Below the pieces are notes generated by a model. It had not been told where the DNA came from, searched no databases, and worked only from the letters and a program-made list of their open reading frames with translations. 64,000 nt of DNA from Mycolicibacterium diernhoferi. Its GTDB lineage: Bacteria; Actinomycetota; Actinomycetes; Mycobacteriales; Mycobacteriaceae. Below are positions 1 through 64,000 of this stretch, one piece after another (position 1 is the stretch's first letter; every line of letters starts with the position of its first letter). Where the stretch lies: the NCBI RefSeq assembly GCF_019456655.1, contig NZ_CP080332.1:2294001-2358000 (forward strand), in the 5' to 3' direction. A program made the translations under genes and the position numbers.

Positions 1-537
1 CTGGTGGATACCAACGCCGCGCAGATCATGGTGCTGCCCAACGGTTTCATCGCGGCCGAGGAGCTGGTGGCCGGCTGCACCGCGGCCACCGGGTGGGGCA
101 TCGACGTGGTGCCGGTGCCCGCCGGGTCGATGGTGCAGGGACTCGCCGCGCTCGCTGTGCATGATCCGGCCCGCCAGGGCGTGGATGACGGATACACCAT
201 GGCGCGCGCCGCGGCGGGCGCCCGGCACGGTGCGGTGCGGGTGGCCACCGAGGAGGCGCTGACCTGGGCGGGTTCCTGCAAACCCGGTGACGGGCTGGGC
301 ATTGCCGGCGATGAGGTGCTGATCGTGGGCCGGGACCTGGCCGCCGCCGGGGCCGGGCTGATCGACCTGCTGCTGGCCGCCGGCGGGGAGTTGGTCACCG
401 TGCTGATCGGCGCCGGTGTCGACGAGAAAGTGGGCGAACGTTTGCGTGACCATGTGCGGCAACGACATCTGGGTGTCGAACTGGTGAGTTACCGCACCGA
501 CCATCACGGTGACGCCCTGCTGATCGGGGTCGAATAG
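1..537 (+). CDS. YloV/FakA-like DAK2-family protein, C-terminal fragment
   Basis: The frame is open from the left edge, so the start and the N-terminal kinase (DhaL-like) domain lie outside the window. The visible roughly 178 residues resemble the C-terminal part of YloV/FakA proteins, which in firmicutes bind acyl groups and help phosphorylate fatty acids; whether the actinobacterial protein does this is not known from the sequence. The visible text includes a V-L-P-N-G stretch and a Gly/Ala-rich alternating pattern typical of that domain. It ends 2 bp before recG, the same neighbour order as in M. tuberculosis, so the two are probably co-transcribed. The family call rests on synteny and overall pattern. 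Confidence 0.75.
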   Translation: MVDTNAAQIMVLPNGFIAAEELVAGCTAATGWGIDVVPVPAGSMVQGLAALAVHDPARQGVDDGYTMARAAAGARHGAVRVATEEALTWAGSCKPGDGLGIAGDEVLIVGRDLAAAGAGLIDLLLAAGGELVTVLIGAGVDEKVGERLRDHVRQRHLGVELVSYRTDHHGDALLIGVE

Positions 538-539
538 CC

Positions 540-2768
540 GTGGTCGCACTCAACGATCTGCTCGCTCCCATCATCGGTTCCAAGGCCTCCGACAAGCTGG
601 AAGAGGCGTTCGGTATCCGCACCGTGAACGATCTGCTGCGGCACTATCCGCGCAAGTACAGCGACGGGATGAGCGTGCGCGAAGAAGGCGAGGCGATCGA
701 ACTCGAAGAGGGTTCGCATGTCACCTTCGTCGACGTCATCACCAAGGCCGAGGCCAACTACATGCGCAGGCAGACCGGCAAGAGGCAGCGAAAGTTCCTG
801 CGGGTCACCCTGGGCGAGCGCAATCCACCGATCACGGCGACCTTCTTCAACGCCGAGTTCCTCGAGAAGAGCCTGACCGAAGGCACCCGGGTGATGCTGT
901 CCGGGGAGATCGGCTACTTCCGGAACACGATGCAACTGTCCCATCCCGCGTTCCTGGTGATCGACTCGCCGACCGGAAGGACCATCGGCACCCGGTCGTT
1001 CGCGAAGATCGCCGATGCGTCCGGAGAGTCCGGCGCGGGCGTGCTGGCGGCGTTCGAGAAGGACTTCTTCCCGATCTACCCGGCGACCAAGAAGCTGCAG
1101 AGCTGGGACATCTACGCCTGCGTGCAGCAGGTGCTGGCCGTGCTCGATCCGATACCGGAGCTGCTTCCGGAATCCTTTCTGCGGCAATGGGATCTGGTGT
1201 CCGAAGACAAGGCGCTGCGGGGCGTGCACATGTCCGAGAACGCCATCGAGCGGGCCGCGGCGCAGGAACGGCTGACCTACGACGAGGCGATCGGGCTGCA
1301 GTGGGCGCTGGTGTCACGGCGCTACGGCGAACTCGGGGAGACCGGTCCGCCCGCCCCGCGCCGCGACGACGGTCTGGCGGCCGCTCTGCTCGGGCAGCTA
1401 CCGTTCGAGTTGACCAACGGGCAGCGCGAGGTGCTCGAGGTGATCTCCGAAGAATTGGCCGGGGCCCGGCCGATGAACCGGATGCTGCAGGGCGAGGTCG
1501 GATCCGGCAAGACCATCGTCTCGATCCTGGCGATGCTGCAGATGGTGGATGCTGGCATGCAGTGCGCGCTGCTGGCGCCCACCGAGGTGCTCGCCGCGCA
1601 GCACTACCGGTCCATCCGCCAGGTGCTCGGGCCGCTCGCGATGGCCGGGGAACTCGGTGCGGCCGACGGCGCGACGGCGATCACCTTGCTCACCGGCTCT
1701 ATGTCGCCGGCGCAGAAACGCCAGGCACGTGATGAGATCTATTCCGGCACAGCGGGAATCGTCGTGGGCACCCATGCCATCATCCAGGAGTCGGTGGAGT
1801 TCAGCCGGCTGGGCATGGTGGTTGTCGACGAGCAACACCGGTTCGGTGTCGAGCAACGTGACCGGTTGCGCGCCAAGGCCACCGGCGGCATCACCCCGCA
1901 TCTGCTGGTGATGACCGCGACGCCGATCCCGCGGACCATCGCGCTCACGGTGTTCGGCGACCTGGAGACCTCGACCTTGCGCGAGTTGCCCCGCGGCCGG
2001 CAGCCCATCGCCAGCAATGTGGTGTTCACCAAGGACAAACCGTCCTGGCTGGACCGGGCGTGGGCACGGATCGTCGAGGAGGTCGCCGCCGGCCGGCAGG
2101 CCTATGTGGTGGCCTCGCGCATCGACGAGGAACCCGACAAGAAGAACGCCTATGAGCACGGCCCGCCGCCGGTCACCGTGCTGCAGGTGCTGGAACGGTT
2201 GAGCACCGGCCCGCTGGCCGGGTTGCGGCTCGGTCTGATGCACGGGCGGCTGGCGCCCGAGGAGAAGGACGCGGTGATGTCCGCGTTCCGGGCCGGTGAG
2301 ATCGACGTGCTGATCTGCACCACCGTCATCGAGGTCGGCGTGGACGTCCCCAACGCCACCATGATGGTGGTGATGGACGCCGACCGGTTCGGCATCAGCC
2401 AGCTCCACCAGCTGCGCGGGCGGATCGGCCGCGGGCAGCATCCGAGCCTGTGCCTGCTGGTGACGCGGATGCCGGAGAGCTCCAAGGCGGGGGAGCGGTT
2501 GCGCGCGGTGGCCGGCACGCTGGACGGCTTCGCGCTGGCCGACCTCGACCTGCAGGAGCGTCAGGAGGGAGATGTGCTGGGCTACAACCAGTCCGGACGT
2601 CTCACCACCCTGCGATTCCTGTCCCTGGCCGATCACCTGGGCATCATCCAGGACGCCCGCAGCTTCTGCGAGTCGGCGTATCTGGACAACCCGTACCAGC
2701 CCGGGCTGGATGTGCTCGCCGCGCCGTTCCGCAACTCCGACCGCGTGCAGTACCTGGACAAGTCGTGA
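540..2768 (+). CDS. recG: ATP-dependent DNA helicase RecG
   Basis: Superfamily 2 helicase of 742 residues that remodels stalled replication forks and branched recombination intermediates. An N-terminal wedge/OB region is followed by the helicase core: Walker A GEVGSGKT near residue 318, the DEQHRFG Walker B box near 429, the TATPIPRT motif near 460, and the LHQLRGRIGRG motif VI near 621. Length is close to mycobacterial RecG. The GTG start lies 2 nt after the preceding stop, and its stop overlaps the next GTG in a GTGA, suggesting translational coupling within one operon. Confidence 0.97.
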   Translation: MVALNDLLAPIIGSKASDKLEEAFGIRTVNDLLRHYPRKYSDGMSVREEGEAIELEEGSHVTFVDVITKAEANYMRRQTGKRQRKFLRVTLGERNPPITATFFNAEFLEKSLTEGTRVMLSGEIGYFRNTMQLSHPAFLVIDSPTGRTIGTRSFAKIADASGESGAGVLAAFEKDFFPIYPATKKLQSWDIYACVQQVLAVLDPIPELLPESFLRQWDLVSEDKALRGVHMSENAIERAAAQERLTYDEAIGLQWALVSRRYGELGETGPPAPRRDDGLAAALLGQLPFELTNGQREVLEVISEELAGARPMNRMLQGEVGSGKTIVSILAMLQMVDAGMQCALLAPTEVLAAQHYRSIRQVLGPLAMAGELGAADGATAITLLTGSMSPAQKRQARDEIYSGTAGIVVGTHAIIQESVEFSRLGMVVVDEQHRFGVEQRDRLRAKATGGITPHLLVMTATPIPRTIALTVFGDLETSTLRELPRGRQPIASNVVFTKDKPSWLDRAWARIVEEVAAGRQAYVVASRIDEEPDKKNAYEHGPPPVTVLQVLERLSTGPLAGLRLGLMHGRLAPEEKDAVMSAFRAGEIDVLICTTVIEVGVDVPNATMMVVMDADRFGISQLHQLRGRIGRGQHPSLCLLVTRMPESSKAGERLRAVAGTLDGFALADLDLQERQEGDVLGYNQSGRLTTLRFLSLADHLGIIQDARSFCESAYLDNPYQPGLDVLAAPFRNSDRVQYLDKS

Positions 2769-3469
2769 AACGGATCGGCCTGCTGGCGGCGGGGGCCGCG
2801 CTGGCGGTGCTGGTCGCGGTTCAGGTCACCACGCAACCCGGTGCGGACTCGGTGCGCTACGTCGCCGAGGCCGAGACCCCCACCGTGGCCCCGGGCGTCG
2901 ACGTGCTGGCCGGCGTCCCCGAGATCCCGCTGCGCATCCGCGGTTACGACTACCGGCGCGCGGCGTTCGGGGAATCCTGGGATGACGACAACGATGCCCC
3001 GGGCGGGCGCAACGGCTGCGATACCCGCAACGACATCTTGGACCGTGATCTGGTCGAGAAGTCCTATGTGTCCATCAAACGGTGCCCGACAGCCGTGGCG
3101 ACCGGCACGCTGATCGACCCGTACACCAATGCCTCTGTCGCGTTCGTGCGTGGCAACCAGACCGGCGCGTCGGTGCAGATCGACCACATCGTGCCGCTGG
3201 CACTGGCCTGGGATCTGGGTGCGCGCAACTGGTCTGATCAGATGCGGCTGCGGTTCGCCAACGATCCGGCCAACCTGCTGGCGGTGTCCGGGGCGGCCAA
3301 CCAGAACAAGGGCGATGGTGAGCCGGCGGTGTGGATGCCGCAGAACCGGGCGTTCTGGTGCCAGTACTCGGTGCAGTTCGCCGCGGTGCTGCGCGGCTAC
3401 GGGCTGCCCGTCGACTCCCAGTCAGCCCAGGTGTTGCGGGAGGCCGCCGGGACCTGCCCGACCGGCTGA
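2765..3469 (+). CDS. Exported HNH-type (DUF1524) nuclease-like protein
   Basis: A 234-residue protein starting at a GTG that overlaps the recG stop by 4 bp. Residues 3-22 are hydrophobic after K-R, so it looks secreted or membrane-anchored. The core IDHIVPLALAWDLGA near residue 138, followed by NLLAVSGAANQNKGD, matches the DHI...N...K pattern of HNH endonucleases of the DUF1524/GmrSD-C group. Cys residues in the N-terminal and C-terminal halves could form disulfides, fitting an extracellular protein. It occupies the position of Rv2972c in M. tuberculosis. Nuclease activity is inferred from the motif; the substrate is unknown. Its last 48 bp overlap the convergent EamA gene. Confidence 0.85.
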   Translation: MKRIGLLAAGAALAVLVAVQVTTQPGADSVRYVAEAETPTVAPGVDVLAGVPEIPLRIRGYDYRRAAFGESWDDDNDAPGGRNGCDTRNDILDRDLVEKSYVSIKRCPTAVATGTLIDPYTNASVAFVRGNQTGASVQIDHIVPLALAWDLGARNWSDQMRLRFANDPANLLAVSGAANQNKGDGEPAVWMPQNRAFWCQYSVQFAAVLRGYGLPVDSQSAQVLREAAGTCPTG

Positions 3470-4366
3470 GGCGGCGCCTCGTCGGCCGGGGAGAGCGTGC
3501 GCGGGCGGCGCCGGTTGGCTCACGGTGACGGTGACGGCCGAGACCACCACGACGAGCATGGCGAACACGTGCACCCAGGTGAGGGTCTGGCCGAGCAGCA
3601 GCCAGCCGGCGGCGCCGGCGACGACCGGTTCCAGACACAGCAGCACGCCGAAAATGCGCGGGCTCATCCGGCGCATGGCCACGAATTCCAGTGAGTACGG
3701 GATCAGCGAGGACAGCAGGGCCATGCCCACCAGGGGGATCAGCACCGCCGGGACGGTGGCCGCGAGGTCGCCGACGGCCCCGACACCGAACGGGGCGACC
3801 ACGAACGCACCGATGAGGATGCCGATCGCGAGTGACCCCTGCCCGGGCATGCGGGTGGTGACCCGCTTGCCGGCCGCGATGTAGAAGGCCCAGAAGGCGG
3901 CCGCGATCAACGCGTAGCCGACACCGACGGGGTCGAGCCTGTCCCCGCCTCCGCCGCCGCCGTGTTCGCCGAAACCCAATACCGCGATGGCCGCGGCCGC
4001 CGCCAGCACCCAGCCCAGGTCGCGGCGCCGCCGGGACAATGCCGCCGAGAGCAGGAGAGGCCCGGCGAATTCGATGGTGACGGCAATGCCGAGTGGGATG
4101 CGCGCGATGGCGGCATAGAAGAACCCGTTCATGCCGGCCATGGCGAAGCCGAAGAGCAGCACGGCTTTCCAGGTGTCACGATCCCAGCCGAAGGCGCGCG
4201 GCCGGTGCAGCGCCAGCAGCAGCAGGCCCGAGATGAGCAGACGGGCGCCGGTCGTCAGCCCCGCACCGAACTGCGCCAGCAGCGGTATCGCGATCACCGC
4301 ACCCAACTGCAGCGACATGCACGACCCCAGGATCATCAGGATGCTCGACGGAGCGCGCGCGGACAT
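3422..4366 (-). CDS. EamA/RhtA-type inner-membrane exporter
   Basis: A 314-residue polytopic membrane protein with about ten hydrophobic segments arranged as two EamA repeats, as in the drug/metabolite transporter superfamily; RhtA members export threonine and homoserine. The GMNGFFYAAIARIPLGIAVT stretch and the Gly-rich insert near residues 135-145 fit this family. It is divergent from a LysR regulator 104 bp away, a common exporter/regulator arrangement, so that regulator probably controls it. The 3' end overlaps the convergent nuclease-like gene by 48 bp. The substrate cannot be read from the sequence. Confidence 0.88.
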   Translation of the reverse strand: MSARAPSSILMILGSCMSLQLGAVIAIPLLAQFGAGLTTGARLLISGLLLLALHRPRAFGWDRDTWKAVLLFGFAMAGMNGFFYAAIARIPLGIAVTIEFAGPLLLSAALSRRRRDLGWVLAAAAAIAVLGFGEHGGGGGGDRLDPVGVGYALIAAAFWAFYIAAGKRVTTRMPGQGSLAIGILIGAFVVAPFGVGAVGDLAATVPAVLIPLVGMALLSSLIPYSLEFVAMRRMSPRIFGVLLCLEPVVAGAAGWLLLGQTLTWVHVFAMLVVVVSAVTVTVSQPAPPAHALPGRRGAASAGRAGPGGLPQHLG

Positions 4367-4470
4367 GCAGCCATCCTCGACTTCGGGGCTATCATCAGTC
4401 CAGCGAGTCTTTTTGAGTCATATAGGTAAGTAATTCTGATGAATGATCGGCCGGCTGCGGGAGGCGCACC

Positions 4471-5391
4471 ATGCTGAATCTGCAGCGCCTCATCGTCCTT
4501 CACGAATTGGAACGACGTGGCTCGCTCGCCGCGGTCGCGCAGTCGCTGAACTACAGCCCCTCGGCGGTGTCCCAGCAGCTCACGACGCTGGAGCGCGAGG
4601 TGGGCACGGCACTGACCGAGCCGATCGGCCGCAGTGTCCGGCTCACCGATGCGGCGCGGATCCTGGTCGAACACACCCGGGTGGCGATCGCCGCCATCGA
4701 ATCGGCGGAGTCCGAACTCGCGGCCTCGGTGGGCGCGGTGGGCGGCAGCCTGCACATCGCCTCCCTGCAGACCGCGCTGCTGTCCCTGCTGCCGGCGGTC
4801 CTGGAGACGCTGGAGCGGGTGCACCCGGAGTTGCACGTGGACGTCTCCCAGCGCGATGTGTCCGAGGCGGCGTCGGGTCTGCTGGCGGGAACGTTCGACG
4901 TCGTGGTCGGAGAGGAGTACCCGGGCGGATCGCTGCCGGCGCGCGCCGGGTTGCACCGCAGGGATCTGGGGGCCGACGAGATGCTGCTCGCCGTGCCGGC
5001 CTCCGGTCCGTGGAGTGCGGTGAATTCGTTGTCGGAGGTCGCGACGGCGCCGTGGGCGCTGGACCCGGTGAACTCCGCGCCCGGACGGTGGGCCCGGGCC
5101 ACCTGCCGCGACAGCGGATTCGAACCCGATGTCCGGTTCGACGGGGTCGACCTGCTGGTGCACCTGCAGATGGTGCGGGCCGGGCGGGCGGTGTCGTTGG
5201 TGCCCTCGCTGCTGCGCGCGGAATGGGCGCACGGCGTGCGCCTGGTGGAACTGCGTGGTGCGCCGAGCCGGCGGCTGTTCACCCTGACCCGCAGCGCGCG
5301 GGTGGCGCATCCCGCCGTGCATGCGTTCCGGGAGGCACTGGCAACGGCATTCGACGCTCAGCGGTCCGTCGCCGCCGGCCGCGCATTCTGA
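4471..5391 (+). CDS. LysR-family transcriptional regulator
   Basis: A 306-residue protein with an N-terminal winged helix-turn-helix (residues 1-60; the recognition region contains NYSPSAVSQQLTTLE) and a C-terminal periplasmic-binding-protein-like effector domain. It belongs to the ArgP/IciA-like side of the LysR family that often pairs with amino-acid exporters. It is divergent from the EamA exporter, so it likely regulates that gene and itself from the 104-bp intergenic region, which is AT-richer than its surroundings. The ATG at 4471 follows a purine-rich GGGAGG. The effector is unknown. Confidence 0.92.
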   Translation: MLNLQRLIVLHELERRGSLAAVAQSLNYSPSAVSQQLTTLEREVGTALTEPIGRSVRLTDAARILVEHTRVAIAAIESAESELAASVGAVGGSLHIASLQTALLSLLPAVLETLERVHPELHVDVSQRDVSEAASGLLAGTFDVVVGEEYPGGSLPARAGLHRRDLGADEMLLAVPASGPWSAVNSLSEVATAPWALDPVNSAPGRWARATCRDSGFEPDVRFDGVDLLVHLQMVRAGRAVSLVPSLLRAEWAHGVRLVELRGAPSRRLFTLTRSARVAHPAVHAFREALATAFDAQRSVAAGRAF

Positions 5392-5402
5392 TCGCGGCAC
5401 CG

Positions 5403-5425
5403 ATCTACGTAGCCGGGGCGTAGAT
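5403..5425. promoter_or_regulatory. Candidate BlaI operator upstream of blaI
   Basis: A perfect inverted repeat ATCTACG-N9-CGTAGAT ends 24 bp before the blaI ATG. Its core geometry, CTACG-N9-CGTAG, recurs at 8043-8061. BlaI/MecI regulators are autoregulatory dimers that bind short dyads in their own promoter. The assignment to BlaI is inference from position and recurrence. Confidence 0.65.
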
Positions 5426-5449
5426 TGGGCTGCCAGAACGGAGGTACGG

Positions 5450-5827
5450 ATGCAGCAGCGGGGGTTCGGTGATCTCGAAGCCACGGTGATGGATCGGGTC
5501 TGGGGCCGAGAAGACGGTGTCACCGTTCGCGAGGTGTTCGAAGAACTCTGCGACGCGCGGCAGATCGCCTATACGACCGTGCTGTCCACGCTGGACAACC
5601 TGCACCGCAAGGGTTGGGTGCGTCGCGAGCGGGAGGGTAAGGCCTACCGGTACTGGGCGACCATGACCCGTGAGCAGCGCTCGGCCAACCTGATGCGGGC
5701 GGCGTTCCAGACCGGCGGCAGGCCCGAGGCCGTTCTCGCCTTCTTCGTCGAGCAGATGTCCGACGAGGAGTCGGCGCAACTGAAGGCGGCGCTGCGGTCA
5801 TCGGCCACCCAGAAGCGACGCCGATGA
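5450..5827 (+). CDS. blaI: BlaI/MecI/CopY-family transcriptional repressor
   Basis: A 125-residue winged-helix repressor. The N-terminal half has the family pattern with TVLSTLDNLHRKGWVRRE as recognition helix and wing, and the C-terminal helices provide dimerisation. Relatives repress beta-lactamase or cell-wall genes until a membrane protease is triggered by antibiotic. The ATG at 5450 is chosen because GGAGGT ends 4 nt upstream and the reading begins with M-Q-Q-R-G-F-G-D-L-E as in BlaI proteins. Its stop overlaps the M56 protease start (ATGA), giving the classical blaI-blaR pair. An inverted repeat immediately upstream suggests autoregulation. Confidence 0.93.
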   Translation: MQQRGFGDLEATVMDRVWGREDGVTVREVFEELCDARQIAYTTVLSTLDNLHRKGWVRREREGKAYRYWATMTREQRSANLMRAAFQTGGRPEAVLAFFVEQMSDEESAQLKAALRSSATQKRRR

Positions 5828-6738
5828 CGGCCGCGGTCTATCTGCTGCTCTACGGGATACTGGTGACCTGGCTGGCACCGCCGCTGCTGTCACGGTTGAC
5901 TCGGGGTGGCCTGAATCCGCGCCTGGGGGTGGCAGTTTGGCTCACCGCGATCCTCGGGGTGCTGGCAGCCTGGTCGGTCGCGGTCGTCCTGACCGTCGTG
6001 CACGGTGTGCGCGGGCTGCCCGAATCCCCGGTGATCGTGGTGTGTCTGGAGTTGCTCGGCATCCCCGAACAGGTTGCCACACCGAGTGTGGAGGGCACCG
6101 TGCTGCTCATCGCTGCCGCCGTGCTGCTGTGGACGGTGGTCGGGGTGCGGGCGGGCCGGGCCGTGCGCGGGCTGTGGGCGAGCAGTCGTGAGCACGCGCA
6201 GGCGGCCCGGTTGATCGGTGAGCCCACCGACCGCCCGGATGTCTTCGTGCTGAACGCCGAACGGCCGGCCGCGTACTGCGTGGCGGGCCGCCCGAATGCC
6301 ATCGTGGTGACCAGCGCCGCGGTCGAGCGCCTCACCGGATCACAACTGGATGCGGTGCTGGCGCACGAGAACGCCCACATCACCGGTCGTCACCACCAGT
6401 TGTTGATGGTGCTGCGGGCGCTGGCCGCGACCCTGCCCCGGTTGCCGTTGTTCCCGCGTGCCGCGGACGCGGTCGGCGAACTGCTGGAGATGTGCGCCGA
6501 TGACCTCGCCGCTCGCCGGCACGGCGGCCGAACCCTGGTGGCCGGGATGGTCAAGCTGGCCGGGCCGGTCGCACCGGCGGGTCTCGGAGTCGCCGCGTCC
6601 GCGATCACCCGGCGGGCCAACCGGCTGCTGATACCGGCGCACCCCGGCAGCCTGCGGTGTCACCGGGTGACCGCCTGGGCCACCATCGCGGTGACCGTGG
6701 CGGCGCCGGTGGTGGTCAACCTGATCTGTCGGCACTGA
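5824..6738 (+). CDS. BlaR1/M56-family membrane zinc metallopeptidase
   Basis: A 304-residue polytopic membrane protein with hydrophobic segments near residues 1-20, 35-60 and 90-110 and another at the C-terminus. The zinc motif H181-E-N-A-H185 matches the HExxH of M56 peptidases. Unlike staphylococcal BlaR1 it has no C-terminal penicillin-binding sensor domain, like the short BlaR of M. tuberculosis. The 4-bp overlap with blaI argues that it inactivates that repressor, directly or indirectly. With no sensor domain, the inducing signal must come from elsewhere or from the membrane part; this is inference. Confidence 0.9.
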   Translation: MTAAVYLLLYGILVTWLAPPLLSRLTRGGLNPRLGVAVWLTAILGVLAAWSVAVVLTVVHGVRGLPESPVIVVCLELLGIPEQVATPSVEGTVLLIAAAVLLWTVVGVRAGRAVRGLWASSREHAQAARLIGEPTDRPDVFVLNAERPAAYCVAGRPNAIVVTSAAVERLTGSQLDAVLAHENAHITGRHHQLLMVLRALAATLPRLPLFPRAADAVGELLEMCADDLAARRHGGRTLVAGMVKLAGPVAPAGLGVAASAITRRANRLLIPAHPGSLRCHRVTAWATIAVTVAAPVVVNLICRH

Positions 6739-6774
6739 TCCCGCTGCGCTCCGGCGCGCCGAACCACTGACCGA

Positions 6775-8001
6775 TCAGGTGACGGCGTTACCGGCCTTCC
6801 ACTGCGACCAGGGGATGTTCCAGTCGCCGAGGCCGTCGGTCCCCGACAGCGTCGGCCCGACGGTGTTGACCACTTCGACGATGTCGCCACGTTTGGTGTT
6901 GTCGTAGAACCACTTCGCGTTCTCGGTGCTGACGTTCAGGCATCCGTGGCTGACGTTCGCCCGGCCCTGGCTGCCCACCGACCACGGCGCGGCGTGCACG
7001 AAGATCCCGCTGTAGGACATCCGGGTTGCCCACTTCACCTCGGTGCGGTATCCGTCCGGGGAGTTCACCGGTACACCGTAGGTCGACGAGTCCATCACCA
7101 GGTCGGCGAGGCGCTCGGCGATGATGTAGGTGCCGTTGTCGGTGGGTGTCTTGTCCTTACCCATCGAGATCGGCATCGTCTTGGCCACTTCGCCGTTGAC
7201 GCGCACCGTGAGGGTCTTGGTGGCGTCGTCGGCGGTGGCGATGACCTCATCGCCGATGGTGAATCGGGTGCTGGCGTCGTCCTGGCCGAACAGCCCGTCG
7301 CCCAGGTCGACTCCGTAGGTCTTCGCCTGGACTTCGACGGTGGTACCGGGCTTCCAGTATTTCGCTGGGCGCCAGCGCACTTCGCGGCCACTGATCCAGT
7401 AGAAGGCGCCCTCCACCGCGGGTTTGGTGGTGACGGTGATGGCGCGTTGGGCGGCCAGCCGGTCGGGAATGACCTCGTCGAAGGTCACCGAGATGGGCTG
7501 GCCGACGCCGACCACCGCGCCGTCGCCGGGCATCAGGTAGGGCATCGTCAGATACTGCGGGGAGTGGGTCTCGAAGGTGGCGCTGGTCCGCGTCACCCCG
7601 CCGAGGCCGAATGCGGCTGCGGTGAGGGTGTATTCCTTGTTGTAGCCCAGCGGCTCGGCCGAACGCCATGAGACGCCGTCGGGGCTCAGCTCACCGTCGA
7701 CCACCCGGCCCTGCGCGTTGACCAGAGTCACCTCGTCGAGGACGCCGGCCTCGACGCTCACCGTCACCGGCTGCTCCACCGACACCCCGATGTCGCCCTC
7801 GGTGACCGAGGACTTCAGTTTCGGGACGAGCAGATCGCCGTACGGCGTGCCCTTGTCGGTGACGGTCTGGGCCGTCGGGGGTGCGGGAGCGGTGCTGCAG
7901 GCGTTCAACCCGAGGATGAGGGCGAGCACGGCGAGCAGTGTCAGTGGGACACCCAGAAAGTTTCGTCGTCTGACGGTTGCCGATGTCATCCGCCGCATCA
8001 C
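6775..8001 (-). CDS. ldtB: L,D-transpeptidase lipoprotein, LdtMt2-like
   Basis: A 408-residue lipoprotein that makes 3-3 cross-links in peptidoglycan and is inhibited by carbapenems in characterised relatives. The signal peptide ends in lipobox LNAC with lipidated Cys35. Two Ig-like domains (about 50-250) precede the YkuD domain, whose catalytic motif is H336 ... S-H-G-C354, the same numbering as LdtMt2 of M. tuberculosis as I recall it. The C-terminal [15 protein letters not shown] also matches. It is divergent from the DsbA-like/serine-hydrolase operon across a 116-bp region holding a candidate BlaI dyad, which suggests control by the BlaI encoded 1.2 kb away. Confidence 0.95.
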
Positions 8002-8042
8002 CGTTGTCCTGCCGTGTGTCGAAGTGCCGTTGCGCTAACATC

Positions 8043-8061
8043 CTACGTAGCGACTACGTAG
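8043..8061. promoter_or_regulatory. Second candidate BlaI operator between ldtB and the DsbA-like gene
   Basis: Two copies of the palindrome CTACGTAG are separated by CGA. Read as one dyad this is CTACG-N9-CGTAG, the same arm sequence and spacing as the site before blaI. It lies 42 bp upstream of the ldtB start and 57 bp upstream of the DsbA-like start, so one bound dimer could affect both divergent promoters. Binding is inferred. Confidence 0.6.
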
Positions 8062-8117
8062 ATGCACGTCAGCGCGGGTGCCCGGCGCCGTCAGCCGCGG
8101 ATCGGGGGAGAAGTCCA

Positions 8118-8777
8118 GTGCTCAAGACTCGGGCCGGGCGGGCGGTGATCACCGCCGTCGGCGTCCTGATCATCGTGGCGGTGGCGATCGTCGTGTTGAT
8201 CAAGGGCGGCGACCGCGAGCGCGGTGCCGAGACGGCGGAGACCGGATCGGCGCAGGTGGTGCGCGACAGCAGTCATCGACTCACCGACCCGCGCGATGCG
8301 CAGGCGACCTTCGTGGAATTCCTCGACTTCGAATGCGAAGGCTGCCGCGCCGCCTATCCCATCGTGGAACAACTGCGCGCGGAGTACGGCGACCGGGTCG
8401 AGTTCGTCCTGCGCTATTTTCCGCTGTCCGGGCACTACAACGGCGAGCGCGCCGCCCGTGCCGTGGAAGCCGCCGCACAGCAGGGCCGGCTGGAGGCGAT
8501 GTACCGAAAGATGTTCGAAACACAGGCCGAATGGGGGGAGCAGCGAGTGCCCGCCGACGGTGTGTTCCGCGGTTTCGCCGAGGAGCTCGGGCTGGACATG
8601 GCGGCATTCGACAAGGCCTACGACGAGCCGGCGACACTGGAACGCATCCGGGTCGACCAGCGAGATGGCGAGCTGCTGGGTGTGCAGGGCACGCCCACCT
8701 TCTTCGTCGACGGCGAGCAGATCCTGGTGCGCAGCGTGGACGATCTGCGAAACGCCATCGACGGCGCCTTGCGGTGA
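8118..8777 (+). CDS. Membrane-anchored DsbA-like thioredoxin-fold protein
   Basis: A 219-residue protein with one N-terminal transmembrane helix (about residues 10-28) and an extracytoplasmic thioredoxin fold. The redox motif is C73-E-G-C76 and the cis-Pro loop is GTPTFF near residue 190, with the helical insert of the DsbA/DSBA_Thioredoxin_4 class. The start is GTG at 8118, preceded by GGGGGAG at 8104-8110. It overlaps the next gene by 4 bp, so the two form an operon. It differs from the CPHC DsbA encoded at 15896 and has no VKOR next to it. It may serve the disulfide of its operon partner, which has Cys residues near the mature N-terminus; that is inference. Confidence 0.88.
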   Translation: MLKTRAGRAVITAVGVLIIVAVAIVVLIKGGDRERGAETAETGSAQVVRDSSHRLTDPRDAQATFVEFLDFECEGCRAAYPIVEQLRAEYGDRVEFVLRYFPLSGHYNGERAARAVEAAAQQGRLEAMYRKMFETQAEWGEQRVPADGVFRGFAEELGLDMAAFDKAYDEPATLERIRVDQRDGELLGVQGTPTFFVDGEQILVRSVDDLRNAIDGALR

Positions 8778-9598
8778 CCCGGATCTGTGGGCCGCTCGCG
8801 GTCCTGCTGCTGTGCCTAGCGCTGGTCGCGGCGCCACCGGCAGCGGCGACCTGCACGGCAGGCGATGCGCAATGTGTGCTGCGCCAGCGCATCGCGACGG
8901 CCGAGGCGTACATCGCGGGGCGGCCGGGAACGATCGGGTTCGTGCTGCGCGACCGGGTGACCGGCGCCCGGTATCGCAGCGCCGCGGCCGCAACCCCGAT
9001 CTGGACCGCGTCGACGATCAAACTGGCGATGGTCGCCGATCTGTTGACCCGCGAGCAGTCCGGCGCGCTGCGCCTCAGCGCGGCGGACCGCCATCAGATG
9101 GCGGCGATGCTGCGCAGTTCGGACAACGACGCCGCCGACGACCTGTGGTCGCGCTACGGCGGACCGGCCAACGTGTTCAACGTCGGCTTCCTCCGGTACG
9201 GGATGGCAAGCGTGCGGCCCCAGCCCGGATTCGGGGATGTCTACCCGTACTGGGGGTTCCAGAAGGGCACCGCCGACGATTTCGACGCCCTGATGAACTA
9301 TGTGCTGACCGGTCTCACCCCGGCCAACGCCGCCGCGGTGATCGCCGAGATGCAGCGGGTCGACCGTTCGCAACAGTGGGGTGTCTGGGGCGCCGGCTCC
9401 GCGATGTCGCCGGGCAACAAGAACGGCTGGTCGCAGGAAGAGGGCGGCTGGGTGGTCAACTCCGTCGGTTTCGCCGGGCCGGGGCAGCGCTACACGTTGG
9501 CCATCATGAACGCGCTGGGCGGACGGGGCGGATACGACGACGGCGTGCAGACGACGACCGAGGTGGCACGAATTCTGCTGGGGCCCAGCGGCGGTTAG
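8774..9598 (+). CDS. Secreted class A beta-lactamase-like serine hydrolase
   Basis: A 274-residue exported protein: the signal peptide (about residues 1-26, ending in A-A-A) is followed by Cys residues in C-T-A-G-D-A-Q-C. It has the penicillin-recognising fold motifs S80-T-I-K83, S116-D117-N118, and a K-N-G triad near residue 216 in place of the usual K-T/S-G. Relatives hydrolyse beta-lactams, but many mycobacterial members are of unknown activity, and the Asn in the KTG position and an unassigned Glu166 equivalent leave that open. The GTG start at 8774 overlaps the DsbA-like stop. The location downstream of a candidate BlaI site supports a cell-wall-stress role. Confidence 0.82.
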   Translation: MTRICGPLAVLLLCLALVAAPPAAATCTAGDAQCVLRQRIATAEAYIAGRPGTIGFVLRDRVTGARYRSAAAATPIWTASTIKLAMVADLLTREQSGALRLSAADRHQMAAMLRSSDNDAADDLWSRYGGPANVFNVGFLRYGMASVRPQPGFGDVYPYWGFQKGTADDFDALMNYVLTGLTPANAAAVIAEMQRVDRSQQWGVWGAGSAMSPGNKNGWSQEEGGWVVNSVGFAGPGQRYTLAIMNALGGRGGYDDGVQTTTEVARILLGPSGG

Positions 9599-10251
9599 CC
9601 CGCCGGTTGCCAGCCGTACATCGCGGTGTCCATCTGGTCGTCGTCCAGCGGGTCGACGGGCAGGCGGATCTGGCCATCCCGGCGCCGCAGACCTTCGAGC
9701 AGCAGGGCGACGTAGCGATGCCACAGCTCGGGTTCGACATGGCCGGCCCATTCGCTCACGGTGCCGGCCAGCAGGCTCAGGATCGGCATATCGGTGTGCG
9801 CGGCATCGGCGCGCAGGTAGCCGTCGGTGCGGGCCCGCTCGAACAGCCGGGAGACCGGGGGCACCAGCCGCTGCCGGGCGCACGCCACCGAGTACCCGCC
9901 GTAGGCCGTGCTGAACACCATCTCCCGCAGGCCGCGGTCGGTCGCCGTCAGCCCGCACATCTGCTCGACGAACCACACGAACCCGTCCCACGAGTTCGGC
10001 TGCGCGAGAGCCGATTCTGCCAGGGCCACGATCTGGTCGATGGCGCTTTCGAAGATGGCGTCCAGCAATTCCTCTTTGGTGGCGAACCGCCGGTACACCG
10101 TGCCGACACCCACCCCGGCGTGGTGGGCCACATCGTTGAGGGTGGCTTCAAGGCCGCGCTGGGCGAACAGGTCACGTGCCGCATCGAGGATGCGTTGCCG
10201 ATTTCGCTGGGCGTCCTTGCGTAGGGTGCGGGGTTCGTCGACGGATGTCAT
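9595..10251 (-). CDS. TetR-family transcriptional regulator
   Basis: A 218-residue regulator with an N-terminal TetR helix-turn-helix at residues 15-60 (RILDAARDLFAQRGLEAT followed by VGVGTVYRRFATKEEL) and an all-helical ligand domain. It is the second gene of a two-regulator operon, its ATG overlapping the stop of the upstream TetR gene by 4 bp. Its stop codon overlaps that of the convergent serine hydrolase (9595-9598). Targets are unknown. Confidence 0.92.
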   Translation of the reverse strand: MTSVDEPRTLRKDAQRNRQRILDAARDLFAQRGLEATLNDVAHHAGVGVGTVYRRFATKEELLDAIFESAIDQIVALAESALAQPNSWDGFVWFVEQMCGLTATDRGLREMVFSTAYGGYSVACARQRLVPPVSRLFERARTDGYLRADAAHTDMPILSLLAGTVSEWAGHVEPELWHRYVALLLEGLRRRDGQIRLPVDPLDDDQMDTAMYGWQPAG

Positions 10252-10859
10252 CGCTGGTCCCGTTGCGCGGTGACCGCGCTGCCGAGCCAGCGCCGCAGGA
10301 ACTTTCGCAGTTCCTCCGGGGAGCGTCGGGCGTCGTTGGGGGCCACGAAGAAGGACAGCATGATCCGCAGGGTGAACTCGACCAGCTCCTGCAGGCTGGC
10401 CTCGTCGTATCCGTGTGCAGCCCAGTCCACATCGAAGCGGTCGATCATCCGCATGCCGATGGCGCGAGCCTCTTCCGAGGTGAGGTCCTCAGTGTGGTTG
10501 TGCGGGTAGGACTCCGAGAGCAGGATGCCCAGATGCGGGGTGCGCCCGACCTCGGCGAGCGTGAACAGCGTGCCCTCGGTGAGGGCCTCGGCCGGATCGT
10601 GGATGCCGCGCACGTGGGTGGCCAGTCGGTCCAGGAAGGCGTCGACCGAGCCCATCGCCACCGCCCGCATCAACGCGTCGGAGGTGGGGAAGTAGCGGTA
10701 CACGGTCTGGCGGATGATGCCGAGCGAGGTGGCGACATCGGCCAGGGAGATGGCTTTCCCGGTGGCGCTGACCAGGTCGACGGCCGCGGTGACGATGCGG
10801 CGGGTGGCTTCCTCATCGGTCTGGGGTGGATCTCCGCCCCAACCGCGCCTGCGTGCCAT
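10248..10859 (-). CDS. TetR-family transcriptional regulator
   Basis: A 203-residue TetR protein: helix-turn-helix around residues 20-65 (SLADVATSLGIIRQTVYRYF) and a helical C-terminal domain. I start it at the ATG at 10859 (M-A-R-R-R-G-W) because the frame further upstream runs into the divergent promoter and lacks TetR-like sequence. It is the first gene of a two-TetR operon and is divergent from the ferritin-like hydrolase gene. The intergenic region carries a dyad (10911-10940) suited to TetR binding, so autoregulation and control of the divergent pair are likely. Confidence 0.9.
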   Translation of the reverse strand: MARRRGWGGDPPQTDEEATRRIVTAAVDLVSATGKAISLADVATSLGIIRQTVYRYFPTSDALMRAVAMGSVDAFLDRLATHVRGIHDPAEALTEGTLFTLAEVGRTPHLGILLSESYPHNHTEDLTSEEARAIGMRMIDRFDVDWAAHGYDEASLQELVEFTLRIMLSFFVAPNDARRSPEELRKFLRRWLGSAVTAQRDQR

Positions 10860-10910
10860 CGTCGTCTTTCGCTCGTGAGTCGGAGAACGCGACGGTAGCA
10901 CGCACCGGTA

Positions 10911-10940
10911 ATCATACAAGTAAACGTTGATGCGTATGAT
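10911..10940. promoter_or_regulatory. Divergent promoter with inverted repeat, candidate TetR operator
   Basis: ATCATAC and GTATGAT form perfect 7-bp arms 16 bp apart. Each arm contains TATGAT on the outgoing strand, a good mycobacterial -10 hexamer, so the arms probably overlap the two divergent promoters. A regulator bound here would block both directions. The location between a TetR gene and its divergent neighbour supports this; it is inferred from sequence. Confidence 0.6.
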
Positions 10941-10959
10941 CGTGTGATAGTTTCCGGCC

Positions 10960-11910
10960 ATGACCAACCTGCAAGTACGCAAGATGCGGTTCGGCTTCGC
11001 CGATCACGACGTCCCCTTCCTGTGGAACGAGGCCAACCCGGCGTTCTCCGCGATGGCCAACGCAGTGTCCTTCCTGGCGATCGCGTTCGAGAAGATGATC
11101 GTCACCACCATGACCGAGGCCAAGCCGCTGCTCACCGACCCGGTCATCGCCGAGGAGGCCGACGCCTTCACCCGGCAGGAGGGTCAGCATTCGATGGCCC
11201 ACCGCCAGCACGCCAAGGGGCTCATCAAGGCCTACCCGGCGCTCAAGGAGACCCTCGACGAGGTGATCAAGTCGTTCGACGACCTGGTCGCCACCAAGTC
11301 GCTGAAGTACCGGCTGGCCTACACCGCCGACCTGGAGGCGACCTTCACGCCGGTGTTCAAGCTCATGCTCGACAACGACGACCGGTTGTTCGCCCCCGGC
11401 GACGACCGGGTGGCCTCACTGTTCCTGTGGCACTTCGTGGAAGAGGTCGAACACCGCAGCTCCGCGCTCATCATCTACGACGGACTCGTCGATGACCCCT
11501 GGTACCGCATGCGGGTCGCGCCCTCGGTCTTCAAGCACGTGCTCGACGTGGTCCGGATGGCCTGCGAAGGCTTCAACAAACACCTTCCGCTGGAGGTGCG
11601 CAAGGTCGACGCCATGTCCGCGTTCGCGTTGGAAGGCCGAAAGAACAAGCTGCTGAGGCGAATCGGGCTTCGCCCCGACTACGGCCCACTGGAGAACGCT
11701 TTCGCCGGTCTGTCCAAGCGCGAGATGGCCGCCGCACTGGTCGGCATCGTGCGCAGCCAGATCCCCGGCCACAACCCAGAACACGAAAAGCTCCCGGTGC
11801 TGGCCGGAGAATGGTTCGATCGCTTCGACGCCGGTTACGACGTAACCCAGTGGTACACGGCGAACACGCCCGCCGCCGGCTCCGAGGACAAGAAAGCAGC
11901 CGATGTCTGA
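10960..11910 (+). CDS. Ferritin-like predicted metal-dependent hydrolase (PF10118 type)
   Basis: A 316-residue, mostly helical protein. E/H motifs FTRQEGQHSMAHRQHAKG (near residue 70) and HFVEEVEHRS (near 160) give an E-x-x-H arrangement expected for a di-metal site in the predicted metal-dependent hydrolase family; catalytic activity of that family is poorly defined. It overlaps the next membrane-protein gene by 8 bp, so the two likely act together, perhaps in lipid metabolism, and is divergent from a TetR operon. TATGAT at 10935-10940, 19 bp before the ATG, is a plausible -10. Confidence 0.82.
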   Translation: MTNLQVRKMRFGFADHDVPFLWNEANPAFSAMANAVSFLAIAFEKMIVTTMTEAKPLLTDPVIAEEADAFTRQEGQHSMAHRQHAKGLIKAYPALKETLDEVIKSFDDLVATKSLKYRLAYTADLEATFTPVFKLMLDNDDRLFAPGDDRVASLFLWHFVEEVEHRSSALIIYDGLVDDPWYRMRVAPSVFKHVLDVVRMACEGFNKHLPLEVRKVDAMSAFALEGRKNKLLRRIGLRPDYGPLENAFAGLSKREMAAALVGIVRSQIPGHNPEHEKLPVLAGEWFDRFDAGYDVTQWYTANTPAAGSEDKKAADV

Positions 11911-13045
11911 TCTGTGTGCGCCCACATTCGAGCAACTCGCCGAACGGATGGGCTTCTCCTGCGCCGAGGCCGGGGGCCTGGTGGAACTGCGCAGTCCGTT
12001 CGCGCTGGAGAACTGGACGCTGCCGGTGCTGGAGCTCACGGTGATCGTCGGCGCAGTCCTGGCACTGGTGTACGCGATCACCCGGTACCGGCGCCACGGT
12101 GATGCCACCAACCTGGTGCTGTGGTTCGGCGCCATCGCCTATCTGGCGATCATCGAACCGCCGCTGTACTTCCCGGCGCAGTTCGGCATCGCCGAGTACG
12201 TCGACACGATGTTCGCGCACAACGTGTTCACCGTCGACTTCCTGTGGGGACGACTACCGCTCTACATCATCGCGATCTACCCGATGATGGCCACCATCGC
12301 CTTCGAGATCGTGCGCACCCTCGGGGTGTTCCGGCGGTACGGCGCCCTCGTCGGGGCGGTGTGCGTCGGATTCGTCCATCACGCGTTCTACGAGATCTTC
12401 GACCACCTGGGCCCGCAACTGCGGTGGTGGGAATGGACGCTGGACCATCCGATGGCCCAGCCGTTCCTGGACTCGGTGCCGCTGCCCAGCATCGTGGTGT
12501 TCGCCACGCTCTGGCCGATGTCACTGGCCTTCTGCGTGCAGTTCTTCGTCGGCCGCCACGTCGACCGGGGACAGCGGTTCACCGGGTGGCAGATCCTCTG
12601 GCGCACCGTCGTCGTCGGCGTGCTCGCGTCCATCGGCACCGTGCTGCTGCCCGCGCCCGCCACGATCATCGGATCGTTCACCAACTTCACCGTGATGGGT
12701 GTGGTGTACGCGCTGGAACTGGTCGCGATCACCGTCGTCGCGGTGCCGGTGCTGGTCAAGCAGTGGCAGCGGCTGCGCAACACCCCGGCGGGGGCCACCG
12801 AGGCGCGGCACACCAGCCCGCTGATGGTGCGCTTCGGCGTGGGCTATCTGGTGGTGATGGCGGTGCTGTGGGTGACCGCGCTGCCGGCCTACTTCGGCGC
12901 CGTCGACGGCGTCACCGACAACGGTGACCCGATCGGCAGCCTGTGGTACACCGCACTGTGTTTCGTGATCGCGGGCCTGAGCGCCTTCGCCGCGCTGACG
13001 GTGAGCGCCACCAAGACCGAGAAGGTGCCCGCCCCCGTCGCCTGA
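11903..13045 (+). CDS. Polytopic membrane protein of unknown function
   Basis: A 380-residue protein with about eight to nine predicted transmembrane segments, beginning near residues 40, 68, 125, 158, 205, 240, 262, 310 and 350. Notable charged or aromatic intramembrane text includes FVHHAFYEIFDHLGP, with two His next to each other. I do not recognise the family. The ATG overlaps the upstream ferritin-like hydrolase gene by 8 bp, so the pair is translationally coupled and probably co-regulated by the divergent TetR. A strong hairpin follows the stop codon. Confidence 0.8.
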   Translation: MSDLCAPTFEQLAERMGFSCAEAGGLVELRSPFALENWTLPVLELTVIVGAVLALVYAITRYRRHGDATNLVLWFGAIAYLAIIEPPLYFPAQFGIAEYVDTMFAHNVFTVDFLWGRLPLYIIAIYPMMATIAFEIVRTLGVFRRYGALVGAVCVGFVHHAFYEIFDHLGPQLRWWEWTLDHPMAQPFLDSVPLPSIVVFATLWPMSLAFCVQFFVGRHVDRGQRFTGWQILWRTVVVGVLASIGTVLLPAPATIIGSFTNFTVMGVVYALELVAITVVAVPVLVKQWQRLRNTPAGATEARHTSPLMVRFGVGYLVVMAVLWVTALPAYFGAVDGVTDNGDPIGSLWYTALCFVIAGLSAFAALTVSATKTEKVPAPVA

Positions 13046-13046
13046 T

Positions 13047-13099
13047 ACGACTTCGGCGCGTTTACGTACGTTCTCCGTACGTAAACGCGCCGAAATCGT
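13047..13099. terminator. Long hairpin between convergent genes (bidirectional terminator)
   Basis: Two 24-nt arms (13047-13070 and 13076-13099) pair with a single mismatch around a 5-nt loop TTCTC. The hairpin sits exactly between the stop codons of a plus-strand membrane gene and a minus-strand aldo/keto reductase. There is no U-tract, as is common for mycobacterial terminators. Confidence 0.8.
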
Positions 13100-13109
13100 G
13101 GTCTGCGAC

Positions 13110-13949
13110 CTAGGTCCCGGTGTAGGTGGTGGGGTCCGGGCGGTAGCGGGTGCCGTCATCGAGCGCGGTCAACGCGGCCAGATGCTCGGCGGCCAGCTCG
13201 AAGCCGAACACGTCGAAGTTCTCGGCGATGCGTTCGGGCGACTTCGAGCGCGGGATCACCACATTGCCCTGCTGCAGGTTCCAGCGGATCAGCACCTGGG
13301 CCGGCGTCTTGCCGTACTCGGCGGCCACCGCGGTCACCGTCGGGTTCTCGAGCAGCTTGCCGACGCCGAGCGGGCTGTACGCCTCGGTCACGATGCCGCG
13401 CTCCGCGTGCTCGGCGCGCAGCTCGGTCTGCACCAGCTGCGGGTGCAGTTCGATCTGGTTGACCGTCGGCACCACATAGGACAGGTCGATGATGGTGGCC
13501 AGGTCCTCGGACGTGAAGTTCGCAACGCCGATCGACTTGGTCAGCCCGTCACCCTGGATGCGCATCAGGCCGCCCCAGCTGTCGACGTATTTGCCGGTGT
13601 CGCCGCCGGGCCAGTGGATGAGATACAGGTCGACGTACTCCTGGCCGAGCCGCTCCAGGCTGGCCTTCGCGGCGTCCTGGGAGGCCTGGAAGCCCTGGTC
13701 CGGCGTGGCCAGCTTGGTGGTCAGGAAGATCTCGGAGCGCGGCACGCCCGATGCGGCGATGGCGCGGCCGACGCCCGCCTCGTTGCCGTAGGCGGCCGCG
13801 GTGTCGATGAGGCGGACGCCGATCTCCAGCGCCGCCGCGACCGCGCGCTCGGCCTCGGTGTCGGAAAGCTCACCCACTCCGATACCGAGTGTCGGGATGG
13901 TGTTCTCGTCGCTCAAGCTGATGCGTGGCGCCGCAGCTGCCGATGTCAT
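13110..13949 (-). CDS. Aldo/keto reductase (tandem copy 1)
   Basis: A 279-residue NADPH-dependent aldo/keto reductase of the AKR5-like group that reduces aldehydes such as methylglyoxal in relatives. Catalytic residues are visible in [10 protein letters not shown] (Asp and Tyr), TTKLA (Lys) and LYLIHWPGG (His), with [17 protein letters not shown] binding the cofactor phosphate. I start at the ATG at 13949, which begins M-T-S-A-A-A-A-P; the frame upstream lacks AKR sequence and runs into the neighbouring gene. It lies 7 bp downstream of a paralogue with the same domain layout, evidently a tandem duplication. Confidence 0.94.
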
Positions 13950-13956
13950 GTTCTGC

Positions 13957-14805
13957 CTAACCTGTGAAATTGAATGTCCGTGGATCGGGACCCAGGCGGG
14001 TGCCGTTGTCGAGCGTGGCGATGGACGCGATGTCCTGTTCGTTGAGTTCGAAATCAAACACGTCGAAGTTACTCGCGATCCGGTCGGGGTGCACCGACTT
14101 CGGGATGACGATATTACCCAGCTGAAGATGCCACCTAATCAGCACCTGGGCTGGCGTTTTACCATGGGCCTCGGCCACCGCCACCACGGCGGGTTCGCTC
14201 AGCAGGGCGCCCTGGCCGAGCGGGCTCCAGGCCTCGGTCGCAATGCCCAGCTCGGCGTGCACCTCGCGCAATTCCTGCTGCGGGAACCGCGGATGCAGTT
14301 CGACCTGGTTCACCGCGGGCACGATCCCGGTGCCGTCGATCAGGGTCCGCAGATGCTCGGGCGCGAAGTTGCTGACGCCGATGGACCGAACCCGGCCCTC
14401 GTCACGCAGGGTCGCGAAAGCCTTGAAGGTCTCGACGAACGCGTTCACCTCGGGCATCGGCCAGTGGATCAGGTAGAGATCGACGTAATCGACGTCCAGG
14501 CGTTTGACGCTGTCGTCGAACGCCCTGAGGGCCTTGTCGTATCCGTGCTCGGAGTTCCACAGCTTGGTGACCAGGAACACGTCCTCGCGGGGGACACCGT
14601 TGTCGGCCGCGCTCTTGAGCGCCTGCCCGACCTCGCGTTCGTTGCGGTAGGCGGCCGCGGTGTCGATGTGCCGGTAGCCCGTCGACAACGCGGCTTCGAC
14701 GGCCTGCCGGGTCTCCTCGGGCGCGGTCTGCCAGACTCCCAACCCGACCGTGGGAATGGAATTACCGTCGTTCAGCGACAGCGTGGGATTCGAAAGGCCA
14801 GTCAT
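13957..14805 (-). CDS. Aldo/keto reductase (tandem copy 2, Rv2971-like)
   Basis: A 282-residue aldo/keto reductase, the same length and neighbourhood as M. tuberculosis Rv2971. The tetrad is visible in [18 protein letters not shown] and YLIHWPMP, and the cofactor segment is [20 protein letters not shown]. It is the upstream gene of the tandem AKR pair. Its ATG (14803-14805 on the minus strand) overlaps the ATG of the divergent lipN, so its promoter must lie within the lipN coding region. Confidence 0.95.
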
Positions 14806-15886
14806 GACTCAAAGTCTGCCAGCCCGGCGGCAGCCGAGCCCGGCGCGCCTCAAGATGGCGGCAGTCGCCAGCCGATTTTCGCTGCCGCTGATGGCACGGA
14901 TTCCGGACCCCGTGAAGCGGGTGATGCTGGGCCGTCGTTCGGTCACCATCGACGGCAACACCCTGGACACCACGCTGCAGCTGATGCTCACCGCACAGCG
15001 GGCCTCGGGGGTCGGCGGGCTCGTCGCCAGCGACGACGTCGCCGTCTCCCGCAAGCAGCTCGGCGCGGTGGCCGGCGCCTTCGGCACCCCGATCGTCGTC
15101 CCGGTGCGTGACTTCACGATCCCCGGCCCGGCGGGGGAGTTGCCGGTGCGGCACTACCGTGCCGACTCGGGCGCGCCGCTGCTGGTTTTCCTTCACGGTG
15201 GTGGTTTTGTCCTCGGCGGTATCAATACCCACGACGCGCTGTGCCGGCGGATCTGCCACGACTCCGGCGTGCACGTGCTGTCGGTCGACTATCGGCTCGC
15301 GCCCGAGTACAAGGCGCCCGCCGCCGCCGAGGACAGCATGGCCGCCTACCTCTGGGCGGTGCAGCACGCCGACGAGTTGGGCGCCGATCCGCAACGGGTG
15401 GCCGTCGGCGGGGACAGCGCCGGCGGAAACCTCGCCGCGGTGGTCACCCTGACCGCCCGCGACACCGGCGCGCCGCTGCCGGCACTGCAACTGCTCATCT
15501 ACCCGGTGACCGATATGGCCGGGGAGACCGTCTCCAAGAACCTGTTCGCCGACGGCTTCTTCCTCACCAAGGCCGACGTCGAGTGGTTCGACCGGCACTA
15601 CCTGCAGGACGCGGCCGTCACCAGCAGTGATCCGAGGGTGGCGCCGCTGCTCGCCGACGATCTGTCGGGACTGTCACCGGCCCTGGTGCTGACCGCGGGG
15701 TTCGACCCGCTGCGCGACGAGGGCCGGGCCTACGCCGCCGCACTGGCGGCCGCGGGCGTGCCGGTGGACGCGCGGGAGTACGGGTCACTCACACACGGTT
15801 TCGTCAACTTCTTCCCGCTCGGCGGGGGCAGTGAGGTGGCGCTCACCGACCTGACCTCGGCGCTGCGTGCTCATCTCAGCCGGTAG
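14804..15886 (+). CDS. lipN: LipN-like carboxylesterase/lipase (HSL family)
   Basis: A 360-residue alpha/beta hydrolase of the hormone-sensitive-lipase group. It shows the oxyanion motif FLHGGGFVLGG near residue 135, nucleophile GDSAGG near 203, an Asp in GFDPLRDEG near 300 and the catalytic His in LTHGFVNFF near 330. M. tuberculosis LipN hydrolyses short-chain esters. The ATG at 14804 gives M-T-Q-S-L-P, resembling the LipN N-terminus as I recall it, but its start codon overlaps that of the divergent AKR; an in-frame ATG at 14855 is the alternative. It is followed closely by DsbA, which has its own -10 box. Confidence 0.92.
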   Translation: MTQSLPARRQPSPARLKMAAVASRFSLPLMARIPDPVKRVMLGRRSVTIDGNTLDTTLQLMLTAQRASGVGGLVASDDVAVSRKQLGAVAGAFGTPIVVPVRDFTIPGPAGELPVRHYRADSGAPLLVFLHGGGFVLGGINTHDALCRRICHDSGVHVLSVDYRLAPEYKAPAAAEDSMAAYLWAVQHADELGADPQRVAVGGDSAGGNLAAVVTLTARDTGAPLPALQLLIYPVTDMAGETVSKNLFADGFFLTKADVEWFDRHYLQDAAVTSSDPRVAPLLADDLSGLSPALVLTAGFDPLRDEGRAYAAALAAAGVPVDAREYGSLTHGFVNFFPLGGGSEVALTDLTSALRAHLSR

Positions 15887-15889
15887 GCT
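15884..15889 (+). promoter_or_regulatory. Leaderless-type -10 box (TAGGCT) of dsbA
   Basis: TAGGCT lies 6 nt before the GTG start codon at 15896, so transcription would begin at or next to the start codon. The box overlaps the lipN stop codon region. Confidence 0.6.
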
Positions 15890-15895
15890 GCACCC

Positions 15896-16636
15896 GTGGC
15901 GAACAAACCGAAGAAGCAGGCCAAATACGACTTGAAGGCCGCCGACCGCAAGCGCAACCTCCTCGTCCAGATCGGGCTCACCTCGATCGTGGTGCTGTTC
16001 GCGGTCGCACTCGTGCTCTACATCGTGCTCTCGGGCGAGACCCGGCCGGAGGCCGGCGAGGCCCGCGCGGTTCGCGTCGAGTCGAGCGATGTCGTCAAGA
16101 AGGACGACGGTATCGAGCCCAAGGTTGTCCTGTCCGTCTACGAGGACCCGCTCTGCCCGCACTGCGGCGCCTTCGAGAAGGCCTTCGGCCCGACCATCAA
16201 CAAACTCATCGACGGCGGAGCGATCGCGGTCGACTACTACATGGTCGGGATCCTGAACAGCGCCGGGAACCAGAACTACTCGTCGCGGGCCAGCGGTGCC
16301 GCCTACTGCGTGGCGGATGAATCGGTCGAGGCGTTCCGCCGCTTCCACGGCGCGCTGTACGCCCAGCAGCCCAGCGAGACGGGCGGCATCTACCCGACCA
16401 ACGCTCAGCTCATCGAGACGGCGCGCCAGGCCGGTGCCGGGGGCAAGGTGCCCGAGTGCATCGACAAGGGCCGTTACGTGGAGATGGCGGGCGGCATGGC
16501 CAAGGCCACCGAGATCAACGCCACGCCGACCGTGCGCATCAACGGCGAGGACTACCAGTACAGCACTCCGGAGGCCCTGGTCGGCAAGGTCAAGGAGATC
16601 GTCGGCGACGTACCCGGGATGCCCGAAACATCGTGA
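15896..16636 (+). CDS. DsbA-like disulfide oxidoreductase, partner of VKOR
   Basis: A 246-residue membrane-anchored thioredoxin-fold protein, equivalent to Rv2969c. A basic N-terminus (K-K-Q-A-K-Y-D) precedes one transmembrane helix at about residues 24-46. The catalytic motif is C87-P-H-C90, the cis-Pro loop is NATPTVRING, and a further Cys pair (AAYC, PEC) lies in the helical insertion, as in MtbDsbA. It oxidises exported proteins and is recharged by VKOR, whose gene overlaps by 4 bp. The start is GTG at 15896, supported by a -10 box 6 nt upstream. Confidence 0.95.
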   Translation: MANKPKKQAKYDLKAADRKRNLLVQIGLTSIVVLFAVALVLYIVLSGETRPEAGEARAVRVESSDVVKKDDGIEPKVVLSVYEDPLCPHCGAFEKAFGPTINKLIDGGAIAVDYYMVGILNSAGNQNYSSRASGAAYCVADESVEAFRRFHGALYAQQPSETGGIYPTNAQLIETARQAGAGGKVPECIDKGRYVEMAGGMAKATEINATPTVRINGEDYQYSTPEALVGKVKEIVGDVPGMPETS

Positions 16637-17250
16637 CCGTCGCCACCGATCTCGATTCGACCGACACCTCGGCCGGACGCAGCGGTGTGCGCCGTTCCAG
16701 TGCGATCGGTGTGCTGATCGCCGGGGTGCTGGGGCTGGCCGCCGCCGCGGCGCTGACCGTCGAGAAGATCGAGATCCTCATCGATCCGAGTTACATCCCT
16801 TCGTGCAGCCTGAACCCGGTGCTGTCCTGCGGATCGGTGATGATCACCCCGCAGGCCTCGGTATTCGGCTTCCCCAACTCCTTGATCGGCATCGTCGGTT
16901 TCACCGTGGTGCTGGTGACCGGGGTGCTCGCCGTCGCGCGGGTGAGCCTGCCCCGCTGGTACTGGGCGGGGTTGGCGATCGGCACCGCGCTGGGCACCGT
17001 GTTCGTGCACTGGCTGATCTTCCAGAGCCTCTATCGGATCGGGGCGCTGTGCCCCTACTGCATGGTGGTCTGGGTGGTGACCATTCCGCTGTTGGTGATC
17101 GCCGCGTCGATCGCCCTGCGTGCCGACACCGCCACCGGGGTGGCGGGCGCGCTGTACCAGTGGCGCTGGTCGCTGGTGGCGCTGTGGTTCACCGCGGTGT
17201 TGCTGATGATCCTGGTTCGTTTCTGGAATTACTGGTCGACGTTGCTGTAG
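16633..17250 (+). CDS. Vitamin K epoxide reductase homologue (DsbB functional analogue)
   Basis: A 205-residue membrane protein with about five transmembrane helices that reoxidises DsbA and passes electrons to quinone. It has the two conserved redox elements: the loop pair C58-x7-C66 (CSLNPVLSC) and the active-site C140-P-Y-C143. It equals Rv2968c in position. The GTG start overlaps the DsbA stop in a GTGA, so stoichiometric synthesis of the pair is likely. All four expected cysteines are intact. Confidence 0.96.
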   Translation: MTVATDLDSTDTSAGRSGVRRSSAIGVLIAGVLGLAAAAALTVEKIEILIDPSYIPSCSLNPVLSCGSVMITPQASVFGFPNSLIGIVGFTVVLVTGVLAVARVSLPRWYWAGLAIGTALGTVFVHWLIFQSLYRIGALCPYCMVVWVVTIPLLVIAASIALRADTATGVAGALYQWRWSLVALWFTAVLLMILVRFWNYWSTLL

Positions 17251-17407
17251 TTCGTCGATGGCCGGGATGTTTCCCGGACTTCACACCCGGGGGCTGCGGC
17301 TCGGTGAGTTATCCGCAGGTCAGTATCCTCATACCACCGCTTCCTCAGGGGGGTGACGGAGCGAAGGCCGGGGCCATCGTAATCCGAACATGAAGGAGAC
17401 GAGTTCG

Positions 17408-20400
17408 ATGATTTCGAAGCTCTTGGTGGCCAATCGCGGCGAGATCGCGATCCGTGCGTTCCGTGCGGCGACCGAGATGAACATCTCCACGGTGGCGGTG
17501 TATCCGTTCGAGGATCGCAATTCGTTGCATCGGCTCAAGGCCGATGAGTCGTATCAGATCGGTGAGTCCGGGCATCCGGTTCGGGCGTATCTGTCGGTGG
17601 ACGAGATCATCCGGGTGGCCAAGCATGCCGGTGCGGATGCGGTGTACCCGGGTTATGGCTTCCTGTCGGAGAACCCGGAGTTGGCTGCGGCGTGTGCCGC
17701 GGAGGGCATCACGTTCGTGGGGCCGTCGGCGGAGGTGTTGGAGCTGACCGGGAACAAGGCGCGCGCGATCGCGGCGGCCCGGGAGGCCGGGTTGCCGGTG
17801 TTGGCGTCCTCGCAGCCTTCGGCCTCGGTGGAGGAACTCGTCGAGGTCTCGAAGTCGATGCAGTTCCCGCTGTTCGTGAAGGCGGTGTCCGGGGGCGGGG
17901 GCCGCGGGATGCGCCGGGTCGCGGAGGCTTCCGGGTTGGCCGAGGCCATCGAGGCCGCCTCGCGTGAGGCGGAGTCGGCCTTCGGTGACGGACGCGTCTA
18001 CCTGGAGCAGGCGGTGATCAACCCGCGCCATATCGAGGTGCAGATCCTGGCCGACGGTGCGGGCAATGTGATCCATCTGTTCGAGCGGGACTGCAGTCTG
18101 CAGCGGCGCCATCAGAAGGTGATCGAGTTGGCGCCGGCGCCGAATCTGGATCCTGCGGTGCAGGAGAAGATCTGCGCGGACGCGGTCGCCCTGGCCCGGC
18201 ATATCGATTATTTCTGTGCGGGCACGATCGAGTTCCTGCTCGATGAGCGTGGCCATCACGTGTTCATCGAGTGCAATCCGCGGATTCAGGTGGAGCACAC
18301 GGTGACCGAGGAGATCACCGATGTGGATCTGGTGTCCAGCCAGCTGCGGATCGCGGCGGGGGAGACGCTGGAGGATCTGGGGCTGGCCCAGGATTCGATC
18401 CACATCCGGGGTGCGGCGATGCAGTGCCGGATCACCACCGAGGACCCGGCCAATGGTTTCCGCCCCGACACCGGGCGGATCACCGGCTACCGGTCCCCGG
18501 GTGGGGCGGGTATCCGGCTGGACGGCGGTACTCACACCGGGGCGGAGATCAGCGCGCACTTCGACTCGATGCTGGTGAAGTTGACGTGCCGGGGGCGGGA
18601 TTTCGGGATGGCCGCGGCGCGGGCCCGGCGCGCGTTGGCCGAGTTCCGGGTGCGCGGGGTATCGACGAACATCCCGTTCCTGCTCGCGGTGATCGATGAC
18701 CCGGATTTCCGGGCCGGGCGGGTGACGACGTCGTTCATCGATGAGCGTCCGCAGTTGCTGACCGCGCGCACCCCGGCCGACCGGGGCACCAAGATCCTGA
18801 ACTACCTGGCCGAGGTGACCGTCAACAAGCCGCACGGGGAACGCACCTCGACGGTCTACCCGCACGACAAGTTGCCCCCGCTGGACCTGCGGACCGCACC
18901 GCCCTCGGGCTCCAAGCAGAAACTCGAAGAACTCGGCCCGGCGGGTTTTGCTGCGTGGCTGCGTGATTCGCCTGCGCTCGGGGTCACCGATACCACGTTC
19001 CGGGATGCCCACCAGTCGCTGTTGGCCACCCGGGTACGGACCAACGGTCTGCTACTGGTGGCTCCGCACATCGCCCGGATGACCCCGCAGTTGTTGTCGG
19101 TGGAGTGCTGGGGTGGGGCGACCTACGATGTGGCGCTGCGGTTCTTGAAGGAAGACCCGTGGGAGCGCCTGGCCGCGCTGCGCGAGGCGATACCCAACAT
19201 CTGTCTGCAGATGCTGTTGCGGGGCCGTAACACGGTGGGCTACACCCCGTACCCGGAATCGGTCACCAAGGCGTTCGTGGACGAGGCGACCGCGACCGGG
19301 GTGGACATCTTCCGGATCTTCGACGCGCTGAACAATGTGGAGTCGATGCGCCCCGCGATCGACGCGGTGCGTGACACCGGGACCGCGGTGGCCGAGGTGG
19401 CGATGTCCTACACCGGGGATCTGTCGAATCCGGCCGAGGATCTCTACACCCTGGACTACTACCTGCGGTTGGCCGAGCAGATCGTGGCTGCCGGTGCGCA
19501 TGTGCTGGCCATCAAGGACATGGCTGGGCTGCTGCGCCCGCAGGCCGCCACCAAACTCGTCGGCGCGCTGCGTGCACGCTTCGATCTGCCGATCCATGTG
19601 CACACCCACGACACCCCGGGCGGGCAGCTGGCCACCTATCTGGCGGCCTGGACCGCCGGGGCGTCCGCGGTGGACGGGGCCTCCTCGCCGTTGGCCGGCA
19701 CCACCAGCCAGCCGGCGTTGTCGGCGATCGTCGCGGCGACCGCGCACACCGAGTTCGACACCGGTCTGGACCTTTCCGCGGTGTGCGATCTGGAGCCCTA
19801 CTGGGAGGCGCTGCGCAAGGTGTACGCACCGTTCGAGGCGGGATTGCCGGCCCCGACCGGGCGGGTCTACACCCACGAGATCCCGGGCGGGCAGCTGTCC
19901 AATCTGCGCACCCAGGCCGTGGCGCTGGGGCTCGGCGACCGTTTCGAGGAAGTGGAGAACGCCTACGCCGGTGCGGACCGGGTGCTGGGGCGCCTGGTCA
20001 AGGTCACCCCGTCGAGCAAGGTCGTCGGCGATCTGGCGCTGGCCCTGGTGGGTGCCGGCGCGGACGCGAGCGAGTTCGCCGCCGACCCGGCTCACTTCGA
20101 CATCCCCGAGAGCGTGATCGGTTTCCTGCGTGGCGAATTGGGGGATCCGGCCGGTGGCTGGCCGGAACCGTTGCGCACCAAGGCACTTGAAGGCCGCGGG
20201 CCGGCCAAACCCGAGGTGGAGCTGTCCGCCGAGGACGAGGCGGCGCTGGCCCAGCCGGGCACCAAACGGCAAGCGGTACTCAACCGGTTGCTGTTTCCGG
20301 GCCCCACCAAGGAGTTCGAGGCACACCGCGATCAGTACGGCGACACCTCGATGCTCAGCGCCAACCAGTTCTTCTACGGTCTGCGCCAGGGCGAGGAACA

Positions 20401-20851
20401 CCGCGTGCTGCTCGAGCGCGGGGTGGAACTGCTGATCGGTCTGGAGGCGGTCTCCGAGGCCGACGAGCGCGGGATGCGCACCGTGCTGTGCATCCTCAAC
20501 GGGCAACTGCGCCCGGTGCTGGTGCGCGACCGCAGCATCGCCAGTGACGTCGCGGCCGCCGAGAAGGCCGACAAGACCAACCCCGATCACGTCGCGGCCC
20601 CGTTCGCCGGGGTGGTCACCGTCGGGGTCGCCCCCGGGGACAAGGTCGAGGCGGGCCAGACCATTGCGACCATCGAGGCGATGAAGATGGAGGCCGCCAT
20701 CACCGCGCCCAAGGCCGGCACCGTCGCCCGCATCGCCGTCACCGGCACCGCCCAGGTCGAGGGCGGGGACCTGCTCGTGGTCGTGGGTACGGCGGGCTCG
20801 GGGCACCTCCCGCGTGCGGGGGAAAGCGAAGCGACCGGGGGATCAGCCTGA
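17408..20851 (+). CDS. pca: Pyruvate carboxylase
   Basis: A 1147-residue single-chain biotin enzyme making oxaloacetate from pyruvate and bicarbonate. The N-terminal biotin carboxylase domain (1-450) has the Gly-rich [10 protein letters not shown] near 162 and [15 protein letters not shown] near 288. The carboxyltransferase TIM barrel begins with [17 protein letters not shown] near 527, and the C-terminal biotinyl domain carries EAMKMEA with biotinyl-Lys near 1091. The ATG at 17408 is preceded by AAGGAG with 9-nt spacing; an ATG at 17390 in frame is less well supported. The C-terminal tail continues about 40 residues beyond the biotinyl fold. Upstream, 17251-17407 shows no clear hairpin or known riboswitch. 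Confidence 0.97.
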
Positions 20852-21402
20852 CTCGGATCATCGCCGGCGCGTACGGCGGGCGTCGAATCTCGGTGCCCGC
20901 CAGTGGAACCCGTCCCACCACCGACCGGGTCCGGGAATCGTTGTTCAACGTGCTGGCCGCGCGGCTGGACTTCGGCGGGATCGCGGTGCTCGACCTGTAC
21001 GCCGGATCGGGTGCGCTCGGCCTGGAGGCGTTGTCGCGGGGGGCGTCTTCGGTGCTGCTGGTGGAATCGGATCGCCGCGCCGCCGGGGTGATCGAGGCCA
21101 ATATCGCCGCGCTCGGCGCCAAGGGCGCGGTGGTGCGCCGCGGCCCGGTCGAGAAAGTGGTGCAGGGCAACCCGACCCGTCCGGTCGATCTGGTGTTTGC
21201 CGACCCGCCGTACGAGGTGAAGGCCGCAGCCGTCGAGGCGGTGCTGGCCGCGCTCCTCGCGCACGGCTGGGTGCGCCCGGGTGCGCTCGCGGTGATCGAG
21301 CGGCCGGCCGGCGGCCCGGCGCTGGCCTGGCCGCCGGGCTGGGAGGCCGACGACGAGCGCCGCTACGGTGACACCCGACTGGAGTTCGGCGTCATCGCGT
21401 AG
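20848..21402 (+). CDS. rsmD: 16S rRNA (guanine966-N2)-methyltransferase RsmD, apparent CTG start
   Basis: Rossmann-fold methyltransferase that modifies G966 of 16S rRNA. It shows the N-terminal [13 protein letters not shown] block, [16 protein letters not shown] motif [18 protein letters not shown] and catalytic ADPPYE. No ATG, GTG or TTG in frame includes the conserved TRIIAG block: the only upstream candidate is CTG at 20848, which overlaps the pca stop as CTGA and follows GGGGG at 20837-20841. The first GTG (20893) would delete 15 conserved residues. I therefore call a CTG start giving 184 residues. Confidence 0.88.
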
Positions 21403-21405
21403 CGT
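21400..21405 (+). promoter_or_regulatory. Leaderless-type -10 box (TAGCGT) of coaD
   Basis: TAGCGT lies 8 nt before the coaD ATG and overlaps the rsmD stop. The spacing would place the transcript start at or just before the start codon. Confidence 0.45.
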
Positions 21406-21413
21406 CTCGGTCC

Positions 21414-21890
21414 ATGAGTGGCGCCGTATGTCCTGGTTCGTTCGATCCGGTCACCCTTGGTCATGTCGACATCTTCGAGCGGGCCGCCGCCCAGTTCGAC
21501 GAGGTCGTCGTCGCCGTGCTGGTGAACCCGAACAAGAAGGGGATGTTCAGTTCCGAGGAGCGCATCGAACTGATCCGTGCCTCGACGACGCATCTGCCGA
21601 ATCTGCGGGTGGAGTCCGGGTCCGGGCTGGTGGTCGATTTCGTCAAGGAGCGCGGGCTGACGGCGATCGTCAAGGGCCTGCGCAGCGGCACCGACTTCGA
21701 GTACGAGCTGCAGATGGCGCAGATGAACAAGCACGTCGCCGGCGTCGACACGTTCTTCGTGGCGACCACACCGCAGTACTCGTTCGTGTCGTCCTCATTG
21801 GCCAAGGAGGTCGCCCAGCTCGGCGGCGACGTCAGCGACCTGCTGCCCGAGCCGGTGAACGCCCGGCTCAAGGAGAAGCTCGGGCGCTGA
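21414..21890 (+). CDS. coaD: Phosphopantetheine adenylyltransferase
   Basis: A 158-residue hexameric nucleotidyltransferase for the penultimate step of coenzyme A synthesis. [11 protein letters not shown] at residues 7-17 contains the T/HxGH signature, and [17 protein letters not shown] and [11 protein letters not shown] match CoaD substrate-binding segments. Length and position match M. tuberculosis kdtB/coaD, immediately downstream of rsmD. A -10-like TAGCGT 8 nt before the ATG suggests an additional leaderless transcript. Confidence 0.97.
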
Positions 21891-21912
21891 TCTGCGACAC
21901 ACCGGGGCGTAA

Positions 21913-21943
21913 AACACCAGTCACACGAGTAACACCAGGCACA
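21913..21943. repeat. Imperfect 13-bp direct repeat upstream of sepIVA
   Basis: AACACCAGTCACA at 21913-21925 recurs as AACACCAGGCACA at 21931-21943, one mismatch and an 18-bp period. The second copy also contains ACCAG-N5-CTGGT. The repeats lie 36-66 bp before the sepIVA start, suitable for an activator or repressor site; no binding protein is known to me. Confidence 0.5.
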
Positions 21944-21978
21944 CTGGTCACTAACAACTACGCCTGGAGGGTGTTGCC

Positions 21979-22716
21979 GTGTACCGAGTGTTCGAGGCGC
22001 TGGACGAACTGAGCGCAATCGTGGAAGAAGCCCGTGGCGTGCCGATGACCGCCGGCTGCATGGTGCCGCGCGGTGACGTGCTGGAGTTGCTCGACGACAT
22101 CAAGGACGCCATCCCCGGCGAGCTCGACGACGCCCAGGACGTCCTGGACGCCCGCGATGCGATGCTCAACGAGGCCAAGGACCATTCCCAGTCCATGGTG
22201 GCCACCGCCTCGGCCGAGGCCGATTCCATGGTGAACCACGCCCGCGGGGAAGCCGACCGGCTGCTCGCCGACGCGAAGTCCCAGGCCGACCGGATGGTCG
22301 CCGAGGCCCGGGCGCACAGCGAGCGGATGGTCGCCGAGGCCCGTGAGGAAGCCGGCCGCATCGCCGCGACCGCCAAGCGTGAGTACGAGGCCGCCACCGG
22401 ACGGGCCAAGTCCGAGGCCGATCGCCTCATCGAGAACGGCAACATCTCCTACGAGAAGGCCGTCCAGGAGGGCATCAAGGAGCAGCAGCGCCTGGTGTCG
22501 CAGACCGAGATCGTGCAGACGGCGACCGCCGAGGCCACCCGCCTGGTCGACACCGCGCACGCCGAGGCCGACCGGCTGCGCGGCGAGTGCGACATCTACG
22601 TCGACAGCAAGCTCGCCGAGTTCGAGGACTACCTCAACGGCACCCTGCGTTCGGTGAGCCGGGGCCGCCACCAGCTGCGCACCGCGGCCGGCACGCACGA
22701 CTACGCGACCCGGTAA
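21979..22716 (+). CDS. sepIVA: SepIVA, DivIVA-domain septation protein
   Basis: A 245-residue protein dominated by coiled coil: residues 45-220 are Ala/Glu/Arg/Asp-rich heptads with repeated ADSMVxxA, ADRMVAEAR and SERMVAEAR units. The N-terminal V-Y-R-V-F-E-A-L-D-E-L is the DivIVA-like part. Homologues Rv2927c and M. smegmatis SepIVA are essential for septation and regulate cell-wall synthesis. The GTG start at 21979 has GGAGG 8 nt upstream. In M. tuberculosis the gene also precedes DUF177-rnc; here a 6.7-kb block separates them. Confidence 0.92.
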   Translation: MYRVFEALDELSAIVEEARGVPMTAGCMVPRGDVLELLDDIKDAIPGELDDAQDVLDARDAMLNEAKDHSQSMVATASAEADSMVNHARGEADRLLADAKSQADRMVAEARAHSERMVAEAREEAGRIAATAKREYEAATGRAKSEADRLIENGNISYEKAVQEGIKEQQRLVSQTEIVQTATAEATRLVDTAHAEADRLRGECDIYVDSKLAEFEDYLNGTLRSVSRGRHQLRTAAGTHDYATR

Positions 22717-22727
22717 GCCACCGAATT

Positions 22728-22773
22728 ACGCGAAATGGTCGCCAGCCCCGCAGGGTTGGCGACCATTTCGCGT
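22728..22773. terminator. Long hairpin between sepIVA and sfnB (bidirectional terminator)
   Basis: Arms 22728-22748 and 22753-22773 (21 nt) pair fully apart from one G-T wobble, with a 4-nt CGCA loop. It lies in the 72-bp gap between two convergent genes and lacks a U-tract, like the hairpin at 13047-13099. Confidence 0.8.
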
Positions 22774-22788
22774 ATCTGGGCGTGGCCG

Positions 22789-24048
22789 TCAGATCTGGCC
22801 GTGCCGCGGCGGCTGTGTCCCGGACAGCGTGTAGCGCCCGATGTGCTGCAGCTTCCAGCGGGTCGGATCGTGCAGGGTGTGGGTGCGGGCGTCACGCCAG
22901 TACCGGGACAGGTTCGCCGTACCGGAGGCGCTGCGCGTCCCACCCAGTTCGAACAGCGTGCTCGACGCCTCCAGGCAGGCCCGGGTCGCGGCCACCTTGG
23001 CCACCGCTACCGCGATCGACGCCTGGGCCGTGCTGTCGGCGTCCAGATCGGCCTGTGCGGCATCGACGGCGCGGCCCGCCTCGACCAGCAGGGCCTGCGC
23101 GCCGCGCACCGTCACGGTGAGCTCGCCGGCCAGGTTGATCACCGTCGGGTCTTCCGCCGAGGAGTCCACCGCCGCCTCGAAATGCGGACGGGCCTTGGCC
23201 GCCTGGCGAACCCCTTCGTCCAGCGCGGCGGTCGCGATACCCACATCGAGCGCGGCGTGCAGCAGCTGCGCCCGCGCGCCATACACCGTGGGCTGCTTGA
23301 AGATCGGGGTGAAGCCCACCACCTGGGCGGCAGGCACCCGCACCGCGTCCAGCGTGACGGTGCCCGAGGCGGTGGTGCGCTGCCCCATGCCGTCCCAGTC
23401 GTCGACGACCGCCACACCCTCGGTGTCGGCCGAGAGGTAGGCCAGCGCCTTGGGCGTCGAGGAGGTCGGCGTCTCGTCGGGATGATCGGGCAGCGAGGCG
23501 CGCACCACGATCCAGTCGGCGAACAGCGCGCCGGTGGAGTAGAACTTGCGGCCCTCGAGCACGTAGTCGCCGGTCTCGGTGCGCACCAGGGTGGTGGTGT
23601 CCACGTCGATCGGGTGTGGTCCACGCTCGGACTGGGCGTTGGCGAACAACGCGCCGCCCAACACCTTGTCGTAGAAGAACGCCTGCTGCTCGGGGGTGGC
23701 CTGGAGCCGCAGCGCCTCCAGGAAGGTGAAATGCGAATGGGGGATCTGGCCCAGCGACGGGTCGCCGTGCGCGATCAACCGGAACACCTCGGCCAGCACC
23801 GTCGCCGGCGCATCGATGCCGCCGTGCTCGACGGGTACCGAAAGGGCCAGCAGCCCGGACTCCTTCAGTGCCTGCACCTGCTCACGCGGCAGATCGCGAT
23901 CGGCATCGCGGGCGCTGGACCCGGCCGCGAAGACGGCGGACAGTTCGGCCGCGACGGTCAGTGCCTGCTCGACGTCGGCGATTCGGGTGGCGGCCGACGG
24001 AAAATCGGAGGTCACGGAACGGAGGTGCGGGGTTGGAGATGGAGTCAC
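22789..24048 (-). CDS. SfnB/DszC-type acyl-CoA-dehydrogenase-fold flavoprotein
   Basis: A 419-residue flavoprotein with the acyl-CoA dehydrogenase fold, closest in pattern to the SfnB sulfur-acquisition family and to FMNH2-dependent DszC-like monooxygenases. ESGLLALSVPVEHGG near residue 65, FANAQSERG near 135 and YVLEGRKFYSTGALFADW near 165 are characteristic, and the C-terminal GGTRSASGTANLSRYWRDAR contains the DszC-type signature rather than the acyl-CoA dehydrogenase catalytic Glu. Together with the SsuD-like gene 4 kb away it suggests organosulfur scavenging. The substrate is not known. Confidence 0.82.
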   Translation of the reverse strand: MTPSPTPHLRSVTSDFPSAATRIADVEQALTVAAELSAVFAAGSSARDADRDLPREQVQALKESGLLALSVPVEHGGIDAPATVLAEVFRLIAHGDPSLGQIPHSHFTFLEALRLQATPEQQAFFYDKVLGGALFANAQSERGPHPIDVDTTTLVRTETGDYVLEGRKFYSTGALFADWIVVRASLPDHPDETPTSSTPKALAYLSADTEGVAVVDDWDGMGQRTTASGTVTLDAVRVPAAQVVGFTPIFKQPTVYGARAQLLHAALDVGIATAALDEGVRQAAKARPHFEAAVDSSAEDPTVINLAGELTVTVRGAQALLVEAGRAVDAAQADLDADSTAQASIAVAVAKVAATRACLEASSTLFELGGTRSASGTANLSRYWRDARTHTLHDPTRWKLQHIGRYTLSGTQPPRHGQI

Positions 24049-24110
24049 CTCGGGAGAATGCCCGAACCGTCCGGGCTTGTCACGGGTTCAACTCAGCACG
24101 ATTCTGACAT

Positions 24111-25448
24111 TCAACGCTTCAGGAACCGGGCCAAGCTGTCATCGAGCTCGTCCCACCACGTCGAACTCGGCACCGGTCCGACCGTCCCGGTGCACGGCGA
24201 GGTGAAGGACTTGTCGCGGTAACCGGTGATGCTCTCGTCCTTGTCGTGCTCCCAGGTGACGAAATGCGCACGGACCAGCTCGATATCGAATTCCGCATAG
24301 TCGGTCAGCGATATGAGTTCGCGCACATAGTCGGTCTGGAAATCGATCTGCTCCATGACGCTGTCGACCGCCGCGTATTTGGCCAGCCACCCGGCGACGT
24401 CGGCAGCCATCGCGTCGGCCTCGGGCAGCGGCAGCCGGCCCAGCACCACATCGCGGGCGACGAACGCCTGCGCGTCGAACATGTTGAAGGTGTAGTACTG
24501 ATCCTGCATGCCCAGGTACAGCAGCTTGGGATTGGCGGTCCACACCACGCCCTTGTACAGGCCCGGCGGGTAGAGGTTGTTGGTGGTCTGCAGCCGCAGT
24601 TCGGGGTCGATGAACGGAAAGTGGTGCTGGTAGCCCGTGCACAGGATGATGGCGTCGACCTCGCGGGTGCTGCCGTCGGCGAAGTGTGCGGTGCGGCCGT
24701 CGAGATGTTGCAGCGCAGGCACTTCGGTGATGCCGTCGGGCCAGCCGAAACCCATCGGCGCGGTGCGGTAGGCGATGGTGATGGACTCGGCGCCGTACTT
24801 GAGCGACTGCAGCGCGATATCCTCCGCGGAGTAGCTGCTGCCCAGGATCAACAGGTTCTTCCCGGCGAATTCGACCGCGTCCCGGAAGTCGTGCGAATGC
24901 AGGATGCGGCCCGGGAAGGACTCGAAGCCAGGGTATTCGGGCACGTACGGCGTCGAGAAGTGCCCGGTTGCGACGATGACGTGGTCGAAAATCTCGGTGC
25001 GCAGCACACCGGGGCCGGTCTCCCAGGACTCCACCGTGACGGCGAATGACCGGCCGTCGTAGGTGACATCGCGGACCGCGGTGTCGAACCGGATGAACTG
25101 GCGCACATTGCTCTTCTTGGCCCGCCCGACGATGTAGTCGTAGAGCACCTCGCGGGGCGGGAAGGACGGGATCGGGCCGCCGAAATGTTCGTCGAAGCTG
25201 TAGTCGGCGAACTCCAGGCATTCCTTGGGCCCGTTCGACCACAGGTAGCGGTACATGCTGCCGTGCACCGGATCTCCGTGCGCATCGAGGCCGGTGCGCC
25301 ATGTGTAGTTCCACAACCCGCCCCAGTCGCTCTGCTTCTCGAAGCAGACCACCTCGCCGACGTCGATGCCGTCGAGGCGGGCCTGTTCGAACGCGTGCAG
25401 CTGTGCCAGGCCGCAGGGGCCGGCACCGATCACGGCGGTCCGGGACAT
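24111..25448 (-). CDS. tmm: Trimethylamine monooxygenase-like flavin monooxygenase (Tmm)
   Basis: A 445-residue class B flavin monooxygenase that in characterised bacteria oxidises trimethylamine to TMAO with NADPH and O2. FAD motif GAGPCGLAQL is at residues 8-17, the FMO signature FPGRILHSHDF (FxGxxxHxxxF) near 165, and the NADPH motif GSSYSAEDIA near 190. FEKQSDWGGLWNYTWRTGLD and MYRYLWSNGPKE match bacterial Tmm closely as I recall it. The ATG at 25448 has AAGGAGGAAAC directly upstream. It is the third gene after the cupin and Tdm-like genes, completing a TMA to DMA route; such enzymes also accept dimethyl sulfide. Confidence 0.9.
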   Translation of the reverse strand: MSRTAVIGAGPCGLAQLHAFEQARLDGIDVGEVVCFEKQSDWGGLWNYTWRTGLDAHGDPVHGSMYRYLWSNGPKECLEFADYSFDEHFGGPIPSFPPREVLYDYIVGRAKKSNVRQFIRFDTAVRDVTYDGRSFAVTVESWETGPGVLRTEIFDHVIVATGHFSTPYVPEYPGFESFPGRILHSHDFRDAVEFAGKNLLILGSSYSAEDIALQSLKYGAESITIAYRTAPMGFGWPDGITEVPALQHLDGRTAHFADGSTREVDAIILCTGYQHHFPFIDPELRLQTTNNLYPPGLYKGVVWTANPKLLYLGMQDQYYTFNMFDAQAFVARDVVLGRLPLPEADAMAADVAGWLAKYAAVDSVMEQIDFQTDYVRELISLTDYAEFDIELVRAHFVTWEHDKDESITGYRDKSFTSPCTGTVGPVPSSTWWDELDDSLARFLKR

Positions 25449-25473
25449 GTTTCCTCCTTGGTGTTCGAGTGGG

Positions 25474-27762
25474 TCAAGCCCGGGGCCGGGACTTTTCGGG
25501 GTCGTAGAACGGGAATGTCGTGACGGTGGCCGGAATCCGCTTGCGGTGGCCGTCGAGCTTGCCGATCTCCACCCGGGTGCCGGGCTCGGCGTGCTGTACC
25601 GCCATCCGGCACAACGCGATACCGGCGCCCAGAATCGGGGACCGCACCCCGCTGGTGACCACGCCGACCTGGGCGCGACCGATGTGCACACAGTCGCCGT
25701 GGCCGGCGGTCTCGTTACCGTCCAGGCGCAGGCCGACCAGTACCCGCTGCGGGTGCGCCTTACGTTCGGTCAACGCCGCCCGGCCGATGAAGTCGTCGGT
25801 CTTGGTCTTCAGGGGGACGGCGAACCCGATGCCCGCCTCGAACGGGTCGGTCTGATCGTCGAATTCGTGTCCCGCGGCGATCAGGCCGGATTCCACTCGC
25901 AGCAATTCGAGTGCCTCCAGCCCGAGCGGTGCGATTCCGTGTGGGGCTCCGGCGGTCCACACCGCATCCCACAGCGTCCCGCCGTCGTCGGGGTGCACCC
26001 ACAGTTCGTAGCCGAGTTCGCCGGTGTACCCGGTGCGCGATACCAACAACGGAGGCCCATCGGGGCCGCCCAACCTTCCGATCAGAAACCGGAACCAGCC
26101 CAGATCCCGTAGCGTGGGCTGGGTCGGTGGTGTCCAGATCAGTCCGGCGAGCAGGTCGCGGCTGGCCGGACCCTGCACGGCGATGTTGTGCATCTGATCG
26201 GTGGAGTCCTTGATCCACACCTGTTGCAGGCCCAGCTTCTCGGCCTGGGTGCGCAACCAGATCCCGTCGTGGGGATCCCCGCCGATGAATCGGAAGTTGT
26301 TATCGCCCAGACGCAATACCGTGCAGTCGTCGATCACTCCGCCGGTCTCGGTACACATCGCCGAGTACACCACCTGACCGCGGGACAGCCGGCGGATATC
26401 GCGGGTCAGGGTGGCCTGCAGCAGGGTTTCCGCGTCGGGCCCCAGCACCTCGAACTTGCGCAGCGCCGACAGGTCCATCACCGCGACCCGTTCGCGGCAT
26501 GCCCAGTACTCGTGTTGCGGTCCGTACCCGTCGAAACTGTTCGGCAGCCAGTAGCCGTGATACTCGGTGAAGGTGGACGTCAGCGCACCGGTGCGGTCGG
26601 CGAACGCGGTGGGCTTGGTCAGTACGGGTTCGGAGTCCGGCGTCAGCCGGTGTCCCACCGCCACAGAGAACCTCCTGGTGGAGTCGTAGACGCGCACGTG
26701 GATGTCGGTGGGCATCCAGCCGTTGGCGGGGTCTATATCGTCCGGACAGGCCGACGATGCGCACACCAGGTCGGTGCACGCGCGCAGCATCACGTAGTCG
26801 CCCGGCCGTGACCACGGCTCATCGGAGGTGAGCTGGTGTGCCGCGTCGAAGGCGGTGTTGTAGAACAGATTCAGCGCCGGCCAGCCCGCCCGGGCGGCCA
26901 CGCCGAACCGGGACAGGGTGGCGTTGAAGTTGTCGGTGCAGTTGACATGCCCCGGATAGCCGAGATCCGCGTAGTACTTGGCGGTGCAGGCCAACGCGAA
27001 CGTGTCGTGCCGGCCGACGGTGTCGCGCACCACCTCGACCAGTGGTTGGGCCCGACTGTCGAAGAACTTGCCGGACAGACCGGGCTGCGGGTACGCGCCG
27101 CCTCCGATGGTGCGGGTGGTGGTGGGGTCCAGACCGTACTCGCGACCACCGTCCAACCCGCGTGCATCGAAGGCCAGAAAGTCCGAGCACTGTCGACCTT
27201 CGACATCGATGATCTGGATGAACTGCCCGGCCCGGATTTCGTAGGACGATGCCGTCGACGATCCGATTCGCATGTCCCACAACGGTTCGGCCAGTGGTGC
27301 AGGTAGCTCGCGTGCCTCCGGGCGCGCCGGCTTCGCGCGGTGCACCTCCACCATCACCTCCGACGGCGGGTTGGGGTCCGCGCCGGCCAGATCCATCCGG
27401 GATGCCGGCGCGGCGACCAGGACGACGGCGTCCGCGTCGACACCGAAGCCCGACCGGGCCCCGGCGGCGGAGTCATCGCCGAACAGTCGGAGGGCCCTGG
27501 CCCGGTCCTGATCGATGTGTCGCGACAGCAGGGTCAGGATGCGCCCGGCCGCGTAGCCGATCTCGTCGGGTCCGGCCACCAGGCTGCGCAGGACGGTGGC
27601 GGGCGCGTCCGGGGTCCACCCGGTGACGGCGCGCGGGTCGGCGGCGAGCACCGTCAGTTCTGCGGGTTGGCGGCCGAATCGGTCGATCACCTCGAAGCGG
27701 TCACCGCCGGAGACCGTCAGCGCGGTGACCGAACCGGGTGCCACCCGGAAACGTTCGATCAT
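25474..27762 (-). CDS. tdm: TMAO demethylase-like DUF1989-GcvT fusion (Tdm)
   Basis: A 762-residue fusion. An N-terminal region (1-180) resembles a degenerate DUF1989 half. A DUF1989 domain (about 190-390) follows, with SSYEIRAGQFIQIIDVEGRQ, a conserved VNCTDNFN Cys and LRACTDLVCASSACP, consistent with a Cys-ligated zinc site. The rest (about 410-760) is a GcvT-type folate-binding domain (SALRKFEVLGPDA, SRTGYTGELGYELWV). This architecture is that of TMAO demethylase, which splits TMAO to dimethylamine and formaldehyde, trapping the latter on tetrahydrofolate. I start at the ATG at 27762, 18 bp after the cupin stop. It ends 25 bp before tmm; a dimethylglycine-type demethylase is the alternative. 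Confidence 0.85.
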   Translation of the reverse strand: MIERFRVAPGSVTALTVSGGDRFEVIDRFGRQPAELTVLAADPRAVTGWTPDAPATVLRSLVAGPDEIGYAAGRILTLLSRHIDQDRARALRLFGDDSAAGARSGFGVDADAVVLVAAPASRMDLAGADPNPPSEVMVEVHRAKPARPEARELPAPLAEPLWDMRIGSSTASSYEIRAGQFIQIIDVEGRQCSDFLAFDARGLDGGREYGLDPTTTRTIGGGAYPQPGLSGKFFDSRAQPLVEVVRDTVGRHDTFALACTAKYYADLGYPGHVNCTDNFNATLSRFGVAARAGWPALNLFYNTAFDAAHQLTSDEPWSRPGDYVMLRACTDLVCASSACPDDIDPANGWMPTDIHVRVYDSTRRFSVAVGHRLTPDSEPVLTKPTAFADRTGALTSTFTEYHGYWLPNSFDGYGPQHEYWACRERVAVMDLSALRKFEVLGPDAETLLQATLTRDIRRLSRGQVVYSAMCTETGGVIDDCTVLRLGDNNFRFIGGDPHDGIWLRTQAEKLGLQQVWIKDSTDQMHNIAVQGPASRDLLAGLIWTPPTQPTLRDLGWFRFLIGRLGGPDGPPLLVSRTGYTGELGYELWVHPDDGGTLWDAVWTAGAPHGIAPLGLEALELLRVESGLIAAGHEFDDQTDPFEAGIGFAVPLKTKTDDFIGRAALTERKAHPQRVLVGLRLDGNETAGHGDCVHIGRAQVGVVTSGVRSPILGAGIALCRMAVQHAEPGTRVEIGKLDGHRKRIPATVTTFPFYDPEKSRPRA

Positions 27763-27779
27763 GCTGTCCGACAGCGTGA

Positions 27780-28154
27780 TCAGGGGGCGAACGACCGGTG
27801 GCCGACGTAGAACGCCAGCGCGTAGTCCGGGGTGGAGAACAGGATCCGCGAACCCTTGGGGAAGAAGATGGCGTCCTTGGCCCGGGCGATCTGTACCTGA
27901 CCGGTGTCCGGGTTCTCCAGCCGGAACTCGCCTTGCAGGACGACCTTCATCTCGTCGTAGGCGTAGTAATAGTCCAGCGGCGCATCGGTATTCCGCAGCG
28001 CGAAGTAACCCGCACACATCGGCACATCGTCGGGGTTGGCGTAGACGTCGTCGATGAACCCTTCGGTGCCCGGGTACTGCGCCAGGGGCATCTGCGGCAG
28101 GGTCTGCCAAAAACCGGATGTCACAAGAAATTCGGGCGCGGACGTGCTCGTCAC
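27780..28154 (-). CDS. Small cupin protein of the tdm-tmm operon
   Basis: A 124-residue single-domain cupin of the EutQ/DUF861 type. YAYDEMKVVLQGEFRLEN is the first cupin motif, with E in the metal-ligand position, and AIFFPKGSRILFSTPDYALAFYV carries the second. The GTG at 28154 is chosen because GGAGG lies just upstream and the text begins V-T-S-T-S-A-P-E-F; a longer frame to 28208 would cover the candidate operator. It is the first gene of the cupin-tdm-tmm operon and may bind a ligand or metal for the pathway; its function is unknown. Confidence 0.8.
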   Translation of the reverse strand: MTSTSAPEFLVTSGFWQTLPQMPLAQYPGTEGFIDDVYANPDDVPMCAGYFALRNTDAPLDYYYAYDEMKVVLQGEFRLENPDTGQVQIARAKDAIFFPKGSRILFSTPDYALAFYVGHRSFAP

Positions 28155-28173
28155 GAAACCTCCAGAATGATCT

Positions 28174-28200
28174 CTCACATGAAACTGCGTCTGATGTGAG
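28174..28200. promoter_or_regulatory. Inverted repeat upstream of the cupin-tdm-tmm operon
   Basis: Perfect arms CTCACAT and ATGTGAG are separated by 13 bp and lie 20-46 bp upstream of the cupin start codon. Position and symmetry suit an operator for a dimeric regulator. No regulator gene is adjacent, so the protein would be encoded elsewhere. Confidence 0.5.
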
Positions 28201-28249
28201 GAAACCACTGGTCGATTTCCGCGAGATTACGCCCGCGTACCCGGGCTGT

Positions 28250-28283
28250 AGCGGAACCGCCGGCGCAATCCGGCGGTTCCGCT
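28250..28283. terminator. Hairpin terminator after the SsuD-like gene
   Basis: Perfect 14-nt arms at 28250-28263 and 28270-28283 with a 6-nt loop CGCAAT. It sits just beyond the stop of the minus-strand SsuD-like gene and separates it from the downstream cupin operon. Confidence 0.75.
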
Positions 28284-28287
28284 CAGG

Positions 28288-29457
28288 TCAGCGCGCCGCG
28301 CCGACGAACGGAATCGACACGTTCGACGGCTCGGAGGAGCCGGCGTTGAACAGGCCGCGCTCGCGCAGGATCGGCACCACGCCCTCACCGAACCAGAACA
28401 GTTCCTCCAGATGCGGGTAGCCGGAGAAGATGAACTCGTCGATACCGATCTCGGCGTACTCGGCGATGCGGTCGGCGACCTCGGTGTGGCTGCCCACCAG
28501 GGCGGTGCCCGCGCCACCGCGGACCAGGCCCACGCCCGACCACAGGTTCGGTGAGATCTCCAGACTGCGGGCGTCCGACCAGGTTCCGGCGGTGCGGTTG
28601 GCCTCGTGCAGCGCCAGCATCCGCTTCTGGCCCTCGGACTGGCTGCGGGCCAGGCCGGCCTGGGCGGCCGCCACGGTCTCCTCGTCGAGCGCGCCGATCA
28701 GCTTGTCGGCCTGCGCCCACGCCTCCTCGGAGGTGTCCCGGGAGATGGTGTGCAAGCGGATGCCGAAGCGCAGCTGGCGGCCCTCCTTCTCGGCCTCCTC
28801 GCGGATCCAGGCGATCTTCTCGGCGACGGCGGCCGGCGGCTCACCCCAGGTGAGATAGACATCGGAATGCCGCGCCGCGACCGGGCCGGCGGCCTTCGAG
28901 CTCCCGCCGAAGTACAGCGGGGGCACCGGGCTGGGTGGCACGGCCAGCGCGGCCTCCTCGACCTTGATGTACTCACCGTCCAGGCTGACCGTCTCTCCGG
29001 CCCACAGCCGGCGCACCACCTCGAGGAACTCGTCGGCGCGGGCGTAGCGGGCGTCCTTGTCCAGGTGATCGCCGAAGGCGCGCTGTTCGTGAGCCTCGCC
29101 GCCGACGACCACGTTGAGCAGGATGCGGCCGGGGGCGTGACGGGCGAAAGTGGCCGCCATCTGGGCCGACAGCGTCGGGCTGATCAGACCGGGGCGGAAG
29201 GCCACCAGGAACGCCAGCGACGTCGTCTCGCGCGCCAGCAGCGCGGCGGTGACGAACGCGTCCTCACACCAGGCGCCGGTGGGGATGAGTGCACCGGTGA
29301 ACCCGAACCGCTCGGCGGAGCGCACGATCGACGCCAGATAGTCGATGGAGGCCTCGCGGTCACCGCCGGCCGCGCCGGCCGGGGTGCCGTGGCCACCGCC
29401 GACGATCAGGCGGCTGTCGCCGTAGGTGGGCAGAAACCAGTGCAACTTCACAGTCAC
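28288..29457 (-). CDS. SsuD-like FMNH2-dependent alkanesulfonate monooxygenase (LLM class)
   Basis: A 389-residue luciferase-like monooxygenase. LHWFLPTYGDSR at the N-terminus, ALIPTGAWCEDAF near 55, LNVVVGGEAHEQRAFGD near 115 and YFGGSSKAAGPVAARHSDVYLTWGEPP near 180 match SsuD-type enzymes, which release sulfite from alkanesulfonates using FMNH2 from a reductase. No SsuE reductase or transporter is present in the window. It starts at GTG 29457, opposite the DUF177 gene. The SfnB-like gene downstream suggests a shared organosulfur theme. Confidence 0.9.
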   Translation of the reverse strand: MTVKLHWFLPTYGDSRLIVGGGHGTPAGAAGGDREASIDYLASIVRSAERFGFTGALIPTGAWCEDAFVTAALLARETTSLAFLVAFRPGLISPTLSAQMAATFARHAPGRILLNVVVGGEAHEQRAFGDHLDKDARYARADEFLEVVRRLWAGETVSLDGEYIKVEEAALAVPPSPVPPLYFGGSSKAAGPVAARHSDVYLTWGEPPAAVAEKIAWIREEAEKEGRQLRFGIRLHTISRDTSEEAWAQADKLIGALDEETVAAAQAGLARSQSEGQKRMLALHEANRTAGTWSDARSLEISPNLWSGVGLVRGGAGTALVGSHTEVADRIAEYAEIGIDEFIFSGYPHLEELFWFGEGVVPILRERGLFNAGSSEPSNVSIPFVGAAR

Positions 29458-29639
29458 GGAATCATCCTTTACGCAGCTAGTTAACTTCGAACACGATTAT
29501 CGACCCCCGCGAGATCGGTGGCCGCCACCGGCAACCCCGCCCCCTCGGACCACCGACCTCACCGGCCACGGGGCTGGTGCCGACTTAAAATCTCGCTGAT
29601 CCAGTATCGGGTGCGAACGGTGCGCCACCACCATCGCAG

Positions 29640-29645
29640 TAGGAT
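29640..29645 (+). promoter_or_regulatory. Leaderless-type -10 box (TAGGAT) of the DUF177 gene
   Basis: TAGGAT ends 7 nt before the ATG at 29653, supporting both that start and a leaderless transcript for the DUF177-rnc-mutM operon. Confidence 0.6.
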
Positions 29646-29652
29646 CGGCGGC

Positions 29653-30210
29653 ATGGCTGGCAAGAATCCCCTCGCGATCGACATCTCGCGGCTGGGTCGT
29701 CGGCCGGGCTCGATGATCGAGGTGCACGAGACGGTGCCGTCGCCGTCGCGCATCGGTCTGGACCTGATCCGCATCGAGGCGGGCGCTCCGCTGGAGCTGG
29801 ACCTGCGCATCGAATCGGTGTCCGAAGGCGCACTGGTGACCGGGACCGTCTCCGGGCCCACCACCGGGGAATGCGTGCGTTGCCTGGAACCGCTGACCGG
29901 CGATGTGTCCATCGACATCACCGAACTGTTCGCCTACCCGGGCAGCGTCACCGAGGCGACCACCGAAGAGGATGAGGTCGGTCACGTCGTCGACGACCGG
30001 GTGGACATCGAGCAGTCCGTCGTGGACGCCGTCGGCCTGGTGCTGCCGTTCTCGCCGCTGTGCCGGCCGGACTGCGCCGGGTTGTGCCCGGACTGCGGTG
30101 TCGCGCTCGCCGACGTCGAGCCGGACCACTCGCACGACAAGATCGATCCCCGCTGGGCGAAGTTGGCTGCGCTGCGGGAGCAGGCCGGAGACGAGACCAG
30201 TGACGGCTGA
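29653..30210 (+). CDS. DUF177 (YceD-type) protein
   Basis: A 185-residue protein of the DUF177 family, which in other bacteria lies before rpmF and has been linked to 23S rRNA processing. [15 protein letters not shown] opens the domain. CVRCLEP near residue 77 and [12 protein letters not shown] near 140 look like zinc-binding knuckles. The ATG is supported by a -10 box 7 nt upstream. The gene overlaps rnc by 11 bp, and the order DUF177-rnc-mutM is the mycobacterial arrangement without rpmF. Confidence 0.9.
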
Positions 30211-30916
30211 CCACGAGTCGTTGCTCGACGCGCTGGGGGTGGTGCTGCCGGCGGACCTGCTCACCATCGCGCTGACCCACCGCAGTTACTCCTACGAGAA
30301 CGGCGGGCTGCCCACCAACGAGCGCCTGGAGTTCCTCGGTGACGCGGTGCTCGGGCTGACCATCACCGAGGAGCTCTACCACCGGCATCCCGACCGCCCG
30401 GAGGGCGATCTGGCCAAGCTGCGGGCCAGCATCGTCAACACCCAGGCGTTGGCCGACGTCGGACGCAAGCTGGGGCTCGGCGAGCACCTGCTGCTGGGTA
30501 AGGGTGAGGAGAGCTCCGGCGGCGCAGACAAATCCAGCATCCTCGCCGATGGTGTCGAATCACTCTTGGGCGCAATCTATCTGGCCAAGGGCAATGAGGT
30601 GGCCCGGGAGGCCGTTCTGCGGCTGTTCAGCGAGTTGCTCGACACCGCACCGACCTTGGGTGCGGGCCTGGACTGGAAGAGCAGCCTGCAGGAACTGTCC
30701 GTCGCGAAGGGGCTGGGCCCGCCGACGTACACGGTGACCGCGCAGGGCCCGGACCACGACAAGGAATTCACCGCCGTCGTCACCGTGGCAGAGCGCGAAT
30801 ACGGCCGCGGCATCGGGCGCAACAAGAAAGAGGCGGAACTCAAGGCGGCCGCGGCGGCTTGGAGTGCCATCAGCGACTCGGACGGCGACGAGACCGGGGA
30901 TGCCCGAACTTCCTGA
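30200..30916 (+). CDS. rnc: Ribonuclease III
   Basis: A 238-residue double-strand-specific endoribonuclease for rRNA and mRNA processing. The signature [14 protein letters not shown] (near 38-51) supplies catalytic Glu and Asp, and [13 protein letters not shown] near 115 the second acidic pair. A dsRNA-binding domain follows from about 160 ([15 protein letters not shown] ... [15 protein letters not shown]). The GTG start overlaps the DUF177 gene by 11 bp, with GGAG 9 nt upstream, and the 3' end overlaps mutM by 17 bp, a tightly coupled operon. Confidence 0.97.
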
Positions 30917-31769
30917 GGTCGAGGTCGTGCGGCGGGGGTTGGCCGCACACGTCCTGGACCGCACCATCACCGATGCGCAGGTGTTGCACCCGCGCGCCGC
31001 GCGCCGGCACCTGGCGGGCGCCAACGATCTCGTTGCTCGCCTGCGGGGCAACACGATCACCGGCACCGGCCGGCGCGGTAAGTACCTGTGGCTCACCCTG
31101 GCCAGCGGTGATGCGCTCGTCGTGCACCTGGGGATGAGCGGGCAGATGCTGCTGGGGCCGGTGCCCAACCCGTCGCATCTGCGCATCACCACCACCCTCG
31201 ACAACGGGGTCACGATGAACTTCGTCGACCAGCGGACCTTCGGCGGCTGGATGCTGACCGATGTGGTCACCATCGACGGCACCGAGGTCCCCGAACCCGT
31301 CGCGCACATCGCGCGGGATCCACTGGACCCCGCGTTCGATCGCGACGGCGTGGTAACGGTGTTGCGGCGCAAGCATTCCGAGATCAAACGGCAGCTTCTC
31401 GACCAGACCGTGGTGTCCGGGATCGGCAACATCTACGCCGATGAGGCGTTGTGGCGGGCCAGGATCAACGGGGCCCGGATGGCCTCGGCGCTGACCCGGC
31501 GCCAACTGGCCGAACTGCTCGACGCCGCGGCCGAGGTGATGACCGGCGCGCTGAGCCAGGGCGGGACGTCCTTCGACTCGTTGTATGTGAACGTCAACGG
31601 GGAGTCCGGCTACTTCGAGCGGTCGCTGGAGGCCTACGGGCGCGTCGATCAGGCCTGCCGGCGCTGCGGTGCGGTGATGCAACGCGAGAAGTTCATGAAC
31701 CGCTCGTCGTATTACTGCCCGAAATGCCAACCGCGCCCGCGGATCCGCCGGACCGCTATTTCTGGCTGA
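30900..31769 (+). CDS. mutM: Formamidopyrimidine-DNA glycosylase
   Basis: A 289-residue base-excision repair enzyme that removes 8-oxoguanine and FaPy. It has the catalytic P-E-L-P-E-V-E-V N-terminus (Pro2, Glu3), the KYLWL beta-clamp Lys, [13 protein letters not shown] with the H2TH motif, and a C-terminal zinc finger CRRCGAV ... YYCPKC. All catalytic and zinc residues are present. It overlaps rnc by 17 bp and the convergent proline-rich membrane protein gene by 14 bp. Confidence 0.97.
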
Positions 31770-32403
31770 ACTCCACCGCCGCGGACATGCAGACCTTCCA
31801 CTCGCCGGCCTCCTTGCGGAAGTAGGCGGTGTCGAACGGCCCGGCGTCGCTCATCCGAGCCGAGGCGACCTCGCCCTTGATCTGGATGTCACTGGCGGTC
31901 ACCTCGGTGGTCGGGACACCCGGCATCTCGATGCCCTGCAGGATCTGACCGAGTTCGCCCAGCGCACTGAACATTCCGGCCTCGGCGGCGCAGAAGTACC
32001 GGCCGAGCTCGGAGAAGTCACCGGCGTTGCCGGCCGCGCCGAAGTCCTCGACCAGTTGCGCGATCTCGGCTTCATCGGTGGAGACCAGGATTTCGTCACC
32101 GGAACGGAACAGGAAGATCCCGCCGACCACCAGCGCCGCGATGACCAGCACGCTGGCCACGCCACCGAGAATCCACCAGTTGGCGTTGCTCTTCTTCGGC
32201 GGTTGTGGGGGATAGGGGTAGGGATAGCCCGGCGGTACCGCGCCGTAACCGTAAGGCTGGGCACCGTAGGGCGGCTGGCCGTAGGGCTGCCCCGGCGGCG
32301 CTTCGTAGGCCGGGTAGTCGTACGTCGGGGGCTGCTGTTCGGGACCCGGCTCCGGACCCCAAGGGCCCTGCGGGCCCGGTTGTTGCGGGGGGTAATAGGT
32401 CAC
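31756..32403 (-). CDS. Proline-rich N-terminus, single-pass membrane protein
   Basis: A 215-residue protein: residues 1-70 are a cytoplasmic Pro/Tyr/Gly/Gln-rich region ([18 protein letters not shown]), residues 76-98 a transmembrane helix, and the rest a small extracytoplasmic domain with two Cys (RYFC, KVC). The C-terminal domain resembles NTF2/DUF4878-like folds in mycobacterial membrane proteins; this is a weak recognition. It shares overall design with the protein at 40049-41194 but not its repeats. It is convergent with mutM and has no operon partner. Confidence 0.82.
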
Positions 32404-32503
32404 GGCGACGGCTCCTCAGCTGGTGTAGTTCAACACTAACCCGGGATGCAACCGGCGCTGGGGCTTTGCCGGGCGTGGCGAAACCGGCCCCGCGGGCCCT
32501 CCG

Positions 32504-32509
32504 TAGACT
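32504..32509 (+). promoter_or_regulatory. Leaderless-type -10 box (TAGACT) of the OsmC gene
   Basis: TAGACT lies 7 nt before the ATG at 32517, so the transcript probably starts at the start codon. Confidence 0.6.
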
Positions 32510-32516
32510 CGCCCGA

Positions 32517-32945
32517 ATGACAGAACTGTGGGTCGAGCGGACCGGCGTGCGCCGCTACACCGGGCGGAGCACGCGCGGCGCTGAGGTGCTGGTGGGGTCC
32601 GAAGACGTCGAGGGCGTGTTCACCCCGGGCGAGCTCATGAAGATCGCGCTGGCGGCCTGCAGCGGTATGAGTAGCGACGCGCCGTTGCGCCGCCGTCTCG
32701 GGGATGACTACGCCGCCACCATCCGGGTGTCCGGGCCGGCCGACCGCGAGCAGGAGCGCTACCCGCTGCTCGCCGAGACCCTGGAGATCGATCTGTCCGG
32801 TCTGACCGAGGACGAGGTGAAACGGCTGCGGGTGGTCGTCGAACGCGCGATCGACCAGGTCTGCACCGTCGGGCGCACCCTCAAATCCGGGACCGAGGTC
32901 ACCTTCGAGGTGAAGGTCGATGAGCGTTCCCACGAAGAGAAATAG
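32517..32945 (+). CDS. OsmC/Ohr-family protein
   Basis: A 142-residue OsmC-like protein, a family of thiol-dependent peroxidases that detoxify organic hydroperoxides. GELMKIALAACSGMSSD near residue 40 holds the first Cys in the LLxxALAxC context, and VCTVGRTLKSGTEV near 120 the second, so the catalytic pair is present. It equals Rv2923c in position. It leads acyP, 6 bp away, and smc, and has a leaderless-type promoter. Confidence 0.9.
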   Translation: MTELWVERTGVRRYTGRSTRGAEVLVGSEDVEGVFTPGELMKIALAACSGMSSDAPLRRRLGDDYAATIRVSGPADREQERYPLLAETLEIDLSGLTEDEVKRLRVVVERAIDQVCTVGRTLKSGTEVTFEVKVDERSHEEK

Positions 32946-32951
32946 GCACAG

Positions 32952-33233
32952 ATGGCCGACGATGTGATCCGACTCAACGCCTGGGTGCACGGGGACGTGC
33001 AGGGCGTCGGTTTCCGCTGGTGGACGCGATCGCGCGCGCTGGAGCTCGGGCTGACCGGGTATGCACAGAACAAGCCCGACGGGCGTGTCCACGTCGTCGC
33101 GCAGGGTCCGCGTCCGGCGTGCGAGCGGCTGTTGGACCTGCTGAAATCCGGTCAGACGCCGGGAACGGTGGATTCGGTGATCTCGGATTGGCTGGCACCC
33201 GGCGATCCGATCGACGGCTTCAGCGAACGCTGA
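32952..33233 (+). CDS. acyP: Acylphosphatase
   Basis: A 93-residue acylphosphatase that hydrolyses carboxyl-phosphate bonds. GDVQGVGFRWWTRSRA carries the phosphate-binding loop with the catalytic Arg, and YAQNKPDGRVHVVAQG carries the catalytic Asn and second family signature. Size is typical. It lies between the OsmC gene and smc as in M. tuberculosis. Confidence 0.96.
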   Translation: MADDVIRLNAWVHGDVQGVGFRWWTRSRALELGLTGYAQNKPDGRVHVVAQGPRPACERLLDLLKSGQTPGTVDSVISDWLAPGDPIDGFSER

Positions 33234-33245
33234 CGGCGGCGACGG

Positions 33246-33251
33246 TAGGGT
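33246..33251 (+). promoter_or_regulatory. Leaderless-type -10 box (TAGGGT) of smc
   Basis: TAGGGT lies 8 nt before the smc ATG, in the 26-bp gap after acyP, which indicates a promoter for smc separate from read-through. Confidence 0.55.
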
Positions 33252-33259
33252 AACTCGGC

Positions 33260-36200
33260 ATGCATCTCAAGAGTCTGACGCTGAAGGGCTTCAAGTCCTT
33301 CGCTGCGGCGACGACTCTGCGTTTCGAACCCGGCATCACCTGCGTCGTCGGGCCGAACGGCTCCGGTAAATCCAACGTCGTCGACGCCCTGACCTGGGTG
33401 ATGGGTGAACAGGGCGCCAAGACGCTGCGCGGCGGCAAGATGGAGGACGTCATCTTCGCCGGCACCTCCTCGCGGGCACCGCTGGGGCGCGCCGAGGTGA
33501 CGCTGACCATCGACAACTCCGACAATGCGCTGCCGATCGAGTACTCCGAGGTGTCGATCACCCGGCGGATGTTCCGCGACGGCGCCGGGGAATACGAGAT
33601 CAACGGCAGCAGCTGCCGCCTGATGGATGTGCAGGAGCTGCTGAGCGACTCCGGTATCGGCCGGGAAATGCACGTCATCGTCGGGCAGGGCAAGCTCGCC
33701 GAGATCCTGGAGTCGCGGCCCGAGGACCGCCGCGCCTACATCGAGGAAGCCGCCGGGGTGCTCAAGCACCGCAAGCGGCGCGAGAAGGCGGTCCGCAAGC
33801 TCGACTCGATGCAGGCCAACCTGGCCCGGCTCACCGATCTGACCACCGAGCTGCGCCGTCAGCTCAAGCCGTTGGGCCGCCAGGCCGAGATGGCGCGCCG
33901 CGCCCAGACCATCCAGGCCGACCTGCGAGACGCCCGGCTGCGGCTGGCCGCCGACGACCTGCTGGCCCGGCAGACCGAGTTCAACAGCACCAATCAGACC
34001 GAGGCGATGCTGCGTCGCGAGCACGACGAGGTGACGACGCGGCTGGAGCTCGCCTCCGCCGAGCTGGCCGAGCACGAGTCCGCGGTCGCCGAACTGACCG
34101 AGCGTGCCGAGGCGGCCCAGCAGTCCTGGTTCCGGTTGTCCGCGCTGGCCGAGCGGGTCAGCGCGACCGTGCGGATCGCCACCGACCGCACCCAGTTGCT
34201 CGACGCCGAACCCGAGGTGGATTCCGGTCGCGATCCGGACGCGCTGGAAGCCGAGGCCGACGAGGTCGCCGCGCGGGAGCAGGAGCTGCTCGCCGAACTG
34301 GAGGCCTCGCGGGAGACCCTGGAGTACGCCCGCGCCGAGCTGGCCGAACGCGAACGCATCGCCGCCGACGCCGAGCAGGCGCACCGGGCGGCCGCCCGCG
34401 CCGAGGCCGACCGCCGCGAGGGCCTGGCCCGGCTGTCCGGTCAGGTCGACACCATGCGCATCCGGGTGGAATCCACCGATGACGAGGTGGCCCGGTTGTC
34501 GGCGCGCATCGAGGAGTCCGCGGCACGAGTTCAGCAGGCACAGGCCGAGTTCGAGACGGTGCAGGCCCGGGTCGGTGAGCTCGACGAGGGCGAGGCCGGC
34601 CTCGACGATCAACACGACCGTTCGGTGGCCGCGCTGCGGGTGGCCGATGAGCGGGTCGCCGAGCTGCAGGCCGCCGAGCGGGCCGCCGAGAAGCAGGCGG
34701 TGTCGCTGCAGGCGCGTATCGACGCGCTCTCGGTGGGCTTGGAGCGCAAGGACGGCGCCGCCTGGCTGATCGACAACCACGGGGAGACAGGGCTTTTCGG
34801 CTCGGTCGCGAAACTCGTCCGGGTCCGTCCCGGCTACGAGGTGGCGGTCGCGACGGTGCTCGGACCGGCCGCCGATGCGCTGGCCGCCGAGAACGTCGGC
34901 GCCGCCCGGGCCGCGGTCGCCGCGTTGAAGGAAGCCGACGGCGGACGCGCGGCGCTGCTGCTCGGCGACTGGCCGGTGCCCTCGACGCACAACGGTGAGG
35001 TGCTGCCGGCCGGTGGGCAGTGGGCCATCGATCTGGTCGAGGTGCCCGAGCGGCTGCGCGGCGCGGTCACCGCGCTGCTGTCCGGGGTGGCGGTGGTCTC
35101 GGATCTGGTCGCCGCGCTCGATCTGGTGGCCGAGCGCCCGCACCTTCGGGTGGCCACCTCCGAAGGTGACCTGGTCGGGGCGGGATGGGTCAGCGGCGGT
35201 TCGGACCGCAAGGTGTCCACGCTGGAGATCGCGTCCGAAATCGAAAAGGCCCGAACAGAACTCGAGAGCGTGGAACGTCAGGCCGGCGAACTGACCGCGG
35301 CCCTGTCCGGCGCGAAGGCCGAGCAGGCGGCCCGCCAGGACGCGGCCGAGCAGGCGTTGGCTGCGTTGAACGAATCGGATGCGGCGATCTCGTCGATCTA
35401 CGAGCAGTTGGGTCGGCTCGGCCAGGAGGCGCGCAACGCCGACGCCGAATACCAGCGGCTGATCAAGCAGCGCGTCGAGCTGGAGGCCGGCCGCAACACC
35501 GCAGTGGAGGAACTGACCGAACTGGAGACCCGGCTGCACAATGCGCAGCAGACGCCCATGTTCGAGGTCGACGACACCGAGGATCGCCAGGAGTTCACGC
35601 TGGCCGCCGAGACCGCGCGGGCTACCGAGGTGGAGGCCCGGCTGGCGGTGCGCACCGCCGAGGAGCGCGCGAATGCGGTTCGGGGACGGGCGGATTCGCT
35701 GCGCCGCTCGGCTGCTGCCGAGCGTGAGGCACGGCTGCGGGCGGCCCGGGCCCGGGAGGCCCGTGAGCTTGCCGCCACCGTGGCGGCCGCCGTCGTCGAT
35801 GCGGGTCGAATGGTCGCCGCGAAGCTGGCCGCCGCGGTCGCCTCGGCGGCCTACACCCGCGACCGGTTGGCTGTCGAACGCACCCAGCGTGCCGAATCGT
35901 TGAACCGGGCCCGCACCGAGGTCAACGAACTCGGGGCGCGGATCGCCGCGCTGACCGATTCGCTGCACCGCGACGAGGTCGCCAAAGCCCAAGCGGCGCT
36001 GCGTATCGAGCAGCTGGAGCAGCAGGCCCTGGAGCAGTTCGGTTTGGCTGCCGGGGATCTGATCGCCGAGTACGGACCCCACATTCCGCTGCCGCCGACC
36101 GAGCTGGAGATCGCCGAGTACGAGCAGGCCCGCGAGCGCGGCGAGCAGGTCGTCGCGCCCGCACCGATGCCGTATGACCGCGACACCCAGGAACGGCGGG

Positions 36201-36847
36201 CCAAGAAGGCCGAGCGTGAGCTCAAGGAGCTCGGCCGGGTCAACCCGCTGGCGCTGGAGGAGTTCGCGGCGTTGGAGGAGCGCTACAACTTCCTGTCCAC
36301 CCAGCTGGAGGACGTGAAGGCGGCGCGCAAGGACTTGATGGATGTCATCGAGGACGTCGACGAGCGGATCCTGGCGGTGTTCACCGAGGCCTATGCCGAT
36401 GTGGAGCGCGAGTTCACCCAGGTGTTCGCGTCGCTGTTCCCCGGCGGTGAGGGCCGGCTGCTGCTGACCAATCCCGACGACATGCTGACCACCGGAATCG
36501 AGGTGGAGGCGCGGCCGCCGGGCAAGAAGGTCAAGCGGCTGTCCCTGTTGTCCGGTGGTGAGAAGTCGCTGACGGCGGTCGCGATGCTGGTGGCGATCTT
36601 CCGGGCCCGGCCGTCGCCGTTCTACATCATGGACGAGGTCGAGGCTGCCCTCGATGACGTGAACCTGCGCCGGCTGCTCGGGCTCTTCGAGCAGCTGCGG
36701 GAGAAGTCGCAGCTGATCGTCATCACCCACCAGAAGCCGACGATGGAGATCGCCGATGCGCTGTACGGCGTCACCATGCAGGGCGACGGCATCACCCAGG
36801 TGATCTCGCAGCGGATGCGGGGGCAGGACCTGGCCACCACCGGCTGA
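33260..36847 (+). CDS. smc: Chromosome segregation ATPase SMC
   Basis: A 1195-residue SMC. The N-terminal ATPase half has Walker [15 protein letters not shown] at about 32. Long coiled coils flank a globular hinge (about 510-660, including [20 protein letters not shown]). The C-terminal half has the ABC signature [13 protein letters not shown] near 1095 and Walker [13 protein letters not shown] near 1125. It forms the condensin core with ScpA/ScpB. Length and motifs are complete. It is normally next to ftsY in mycobacteria; here about 7.2 kb intervene. Confidence 0.98.
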
Positions 36848-36919
36848 ATTTCGGTGCGTTCCGCTGGTGGCGGGCTCCGGTAGGGTTTTTGCCGGGGAGT
36901 GTGCTGCGGGAGGGGCCTC

Positions 36920-37687
36920 ATGACGCTGGAACCTTTGAAGGTGGACGCCGAACTACTCAAGGCGGCGGGGGACCGGCTGTTGACCGCGGCCCAGGGGCTG
37001 CCGGATGCGCCGGAGCCGTTCACCGTTCCCGCCGGGTCTGACGCGTTGTCGCAGGCGCTGTCGACGGAGATTCCGAAGGCCGAAACCCCGATCATCGAGG
37101 GTCTGCCGCCGATGAAGCAGAACGCCATCGGGACGGCGGAATCCGTGATCGAGGCGGCCCGGCGGTATGCCAGCACCGATTCTCACCTCAAGAGCAAGAT
37201 CGACGAGGCGGTGCGCCCGTTGGGTTCCGGCTCTGGGTCAGGCGGGTCTGCCGGTGGTGGTGGCGCGCCCGCCGCTGCTGCTCCCGCGAGTGGTTCCTCC
37301 GCGGCCGTTGCCCCGGCGAGCGCGGCGAGTGCGGCGAGCGCCGGTGGGGGCGCCGCTGGGCAGATGGGCTCGATGATGGGCATGCCCATGCAGATGGCGC
37401 AGCAGGCGGCCCAGATCCCGTCGCAGGCCGCGGGTATGGCGGCATCGCTGCCGCAGAGCGCGATGCAGGGGGCACAGCAGGTCGGCGATCAGGTCAGCCA
37501 GATGGTGGAGCAGTTCGGTGCAAAGGACGAGCGGGACAAGGATTCTGAGGAATCCGAGCCCGGTGGGCGGCACCGGGCGCCGGAGCCTGACGGCGCCGCG
37601 TCGGGTGAGGCGACTGCCGAACGAGCCCCAGCGGCCCCGTCTGGGTCCGGGGCGGCTGCGCAGACGGACCCGACGATCAACCTCTGA
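36920..37687 (+). CDS. espJ: EspJ-like ESX secretion-associated protein
   Basis: A 255-residue protein resembling M. tuberculosis EspJ (Rv3878): it opens M-T-L-E-P-L-K-V-D-A-E-L-L-K-A-A, followed by two helices to about residue 95 with the EGLPPMKQNAIGTAESV segment, then a low-complexity Gly/Ala/Ser tract, a Met/Gln-rich stretch (MGSMMGMPMQMAQQAAQIP) and an acidic, Pro/Ala-rich C-terminus. There is no signal peptide, as expected for type VII substrates. GGGAGGGG precedes the ATG, and TAGGGT at 36881 is a possible -10. It faces an espK-like gene, the same convergent pair as at the ESX-1 locus. Confidence 0.78.
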   Translation: MTLEPLKVDAELLKAAGDRLLTAAQGLPDAPEPFTVPAGSDALSQALSTEIPKAETPIIEGLPPMKQNAIGTAESVIEAARRYASTDSHLKSKIDEAVRPLGSGSGSGGSAGGGGAPAAAAPASGSSAAVAPASAASAASAGGGAAGQMGSMMGMPMQMAQQAAQIPSQAAGMAASLPQSAMQGAQQVGDQVSQMVEQFGAKDERDKDSEESEPGGRHRAPEPDGAASGEATAERAPAAPSGSGAAAQTDPTINL

Positions 37688-37759
37688 GTTCGGCCGCTAC
37701 GGCGCTGTCTGGGGCGATGTGGCTGCGGAATGCAGTACTGAGATTGCCAGTGGGTGGTC

Positions 37760-40042
37760 TCAGCTCACCATCGCCGACAGTGCATCGGAGGTGAGCACGC
37801 TGATGTGTTGCCAGTAGATCCATTCGGCGATCGCGGCCCGTTGCAATTCGGGGTCCTGCGCGTTGTGCGCGCGGAACAGAGCCACTTCTTGCAGATGGTC
37901 GGCGTAGGCGATCATCGCTTTGAGGTGCGCGCCGGCGCGGTCGGGGTTGGCGCTCAACAGCGGCTTGCACACTTCCAGCAGCAGATTGATCTTGTTGTTG
38001 GCCGGTGGGGTGTTGTCCGCGGGCGCCGGGGGCAGCAACTCGGTGAGGCCGGCGGCCGGGATGGCCGCGAGTTTCGTGGCCACCTCGGGGGCGATGACCT
38101 CTAGCCTGTTGCGGCCCTGCATCTTTCCGTTGTCGGGCAGGTCCTCGGGGGTGAGCACATCTCGGGCCGTGCCGAGGTCGAACCCGCGGAGGTTCTCCTC
38201 GGTGCCGCAGACGGCTTGGAGGGTGATGTCGTGATGACGGGCCCATTCCTGCACCGCGAGTAGGGGATAGGTGGCCCAGGTGCCGCGGGTTTGAGCGGGG
38301 ATGGCCTCGTCGGCGGTGACCATGTGGACCTGCTCGGGCAGGTGCACGTGTTCGGGGATGTAGGCCAGGCCGTAGTTGTTGGCGGCCAGGATGCGGCCGT
38401 CGTTGGTGACAGCGGTGATCCAGACCAGGCTCGGGTCGGTGATGCCGACGTTGAGGGCGGCGCCGATGTGGCGGGCGACTTGTCGCGGGTTGGTGCCCTT
38501 GCGCCGCATGGCCCCTGCCGTGGAGGCTGCGGCGATGGCGTCGCGTTCGGCGCGGGCGGCCGAGATCGGCACCGGCGCAGCTGGTCCGGCGGCACCGCCC
38601 TGGTTGGTGGAGGCGGGTGCGACGCCGGGGCCGATGGGCCCACCGCCGGGCTGCACGGGTGCGGCCGGTGCTGGGGTGGAGGGGTTGCCCAACGGCATCG
38701 GCGTGGCACCGGCCGGCGGTGCGGGGGCCGGTGCTGGGGGTGGCGCATTGCTGGGGGGTGCGCTGTGCCCGGTGGTAGCGGCCGGTGCTGTGGAGGCGGC
38801 GGTGTCGGCCTGCTGGTACACGGGTGCGACCGGTTGGGGCGCAGGGGCGGCGGGGCTGAGCGGAGCTTGTGTCAGCGGCCCGGAGTTGGCGCTCGCCGCC
38901 TTGGTGGCGTCGGTGAAACCCTTCTGGAAGTCCTGTTGCGGGGTGGTGACGGGTGCAGCGCCGGAGCCTGAGCCGGGACCGGGTGTGGCTGTGGGGGTTT
39001 GGGGTCCGCCTCCGCCTGTTCCGCCAGTGGAGCTTTGCGGGGTGCTGAGCGAAGGGCCTCCGCTGGGACCGCCTTTGCCGCCACCGGTGGAGATGGGGGT
39101 GGCTGACTGGCTCGTCGGGGGAACGGCTGTTGGCGCCGAAGGAGACCCGGGGCGCGGTACAGCCGTGGGAGGCCCTTGCGGCGATACCTGCGGATGTGGC
39201 GAGACCACTGTGGGGGCGTTCGTAGGATTCGCCGTGGGCGTGTTTTGGGGAGAAGGCGTTGGTTCCGAAGGTGCCGGCATCGGGGAAACCTCGGTCGGTC
39301 CCTTTTCCGGATTCGTCGCGGCGGTTTTTGGCTCCGTCCTGGGAGCATCTGATGGTTGGGTGGGGCTCTGCTCTGGGAGGGTTTCCGTCGCGCGATTGCG
39401 AACGTTCGCGACCCTGCCGGGCTCTGGCGGCTGCGATCCGGGGGCAGGCGGCTTCGGCGTCGTTGACGGTGTAGCTGCAGGCATCGCGGATGGCGGTTCG
39501 GCACGCAACAGACCATCGAGGTTTCGCTGGAACTGCTCGGGAGTTTGTTTCCAGTCTGCGAACTTAGACGCGCTTGCCGCAGCTGCTACTTCCGCTAGAT
39601 TCGCGTCGTATGCTGCCCTGACTAGAGAATCAATTTTCTTGGAGCGTGCCTCTGGATTTAGGCTTGTTTGTTCCAATGCAGCTATCTGAGACTCTGTCGT
39701 TACAACTCGATCGAAGATTGATACTTTGGTGTTGAGGATTATCGTAAATAACGAATTCAACCAGGCGATTGTAGTGACGAGGGTCTTCTGTTGATGAATC
39801 ATTGCGGCAATTGATGAACCCACTGCTGCGGTACCTGCGTTTGCACCTGAACCCGACCAAATGGCCCCAGCGGAAAGCTCCGTTTGATGGTGAAGCCAAT
39901 CATCGAGTGTCTGGGTAAGGGCATGAAATTTAGCGGTTAAATCTGTGCTTAGGTCTATTAGTTGTGTTTCATCGGTGTCGGGCCAGCCTCCCGGGGACAG
40001 CATCCTGTCGGCGTATTTTCCCACAGGCTTCGAAAACCCCAT
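37760..40042 (-). CDS. espK: EspK-like ESX-associated alanine/proline-rich protein
   Basis: A 760-residue protein matching EspK (Rv3879c). The N-terminus MGFSKPVGKYADRMLSPGGW is very like EspK, and the first 170 residues form a WXG-type helical region (GAIWSGSGANAG). A long Pro/Ala/Thr/Gly-rich linker (about 185-495) follows, then the conserved C-terminal domain (ISAARAERDAIAAAS, WITAVTNDGRILAANNYGLA, EWIYWQHISVLTSDALS). EspK links substrates such as EspB to the ESX-1 ATPase in pathogenic species. No ESX core gene is in the window. The first third is in markedly AT-richer DNA than the rest. Confidence 0.85.
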   Translation of the reverse strand: MGFSKPVGKYADRMLSPGGWPDTDETQLIDLSTDLTAKFHALTQTLDDWLHHQTELSAGAIWSGSGANAGTAAVGSSIAAMIHQQKTLVTTIAWLNSLFTIILNTKVSIFDRVVTTESQIAALEQTSLNPEARSKKIDSLVRAAYDANLAEVAAAASASKFADWKQTPEQFQRNLDGLLRAEPPSAMPAATPSTTPKPPAPGSQPPEPGRVANVRNRATETLPEQSPTQPSDAPRTEPKTAATNPEKGPTEVSPMPAPSEPTPSPQNTPTANPTNAPTVVSPHPQVSPQGPPTAVPRPGSPSAPTAVPPTSQSATPISTGGGKGGPSGGPSLSTPQSSTGGTGGGGPQTPTATPGPGSGSGAAPVTTPQQDFQKGFTDATKAASANSGPLTQAPLSPAAPAPQPVAPVYQQADTAASTAPAATTGHSAPPSNAPPPAPAPAPPAGATPMPLGNPSTPAPAAPVQPGGGPIGPGVAPASTNQGGAAGPAAPVPISAARAERDAIAAASTAGAMRRKGTNPRQVARHIGAALNVGITDPSLVWITAVTNDGRILAANNYGLAYIPEHVHLPEQVHMVTADEAIPAQTRGTWATYPLLAVQEWARHHDITLQAVCGTEENLRGFDLGTARDVLTPEDLPDNGKMQGRNRLEVIAPEVATKLAAIPAAGLTELLPPAPADNTPPANNKINLLLEVCKPLLSANPDRAGAHLKAMIAYADHLQEVALFRAHNAQDPELQRAAIAEWIYWQHISVLTSDALSAMVS

Positions 40043-41190
40043 GAATCGTTAGCCCCCGATTGCTGCGGCACACGCGTTGAATACCGCGTACGTTGAGTAG
40101 GCTGCGACAGCCGATAAGTGGCTGTCTGCAGCTGTGTAGCTAGGTATTGCGGCCGCAAATGCAAGCCAATATTGTGCCGCTAGGTCCGAAAAGTCTGCGA
40201 GGACGGGATTATCGCTCTTCGTCCCTAAAACGGACAGGTCTTTTGCGAGGGCCTTCATTACGGGAACTACGTCGTACATAATAGTCCGTCGCTGTGCATC
40301 CCATTCAGACGCAGGTATGTTGGGGTCCGCGTCGCGCCACGGCTCGCCATCGCGGTCGAAATTGTCGGAAATCCGTTTCCACTCAGCGCATACTGGATTG
40401 CCGCTTGCTTCCATGAACGGCTGCGGCGAGTCTGGAGTACCAAGCGAACTAGAGTTTTGGCGAGCCTCCGATGTCTCCACTAAGGGGCCTCGCGATCCGG
40501 CGGAGCCCTGAGCGATTGCGTCACAAATAGCGACGAGAGCACCGGACGTATCGGTGGCTACACCGGCGAGGAAATTATCTCGCTCGATATAGCGGGGGAT
40601 GCTATCTGCGTACGCGCGCCAGTAGGCGATTGACTGTTCGTAGAGCTCACGCATGACGCGATGAGGGGTGAGCTTAGCCAATGCCACCGTTTGATCTGCT
40701 GCCTGCCGCATCGCGTCGGCAACTGCCTCGAACATGCGGCGTTGGTCGGGGGTCCATGCCGAAGCGGGTACGTCGTATGGCCTCGCCTCCCAGCCCTGAC
40801 GCTCCTGTTTAGCTAGCGTGCTGATTATTGGACGCCAAGGCTCACAAGTCGGGTCTTCGGTGATGATGCTTACCGGCCCAGTGTCGTTGGCGCTCGCAAT
40901 GTCACCGGCTGCCGGAGTATTTCCGGTCGCCGTCGGTGGGTCACCGCCGCCGTCCCGCGTGAAAAGTAGTGTGGCGCCTACTGTTATCGCGATAACCAGA
41001 AGAACCGCGACACCGATCAGCAGCCACTTCAGGCTGTTGTTCTTCGGCGGCGGGGGCGGCGGCCCCCAGCCCGGTTGCTGTGGCCACTGCCCGGGCGGAC
41101 CGTATGGCGGTTGACCCTGACCGTAGGGCTGCTGCGGACCAGGCTGCGGTGGGCCCCAATTGCCGGGCGGCGGTGGATTCGTCACTGGCG
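39480..41190. other. Low-GC segment covering the espK 5' end and the next gene
   Basis: Hand count of 39661-39780 gives 50 G/C in 120 bases (42 percent), far below the surrounding GC-rich DNA. AT-ending codons and triplets rare elsewhere in the window (TTA, ATA, AGA) appear here. The change occurs inside the espK-like reading frame, at about the junction between its helical N-terminal region and the proline-rich linker. The boundaries given are approximate. No insertion sequence or terminal repeat was seen. Confidence 0.65.
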
Positions 41191-41194
41191 CCAC
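40049..41194 (-). CDS. Proline-rich single-pass membrane protein with a duplicated extracytoplasmic domain
   Basis: A 381-residue protein not recognised as a named family. Residues 1-50 are Pro/Gly/Gln-rich and cytoplasmic; about 55-78 is a transmembrane helix. The exterior consists of two similar repeats (about 112-225 and 265-380), each running C-x-x-W, P-A-S-x-W-x-x-x-Q-R-R, Y-W-x-A-x-A-x-x-I-P, D-x-x-L-x-x-V-A and ending C-x-A-I. The paired Cys in each repeat suggest a disulfide per domain. It is 6 bp upstream of the espK-like gene on the same strand and shares its low GC, so the two probably function together. Confidence 0.8.
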   Translation of the reverse strand: MAPVTNPPPPGNWGPPQPGPQQPYGQGQPPYGPPGQWPQQPGWGPPPPPPKNNSLKWLLIGVAVLLVIAITVGATLLFTRDGGGDPPTATGNTPAAGDIASANDTGPVSIITEDPTCEPWRPIISTLAKQERQGWEARPYDVPASAWTPDQRRMFEAVADAMRQAADQTVALAKLTPHRVMRELYEQSIAYWRAYADSIPRYIERDNFLAGVATDTSGALVAICDAIAQGSAGSRGPLVETSEARQNSSSLGTPDSPQPFMEASGNPVCAEWKRISDNFDRDGEPWRDADPNIPASEWDAQRRTIMYDVVPVMKALAKDLSVLGTKSDNPVLADFSDLAAQYWLAFAAAIPSYTAADSHLSAVAAYSTYAVFNACAAAIGG

Positions 41195-41318
41195 CTGTGA
41201 TCACCGCGCGCAGTCATCCATCCACCCCCGTTGTCGTCGACCAGCAGTCGATGCTAGCTACATCACCCCGAAAGTCATCGTAGGTGAGCGGGCGGTACCT
41301 GCAGTGCACTTCTTTCAC

Positions 41319-42098
41319 ATGGAACGGCTCAGCCTTATGGCAAAAGTGTCAAAACACCATCCGTCGGCCGGTAACGTCCCCCATGTGGAGCTGACCCTGC
41401 AACGCATCGGCGCCTGGTGCGGCACGATCATGATCCTGCTCTACGGCGCCAGCTTTTCCGGTATCGCACAACTGTTCCCGCCGCTGTCACCCACGGCCTC
41501 AGCCGACGAGATCGCCGCCTTCTTCGTCGACCACAAGCTCTGGATCCGCTTCGGCGTCTCGGGTGCCCTTCTCAGCGCGGTCCTGGCCCTGCCCTTCCTC
41601 GCCACGATCATCCTGCGCATCCGCCGCGCCGAGGGCCGCTGGGGCATGCTGTCGATGACCCAATTGATGGCCGCGACGGTCTTCGTCCCCGCCCTGCTGT
41701 TCCCGCAGTTCTTCCTCGGCGTCGCCGCCTACCGCCCCGAGCAACGCTCGGCCGAACTCACCCAGGCCCTCAACGACATCTTCTGGCTCTGGTTCATCGG
41801 CATCGTCGGCACCATCATCATCCAGAACCTCACACTGGCCGCCGCCGCGTTCATCGACAAGGCCGAGCCCCCGACCTTCCCCCGCTGGTACGGCTACCTG
41901 AACCTGTGGGTGGCGACGCTGTCGCTGCCGGGCTGCGTCGTGGTCGTCTTCAACGACGGCCCACTGGCTTGGGACGGTGTCTTCGCCTTCTACATCCCGG
42001 GCCTGGTGCTGGTGGTCTGGCTGTTCTGCACCACCGCGGTCCTGCTCAAGTCGATCAAGGCCGAACAACAAGCCGAGTCCGTCCTGCAGACCGCGTGA
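41319..42098 (+). CDS. Polytopic membrane protein heading the oxidase-subunit-like operon
   Basis: About 259 residues with roughly six transmembrane segments (near 33-55, 75-97, 112-135, 155-178, 195-215 and 225-248 from this start). I do not recognise the family; the ASADEIAAFFVDHKLWIRFG segment between the first two helices is distinctive. An ATG at 41337 (M-A-K-V-S-K) is an alternative start; neither has a strong ribosome binding site. Its stop overlaps the next gene by 4 bp, coupling it to heme-copper-oxidase subunit III-like and IV-like proteins. Confidence 0.75.
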   Translation: MERLSLMAKVSKHHPSAGNVPHVELTLQRIGAWCGTIMILLYGASFSGIAQLFPPLSPTASADEIAAFFVDHKLWIRFGVSGALLSAVLALPFLATIILRIRRAEGRWGMLSMTQLMAATVFVPALLFPQFFLGVAAYRPEQRSAELTQALNDIFWLWFIGIVGTIIIQNLTLAAAAFIDKAEPPTFPRWYGYLNLWVATLSLPGCVVVVFNDGPLAWDGVFAFYIPGLVLVVWLFCTTAVLLKSIKAEQQAESVLQTA

Positions 42099-42673
42099 CC
42101 GTATCAGCGCCGCCACAGCAGAAGCGGATACCGGGGGAGAGCGGCACCTGGGTCTTCCTGTTCGGAGACATGCTGATCTTCGGCGCGTTCTTCGTCACCT
42201 TCCTGGTCGAACGCGCCCGTGCCCCCGAAGTCTTCGACGCCGTCCGCGCCACTCTGCACATCGGCGTCGGTGTCACCAATACCCTTGTGCTGCTGACCAG
42301 TTCGTTGTGCGTCGTGCTCGCGCTGAACGCGATGCGCACCGGACAAGCGCAGATCGCCACGTTGGCCACCGCCACCGCGATGGCCTTCGGCGCGCTGTTC
42401 ATCGCCCTGAAGGTCTACGAGTACGTCTCGCTGGGCACCGCCGGACACGGCCCGGGCGCCAACGACTTCTATCTCTATTACTTCATCCTCACCGGCCTGC
42501 ACCTGTTCCACGTCTGCCTCGGCCTGGGCGCACTGTCCTTCGTCCTGAGCCAGACCCGGCGACCCGACCTGACCCCCACCCGCACCGCGCTCGTCGAAGG
42601 TGCGGCCTGCTTCTGGCATCTGGTCGACCTGCTGTGGATCTTCCTGTTCGCCCTGCTCTACCTGGTGAGCTGA
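42095..42673 (+). CDS. Cytochrome c oxidase subunit III/NorE-like protein
   Basis: A 192-residue membrane protein with five transmembrane helices. GESGTWVFLFGDMLIFGAFFVTF at the first helix, YFILTGLHLFHVCLGLGA near 125 and ACFWHLVDLLWIFLFALLYL at the C-terminus are subunit III motifs, and the short form is that of NorE, an accessory protein of nitric oxide reductases. The GTG start overlaps the previous stop by 4 bp. The catalytic subunit is not in the window, so this would act with an oxidase encoded elsewhere. Confidence 0.88.
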   Translation: MTVSAPPQQKRIPGESGTWVFLFGDMLIFGAFFVTFLVERARAPEVFDAVRATLHIGVGVTNTLVLLTSSLCVVLALNAMRTGQAQIATLATATAMAFGALFIALKVYEYVSLGTAGHGPGANDFYLYYFILTGLHLFHVCLGLGALSFVLSQTRRPDLTPTRTALVEGAACFWHLVDLLWIFLFALLYLVS

Positions 42674-42942
42674 TGGCAGTCCTCGAACTGCTGAAGAATC
42701 GTGCCGGCGCCAGCTGGCTGTTCCTGGTCGCCGCGACGGTGGTGTCCTGGGCGGTCGGCGCCGAACACGGCACCGGCTCCACGGTGGCCGTCCTGGTCCT
42801 GGGCATCGCCGCGATCAAGGTGCGCCTGGTCGGCCTGGACTTCATGGAGCTGCGGCACGCCCCGGTCCCGCTGCGCGCCGCCTTCGAGGCCTACTGCGCC
42901 GGCATGTGGGCGCTGCTGTCGGCGCTCTACCTCTGGCTGTAG
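42673..42942 (+). CDS. Cytochrome c oxidase subunit IV/NorF-like small membrane protein
   Basis: An 89-residue protein with three transmembrane segments (about 13-28, 35-50, 70-88) of the prokaryotic cytochrome c oxidase subunit IV/NorF type; the middle helix ends in IKVRLVGLDFMELRHAP, the family signature. The ATG overlaps the subunit III-like stop by 1 bp. It ends 1 bp before the stop of the convergent isopentenyl-diphosphate isomerase gene. Confidence 0.85.
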   Translation: MAVLELLKNRAGASWLFLVAATVVSWAVGAEHGTGSTVAVLVLGIAAIKVRLVGLDFMELRHAPVPLRAAFEAYCAGMWALLSALYLWL

Positions 42943-42943
42943 A

Positions 42944-43972
42944 TCAGACCGCGTCCACGCCCACCGCGCGCAGCGCGGCCAGATCCGCCGCCCCGCACCC
43001 GTGCAGGCACACCCGCAGCTCGGAAATGAACCGCTGCAGCCACTCCTGCGCCGCCGCCGCCGACTCGATGGCCGGCATCAGCAGCGGATGCGCCACCGCC
43101 ACCACATCGGCACCCAGCGCGATCGCCTTCGCGGCGTCCATCCCGGTGCGGATACCGCCCGAGGCCACCAGCGGCATCGCCGGCAGGGCTGAACGCACCT
43201 CGACCAACGCCTGGGCGGTGGGGATGCCCCACTCGGCCAACCCGAGGTCATCGATGCCGCCGTAGCGCACGAACTGCTCGACCCGCGCCCAGGACGTCCC
43301 GCCGGCCCCGGCCACATCCACCGCGGCCAGTCCCATATCGGCCACCGACGCCGCGGCCGCCGCGCCGATCCCGTGCCCGACCTCCTTGAGCAGCACCGGG
43401 TACCCGATCGCGTCCACGAGTTCCCGCAGCCGGGTCAACGACCCGGTGAAATCGGTGTCCCCGAAGCGCTGCACCGCTTCCTGCAGCGGATTGGTGTGCA
43501 CCGCCAGCGCATCGACGCCGATCGACCCCAGCGCGTTGCGCAACTCCGGCACCACCTCCGGACGCAGCTGGCCCATCCCGATATTGCCGATCAGCAGCAC
43601 ATCGGGGGCGAGGTCACGGACGTGAAAGCTGGTGGGTCCGTCCTCGCCGAGCATGACGCGCTGGGAACCCAGCATCATCCCGATGCCCAGCGCCTGCGCC
43701 GCGGCCGCCAGGTTGCGGTTGATGGTGCCCGACAGCTCCGAACCCCCGGTCATCGCGCCGATCAACACCGGGGCCTGCAGCCGCTTACCCAGGAACTCCA
43801 CCCCGAGATCGATCGTCGCCAGGTTGGTCTGCGTCAGCGCGTTGTAAGGCAGCCGGTAACGCTCCAACCCGGTGGTCAGCGTCTGATACTGCACGGCCTC
43901 GGACAGGCAGACGTCGATATGGCGACGCTTGCGCATCTGGATGCCGTCGTCGAAGTCAGGCCCGATCGTCAC
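42944..43972 (-). CDS. fni: Type 2 isopentenyl-diphosphate delta-isomerase
   Basis: A 342-residue FMN- and NADPH-dependent isomerase interconverting IPP and DMAPP. It has [12 protein letters not shown] at the N-terminus, the [12 protein letters not shown] strand, [24 protein letters not shown] and the phosphate-binding [18 protein letters not shown] of a TIM-barrel FMN enzyme. M. tuberculosis uses the unrelated type 1 Idi, so a type 2 enzyme here is an accessory trait of this lineage. It lies in the insertion between smc and ftsY, convergent with the oxidase-subunit operon. Confidence 0.94.
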
Positions 43973-44037
43973 GCTGTCGACACTGCCACAGACCCGGCGG
44001 GCACAGCCTCGATAGCCTCCGCGACACCAGCCCCTGA

Positions 44038-44043
44038 GACAAT
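44038..44043 (+). promoter_or_regulatory. Leaderless-type -10 box (GACAAT) of ftsY
   Basis: GACAAT lies 6 nt before the GTG start of ftsY. It shows that ftsY has its own promoter after the smc-ftsY insertion. Confidence 0.5.
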
Positions 44044-44049
44044 GGCCGA

Positions 44050-45444
44050 GTGTCAGATGCCTTATGGATCGCGCTTGCGGTCGTAGCAGTCCTGGTCGTC
44101 GTCGCCCTCGTTGTCGGGTTGGTGCGCTACCGCAAGCGGCGAATCAGCCTGTCCGCACCGGACACCACCACCGCGATCGACAAATCCGGCGGCTATAAGG
44201 CCTCATCGGGCATCACCTTCAGCGGGCCGACTACCGCCCCGCCGGCGGACAAGGTGGACAAGGCCGAGAAGGTCGACACCACCGGCCTGCCCGGTGTCGG
44301 GGACGACGCCGCCGTCCCGCGCGATGCGCCGAAACGCACCATCTCCGACGTCAAGCTGCCGGAACCGCCGGTGGTCGAACCCGCGCCCAAACCGGTCATC
44401 GAGCCCGAACCCAAGCCGGAGCCGACGCCGGAACCCAAGCCCGAGCCCACCCCGGAACCGGCGCCCGCACCCGAGCCGACACCCGAACCCGCACCCGAGC
44501 CCACCCCGGCGCTGCCGGAGATCGCGCCCGCCGAGGGCCGCCTGGAGCGGCTGCGCGGGCGCCTCGCGAAATCCCAGAACACCCTGGGCCGCGGCATGCT
44601 CGGCCTGCTCGGCGGTGGCGATCTCGACGAGGAGTCCTGGGAGGAGATCGAGGACACCCTGCTGATCGCCGACCTCGGCCCCGTCGTCACCGAGAACGTC
44701 ATCGCCGCGCTGCGCGCCAAGATGGCCAGCGCCTCGGTCCGCACCGAGGCCGACGCCCGCGCCGTTCTCAAGGAGGTGCTGGTCTCCGAGTTGCGCCCCG
44801 ACCTGGACCGCTCCATCCGGGCGTTGCCGCACGCCGACAAGCCGTCGGTGCTGCTGGTCGTCGGCGTCAACGGCACCGGCAAGACCACCACGGTCGGCAA
44901 GCTGGCCCGCGTCCTGGTCGCCGACGGGCGCCGCGTCGTGCTGGGCGCCGCGGACACCTTCCGCGCCGCCGCCGCCGATCAGCTGCAGAGCTGGGCCGCT
45001 CGGGTCGGCGCCGAGGTGGTGCGCGGACCCGAGGGCGCCGACCCGGCCTCGGTCGCGTTCGACGCCGTCGCCAAGGGCATCGCCACCGGCGCGGACGTCG
45101 TCGTGGTCGACACCGCCGGACGCCTGCACACCAAGACCGGGTTGATGGACGAACTCGGCAAGGTCAAGCGCGTCGTGGAGAAGCGCACCCGGGTCGATGA
45201 GGTGCTCCTGGTCCTGGACGCCACCATCGGGCAGAACAGCCTGCCGCAGGCCAAGGTTTTCGCTGAGGTCGTCGACATCACCGGCGTGGTGCTGACCAAG
45301 CTCGACGGCACCGCAAAGGGGGGCATCGTGTTCCGGGTCCAGCAGGAACTGGGCGTGCCGGTGAAGCTCGTCGGACTCGGCGAAGGACCCGACGATCTGG
45401 CCCCGTTCGAGCCCTCCGCATTCGTCGATGCGCTCCTCGGATAG
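44050..45444 (+). CDS. ftsY: Signal recognition particle receptor FtsY
   Basis: A 464-residue SRP receptor GTPase. An N-terminal transmembrane anchor (residues 3-25, as in actinobacterial FtsY) is followed by an acidic Pro/Glu/Lys linker with EPKPEP-type repeats (about 110-155). The NG domain begins near 165: [15 protein letters not shown] near 272, [20 protein letters not shown] and [10 protein letters not shown]. It docks Ffh-ribosome complexes at the membrane; ffh is encoded 6.7 kb downstream. Confidence 0.97.
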
Positions 45445-45459
45445 CTGTTTCGGAACGTA

Positions 45460-45507
45460 GAAACACACGCGTAACAGACAACGTCAATCCGTTCACCCCA
45501 GCGAAAC
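45460..45507. promoter_or_regulatory. Two candidate GlnR boxes upstream of amt
   Basis: GAAAC-N6-GTAAC (45460-45475) and TTCAC-N6-GAAAC (45492-45507) both keep the AC-N9-AC core of actinobacterial GlnR sites. They lie 32 bp apart and 87-134 bp before the amt start. GlnR activates amt-glnB-glnD in relatives under nitrogen limitation. Binding is inferred from pattern and operon identity. Confidence 0.55.
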
Positions 45508-45593
45508 ATCTGTGAACCACGGATGAAACGAGGGCAAAAGAGTCTCTTCGGGAGGCCGATTAGTCGGCGAAATCCCGAGGAGGTTCACACAAA

Positions 45594-46964
45594 GTGGTCT
45601 TTGCCTTAAGCGACGTCGTCACGGCTCTGCCGGACGATGCATTCCTGCCGTTTGGCCCGGATGGATTGAACACGGGCGACACAGCCTGGGTCCTCATCTC
45701 GGCGGCTCTGGTGTTGCTCATGACGCCCGGCCTCGCGTTCTTCTACGGCGGCCTGTCCCGGCAGAAGTCCGTCCTGAACATGATGATGATGTCCTTCGGC
45801 TCCCTGGGCCTGGTCAGCGTCATCTACGTGTTGTGGGGCTATTCGATGTCGTTCTCGGCCGGCCACACCGGCGAGACCCCCGGCCTGTTCTTCGACAACC
45901 CGTTCGCGCTGTTCGGCGTGAACCAGCTCGCCGAGGTCCGTGAGATCGACGGGGTCGACACCTTCGTCGCCGGCGGCTTCGGCACGGTGCCGGCCATCGT
46001 CTGGGTCGGCTTCCAGCTGACCTTCGCCGTCATCACCGTCGCGCTCATCAGCGGTGCGGTCGCCGAGCGCATGAAGTTCGGCACCTGGCTGGTCTTCGGC
46101 GGCCTGTGGGTCACCTTCGTCTACTTCCCGCTGGCGCACATGGTCTGGGGTGGCGGCCTGCTGTCGGGCAGCGACCAGGGCCTGGCCGCGAAGATCTTCG
46201 GCGTCGATGACGAAGGCGCGGCCAACGTCGCGCCGATCGACTTCGCCGGTGGCACAGTCGTTCACATCAACGCCGGTATGGCCGCGCTGGTTCTGGCCGT
46301 GCTGCTGGGCAAGCGGGCCGGCTTCGGCAAGACCGCGTTCCGTCCGCACAACATCCCGTTCGTGATGCTCGGCGCCGCGCTGCTGTGGTTCGGCTGGTTC
46401 GGCTTCAACGTGGGCTCCGAGGGTGGCGCCGATATGCTCGCCGGCCTGGTGTGGGTCAACACCACCGCCGCGACCGCGGCCGCGATGCTCGGCTGGTTGC
46501 TGGTGGAGCGTCTGCGGGACGGCCACGCCACCAGCGTGGGCGCCGCGTCCGGTGTGGTCGCCGGTCTGGTCGCCATCACCCCGGCGTGTGGCAACCTGAC
46601 CCCGATCTGGTCGCTGGTCGTCGGTGCGATCGCGGGCGTGTTGTCGGCCTTGGCAATCGGGCTGAAGTACAAGTTCGGCTACGACGACTCGCTCGACGTG
46701 GTCGGTGTGCACCTGGTGGCCGGCCTGTGGGGCACCATCGCGCTGGGCTTCTTCGCCACCGACACCGGCCTGTTCGTGGGCGGCGATTACAAGCAGCTCG
46801 TGATCCAGATCGTGATCGCGGTTGTGGCACTGGTGTTCACCGCGGTGCTGACGACGATCATCGCCTTCGTGGTCAAGCCACTAGGCTGGCGAGTCAGCAC
46901 GGAAGACGAGGCCACTGGCATCGATGAGACCGAGCACGCAGAAACCGCTTATGAACTCGCATGA
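45594..46964 (+). CDS. amt: Ammonium transporter Amt
   Basis: A 456-residue ammonium channel with eleven transmembrane helices. Conserved elements include TPGLAFFYGGLSRQKSVLNMM, WVTFVYFPLAHMVWGGG, DFAGGTVVHINAGMAALVLA and GVHLVAGLWGTIALG, which carries the second pore His. The GTG start at 45594 is preceded by GAGGAGG. It is followed by glnB and glnD, so channel, PII regulator and PII-modifying enzyme form one nitrogen-control operon. Confidence 0.97.
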   Translation: MVFALSDVVTALPDDAFLPFGPDGLNTGDTAWVLISAALVLLMTPGLAFFYGGLSRQKSVLNMMMMSFGSLGLVSVIYVLWGYSMSFSAGHTGETPGLFFDNPFALFGVNQLAEVREIDGVDTFVAGGFGTVPAIVWVGFQLTFAVITVALISGAVAERMKFGTWLVFGGLWVTFVYFPLAHMVWGGGLLSGSDQGLAAKIFGVDDEGAANVAPIDFAGGTVVHINAGMAALVLAVLLGKRAGFGKTAFRPHNIPFVMLGAALLWFGWFGFNVGSEGGADMLAGLVWVNTTAATAAAMLGWLLVERLRDGHATSVGAASGVVAGLVAITPACGNLTPIWSLVVGAIAGVLSALAIGLKYKFGYDDSLDVVGVHLVAGLWGTIALGFFATDTGLFVGGDYKQLVIQIVIAVVALVFTAVLTTIIAFVVKPLGWRVSTEDEATGIDETEHAETAYELA

Positions 46965-47342
<378 letters not shown>

Positions 47343-47380
47343 TCAGCTCAAGGGTCGTTTCCCGGCCAAATATGTGACCG

Positions 47381-47386
47381 TAAGAT
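47381..47386 (+). promoter_or_regulatory. Possible glnD -10 box (TAAGAT)
   Basis: TAAGAT lies 23 nt before the glnD ATG, in the 67-bp gap after glnB, with GGGGGAGGAA between it and the start. It could give glnD a separate transcript. Confidence 0.4.
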
Positions 47387-47409
47387 GTGGGGCCGGGGGA
47401 GGAACCGAA

Positions 47410-49905
47410 ATGACTGATCAGACACCAGATCCCGCTGCTGGGGCTTCCCAATGGGAGGCTCCGGCAGCGGGATCGCCGCGTCCGGCGACCGACCTGGCCG
47501 CGGCATCCAAACAACTGCTCGACGGCGGCCGGCAACTCGACTCGGCCGCACTGCGCGACGCCCTGCTCGACCTCAACGAGTTCTGGTTGACCGCCAAGGC
47601 CGCCGAGATCGGCATCACCGCCACCAGCGGGTTCGCCATCGTGGCCACCGGTGGGCTCGGACGTGGTGAACTGCTGCCGTACTCGGATCTCGACCTCATG
47701 CTGCTGCACGACAACATGCCGGCCGACATCGTCTCCAAGGTCGCCGAACTGCTGTGGTATCCGTTGTGGGACGCCAACATCCACATCGACCACAGTGTGC
47801 GCACGGTGCCCGAGGCGCTGAAGGTGGCCGGCGAGGACATCTCCGCGGGGATGGCCATGCTCGACGCCCGCCACATCGCCGGTGACGCCGAACTGTCCGC
47901 GCTGCTGACCGGCGGGGCACGCCGCCAGTGGCGCATCGGGATCGCCTCCCGCTACGAGGAACTCGTCGAACACACCCGGGCCCGCTGGGAACGCAGCGGA
48001 CAGATCGCGCACCGCGCCGAACCGGACCTGAAGAACGGCCGCGGCGGCCTGCGTGACGTGCAGCTGCTCAACGGGCTGGCCATCGCCCAACTCGCCGACG
48101 TCTACCCGAGCCGGCTGCTGGCCTCACCCACCGGGACCCTCGGCGAGGCGCACCTGGCGCTGCTCAATGTGCGCACCGAACTGCACCGGATCTCCCGGCG
48201 CGGGCGTGAACAGGTGCTGGCCCAGTACGCCGACGAGATCGGCGCCGCGCTGCGCATCGGGGACCGGTTCGACCTGGCCCGCACCATCTCCGATGCCGCC
48301 CGCACCATCAGCTACTACGTCGATGCCGGCATCCGCACCGCCGGAAATGCACTGCCGCGCCGCGGATTCGCAGCACTGCGGCGCCCGGCCCGCCGACCGC
48401 TGGACGAGGGCGTCATCGAATACGGCGGCGAGGTGATCCTGGCCCGCGACGCCAGACCCGAACGTGACCCGGGGTTGATCCTGCGGGTCGCCGCGGCCTC
48501 GGCCACCACCGCGTTGCCGATCGCCGCGTCCACCCTGAGCCGGCTGGCCGGCGCGGCCCCCGAACTGCGGACACCCTGGCCCCGCGAGGCACTCAAGGAT
48601 CTGCTGGTGCTGCTGTCGGCGGGGCCGGCCGCGGTCAACACGATCGAGGCGCTCGACCGCACCGGCCTGTGGGGCCGGCTGTTCCCGGAATGGGGTGCGG
48701 TGCGCGACCTCCCGCCGCGTGATGTCGTGCACATCTGGACCGTTGACCGCCATCTCGTCGAAACAGTCTCCCGGGCAAGTGCATTCACCACCCGGGTATC
48801 CCGGCCAGACCTGCTGGTGCTCGGCGCGCTTGTGCACGACATCGGCAAGGGGCGCGGCGGCGACCACAGCGTCATCGGGGCCGAGCTGGCCGCCCAGATC
48901 GGCACCCGGCTGGGGCTGTGGCCCTCGGACGTCGAGTTGCTGTCCAAGATCGTGCGCTACCACCTGCTGCTGCCCGACACCGCCACCCGCCGGGATCTGC
49001 AGGACCCCAAGACCATCGCCACCGTGGTGCATGCCCTCGGCGGGGACTACCAGTTGCTGGACCTGCTGCACGTGCTGGCCGAGGCGGACTCGCTGGCCAC
49101 CGGGCCCGGTGTGTGGGGGGACTGGAAGGCCTCCCTGCTTGGCGATCTGGTGCGTCGCTGCCGGCTGGTGATGGCAGGGGAACCGCTGCCCACCCCGGAC
49201 CCCATCGAGCCTCGCTACCTGGAGCTGGCCGCCGACGGCGCCGTGCACGTGGAGATGGTGGCCGGGGAAGGCCCGCACATCCACAACGTCACGATGATCG
49301 CCCCCGACCGGCGCGGCCTGCTGTCCAAGGCCGCCGGTGTACTGGCCCTCAATGCGTTGCGGGTGCACTCGGCATCGGTCAACAGTCGAAACGGGGTGGC
49401 CATCAACACCTTTGCGGTGTCGCCGCACTTCGGCACCCCGCCGGCCGCCGAGCTGCTGCGCCAGCAGTTCATCCTGGCGCTCGACGGTCAGCTCGACGTC
49501 ATCGACACCCTGGAACGGCGGGACTCCGAGAGCGCCGCGGCCGCGCCGTATCGGGCGGGGGAGACCCCGGCCTCGGTGCCGGTCACCCAGGCCATTGCCC
49601 CGCCGCGCATCCTGTGGTCGGAGGGCAACGCGCCCGACGAGTTCATCGTCCAGGTGCGCGCCACCGACCGGTCGGGCCTGCTGGCGCGGCTCACCGCGGT
49701 CATCGAGCGCGACGGGCTCGACATCAACTGGGCCAAGGTCACCACCCTCGGGTCGGTGGTCATCGACGTCTTCAGCATCGGGGTGCCCGGCGGCAGCGCG
49801 GACCTGGACGCGGCCGAGATCGCCGCGGCGCGCGCGGACTTCGAACGCGATCTGTTGCAGGTGCTGCCCGCCCCGCCACCGAAACCGGTCGCCGAGGCCA
49901 GTTAA
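47410..49905 (+). CDS. glnD: PII uridylyl-/adenylyltransferase GlnD
   Basis: An 831-residue bifunctional enzyme that modifies and demodifies PII. The nucleotidyltransferase motif [18 protein letters not shown] (near 82), the HD hydrolase motif [13 protein letters not shown] (near 476) and two C-terminal ACT domains ([20 protein letters not shown] near 628; [20 protein letters not shown] near 745) are all present. The ATG at 47410 follows a GGGGGAGGAA Shine-Dalgarno; upstream in-frame text is a glnB shadow. It ends in a stop overlapping that of the convergent molybdopterin enzyme. Confidence 0.96.
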
Positions 49906-52088
49906 CCGGCGGCGCCGACCGTCACCCAGGTGTTGTTCAGCGCCGCGGTGCCGGTGAACGTGTCCACCTGATCCGGGTCGTGCAGGTCGTTGACGTTGGC
50001 GCCGGGCAGTGAATCGGCATGCCGCCAGCCGGTGTTGCGGTGACCCCAGCCGTGCGGCACCGCGACGGTGCCGGCCCGCATCTCGTCGCTGACCTCGAGC
50101 TCGACGTCGATATGGCCCACCTGTGAGGTGACCCGCACGGTGTCGCCGTCGGTGAGCCCGCGCGCAGCGGCATCCTCGGGATGCATCAGCACGGTGCACC
50201 GGTTGTTGCCGCCGGTCATGGTCGGCACGTTGTGCAGCCAGGAATTGTTGCTGCGCAGGTGGCGTCGCCCGATCAGCTGCAGCCGGCCGTCCCTGGGCTC
50301 CTCGGTGCGGGCGGCCAGCCGGGCCGCGGCCTCGGCGACGAACTCCGCGGGCGCCAGGTGCACCCGCCGGTCGGAGGTGGCCAGCACCTTGCTCAGTCGG
50401 GGCTGCAGCGGGCCGAGGTCGATACCGCCGGCGCTCTCGCGTACTGCCCGCAGGGTGATGCCCTTGCGTCCGCGTCGCAGCCGCCCGTACGGTCCGGTGG
50501 CCAATGCGGCCGCGGTGACGCGCAGTGGATCGGCGAACGCGATCAACCGTTCGCGCACCGGTGCGGTGAGCCGGCGCAGCGGGGTGGGCAGCAACTCGAA
50601 GGTCAACCGGCTCAGGATCTGCCAGTCCTCCAGCGCGCCGGCCGCCGCCTGGAAGGAGCGGTGCTGGTAGCGGATGTTGTTGCGCACGCTGAAGATCGTG
50701 GTGAGCAGGGCCACGTCCTCGCGTTCCAGCGGGGACACCGGCGGCAGGATGAAGTCCGCGTGCCGGGTGGTCTCGGTGATGTACATGTCCACGGCGACGT
50801 ACAGATCCAGCTCGGCGAGCGCCTCGTCCAGGCGGCCCTTCTGCGGGATCGAGGACACCGGATTGCCGGCGTAGGTGATCATCGCCCGGATCCGTCCCGG
50901 GCCGTCGGTGAGCATTTCGTCGGCCATCGTCACCGCGGGCAATTCGGTGCGGAACGCCTTGTAGCGGCCGGACCGGTCGGTCCACCAGCCGTGCCCGACG
51001 GGGATGTAGCGGGCCAGCCGGGGCACATCGACGATCGGGGTGGAGAACATGGTGCCGCCCGGGCGGTCCAGATTGCCGGTGACCGTGTTGATCACCATCA
51101 CCAGCCAGCTGACCAGGGTGGCGGTCTGCTGATGGCAGATGCCGATGCGGGCGTAGATCGCCGCCGACTCGGCCGCGGCGTGCTCGCGGGCCAGGGCGCG
51201 GATCTCCTCGGCGCTCACCCCGGCCCGGGCCGCCATGGCCTCCGGCGTGGTGGTGGCGACCAGCTCGGACAACTCCGCCCAGCCCGAGGTCAGCTTCTCC
51301 ACAACGGTGGCGTCGCAGAGGTTTTCGGTGACCAGAACGTGCAGCATGCCCAGCAGCAGATAGAGGTCTCCGCCCGGGCGCACCGCGATGTGCCGGTCGG
51401 CGAGTCGGGTGGTCTCGGTGCGCCGAGGATCGATGACGACGACGGTGCCGCCGCGATCCCGCACGGCTTTGATGCGCCGTTTGGCGCCCGGCATGATCGA
51501 CAACGACCCGTTGGACACCGCCGGGTTCGCACCCAGGATCACCAGCCGCTGGGTGCGGTCGATATCGGTGATGGGCACCAGCACATTGGAGCCGAACACC
51601 CGCCACGCCGCGTACTCGTGCGGCATCTGATCGATCGATGACGCGGAATAGAAGTTCGGGGTGAGCAGCGCGATGCGCAGGGCCAGCCCGTACAGCGCAC
51701 CGGAACTGTGCGCGGCCGGGTTACCGAGGTACATGCCCAGCGACCGGAAGCCGTGCTGGTGGCGGACACGGCGCAACCGGGTGCCGATCTCGGCGAACGC
51801 CTCGTCCCAGCCGACCGGTTCGAAGGAGTCCCCGACCCGGCGCATCGGTGTGCGCAGCCGGTCCGGGTCGTGATGCAGGCCGCCCATCGCGGTGGCCTTC
51901 GGGCAGATGTAGCCCTTGGACAACACGTCGTCGGGATTGCCCGCGATCCGGCTGACCTGGCCGTCGATGACGGTGACCTGGATGCCGCAGTGCGCCTCAC
52001 ACAGCGTGCACTGACTGCGGTGGGTGGTGCTCGCCGCGTCCTCGGCCCGGCCGCGCACCTGGGGCAGGGGGACGTCGATGGCTGTCAT
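49902..52088 (-). CDS. Molybdopterin-dependent oxidoreductase of unknown substrate
   Basis: A 728-residue member of the DMSO-reductase superfamily binding bis-MGD. The N-terminal [4Fe-4S] site is C27-x2-C30-x3-C34-x27-C62. Molybdopterin-binding text includes [35 protein letters not shown] and, at the C-terminus, [12 protein letters not shown]. At the loop where formate dehydrogenases carry Cys or Sec I read SSIDQMPHE, so the molybdenum ligand is unclear. The start at 52088 (M-T-A-I-D-V-P) has GAGG upstream. No electron-transfer partner gene is adjacent; it is divergent from ffh. Confidence 0.88.
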
Positions 52089-52170
52089 GAGGACCTCCCG
52101 CCGATCAGTCATCGTGCGTTGACAGATTAGCGTCACCGGCTCGCCTGAGACCAGAGTTCGGCACGACCGT

Positions 52171-52176
52171 TAGGCT
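52171..52176 (+). promoter_or_regulatory. Leaderless-type -10 box (TAGGCT) of ffh
   Basis: TAGGCT lies 6 nt before the GTG start of ffh, identical in sequence and spacing to the box before dsbA. Confidence 0.65.
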
Positions 52177-52182
52177 TGTCAG

Positions 52183-53751
52183 GTGTTTGAATCGCTGTCT
52201 GACCGGTTGACCGGTGCACTGCAGGGGCTGCGCGCCCGAGGTCGGCTGACCGACGCCGATATCGACGCCACCGCGCGGGAGATCCGGCTGGCCCTGCTCG
52301 AAGCCGACGTGTCGCTGCCCGTGGTGCGCGCGTTCGTCGGCCGCATCAAGGAGCGGGCCAAGGGTGCGGAGGTCTCGGCCGCGCTCAACCCGGCCCAGCA
52401 GGTCGTCAAGATCGTCAACGAGGAGCTCGTCGGCATCCTCGGCGGCGAGACCCGGCAGCTGGCGTTCGCCAAGACCCCGCCGACGGTCATCATGCTCGCC
52501 GGCCTGCAGGGTTCCGGTAAGACGACGCTGGCCGGCAAGCTCGCCCGGTTCCTGAAGGCGCAGGGGCACACGCCCCTGCTGGTCGCGTGTGACCTGCAGC
52601 GTCCCGGCGCCGTCCACCAGCTGCAGATCGTCGGTGAGCGCGCCGGTGTCGCGGTGTTCGCACCGCACCCGGGGGTGTCGCCCGACGGCGTGACCATCGA
52701 CCAGATGACCACCGGCGACCCGGTCTCGGTGGCCGCCGCGGGTCTGGCCGAGGCCAAGGCCAAGCACTACGACGTCGTCATCGTCGACACCGCCGGCCGC
52801 CTCGGCATCGACGAGGAACTGATGAACCAGGCCGCGGCCATCCGCGACGCCGTTCAGCCCGACGAGACGCTGTTCGTCCTGGACGCCATGATCGGTCAGG
52901 ATGCCGTCACCACCGCCGAGGCCTTCGGCTCCGGCGTCGGCTTCACCGGTGTCGTGCTGACCAAGCTCGACGGCGATGCCCGCGGTGGTGCGGCCCTGTC
53001 GGTCCGCGAGATCACCGGCGTCCCGATCCTTTTCGCGTCCGCCGGCGAGAAGCTGGAGGACTTCGACGTCTTCCATCCCGACCGGATGGCCAGCCGGATC
53101 CTGGGCATGGGCGACGTGCTCACCCTCATCGAGCAGGCCGAACAGGTCTTCGACGCCGAGCAGGCCGAGGCCACCGCGGCCAAGATCGGCTCCGGCGAGC
53201 TGACCCTGGAGGACTTCCTCGAGCAGATGCTGGCCATCCGCAAGATGGGCCCGATCGGCAACCTGCTCGGCATGCTGCCGGGCGCCGGCCAGATGAAGGA
53301 CGCGCTGGCCGCGGTCGACGACAGCCAGCTCGACCGGGTACAGGCCATCATCCGCGGTATGACCCCGGCCGAGCGGGCCGACCCGAAGATCATCAACGCC
53401 TCGCGCCGGCTGCGTATCGCCAACGGCTCCGGGGTGTCGGTGTCCGAGGTCAATCAGCTCGTCGACCGGTTCTTCGACGCCCGCAAGATGATGTCCCAGA
53501 TGGCCGGTCAGATGGGTATGCCGTTCGGGCGCAAGAACACTGCGCGCAAGGCCGCCAAGGGCAAGAACAAGCAGGCCGGTAAGAAGAAGGGCAAAGCGGG
53601 CAAGGGCCCGACCCAGCCGAAGAACCCGTTGGGCGCCGGCATGCCCGCCGGCTTCCCGGATCTGACCGGTATGCCCAAGGGCCTGGACGAGCTGCCGCCC
53701 GGGCTGGCCAACTTCGACCTGTCCAAGCTGAAGTTCCCGGGCCAGAACTAG
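52183..53751 (+). CDS. ffh: Signal recognition particle protein Ffh
   Basis: A 522-residue SRP54 GTPase. The N domain starts at the GTG. The G domain has GLQGSGKTTLAGKLARF near 107, DTAGRLGIDEELM near 197 and TKLDGDARGGAALS near 260. The C-terminal M domain (about 320-450) binds signal peptides and 4.5S RNA (GVSVSEVNQLVDRFFDARKM and the Met-rich MMSQMAGQMGMPFG). A long Lys/Gly-rich tail follows, as in other mycobacteria. It has its own leaderless-type promoter. Confidence 0.97.
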   Translation: MFESLSDRLTGALQGLRARGRLTDADIDATAREIRLALLEADVSLPVVRAFVGRIKERAKGAEVSAALNPAQQVVKIVNEELVGILGGETRQLAFAKTPPTVIMLAGLQGSGKTTLAGKLARFLKAQGHTPLLVACDLQRPGAVHQLQIVGERAGVAVFAPHPGVSPDGVTIDQMTTGDPVSVAAAGLAEAKAKHYDVVIVDTAGRLGIDEELMNQAAAIRDAVQPDETLFVLDAMIGQDAVTTAEAFGSGVGFTGVVLTKLDGDARGGAALSVREITGVPILFASAGEKLEDFDVFHPDRMASRILGMGDVLTLIEQAEQVFDAEQAEATAAKIGSGELTLEDFLEQMLAIRKMGPIGNLLGMLPGAGQMKDALAAVDDSQLDRVQAIIRGMTPAERADPKIINASRRLRIANGSGVSVSEVNQLVDRFFDARKMMSQMAGQMGMPFGRKNTARKAAKGKNKQAGKKKGKAGKGPTQPKNPLGAGMPAGFPDLTGMPKGLDELPPGLANFDLSKLKFPGQN

Positions 53752-53753
53752 CG

Positions 53754-54851
53754 ATGGGCGTGCTGCACCTGCGCGGCCGCGGACTGCCCGACGGCGAGCA
53801 GGTGCAATGGTGGGTGGTCGATGAGCGCTCGCGCGAAGAGCACGGGCCCAGCGGTGTGCTGTCGGCCGAGCCGATCGGCAACGCCGTCACCGTCTTCGAC
53901 GGCGGCTGGATCATCCCCGGCCTGGTCGACGCGCACTGTCACGTCGGGCTCGGCCCCGCCGGCGCGACGAGTTTCGACGAGGCGATCGGGCAGGCCGAGA
54001 TCGAACGCGACGCCGGCGCGCTGCTGCTGCGCGACGCCGGTTCGCCGGTGGATACCCGCAGCCTCGACGACCGCGACGATCTGCCCCGCATCATCCGGGC
54101 CGGCCGGCACCTGGCCCGGCCCAAGCGCTACATGCCGGGCCTGCCGATCGACATCGAGGACGAATCGCAGCTACCGGAGTACGTCGCTGCGCAGGCGCGG
54201 TTCGGTGACGGCTGGGTGAAGCTGGTCGGCGACTGGATCGACCGCGGCGCCGGCGACCTGGCCCCGCTGTGGTCCGACGATGTGCTGGTCGAGGCGATCG
54301 CGGCGGCGCACGCCAACGGCGCCCGCGTCACCGCGCACGTGTTCGGGGAGGACGCGCTGCCCGGACTGATCAAGGCCGGTATCGACTGCATCGAACACGG
54401 CACCGGCATCACCGAGGACACCATCGAGCTGATGCTCGAACACGGCACCGCGTTGGTGCCGACCCTGATCAACATCGACAACTTCCCGGGCATCGCCGAC
54501 AAGGCGGCCAAGTATCCGACCTACGCCAAGCACATGCGCGACCTGTACGCGTCCTGCCGGCAGCGGGTGGGGGCGGCCCACGACGCCGGGATTCCGATCT
54601 ACGCCGGGACCGACGCCGGCGGGATGATCGCCCACGGCCGCATCGGCGACGAGATCGACGCGCTGCGCGGGGTCGGGATGAGCCCGACGGACGCGCTCGG
54701 TGCGGCGAGTTGGAACGCCCGGGACTGGCTGGGCCGTCCCGCGCTGGAACACGGCGCCTCGGCGGATCTGCTGTGTTTCACCGAGGATCCGCGCGAGGTC
54801 GGGGTGGGTAACCCGGATCTGGTGATGCTGCGCGGCCGGGTCTGGCCCTGA
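53754..54851 (+). CDS. Amidohydrolase-family protein (Rv2915c-like)
   Basis: A 365-residue metal-dependent hydrolase. It shows the first metal motif DAHCHVG (HxH) near residue 61, a Lys in DGWVKLVGDW near 160, His residues in RVTAHVFGEDAL and CIEHGTGI, and the catalytic Asp in YAGTDAGG near 285, so the binuclear site looks complete. Imidazolonepropionase-like or prolidase-like amidohydrolases are the nearest patterns; the substrate is unknown. It starts 2 bp after ffh, the order seen in M. tuberculosis. Confidence 0.9.
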   Translation: MGVLHLRGRGLPDGEQVQWWVVDERSREEHGPSGVLSAEPIGNAVTVFDGGWIIPGLVDAHCHVGLGPAGATSFDEAIGQAEIERDAGALLLRDAGSPVDTRSLDDRDDLPRIIRAGRHLARPKRYMPGLPIDIEDESQLPEYVAAQARFGDGWVKLVGDWIDRGAGDLAPLWSDDVLVEAIAAAHANGARVTAHVFGEDALPGLIKAGIDCIEHGTGITEDTIELMLEHGTALVPTLINIDNFPGIADKAAKYPTYAKHMRDLYASCRQRVGAAHDAGIPIYAGTDAGGMIAHGRIGDEIDALRGVGMSPTDALGAASWNARDWLGRPALEHGASADLLCFTEDPREVGVGNPDLVMLRGRVWP

Positions 54852-54919
54852 CGCCCGTCGAGACTGACGAAATGGTGGCGCCCACTCGTAGTTTCCCGCC
54901 CGTTTGATCGGTTGGGCGG

Positions 54920-56524
54920 TTAGTACACGTCGCGGACGTAGCGGTGGCTCTTGATCAGGTCGTTGACGTAGCTGTGCGCGGCCGTGGCGTCCATGCCGCC
55001 GGCGCGGGCGACGACATCGTGCAGCGCCGCGTCCACGTCCTTGGCCATCCGTTCGGCGTCGCCGCACACATACACGTGTGCGCCGTCCTGCAGCCAGCCG
55101 AAGACCTCCTCGGCATTCTCCTGAATATGGTGCTGCACATACACTTTCGACTCTTGGTCCCGGGAGAATGCCAGGTTCAGCCGGGTCAGCACACCGCTGT
55201 CGAGGAAGTCCTGCAACTCGTCGCGGTACAGGAAATCGGTGTCGCGGCGCCGGTCGCCGAAGAACAGCCAGGACCGTCCCGTCGCGCCGGCGGCGGCGCG
55301 CTCCTGCAGGAAGGCGCGGAACGGCGCGATGCCGGTGCCCGGGCCGATCATGATGATCGGGACGTCCCCGGCGGGCAGCCGGAAGTGGTTGTTCGGGCGC
55401 AGGTGCACCAGCACCTCGGTGCAGCGGTCGGCCAGATATGTCGATGCCACACCGCCGCGCCGGCGACCGGCGGCGTCGTAACGCACGCTGGCGACCGTCA
55501 GGTGCACGCTGTCGGGATGCGCCAGCGGGCTGGACGCGATCGAGTAGTCGCGGAACTGCAGCGGGCGCAGGGTGTCCACGACCTCGTCGGCCTTGAGGTC
55601 GGCCAGCGCCACGATGTCCAGGACATCCTTGCCGTACAGCCACGACCCCTCGGTGCCGCCGTGGGTGTCCCCGGTGCGCAGGGCTTCGGCGACCGACTGA
55701 TCCGAGGTGCGTGCGGCCGCCAGCGTCAGCAGCGCCCGTGACGGCGTGCGGATCTCCAGATCCTCGGTGAGCAGCGTGCCCAGCGGCTTGTCGTGCCCGG
55801 TCACCGTGTGGTCGGCGCCGACCCTGAGCTCATCCAGCAGCGCCGCCACCAGTGCGGGATCGTTGGTGGCGTGCACGGCGATGGAATCGCCTGCCTGATA
55901 AGCGATTCCGGTGCCGGTGAGATCCACCTCGTAATGGCGGACCTCCTTGTCGGACGTGGTCGAGTTGAGCCACCGGTTCACCGCGAGCCGGGCCCGGACC
56001 GCGACGTGGCGCTCCCGCGGTTCGGCCCGCTCGGGGATCGGGACGGGTTCGCCGCCCGGCGCGCCCTGCTCGGCGGTCAGCAGTTCGATGAGCTCGGCGG
56101 TCCACGCCCTGGCCGGCTCCTCGTAGAAGCCGTCCACGTCGACCCGGTCGGTCATCCGGTGGGCGCCGAGCGCCTCCAGTCGTTCGTCGAGCAGCTTCCC
56201 GGCGTTGCAGAACAGTTCATAGGAGCTGTCGCCGAGGGCCAGGACGGCGAACTTGAGGTGCTCGAGGCGGTCGGTGTCCGCGCTGATGGCCTCCCAGAAC
56301 AGCGTCGCCGAATCCGGGAACTCGCCCTCGCCGAAGGTCGACACCACCACGATGAAGTGGGAGGTGTCCGGCAGCTGCGTGAGGTCGACCTGATTGAGCT
56401 CGACGGCTTCGACCTCGATGCCGATGGTGGCGACCGACTCGGCGAACGTCATCGCCGCGTCCTCGGCGTTTCCCATATCGGTGCCGAACGCGACGATGAG
56501 CGAGATGTCGGACTGGCCGGACAC
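54920..56524 (-). CDS. Diflavin NADPH oxidoreductase (CysJ/CPR-like)
   Basis: A 534-residue two-flavin reductase. A flavodoxin domain (1-150: IVAFGTDMGNAEDAA, STFGEGEFPDSATLF, LALGDSSYELFC) is followed by an FAD domain (RDYSIASSPL near 340, GGVASTYLAD) and an NADPH domain (MIGPGTGIAPFRAFLQER, VYVCGDAERMAKDV), ending with an aromatic residue as in cytochrome P450 reductases. It would pass NADPH electrons to a heme or Fe-S partner such as sulfite reductase or P450, none of which is adjacent. The GTG at 56524 follows AGGGG; a candidate iron box lies about 40 bp upstream. Confidence 0.9.
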   Translation of the reverse strand: MSGQSDISLIVAFGTDMGNAEDAAMTFAESVATIGIEVEAVELNQVDLTQLPDTSHFIVVVSTFGEGEFPDSATLFWEAISADTDRLEHLKFAVLALGDSSYELFCNAGKLLDERLEALGAHRMTDRVDVDGFYEEPARAWTAELIELLTAEQGAPGGEPVPIPERAEPRERHVAVRARLAVNRWLNSTTSDKEVRHYEVDLTGTGIAYQAGDSIAVHATNDPALVAALLDELRVGADHTVTGHDKPLGTLLTEDLEIRTPSRALLTLAAARTSDQSVAEALRTGDTHGGTEGSWLYGKDVLDIVALADLKADEVVDTLRPLQFRDYSIASSPLAHPDSVHLTVASVRYDAAGRRRGGVASTYLADRCTEVLVHLRPNNHFRLPAGDVPIIMIGPGTGIAPFRAFLQERAAAGATGRSWLFFGDRRRDTDFLYRDELQDFLDSGVLTRLNLAFSRDQESKVYVQHHIQENAEEVFGWLQDGAHVYVCGDAERMAKDVDAALHDVVARAGGMDATAAHSYVNDLIKSHRYVRDVY

Positions 56525-56562
56525 GGTGTCCCCTCTGATCGGTGCGTGGCCCGATGCGCAGC

Positions 56563-56581
56563 GCAAGTTAGGGTGACCTTA
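56563..56581 (-). promoter_or_regulatory. Candidate IdeR/DtxR-type iron box before the diflavin reductase
   Basis: The 19 bp match 14 positions of the mycobacterial IdeR consensus TWAGGTWAGSCTWACCTWA as I remember it. They lie within an inverted repeat CAAGTTAGG-N4-CCTTACTTG (64-85 of this hundred) with one mismatch per arm. The location about 40 bp upstream of the GTG fits a repressor site. Inference only. Confidence 0.42.
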
Positions 56582-56613
56582 CTTGGATTCGGGCGGCAGT
56601 GGGGCGCTCCCTG

Positions 56614-57429
56614 TCAGGGCCGGCTGAAACCCCAGTCCAGCAGGCCGATGGCCTGGCCGTACAGATCGCCGGTTCCGTACATCTGCACCACGACCAGGCG
56701 ACGGTCACCGCGCTGAGCTGCCCCGACATAGGTTTTGCGGGCCAGGTTCGTATACCCGGTCTTGCCGCCCAGGTCGCCGGGATACCGGCTGAGCAACTCG
56801 TTCTGGTTGGACAGCGTCTTACCGGGGAACGCGGCGGACGGGGAGCGCATGATCTGCGCGATCAACGGATAGCGCAGAGCGGCCCGGAAGATGACCGCCA
56901 GATCGTGCGGGGTGGTGATCGACTCCCACCCCGGCCCGTCCAGCCCGGACGGGGAGGACGCCTTGGTGCTGCGGGCCCCGACGGCGGCGGCTTTGCGGTT
57001 CATGGCGGCGACCGCCGCGCGCTGACCGCCGAGCATGTCGGCGAGCATGTTCGCCGAATCGTTGCCCGACACCATCAGTAGCGCGCTCAGCAGCTGGGTC
57101 ACGGTGTACGGCTGGCCGGGTTTGAGCCCCACGCAGGAACATTCGACCTTGGTGTGCGAGTCGTTGGCGCGGGCGAAGTTGTCGGGCCGCAGATGGTCGA
57201 GCACCACCATGGCCAGCAGCACCTTGATGGTGCTGGCCGGGGCGTAGCGGCCGTGCGCATCCTTGGCGGCCAGTACCGCGCCGGTGTCCAGATCGGCGAG
57301 CAGGTAGGCCTTGGCCGGTCCGTTCGCAAACGATTGCGCGCCAGCGGGTTCCACATTGGGCGTGGCCTGTGCAGGCGCCGCCAGGACCGTGCTGAGGGCG
57401 AGCGCGGTCGCCGCGAACAGGTGTCGCAC
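56614..57429 (-). CDS. D-alanyl-D-alanine carboxypeptidase (tandem copy, DacB-like)
   Basis: A 271-residue secreted penicillin-binding protein trimming peptidoglycan stem pentapeptides. A signal peptide (about 1-22, ending A-P-A-Q-A) is followed by the S-x-x-K motif in RYAPASTIKVLLA, the SGN motif in MVSGNDSANM and the KTG motif in LGGKTGYTNLA. The GTG at 57429 gives V-R-H-L-F-A-A-T and a proper signal peptide. It lies 78 bp downstream of a paralogue on the same strand; one of them corresponds to Rv2911 DacB2. Confidence 0.93.
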   Translation of the reverse strand: MRHLFAATALALSTVLAAPAQATPNVEPAGAQSFANGPAKAYLLADLDTGAVLAAKDAHGRYAPASTIKVLLAMVVLDHLRPDNFARANDSHTKVECSCVGLKPGQPYTVTQLLSALLMVSGNDSANMLADMLGGQRAAVAAMNRKAAAVGARSTKASSPSGLDGPGWESITTPHDLAVIFRAALRYPLIAQIMRSPSAAFPGKTLSNQNELLSRYPGDLGGKTGYTNLARKTYVGAAQRGDRRLVVVQMYGTGDLYGQAIGLLDWGFSRP

Positions 57430-57507
57430 CCGCGAGAGGCTACGGGCCCCAGGACTCGTTCCGTGCCCGGGAAGGTATCTGTCGGGTCTCGACCAGAGCA
57501 CCCCGCA

Positions 57508-58383
57508 CTACAGGACCCCGATGCCGGCCGACCGGTCCTGCACGAAACCCCAATCCAACAGGGCCGACGCCTGATCCCAGTAGGTCGGGCCGCCCTCGCG
57601 GACCAGCCCGTACATCAACGCGACCACGAGGCGTCGGCCGTCGCGCTGCGCGGCGCCGACGAACGTCTTACGCGCAAGATCGGTGAATCCGGTCTTGCCG
57701 CCCAGCGTGCCGGGATAGCGGCCCAGCAACTCGTTCTGGTTGACCAGCACGCGGTCACCGGTCCTGCCCGGGAACACCGCCGTGGGTTGCGCGGTGATCT
57801 GGCCGAACACCGGGTCGGCCAGCGCGGCCCGGAACAGCACCGCCAGGTCGTGCGGCGAGGACCACATCTCGATACCGGGCCCGTCCAGGCCGGACGGACT
57901 GCCCGCCACGGTGGCGTGCGCGCCCAATTGTGCGGCCTTCGCGTTCATCTTCGCCACGGCCGCCTCCCGGCCGCCGAGCATGGTGGCCAACGTGTTTGCT
58001 GCGTCGTTGCCCGACACCAGCAGCAAGCCTTCCAACAGTTGACGCACCGTGTAGGTCTGGCCGGGCGCCACGCCCGCGCAGTTGCACTCGACCCGGGTGT
58101 CGGCCTCCTCGGCCACCACGGTCGCCTCCAGCGGCAGTTCCTCGAGCACCACCGTGGCCAACAGCACCTTGATGGTGCTGGCCGGCGCGTAGCGCCCGTA
58201 CCCGTCCCGAGAGGCCAGGACCGCACCGCTGTCCATATCCGCGATCACCCAGGCCTGTGCAGGTCCATCCGGTATCGGCACCGATCCCAGCGGCTGATCG
58301 ACACCGGGAACGGCGCCCGCCGAACCGGTGCTGACGGTGAGCAAACAGAGCGCAGAGATGAGACCGGCGGCAAGCCTTCGCAT
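57508..58383 (-). CDS. D-alanyl-D-alanine carboxypeptidase (tandem copy, DacB-like)
   Basis: A 291-residue penicillin-binding protein with an N-terminal signal peptide (about 1-24, ending S-A-G-A) and the three active-site motifs RYAPASTIKVLLA, VSGNDAANTLA and LGGKTGFTDLA. A Cys pair in VECNCAG matches the VECSCVG of the paralogue, which suggests a conserved disulfide that would need the DsbA system. Motif spacing is the same in both copies, pointing to tandem duplication. It is divergent from the NAGGN cassette. Confidence 0.93.
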   Translation of the reverse strand: MRRLAAGLISALCLLTVSTGSAGAVPGVDQPLGSVPIPDGPAQAWVIADMDSGAVLASRDGYGRYAPASTIKVLLATVVLEELPLEATVVAEEADTRVECNCAGVAPGQTYTVRQLLEGLLLVSGNDAANTLATMLGGREAAVAKMNAKAAQLGAHATVAGSPSGLDGPGIEMWSSPHDLAVLFRAALADPVFGQITAQPTAVFPGRTGDRVLVNQNELLGRYPGTLGGKTGFTDLARKTFVGAAQRDGRRLVVALMYGLVREGGPTYWDQASALLDWGFVQDRSAGIGVL

Positions 58384-58495
58384 GGCGTGTGAGCTTAACG
58401 ACCTTTTGTCGTCTCAGGTTTGGCGAGCGCCCATGGCGGTAACGTTGAACGGGCGCGAACCAGAGTGGCCGAAAACCATCGAGGGGACGAATTCA

Positions 58496-60298
58496 ATGTG
58501 CGGCATCGCCGGCGAGGTTGCTCGCGGCCGATCAGCAGATCTGTCAGCCATCGCCAAAATGGCCGATTCCATGGTGCCGCGAGGACCTGACAGTGGGGGA
58601 TTCTGGGCCCAGGGCGGCGTGGCCCTCGGACACCGCCGGCTGGCCATCATCGACCTGTCCAGCCACGGACAGCAGCCCATGCACGACCCCGAACTCGGCC
58701 TCACCGTCGCGTTCAACGGCTGTATCTACAACTATCCGCAGTTGCGCCAGGAACTGATCGGCAAGGGCTACCGGTTCTTCTCACACAGCGACACCGAGGT
58801 CGTGCTCAAGGGCTACCGGGAGTGGGGCGAACAGGTGGTCGACCACCTGTTCGGCATGTTCGCCTTCGCCGTCACCGAGGTCGACTCCGGTCGGGTGCTG
58901 CTGGCCCGTGACCGGCTCGGCGTGAAACCGCTGTACTGGACCGAGGTTTCGGACGCCTTCCGGTTCGCCTCCTCACTGCCGGCGCTGGTCGCGGCCGGTG
59001 GGGTGGACACCGACATCGACCCGGTGGCCCTGCACCACTACCTGAGCTTCCACTCGGTGGTGCCGCCGCCGCACACCATCCTCAAGGGTGTGCGAAAACT
59101 GGCGCCGGGAACCATCATGCGCATCGAGCCGGACGGGTCCCGAACCGAACGTACTTACTGGGAACCGGTTTTCGAGCGCTCGGCCGAACGCGCGGGCTGG
59201 TCGGAGAACGAGTGGGAAGAGGCCATCCTGGACTCGCTGCGCACCGCGGTGGAGCGGCGGCTGGTGGCCGACGTCCCGGTCGGCTGTCTGCTGTCGGGCG
59301 GCCTGGACTCCAGCCTGATCGTCGGCCTGCTCGCCGAAGCCGGCCAGCACGGCCTGGCGACGTTCTCCATCGGCTTCGAGGCCGCCGGCGGGGAAGAGGG
59401 CGACGAGTTCAAGTACTCCGACATCATCGCCCGGCACTACAGCACCGATCACCACCAGATCCGTATCGATACCGCCCGCATGCTGCCCGCACTGTCCGGG
59501 GCGATCGGCGCGATGAGCGAACCGATGATGAGCCACGACTGCGTGGCGTTCTATCTGCTGTCCCAGGAGGTCAGCAAGCACGTCAAGGTGGTCCAGTCCG
59601 GTCAGGGCGCCGACGAGATCTTCGCCGGCTACCACTGGTACCCGCCGATGGCGCACGCCGCGGACCACGATGTCGACGGCGCGCTGCGGCGCTACCGGCA
59701 GGCGTTCTTCGACCGCGACCACGCCGCGCTGAACAGTCTGCTGCAGCCCCAGTGGCGCCTGGACGCCGACATCGCCGGCGACTACGTCCGCAGCCATTTC
59801 GCGCACCCCGGCGCGGCGACGGCCACCGACCGGGCCCTGCGCCTGGACACCACCGTGATGCTGGTCGACGACCCGGTCAAGCGCGTCGACAACATGACCA
59901 TGGCCTGGGGTCTGGAAGGCCGGGTGCCGTTCCTGGACCACGAGCTCGTCGAACTCGCGGCCACCTGCCCGCCCGCGCTCAAGACCGCCTACGACGGCAA
60001 GGGCGTGCTGAAAGAGGCTGCCCGCAAAGTCATCCCGCACGAGGTGATCGACCGGCCGAAGGGCTACTTCCCGGTGCCCGCGCTCAAGCACCTGGCCGGG
60101 CCCTATCTGGACCTGGTCCGCGACGCGCTGCACGGCCAGGGTGCGCGCACCCGGGGATTGTTCAACCCGGCCGAGGTGGATCGGCTGCTCGCCGAGCCCA
60201 ACGGTTACCTGACGCCACTTCGGGGTAACCCCCTGTGGCAGCTCGGACTGCTGGAACTGTGGCTGGCGCATCACGTGGATGGGGTAACGACGAGATGA
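58496..60298 (+). CDS. asnO: N-acetylglutaminylglutamine amide synthase, AsnB-type amidotransferase
   Basis: A 600-residue class II glutamine amidotransferase of asparagine-synthetase type. Catalytic Cys2 follows the start (MCGIAGEVA). The glutaminase domain (1-190) is followed by an ATP-pyrophosphatase synthetase domain with the PP-loop LLSGGLDSSLIVG near 268 and QSGQGADEIFAGYHWY near 370. Followed directly by a GNAT-ATP-grasp protein and an M42-like peptidase, it matches the amidotransferase of the three-gene NAGGN cassette rather than primary AsnB. The ATG is preceded by GAGGGG, and the stop overlaps the next start (ATGA). Confidence 0.9.
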   Translation: MCGIAGEVARGRSADLSAIAKMADSMVPRGPDSGGFWAQGGVALGHRRLAIIDLSSHGQQPMHDPELGLTVAFNGCIYNYPQLRQELIGKGYRFFSHSDTEVVLKGYREWGEQVVDHLFGMFAFAVTEVDSGRVLLARDRLGVKPLYWTEVSDAFRFASSLPALVAAGGVDTDIDPVALHHYLSFHSVVPPPHTILKGVRKLAPGTIMRIEPDGSRTERTYWEPVFERSAERAGWSENEWEEAILDSLRTAVERRLVADVPVGCLLSGGLDSSLIVGLLAEAGQHGLATFSIGFEAAGGEEGDEFKYSDIIARHYSTDHHQIRIDTARMLPALSGAIGAMSEPMMSHDCVAFYLLSQEVSKHVKVVQSGQGADEIFAGYHWYPPMAHAADHDVDGALRRYRQAFFDRDHAALNSLLQPQWRLDADIAGDYVRSHFAHPGAATATDRALRLDTTVMLVDDPVKRVDNMTMAWGLEGRVPFLDHELVELAATCPPALKTAYDGKGVLKEAARKVIPHEVIDRPKGYFPVPALKHLAGPYLDLVRDALHGQGARTRGLFNPAEVDRLLAEPNGYLTPLRGNPLWQLGLLELWLAHHVDGVTTR

Positions 60299-62040
60299 CC
60301 CTGGAGAAGGCGACCTCGCGCCGTGGCGCCCCGCACAAGGACCTCTCGCGCAAAGAGGTCGTGCAGGATCTCGGCTGGGGTCGGCTCGTCTTCGGGCAGA
60401 CATTCGACGATCCCGGCGAACTGGGTACCGCATTGCGTGCCGAGGCCAGCGGGCGTCGCGACATCGGCATGTACCTGGAGGCGCCGCACGTCTTCGTCGC
60501 ACTGAACCCACAGGAATTCTTCATCGACCCGAGCTTCACCTACCGGCTGGACCTGACGGTGCCGCCGGCCTACCGACCGCCGGACCTGCCCGGCGTGACG
60601 GTCCGGCGGGTGCAGTCCAGGGCCGACTGCGCGGCGATCAACGAGATCTACCTGCAGTGCCGGATGGTGCCCGCCGACGTCGAGTTGATGTGGCACAACA
60701 GTCAGCGCGAACATCACATGATCTATCTGGTGGCCGTCGACGACAGCACCGGTGCGGTGGTCGGCACCGTCACCGGTATCGACCACGTGGAGCTGTTCGA
60801 CGATCCGGAGAACGGGTCGTCGCTGTGGTGCCTGGCGGTCAGCCCGACGCTGTGCCGGCCCGGAGCCGGTGGCCTGCTGGTGCGGTCGCTGGTCGAGGAG
60901 TTCATCGACCGCGGCCGCGCCCAGATGGACCTGTCTGTGCTGCACGACAATTCGGCGGCCATCGCGCTGTACGAGCGGATGGGTTTCGATCGGGTTCCCG
61001 AACTCGGCGTCAAACGCAAGAACGCGATCAACGAGAAGCTGTTCGCGCCCGCACAACCCGAGGAAGAGCTCGACCAGCTCAACCCGTACGCCCGCATCAT
61101 CGCCGACGAGGCGATCCTGCGGGGGATCGCGGTGCAGGTGCTCGACGCCCAGGCCGGCTACCTGCAGCTCACCCACGGCGGCACCACGGTGACCACCCGC
61201 GAATCGCTCTCCGAGCTCACCAACGCGGTCGCAATGAGCCGGTGCGATGACAAGCGGATCGCGCGCAAGGTGGTCAGCGAGGCGGGAATCGTTGTGCCCC
61301 AAGGTGTCACCGCGACCTTCGGCGAGGAGGATCACCGTTTCCTGGCCCGGGTGGGCTCGGTGGTGGTCAAGCCGGCCCGCGGCGAGCAGGGCGCCGGCAT
61401 CACCGTCGGGGTGACCCGTCACGACGAACTCGACCGGGCCTTGCAGGTGGCCAGCAAGCATTGCCCCGATGTGCTGATCGAGGAGCGTTGCGAGGGTGAG
61501 GATCTGCGCATCGTGGTGATCAACGGCAAGGTGATCGCGGCAGCGGTCCGGCGCCCACCGGAGATCATCGGCACCGGCAAGCACACCATCGGGCAGCTCA
61601 TCGAGGCGCAGAGCCGGCGCCGGTCGGCCGCCACCCAGGGTGAATCGAAGATCCCGCTGGACTCGGTGACCGAGGACACCGTCCGCGACGCGGGCTGGGA
61701 CCTCGGGGACGTGTTGGCCGCCAATGAGCACCTGGTGGTGCGCCGCACCGCCAACCTGCACACCGGTGGCACCATCGTCGATGTCACCGACGACCTGAAC
61801 CCGACGCTGGCCAGGGTGGCGGTGGACGCCGCCGACGCGATCGGGATCCCGGTCACCGGGATCGACCTGATGGTGCCGGCGGTCGACGGTGAGGAATACG
61901 TGTTCATCGAGGCCAACGAGCGTCCCGGGTTGGCCAATCATGAACCGCGCCCGACGGCGCAGGCCTTCGTGGATCTACTCTTTCCACGGACAGCTGCCAC
62001 GCCGTGGGCCTGGCAGCCCGATCCTGTCGATCAGGGTTAG
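60295..62040 (+). CDS. ngg: N-acetylglutaminylglutamine synthetase (GNAT plus ATP-grasp fusion)
   Basis: A 581-residue two-domain enzyme. An N-terminal region leads into a GNAT acetyltransferase domain (about 100-250: CLAVSPTLCRPGAGGLLVRSL, the acetyl-CoA loop). The C-terminal half (about 280-560) is an ATP-grasp ligase (VVVKPARGEQGAGITVGV, IEERCEGEDLRIVVINGKV, FIEANERPGLANHEPRP). Homologues acetylate Gln and ligate a second Gln, and the AsnO-type partner amidates the dipeptide. It overlaps asnO by 4 bp. Gene order and fusion are characteristic, so the assignment is firm at family level. Confidence 0.9.
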   Translation: MTLEKATSRRGAPHKDLSRKEVVQDLGWGRLVFGQTFDDPGELGTALRAEASGRRDIGMYLEAPHVFVALNPQEFFIDPSFTYRLDLTVPPAYRPPDLPGVTVRRVQSRADCAAINEIYLQCRMVPADVELMWHNSQREHHMIYLVAVDDSTGAVVGTVTGIDHVELFDDPENGSSLWCLAVSPTLCRPGAGGLLVRSLVEEFIDRGRAQMDLSVLHDNSAAIALYERMGFDRVPELGVKRKNAINEKLFAPAQPEEELDQLNPYARIIADEAILRGIAVQVLDAQAGYLQLTHGGTTVTTRESLSELTNAVAMSRCDDKRIARKVVSEAGIVVPQGVTATFGEEDHRFLARVGSVVVKPARGEQGAGITVGVTRHDELDRALQVASKHCPDVLIEERCEGEDLRIVVINGKVIAAAVRRPPEIIGTGKHTIGQLIEAQSRRRSAATQGESKIPLDSVTEDTVRDAGWDLGDVLAANEHLVVRRTANLHTGGTIVDVTDDLNPTLARVAVDAADAIGIPVTGIDLMVPAVDGEEYVFIEANERPGLANHEPRPTAQAFVDLLFPRTAATPWAWQPDPVDQG

Positions 62041-62131
62041 GGGGCGGTGGGCCCGTATCGGGACCACACCGGGGCGACGCATGTGCGGCGCCCGGCCCCG
62101 GCCCTGACGCAATGCTTGAGAAGGAGACATC

Positions 62132-63373
62132 TTGTCCGAACGTGCCGTGATGCCGGAAGAGACCAGGGCGTGGATGATCGACACGCTGCTGCACCTGTTG
62201 CAGACGCCGAGTCCGTCGGGACGCACCGACGCGGTCATGCAGTTGATCGGTGACACCCTCAACGACCTCGGGGTGCCGTTCACGCTGACCCGGCGCGGCG
62301 CACTGACCGCGGTGCTGCCCGGCGAGTCGAAGACCACCGATCGCGCCGTGGTCGTGCACGCGGACACCATCGGCTGCATGGTGCGGGCGCTGAAGGACAA
62401 CGGCCGCCTCGAGCTGGTGCCGGTGGGCACCTTCTCGGCGCGCTTCGCGACCGGGGCGCGGGTCCGGATCTTCACCGACGACGCCGACGAATTCTTCACC
62501 GGTACGGTGATGCCGCTCAAGGCCTCCGGGCACGCGTTCGGCGACGAAATCGACACCCAGCCAACGGAATGGGAGCACGTCGAGGTCCGTATCGACCGCC
62601 AGGTCAGCAACCGTGCCGACCTGGAACGGCTGGGCTTCAACGTCGGTGACTTCGTCGCGCTGATCGCCGCCCCGGAGCTGACCTCCGACGGGTACATCGT
62701 GTCCCGGCACCTGGACGGCAAGGCCGGGGTGGCCGTCGCGCTCACCCTGGCCAAGACGGTGGCCGAGCAGAAGATAGTGCTGCCGCACACGACGTCGATC
62801 ATGGTGACCATCACCGAGGAGGTCGGGCACGGGGCGAGCCACGGCCTGGACCCCGACGTCGCCGAACTGGTGTCGGTGGACAACGCGGTGTGCGCGCCGG
62901 GGCAGGAGTCGATCGAGGACGGGGTGACCATCCCGATGGCCGACCTGCACGGCCCGTTCGACTACCACCTGACCCGCAAGCTGTGCCGGCTGGCCAAGGA
63001 ACGGGGGATTCCGCACGCCCGCGACGTCTTCCGCTACTACCGCTCCGATGCGGCCGCGGCCATCGAGGCCGGCGCCAACACCCGCGCAGCCCTGGTCGGT
63101 TTCGGCCTGGACGGCAGCCACGGGTGGGAACGCACCCACCTGGACTCGTTGGAGGGCGTCTACAACCTGCTGTACGCCTGGCTGCAGACCCCGCTGACCT
63201 TCGAGAAGTGGGATGCCAAGCCGTCGGGCAAGCTGCGCGACTTCCCGTCGTCGAAGCAGCCGGCCCCGACCGAGCAGTGGGTGCCGCTCTCGCGTGGCGA
63301 CCACGCCGAACCCGGGGAATGGGAAGGGGATCACTGGCCGCCGCCGCAAGGCTCCCCGGGCCCGTCCTCCTAG
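62132..63373 (+). CDS. M42/M20-like metallopeptidase of the NAGGN cassette
   Basis: A 413-residue zinc aminopeptidase-like protein, the third member conserved with the NAGGN synthesis genes. Metal-binding text: VVVHADTIGCMVRA near residue 75, RHLDGKAGVAVALT near 195, TITEEVGHGASHG near 230 and FGLDGSHGWERTH near 330. A TTG at 62132 is chosen because AAGGAG lies 6 nt upstream; ATG at 62150 is an alternative. Its role, perhaps osmolyte turnover, is unproven. A 91-bp gap separates it from ngg. Confidence 0.87.
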   Translation: MSERAVMPEETRAWMIDTLLHLLQTPSPSGRTDAVMQLIGDTLNDLGVPFTLTRRGALTAVLPGESKTTDRAVVVHADTIGCMVRALKDNGRLELVPVGTFSARFATGARVRIFTDDADEFFTGTVMPLKASGHAFGDEIDTQPTEWEHVEVRIDRQVSNRADLERLGFNVGDFVALIAAPELTSDGYIVSRHLDGKAGVAVALTLAKTVAEQKIVLPHTTSIMVTITEEVGHGASHGLDPDVAELVSVDNAVCAPGQESIEDGVTIPMADLHGPFDYHLTRKLCRLAKERGIPHARDVFRYYRSDAAAAIEAGANTRAALVGFGLDGSHGWERTHLDSLEGVYNLLYAWLQTPLTFEKWDAKPSGKLRDFPSSKQPAPTEQWVPLSRGDHAEPGEWEGDHWPPPQGSPGPSS

Positions 63374-63389
63374 GTGGTTCAATCGGGAC

Positions 63390-63812
63390 GTGCTGAGCAT
63401 CGAAGAGATCTCCGACCGCCTCGAAATCCAGGACCTGCTGGTGGCCTACTCGACGGCCATCGACACCCGTCGCTTCGATGACCTCGATCAGGTGTTCGCC
63501 CCGGACGCCTATATCGACTACCGCGCCATGGGCGGGGTGGACGGGCACTATCCGGAGGTGAAGGCCTGGCTGGCCGAGGTACTGCCGAACTTCCCGGCCT
63601 ACGCGCACATGCTCGGCAACATCGACGTCCGGGTGACCGGGGACACCGCGACGGCGCGCACGCTGTGCTTCAACCCGATGGTGCTGCCGGGGCAGGAACC
63701 GCCGCAAGTGCTGTTCTGCGGCCTTTGGTACGCCGACGAGTTCGTGCGCACCGCCGACGGTTGGCGGATGACGCGCCGCGTCGAGGAGAAGTGCTTCGAC
63801 CGGGTGGTCTGA
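63390..63812 (+). CDS. SnoaL/NTF2-like protein
   Basis: A 140-residue single-domain alpha+beta protein of the SnoaL_4 type: EEISDRLEIQDLLVAYSTAIDTRRFDDLDQVFAPDAYIDYR is the N-terminal helix-strand signature (residues 4-45), and DGWRMTRRVEEKCF ends the cone-like sheet. Relatives include dehydratases, isomerases and non-catalytic binding proteins. It equals Rv2910c, the gene before rpsP. The GTG at 63390 is the plausible start, 16 bp after the peptidase stop. Confidence 0.85.
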   Translation: MLSIEEISDRLEIQDLLVAYSTAIDTRRFDDLDQVFAPDAYIDYRAMGGVDGHYPEVKAWLAEVLPNFPAYAHMLGNIDVRVTGDTATARTLCFNPMVLPGQEPPQVLFCGLWYADEFVRTADGWRMTRRVEEKCFDRVV

Positions 63813-64000
63813 GTCGGCCCCGCTCGGCGCCGGGTAGATGGGATTTGGGGGCGACAGCCCCGCTCTGGCACAATGGGCGGCTGTCCCGCGCGCGACACGT
63901 TAGATGCGCCGCACGCCGGTCACACGCGCAGATGCAAAACCGGACCGGGCAATCCGCCCGAGTCGCTGAATTGCAGGCGCGGCAATCAACAGGAGAATCG
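63813..64000 (+). promoter_or_regulatory. Leader region, probably of rpsP beyond the window
   Basis: No reading frame is credible here. A possible promoter is TTGGGG (63845-63850) and CACAAT (63869-63874) with 18-bp spacing. The window ends CAACAGGAGAATCG, where AGGAG would sit about 5 nt before a start codon just outside. By synteny with M. tuberculosis the next gene should be rpsP (ribosomal protein S16). A long GC-rich leader of about 110 nt would allow structure-based autoregulation, which I cannot test. Confidence 0.5.

Follow-up and report, generated by a model that had tools for sequence, protein, structure and literature searches.

The 64,000-nucleotide window, the whole stretch of chromosome analyzed here, carries a predicted compact regulon in which a BlaI-type repressor controls an extra L,D-transpeptidase gene (ldt) and a divergent operon for a DsbA-like protein and a serine hydrolase. 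The first-pass annotation had proposed a local regulon of this kind, and comparison of loci supports it well, with one BlaI-type operator in the shared divergent promoter. It had also proposed that the M56 protease of the locus senses beta-lactams itself, which is not supported, since the protein has no sensor domain. A beta-lactam reading of the regulon is weak, and any link to carbapenems we only infer. The best explanation of the locus as a whole, which we hold with about even confidence, is an envelope regulon that would respond to thiol or metal stress. The host is a soil mycobacterium with a 6.0-Mb genome.

We began with the domain content of the encoded proteins. The blaI-type gene (5450..5827, + strand) encodes a 125-aa repressor of the Penicillinase_R family (PF03965; 89.2 to 89.7 bits, cut-off 22.6), whose closest solved structure is 2g9w (66.8 bits), which we take to be M. 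tuberculosis BlaI. The genome has a second Penicillinase_R copy, Rv1846c-like, at G000:3399204, which scores 102 bits against PF03965, above the window BlaI, and by eye resembles the 2g9w sequence far more closely. By the same comparison, the window blaI reads as a paralogue of that copy rather than as an Rv1846c-type gene. The copper repressors CopY and CopR belong to the same superfamily and have TAC/GTA half-sites in their operator, given for CopY as RNYKACANNTGTMRNY (PMC7253601); a link to copper genes is also seen in relatives of the window BlaI. Unlike CopY and CopR, the window BlaI lacks the CxC metal motif, with one cysteine in 125 aa, and has a protease partner; against the CopY_TcrY equivalog model it scores 36 bits (cut-off 121.95).

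The ldt gene (6775..8001, - strand) encodes a lipoprotein, with the lipobox recognized by eye, of the LdtMt2 type: it has an Ig-like and a YkuD domain (Big_10 and YkuD) and matches LdtMt2 structure 5k69 by phmmer at an E value of 2.4e-175. Its cysteines are Cys35 and Cys354, the latter in the SHGCLN motif. This is one of two LdtMt2-type genes in the genome; the other, at G000:4258868, is 70% identical and has the higher score against LdtMt2 (612.9 bits versus 586.6 for the window ldt). L,D-transpeptidases are a target of carbapenems, and the 3,3-cross-links they form let mycobacteria tolerate most beta-lactams.

On the other side of the shared promoter, the DsbA-like thiol:disulfide protein (8118..8777, + strand; PF01323 at 73.2 bits, PF13462) has a DSBA domain with a CxxC motif, CEGC at residues 73 to 76, and by eye an N-terminal membrane anchor. 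It is followed by a secreted serine hydrolase of the class A beta-lactamase fold (8774..9598, + strand; Beta-lactamase2) with the SxxK, SDN, and KxG motifs in the form STIK, SDN, and KNG. Across 44 aligned sequences, S80, K83, S116, D117, K216, and G218 are invariant, and the N of SDN is present in 29. The protein had been described as beta-lactamase-like, and a working beta-lactamase is not what the alignment suggests: residues 143 to 172 of the window protein contain no Glu that could correspond to Glu166, and no omega-loop column is mainly Glu across the 44 rows. Asp169 and Asp171 are both invariant; Asp or Glu occupies column 155 in 30 of 44. The solved LRA-5 class A beta-lactamase precursor (8eo5, 8eo7) is about 18% identical; compared with LRA-5, the window hydrolase has an N-terminal cysteine pair and a co-encoded DsbA-like protein. 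The suggestion that the DsbA-like protein is a dedicated disulfide enzyme stands in part. The Cys27/Cys34 pair of the hydrolase is present in 31 of 44 aligned relatives, which fits a client; the 13 rows that lack the pair as aligned, plasmid types among them, weaken the idea, as does the presence of an operator site in only 13 of the 39 regions surrounding the strongest relatives of the hydrolase.

Two BlaI-type operators were found in the window. One lies in the blaI promoter (5403..5425, core 5405-5423, + strand; matrix score 23.4), where by eye it overlaps a putative -10 element, TAGATT (5421-5426). The other lies in the divergent ldt / dsb-bla promoter (8041..8063, core 8043-8061, no strand assigned; matrix score 27.5) and consists of two CTACGTAG palindromes with 3 bp between them; by eye it abuts TAACAT (8036-8041, + strand) and overlaps TAGGAT (8045-8040, - strand). 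The dyad CTACG-N9-CGTAG noticed earlier at both cores was confirmed as exact, and a scan of the 6.0-Mb genome returned only three exact places, these two included, against 24 for the same pattern written backwards. The longer form CTACG-N7-TACGTAG occurs without mismatch only at the two window sites and with one mismatch at four places. Neither site has the canonical TACA-NN-TGTA operator, and TACANNTGTA is absent from both; the window spacing is TAC-N11-GTA, whereas that of S. aureus is TACA-NN-TGTA.

With about 3.4 kb scanned at each, there was no operator at six other YkuD loci (best score, 9.7) or at the six Beta-lactamase2 loci listed (best score, 6.9). A search of those six for a further beta-lactamase gene sharing the operator found none; the family search behind them is incomplete, since the window's own hydrolase is missing from its list. 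A box common to the window operators and the Rv1846c-like blaI was also considered and rejected, the best score in that 3.3-kb locus (L004) being -0.4.

Comparison among relatives carries the case for the regulon. In an alignment of 13 loci that share the ldt / dsb arrangement, with genome duplicates omitted, the operator is exact in 10, its last base differs in the other 3 (L032, L033, and L148), and 12 of 19 columns are invariant. The blaI-promoter site is present in only 3 of the 13 window-type loci (the window plus L020-L031), namely, the window, L021, and L023. The operator matrix was derived from blaI promoters of Nocardia, Rhodococcus, Amycolatopsis, and Prescottella, using 31 blaI-upstream sites (29 distinct) hand-picked from L042-L099 as fitting the emerging consensus. 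The matching mycobacterial loci L045, L062, and L070 were left out on purpose, and some matching Nocardia loci, e.g., L060, L064, L067, L071, and L095, by choice. Because the training sites were picked for matching the consensus, counts of blaI sites are partly built in; the matrix evidence is fair for the plasmids, for the mycobacterial loci, and for the controls that gave no match.

Applied to related DNA (2.0 Mb), the matrix found 186 sites, training sites and repeats included (157 distinct, with close relatives still counted apart), against 0 in reversed and 0 in Markov-1-shuffled copies. Four further plasmid regions gave 19 matches scoring at least 16, none within listed genes, and 0 when reversed. 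Many loci of Nocardia, Rhodococcus, and Amycolatopsis likewise carry the motif ahead of blaI, and R. erythropolis had no site of at least 16 before Ldt or BlaI. We labeled the targets of the 157 distinct sites against 225 proteins from eight plasmid regions and the window's seven only: BlaI (31 sites), Dsb/thioredoxin (20), Ldt (18), Rip (7), multicopper oxidase (6), M56 (5), Cox III (4), and CcdA (4), with 62 sites carrying no label. Across relatives, operators precede multicopper oxidase, cytochrome-oxidase, CcdA, thioredoxin, and NlpC/P60 genes, as well as an M23 peptidase gene and an Lgt-like gene.

The gene following blaI (5824..6738, + strand) encodes a 304-aa, BlaR1-like M56-type membrane metalloprotease (Pfam label Peptidase_M48) with the HExxH motif. 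As in the S. aureus BlaI/BlaR1 and MecI/MecR1 systems, a Penicillinase_R repressor gene adjoins that of an M56 membrane protease. Whereas BlaR1 and MecR1 have a C-terminal penicillin sensor, the window protein has none, its chain stopping two residues past Cys302, and has a conserved cysteine pair instead; the predicted targets of the system also differ, being Ldt and Dsb-hydrolase genes rather than bla or mec. The relatives are of similar length (260 to 333 aa, n = 78). The predicted M56 model matches BlaR1 residues 1 to 294; Foldseek placed Ste24/BepA chains alongside BlaR1 and gave no E value below 0.001, and a sequence search against solved structures gave a weak HtpX match only.

Cys74 (codon 6043..6045, + strand) falls in the predicted extracytoplasmic TM2-TM3 loop, modeled at pLDDT below 60, and Cys302 (codon 6727..6729, + strand) where the last predicted TM helix ends, two residues from the C terminus; both are predicted to be extracytoplasmic. 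Among 75 distinct sequences, Cys74 is conserved in 73, Cys302 in 70, and both in 68, and both are present in 120 of 120 among the matches listed, of 426 M56 homologues. They correspond in position to the BlaR1 signaling loop and sensor; the helix 2-3 loop and the C-terminal sensor carry the BlaR1 signal (PMC9834060). The pair could be structural instead. An order-wide search of 41 genomes, with 30 loci taken, gave 32 ORFs (sorted by a crude topology rule, and some not M56 proteins), of which 23 had neither cysteine, 4 the loop cysteine only, 3 the tail cysteine only, and 2 (L229 and L230) both. Four Rv1845c-like proteins (L224-L227) lack both. M. tuberculosis BlaI (Rv1846c), encoded with Rv1845c, belongs to the same repressor family as the window BlaI; it is described as the main repressor of blaC, and its regulon includes sigC and atpH (PMC8265638). 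The window genome differs in having a separate Rv1846c-like pair, whose M56 protein (L226) is one of the four.

We then considered the genes around related loci, keeping 80 BlaI loci of 296 and dropping L024 (contig end) and L035, L050, and L055 (copies). Metal, oxidase, or cytochrome-biogenesis genes lie within about 6 kb at 17 of 22 other mycobacterial BlaI-like loci, compared with 2 of 20 control stretches chosen regardless of genes (12.3 kb each, evenly placed in the window genome and nine other genomes of the genus). Such genes were found near none of 11 window-type loci, and positions 1-11450 of the window contain no metal-resistance genes. Chromosomal Nocardia, Rhodococcus, and Amycolatopsis loci, together with one Mycobacterium MAG (L098), have metal-type genes in 9 of 43 cases. 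Clear metal-resistance genes are present in 11 of 12 plasmid regions, the twelfth having only DUF305 and F510_1955 genes; these regions were picked from match lists of 10, 86, and 96 records, and their gene tables are incomplete, lacking a few genes that were truncated at region boundaries or of no interest here. The context of the relatives thus appears to point to metal or thiol stress at least as much as to carbapenems, and that of the window-type loci does not. With many relatives located in heavy-metal resistance islands, and with no penicillin sensor on the protease, the system may be triggered by metal or thiol damage instead of by an antibiotic.

These observations are consistent with a chromosomal, reduced form of a BlaI/M56 regulon that occurs across Mycobacteriales. 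BlaI-type dimers would sit on CTACGTA-N5-TACGTAG operators, one of which would span the back-to-back promoters of the extra ldt and the dsbA-like/serine-hydrolase operon, and in some strains a second would lie at the blaI-M56 promoter. Trouble outside the membrane would be sensed by the M56 protease, leading to inactivation of BlaI, and the C74/C302 pair would most likely detect oxidation of thiols or thiophilic metals, copper for example. Loss of repression would then supply fresh Ldt, a wall enzyme dependent on its catalytic cysteine thiol, and the disulfide enzyme too, with the co-encoded hydrolase its likely client. L,D-transpeptidases are targeted by CuCl2 (PMC12729407). Counting against this explanation are the lack of metal-type genes near the window-type loci, their presence at only 9 of 43 chromosomal loci in the Nocardia, Rhodococcus, and Amycolatopsis group, the few window-type loci with a blaI-promoter site, the R. 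erythropolis result, and the missing CxC motif of the window BlaI. We put forward only tentatively the more specific proposal that a BlaR-type protease, with a cysteine pair in place of its sensor, governs a thiol-enzyme regulon that travels with metal islands and was domesticated on this chromosome. In that proposal, one cysteine lies in the TM2-TM3 loop and the other at the point where the penicillin sensor would attach, and the regulon comprises L,D-transpeptidases, NlpC/P60 endopeptidases, and Dsb/TlpA/CcdA proteins, found in heavy-metal islands on actinobacterial plasmids.

A beta-lactam-responsive regulon, in which detection of a carbapenem or penicillin makes BlaI release Ldt together with a beta-lactamase-like protein, seems to us unlikely. 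BlaI/BlaR homology and the standing of Ldt as a carbapenem target speak for it, and a class A fold with no counterpart of Glu166 is what a slowly deacylating binder would have; with no sensor domain on the protease, it needs a sensor in trans, such as the secreted hydrolase in the role of a split BlaR sensor. It is further opposed by the lack of an operator at the six other listed Beta-lactamase2 loci, by relatives' operators before oxidase and multicopper oxidase genes, and by the many BlaI-M56 pairs with no Bla-like gene detected nearby. We are equally doubtful of a general envelope-damage regulon, in which the M56 protein senses disturbance of membrane or peptidoglycan from any cause and metal islands simply carry the repair kit. 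The Ldt, NlpC/P60, M23, and Lgt-like targets and the absence of metal genes from window-type loci fit it, yet it leaves unexplained the near-invariant M56 cysteines and the fact that multicopper oxidase and cytochrome-oxidase genes are preceded by operators.

It is also conceivable, though very improbable, that a regulator other than BlaI binds at 8043 or that the site belongs to the promoter, with these genes outside the control of blaI. The lack of a site at the blaI promoter in most window-type loci would agree with this; the recurrence of the same motif upstream of blaI in the three other genera, and its absence from the unrelated loci tested, argue against it.

Among the listed titles and abstract openings of open-licence papers, we found no BlaI control of an L,D-transpeptidase and no cysteine-sensing M56 partner. 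If a thiol- or metal-sensing BlaI/M56 pair does switch the extra ldt, metals could alter carbapenem susceptibility, and genome annotation would be wrong to take BlaI-family genes for antibiotic regulators. Should the cysteine-pair proposal be right, metals would regulate the class of wall enzymes that carbapenems target. A naturally sensor-less protease of the BlaR1 kind would also be a system in which to study how such proteases are activated.

Some minor observations concern other loci and sites. In a tree of ldt-dsb-bla from 11 loci, L040 groups with L029 (support, 100), and L032/L033/L148 fall near L022/L023 with support of only 38 to 45. The next-best matrix site in the window, at 13064 (score, 19.0), was rejected as a third operator, being an inverted repeat between convergent ORF 3' ends. 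The third exact dyad of the genome, at about G000:1197540, has a matrix score of 16.5 and sits between divergent ORFs read as alcohol dehydrogenase-like and oxidoreductase-like.

The locus in the window sets a repressor and protease pair beside an L,D-transpeptidase gene and a dsb-hydrolase operon. The Penicillinase_R gene blaI (5450-5827, + strand) overlaps by 4 bp an M56-type gene (5824-6738, +) that carries the Pfam name Peptidase_M48. Beyond it lie ldt (6775-8001, minus strand), encoding YkuD with Big_10, then dsb (8118-8777, +; DSBA) and a Beta-lactamase2 serine-hydrolase gene (8774-9598, +) with a 4-bp overlap with dsb. Against the mycobacterial structure 2g9w, window BlaI reaches only 66.8 bits. 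The genome's other Penicillinase_R gene, at 3399204, likewise lies next to an M56 gene and, by sequence, reads as the Rv1846c-like one of the two. One of the seven YkuD genes in the genome, at 4258868, encodes a second LdtMt2-type protein with 70% identity to window Ldt; because it outscores window Ldt against M. tuberculosis LdtMt2 (612.9 versus 586.6 bits), the window ldt looks like an additional LdtMt2-type copy.

The first-pass annotation placed CTACG-N9-CGTAG dyads before blaI and in the divergent ldt-dsb promoter, and both proved exact (5405-5423 and 8043-8061). The genome scan that it proposed returned 3 places in 6.0 Mb, two of them the window sites, against 24 for the reversed pattern. 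A refined CTACG-N7-TACGTAG matched exactly only at the two window sites, with one mismatch at four places. On a 23-position matrix the window sites score 23.4 (5405-5423) and 27.5 (8043-8061); a degenerate 23-base consensus occurs at 13 places with up to 2 mismatches, and only the two window sites among them score at least 20. The matrix gave no site at the six remaining YkuD loci of the genome (best 9.7), the six Beta-lactamase2 loci listed (best 6.9), or the Rv1846c-like locus (top score -0.4). By these results the BlaI regulon looks local in this genome, as judged by the matrix at selected loci and places.

Three lesser features were noted in the same genome. Its third exact dyad, at 1197542-1197560, lies between two divergent ORFs and is weak (16.5). 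An inverted repeat at 13060-13086 of the window, whose 11-bp arms flank a loop of 5 bases, scored 19.0 and was rejected as an operator mimic; it sits between convergent ORFs and looks like a terminator. Adjoining secreted SxxK serine-peptidase genes of the Beta-lactamase2 family (56614-57501 and 57508-58383, both minus strand) read like D-alanyl-D-alanine carboxypeptidases, and the examined stretch around them has no BlaI-type operator (top matrix score 5.3).

A search of genome contigs with BlaI gave 296 relatives; the 80 kept belong to Mycolicibacterium, Mycobacterium, Nocardia, and Rhodococcus, among others, and the closest is that of M. aurum (97% identity). Among the nearest 12 loci (L020-L031), 9 have the dyad ahead of dsb or in the ldt-dsb gap, with ldt present (L020-L023, L026, L028, L029) or absent (L025, L027). 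L024 is truncated by the contig end. In L030 and L031 the hydrolase gene lies directly 3' of M56, and neither ldt nor a site was seen. Of 13 aligned loci with the ldt-dsb arrangement, 10 carry the exact dyad there and 3 depart from it at the last base. Twelve of the 19 dyad columns do not vary (C48-G52, A54, T60-A65, numbering of the first row), and nowhere else in the region are invariant columns packed as densely. At the blaI promoter, window-type loci (the window and L020-L031) show the dyad in just three cases, the window, L021, and L023; the rest mostly have a TAGATT-like -10 at that position and no dyad.

The motif recurs in other genera. Of the 80 blaI genes kept, 23 have the exact dyad within 250 bp upstream, where letter shuffling predicts 0.06; the matrix was built from 29 distinct blaI-upstream sites of Nocardia, Rhodococcus, Amycolatopsis, and Prescottella. 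Training sites were picked by consensus match, so these blaI counts are partly built in, and the fair test of the matrix is its controls and non-training loci. At a score of at least 20 there are 186 sites in 2.0 Mb of fetched loci and none with reversed or Markov-1 controls. A labelled gene lies within about 260 bp of 95 of 157 distinct sites and of none of the other 62. The labels, where one site may count twice, are BlaI (31), Dsb or thioredoxin (20), Ldt (18), RipA/B/C (7), multicopper oxidase (6), M56 (5), Cox III, CcdA, and MPT63 (4 each), Bla-like (3, including the window's own dsb-bla operon), DUF305 and CtaG (2 each), and CtaD, TlpA, M23, Lgt, and CDF (one each). Pfam confirmed NlpC/P60, Cox III, YkuD, Cox I, thioredoxin-like, CtaG, rhodanese, and ResB proteins beside sites.

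Plasmid homologues lie among copper, cadmium, mercury, or arsenic genes, clearly so in 11 of 12 regions: M. gallinarum pJCM6399, R. erythropolis, M. poriferae, M. crocinum, M. lentiflavum, R. opacus pROB01, R. fascians, M. vanbaalenii, R. pseudokoreensis, R. pyridinivorans, and M. aubagnense. In the twelfth, M. gilvum Spyr1, DUF305 and F510_1955 are the sole genes of metal kind. At scores of at least 16, the first eight regions hold 35 sites (none in shuffles) and the last four 19 (none reversed), none of them inside a listed gene. Site centres lie 72 bp (R. opacus) and 65 bp (R. pseudokoreensis) upstream of multicopper oxidase; before ctaD, in M. gallinarum and M. vanbaalenii alike, the distance is 50 bp. 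The R. erythropolis region is an exception in detail, with no site before Ldt or BlaI. In four Rhodococcus plasmid islands (L187, L193, L255, L256), spare genes for lipoprotein maturation (lnt, lgt, or lspA) accompany those for TlpA/CcdA and M23, a recurrent and presumptive envelope-maintenance kit.

In a tblastn count within about 6 kb, metal, oxidase, or cytochrome-biogenesis genes were present at 17 of the 22 other BlaI-like loci of mycobacteria, 13 of which had two or more kinds. The figure was 9 of 43 for Nocardia, Rhodococcus, and Amycolatopsis loci (one a Mycobacterium MAG) and 2 of 20 for control stretches. No such gene accompanies any of the 11 window-type loci or occurs in window 1-11450, and this is the main result against a metal role at the window locus. 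A link of the metal-context modules to the window module remains: metal-context Ldt is 83-87% identical to the window's at L032, L033, and L148 and 75% at L040, these ldt-dsb-bla modules match that of the window roughly as well as other window-type ones do, and a tree places them among the latter, with support weak in part.

The most likely mechanism is that BlaI keeps the ldt and dsb-bla promoters shut from an operator that, by eye, appears to overlap or abut -10-like elements on both strands. Thiol or metal stress outside the membrane would activate the M56 protease, which would inactivate BlaI as BlaR1 does, presumably by proteolysis, releasing the L,D-transpeptidase and the disulfide enzyme with the hydrolase. 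L,D-transpeptidases have a catalytic cysteine. They are reported as a copper target in PMC12729407, which cites Peters 2018. Within metal islands, repressors of this family would extend the set to oxidases, cytochrome-c biogenesis, and additional wall enzymes. A rival signal would be a beta-lactam sensed in trans by the hydrolase. The proposed system would share its mode of action with BlaI/BlaR1 but is without the sensor domain and differs in operator, and window BlaI belongs to the CopY superfamily but is without the CopY metal motif. According to PMC8265638, M. tuberculosis BlaI represses blaC, with sigC and atpH as regulon members; no report of BlaI controlling an L,D-transpeptidase was found among the open-licence papers listed.

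Further arrangements were seen in relatives. A second cluster in L032, L147, L148, and L150 has an orphan blaI without M56, directly 3' of an NlpC/P60 gene and beside ldt and dsb-bla, with extra operators ahead of Cox III, NlpC/P60, and a second dsb-ldt pair. L038, L041 (sites near 50, 2936, and 7537), and L039 have conserved operators round the BlaI-M56 pair, most with unlabelled targets. L110, L111, and L117, from other genomes, have no operator and a dsb relative directly 3' of a gene resembling Dyp-type/EfeB peroxidase. Operators at L085 8682 and L062 8259, between a thioredoxin-like lipoprotein and a cyanase-like gene (by eye) and ahead of a rhodanese gene, mark predicted further thiol/sulfur targets.
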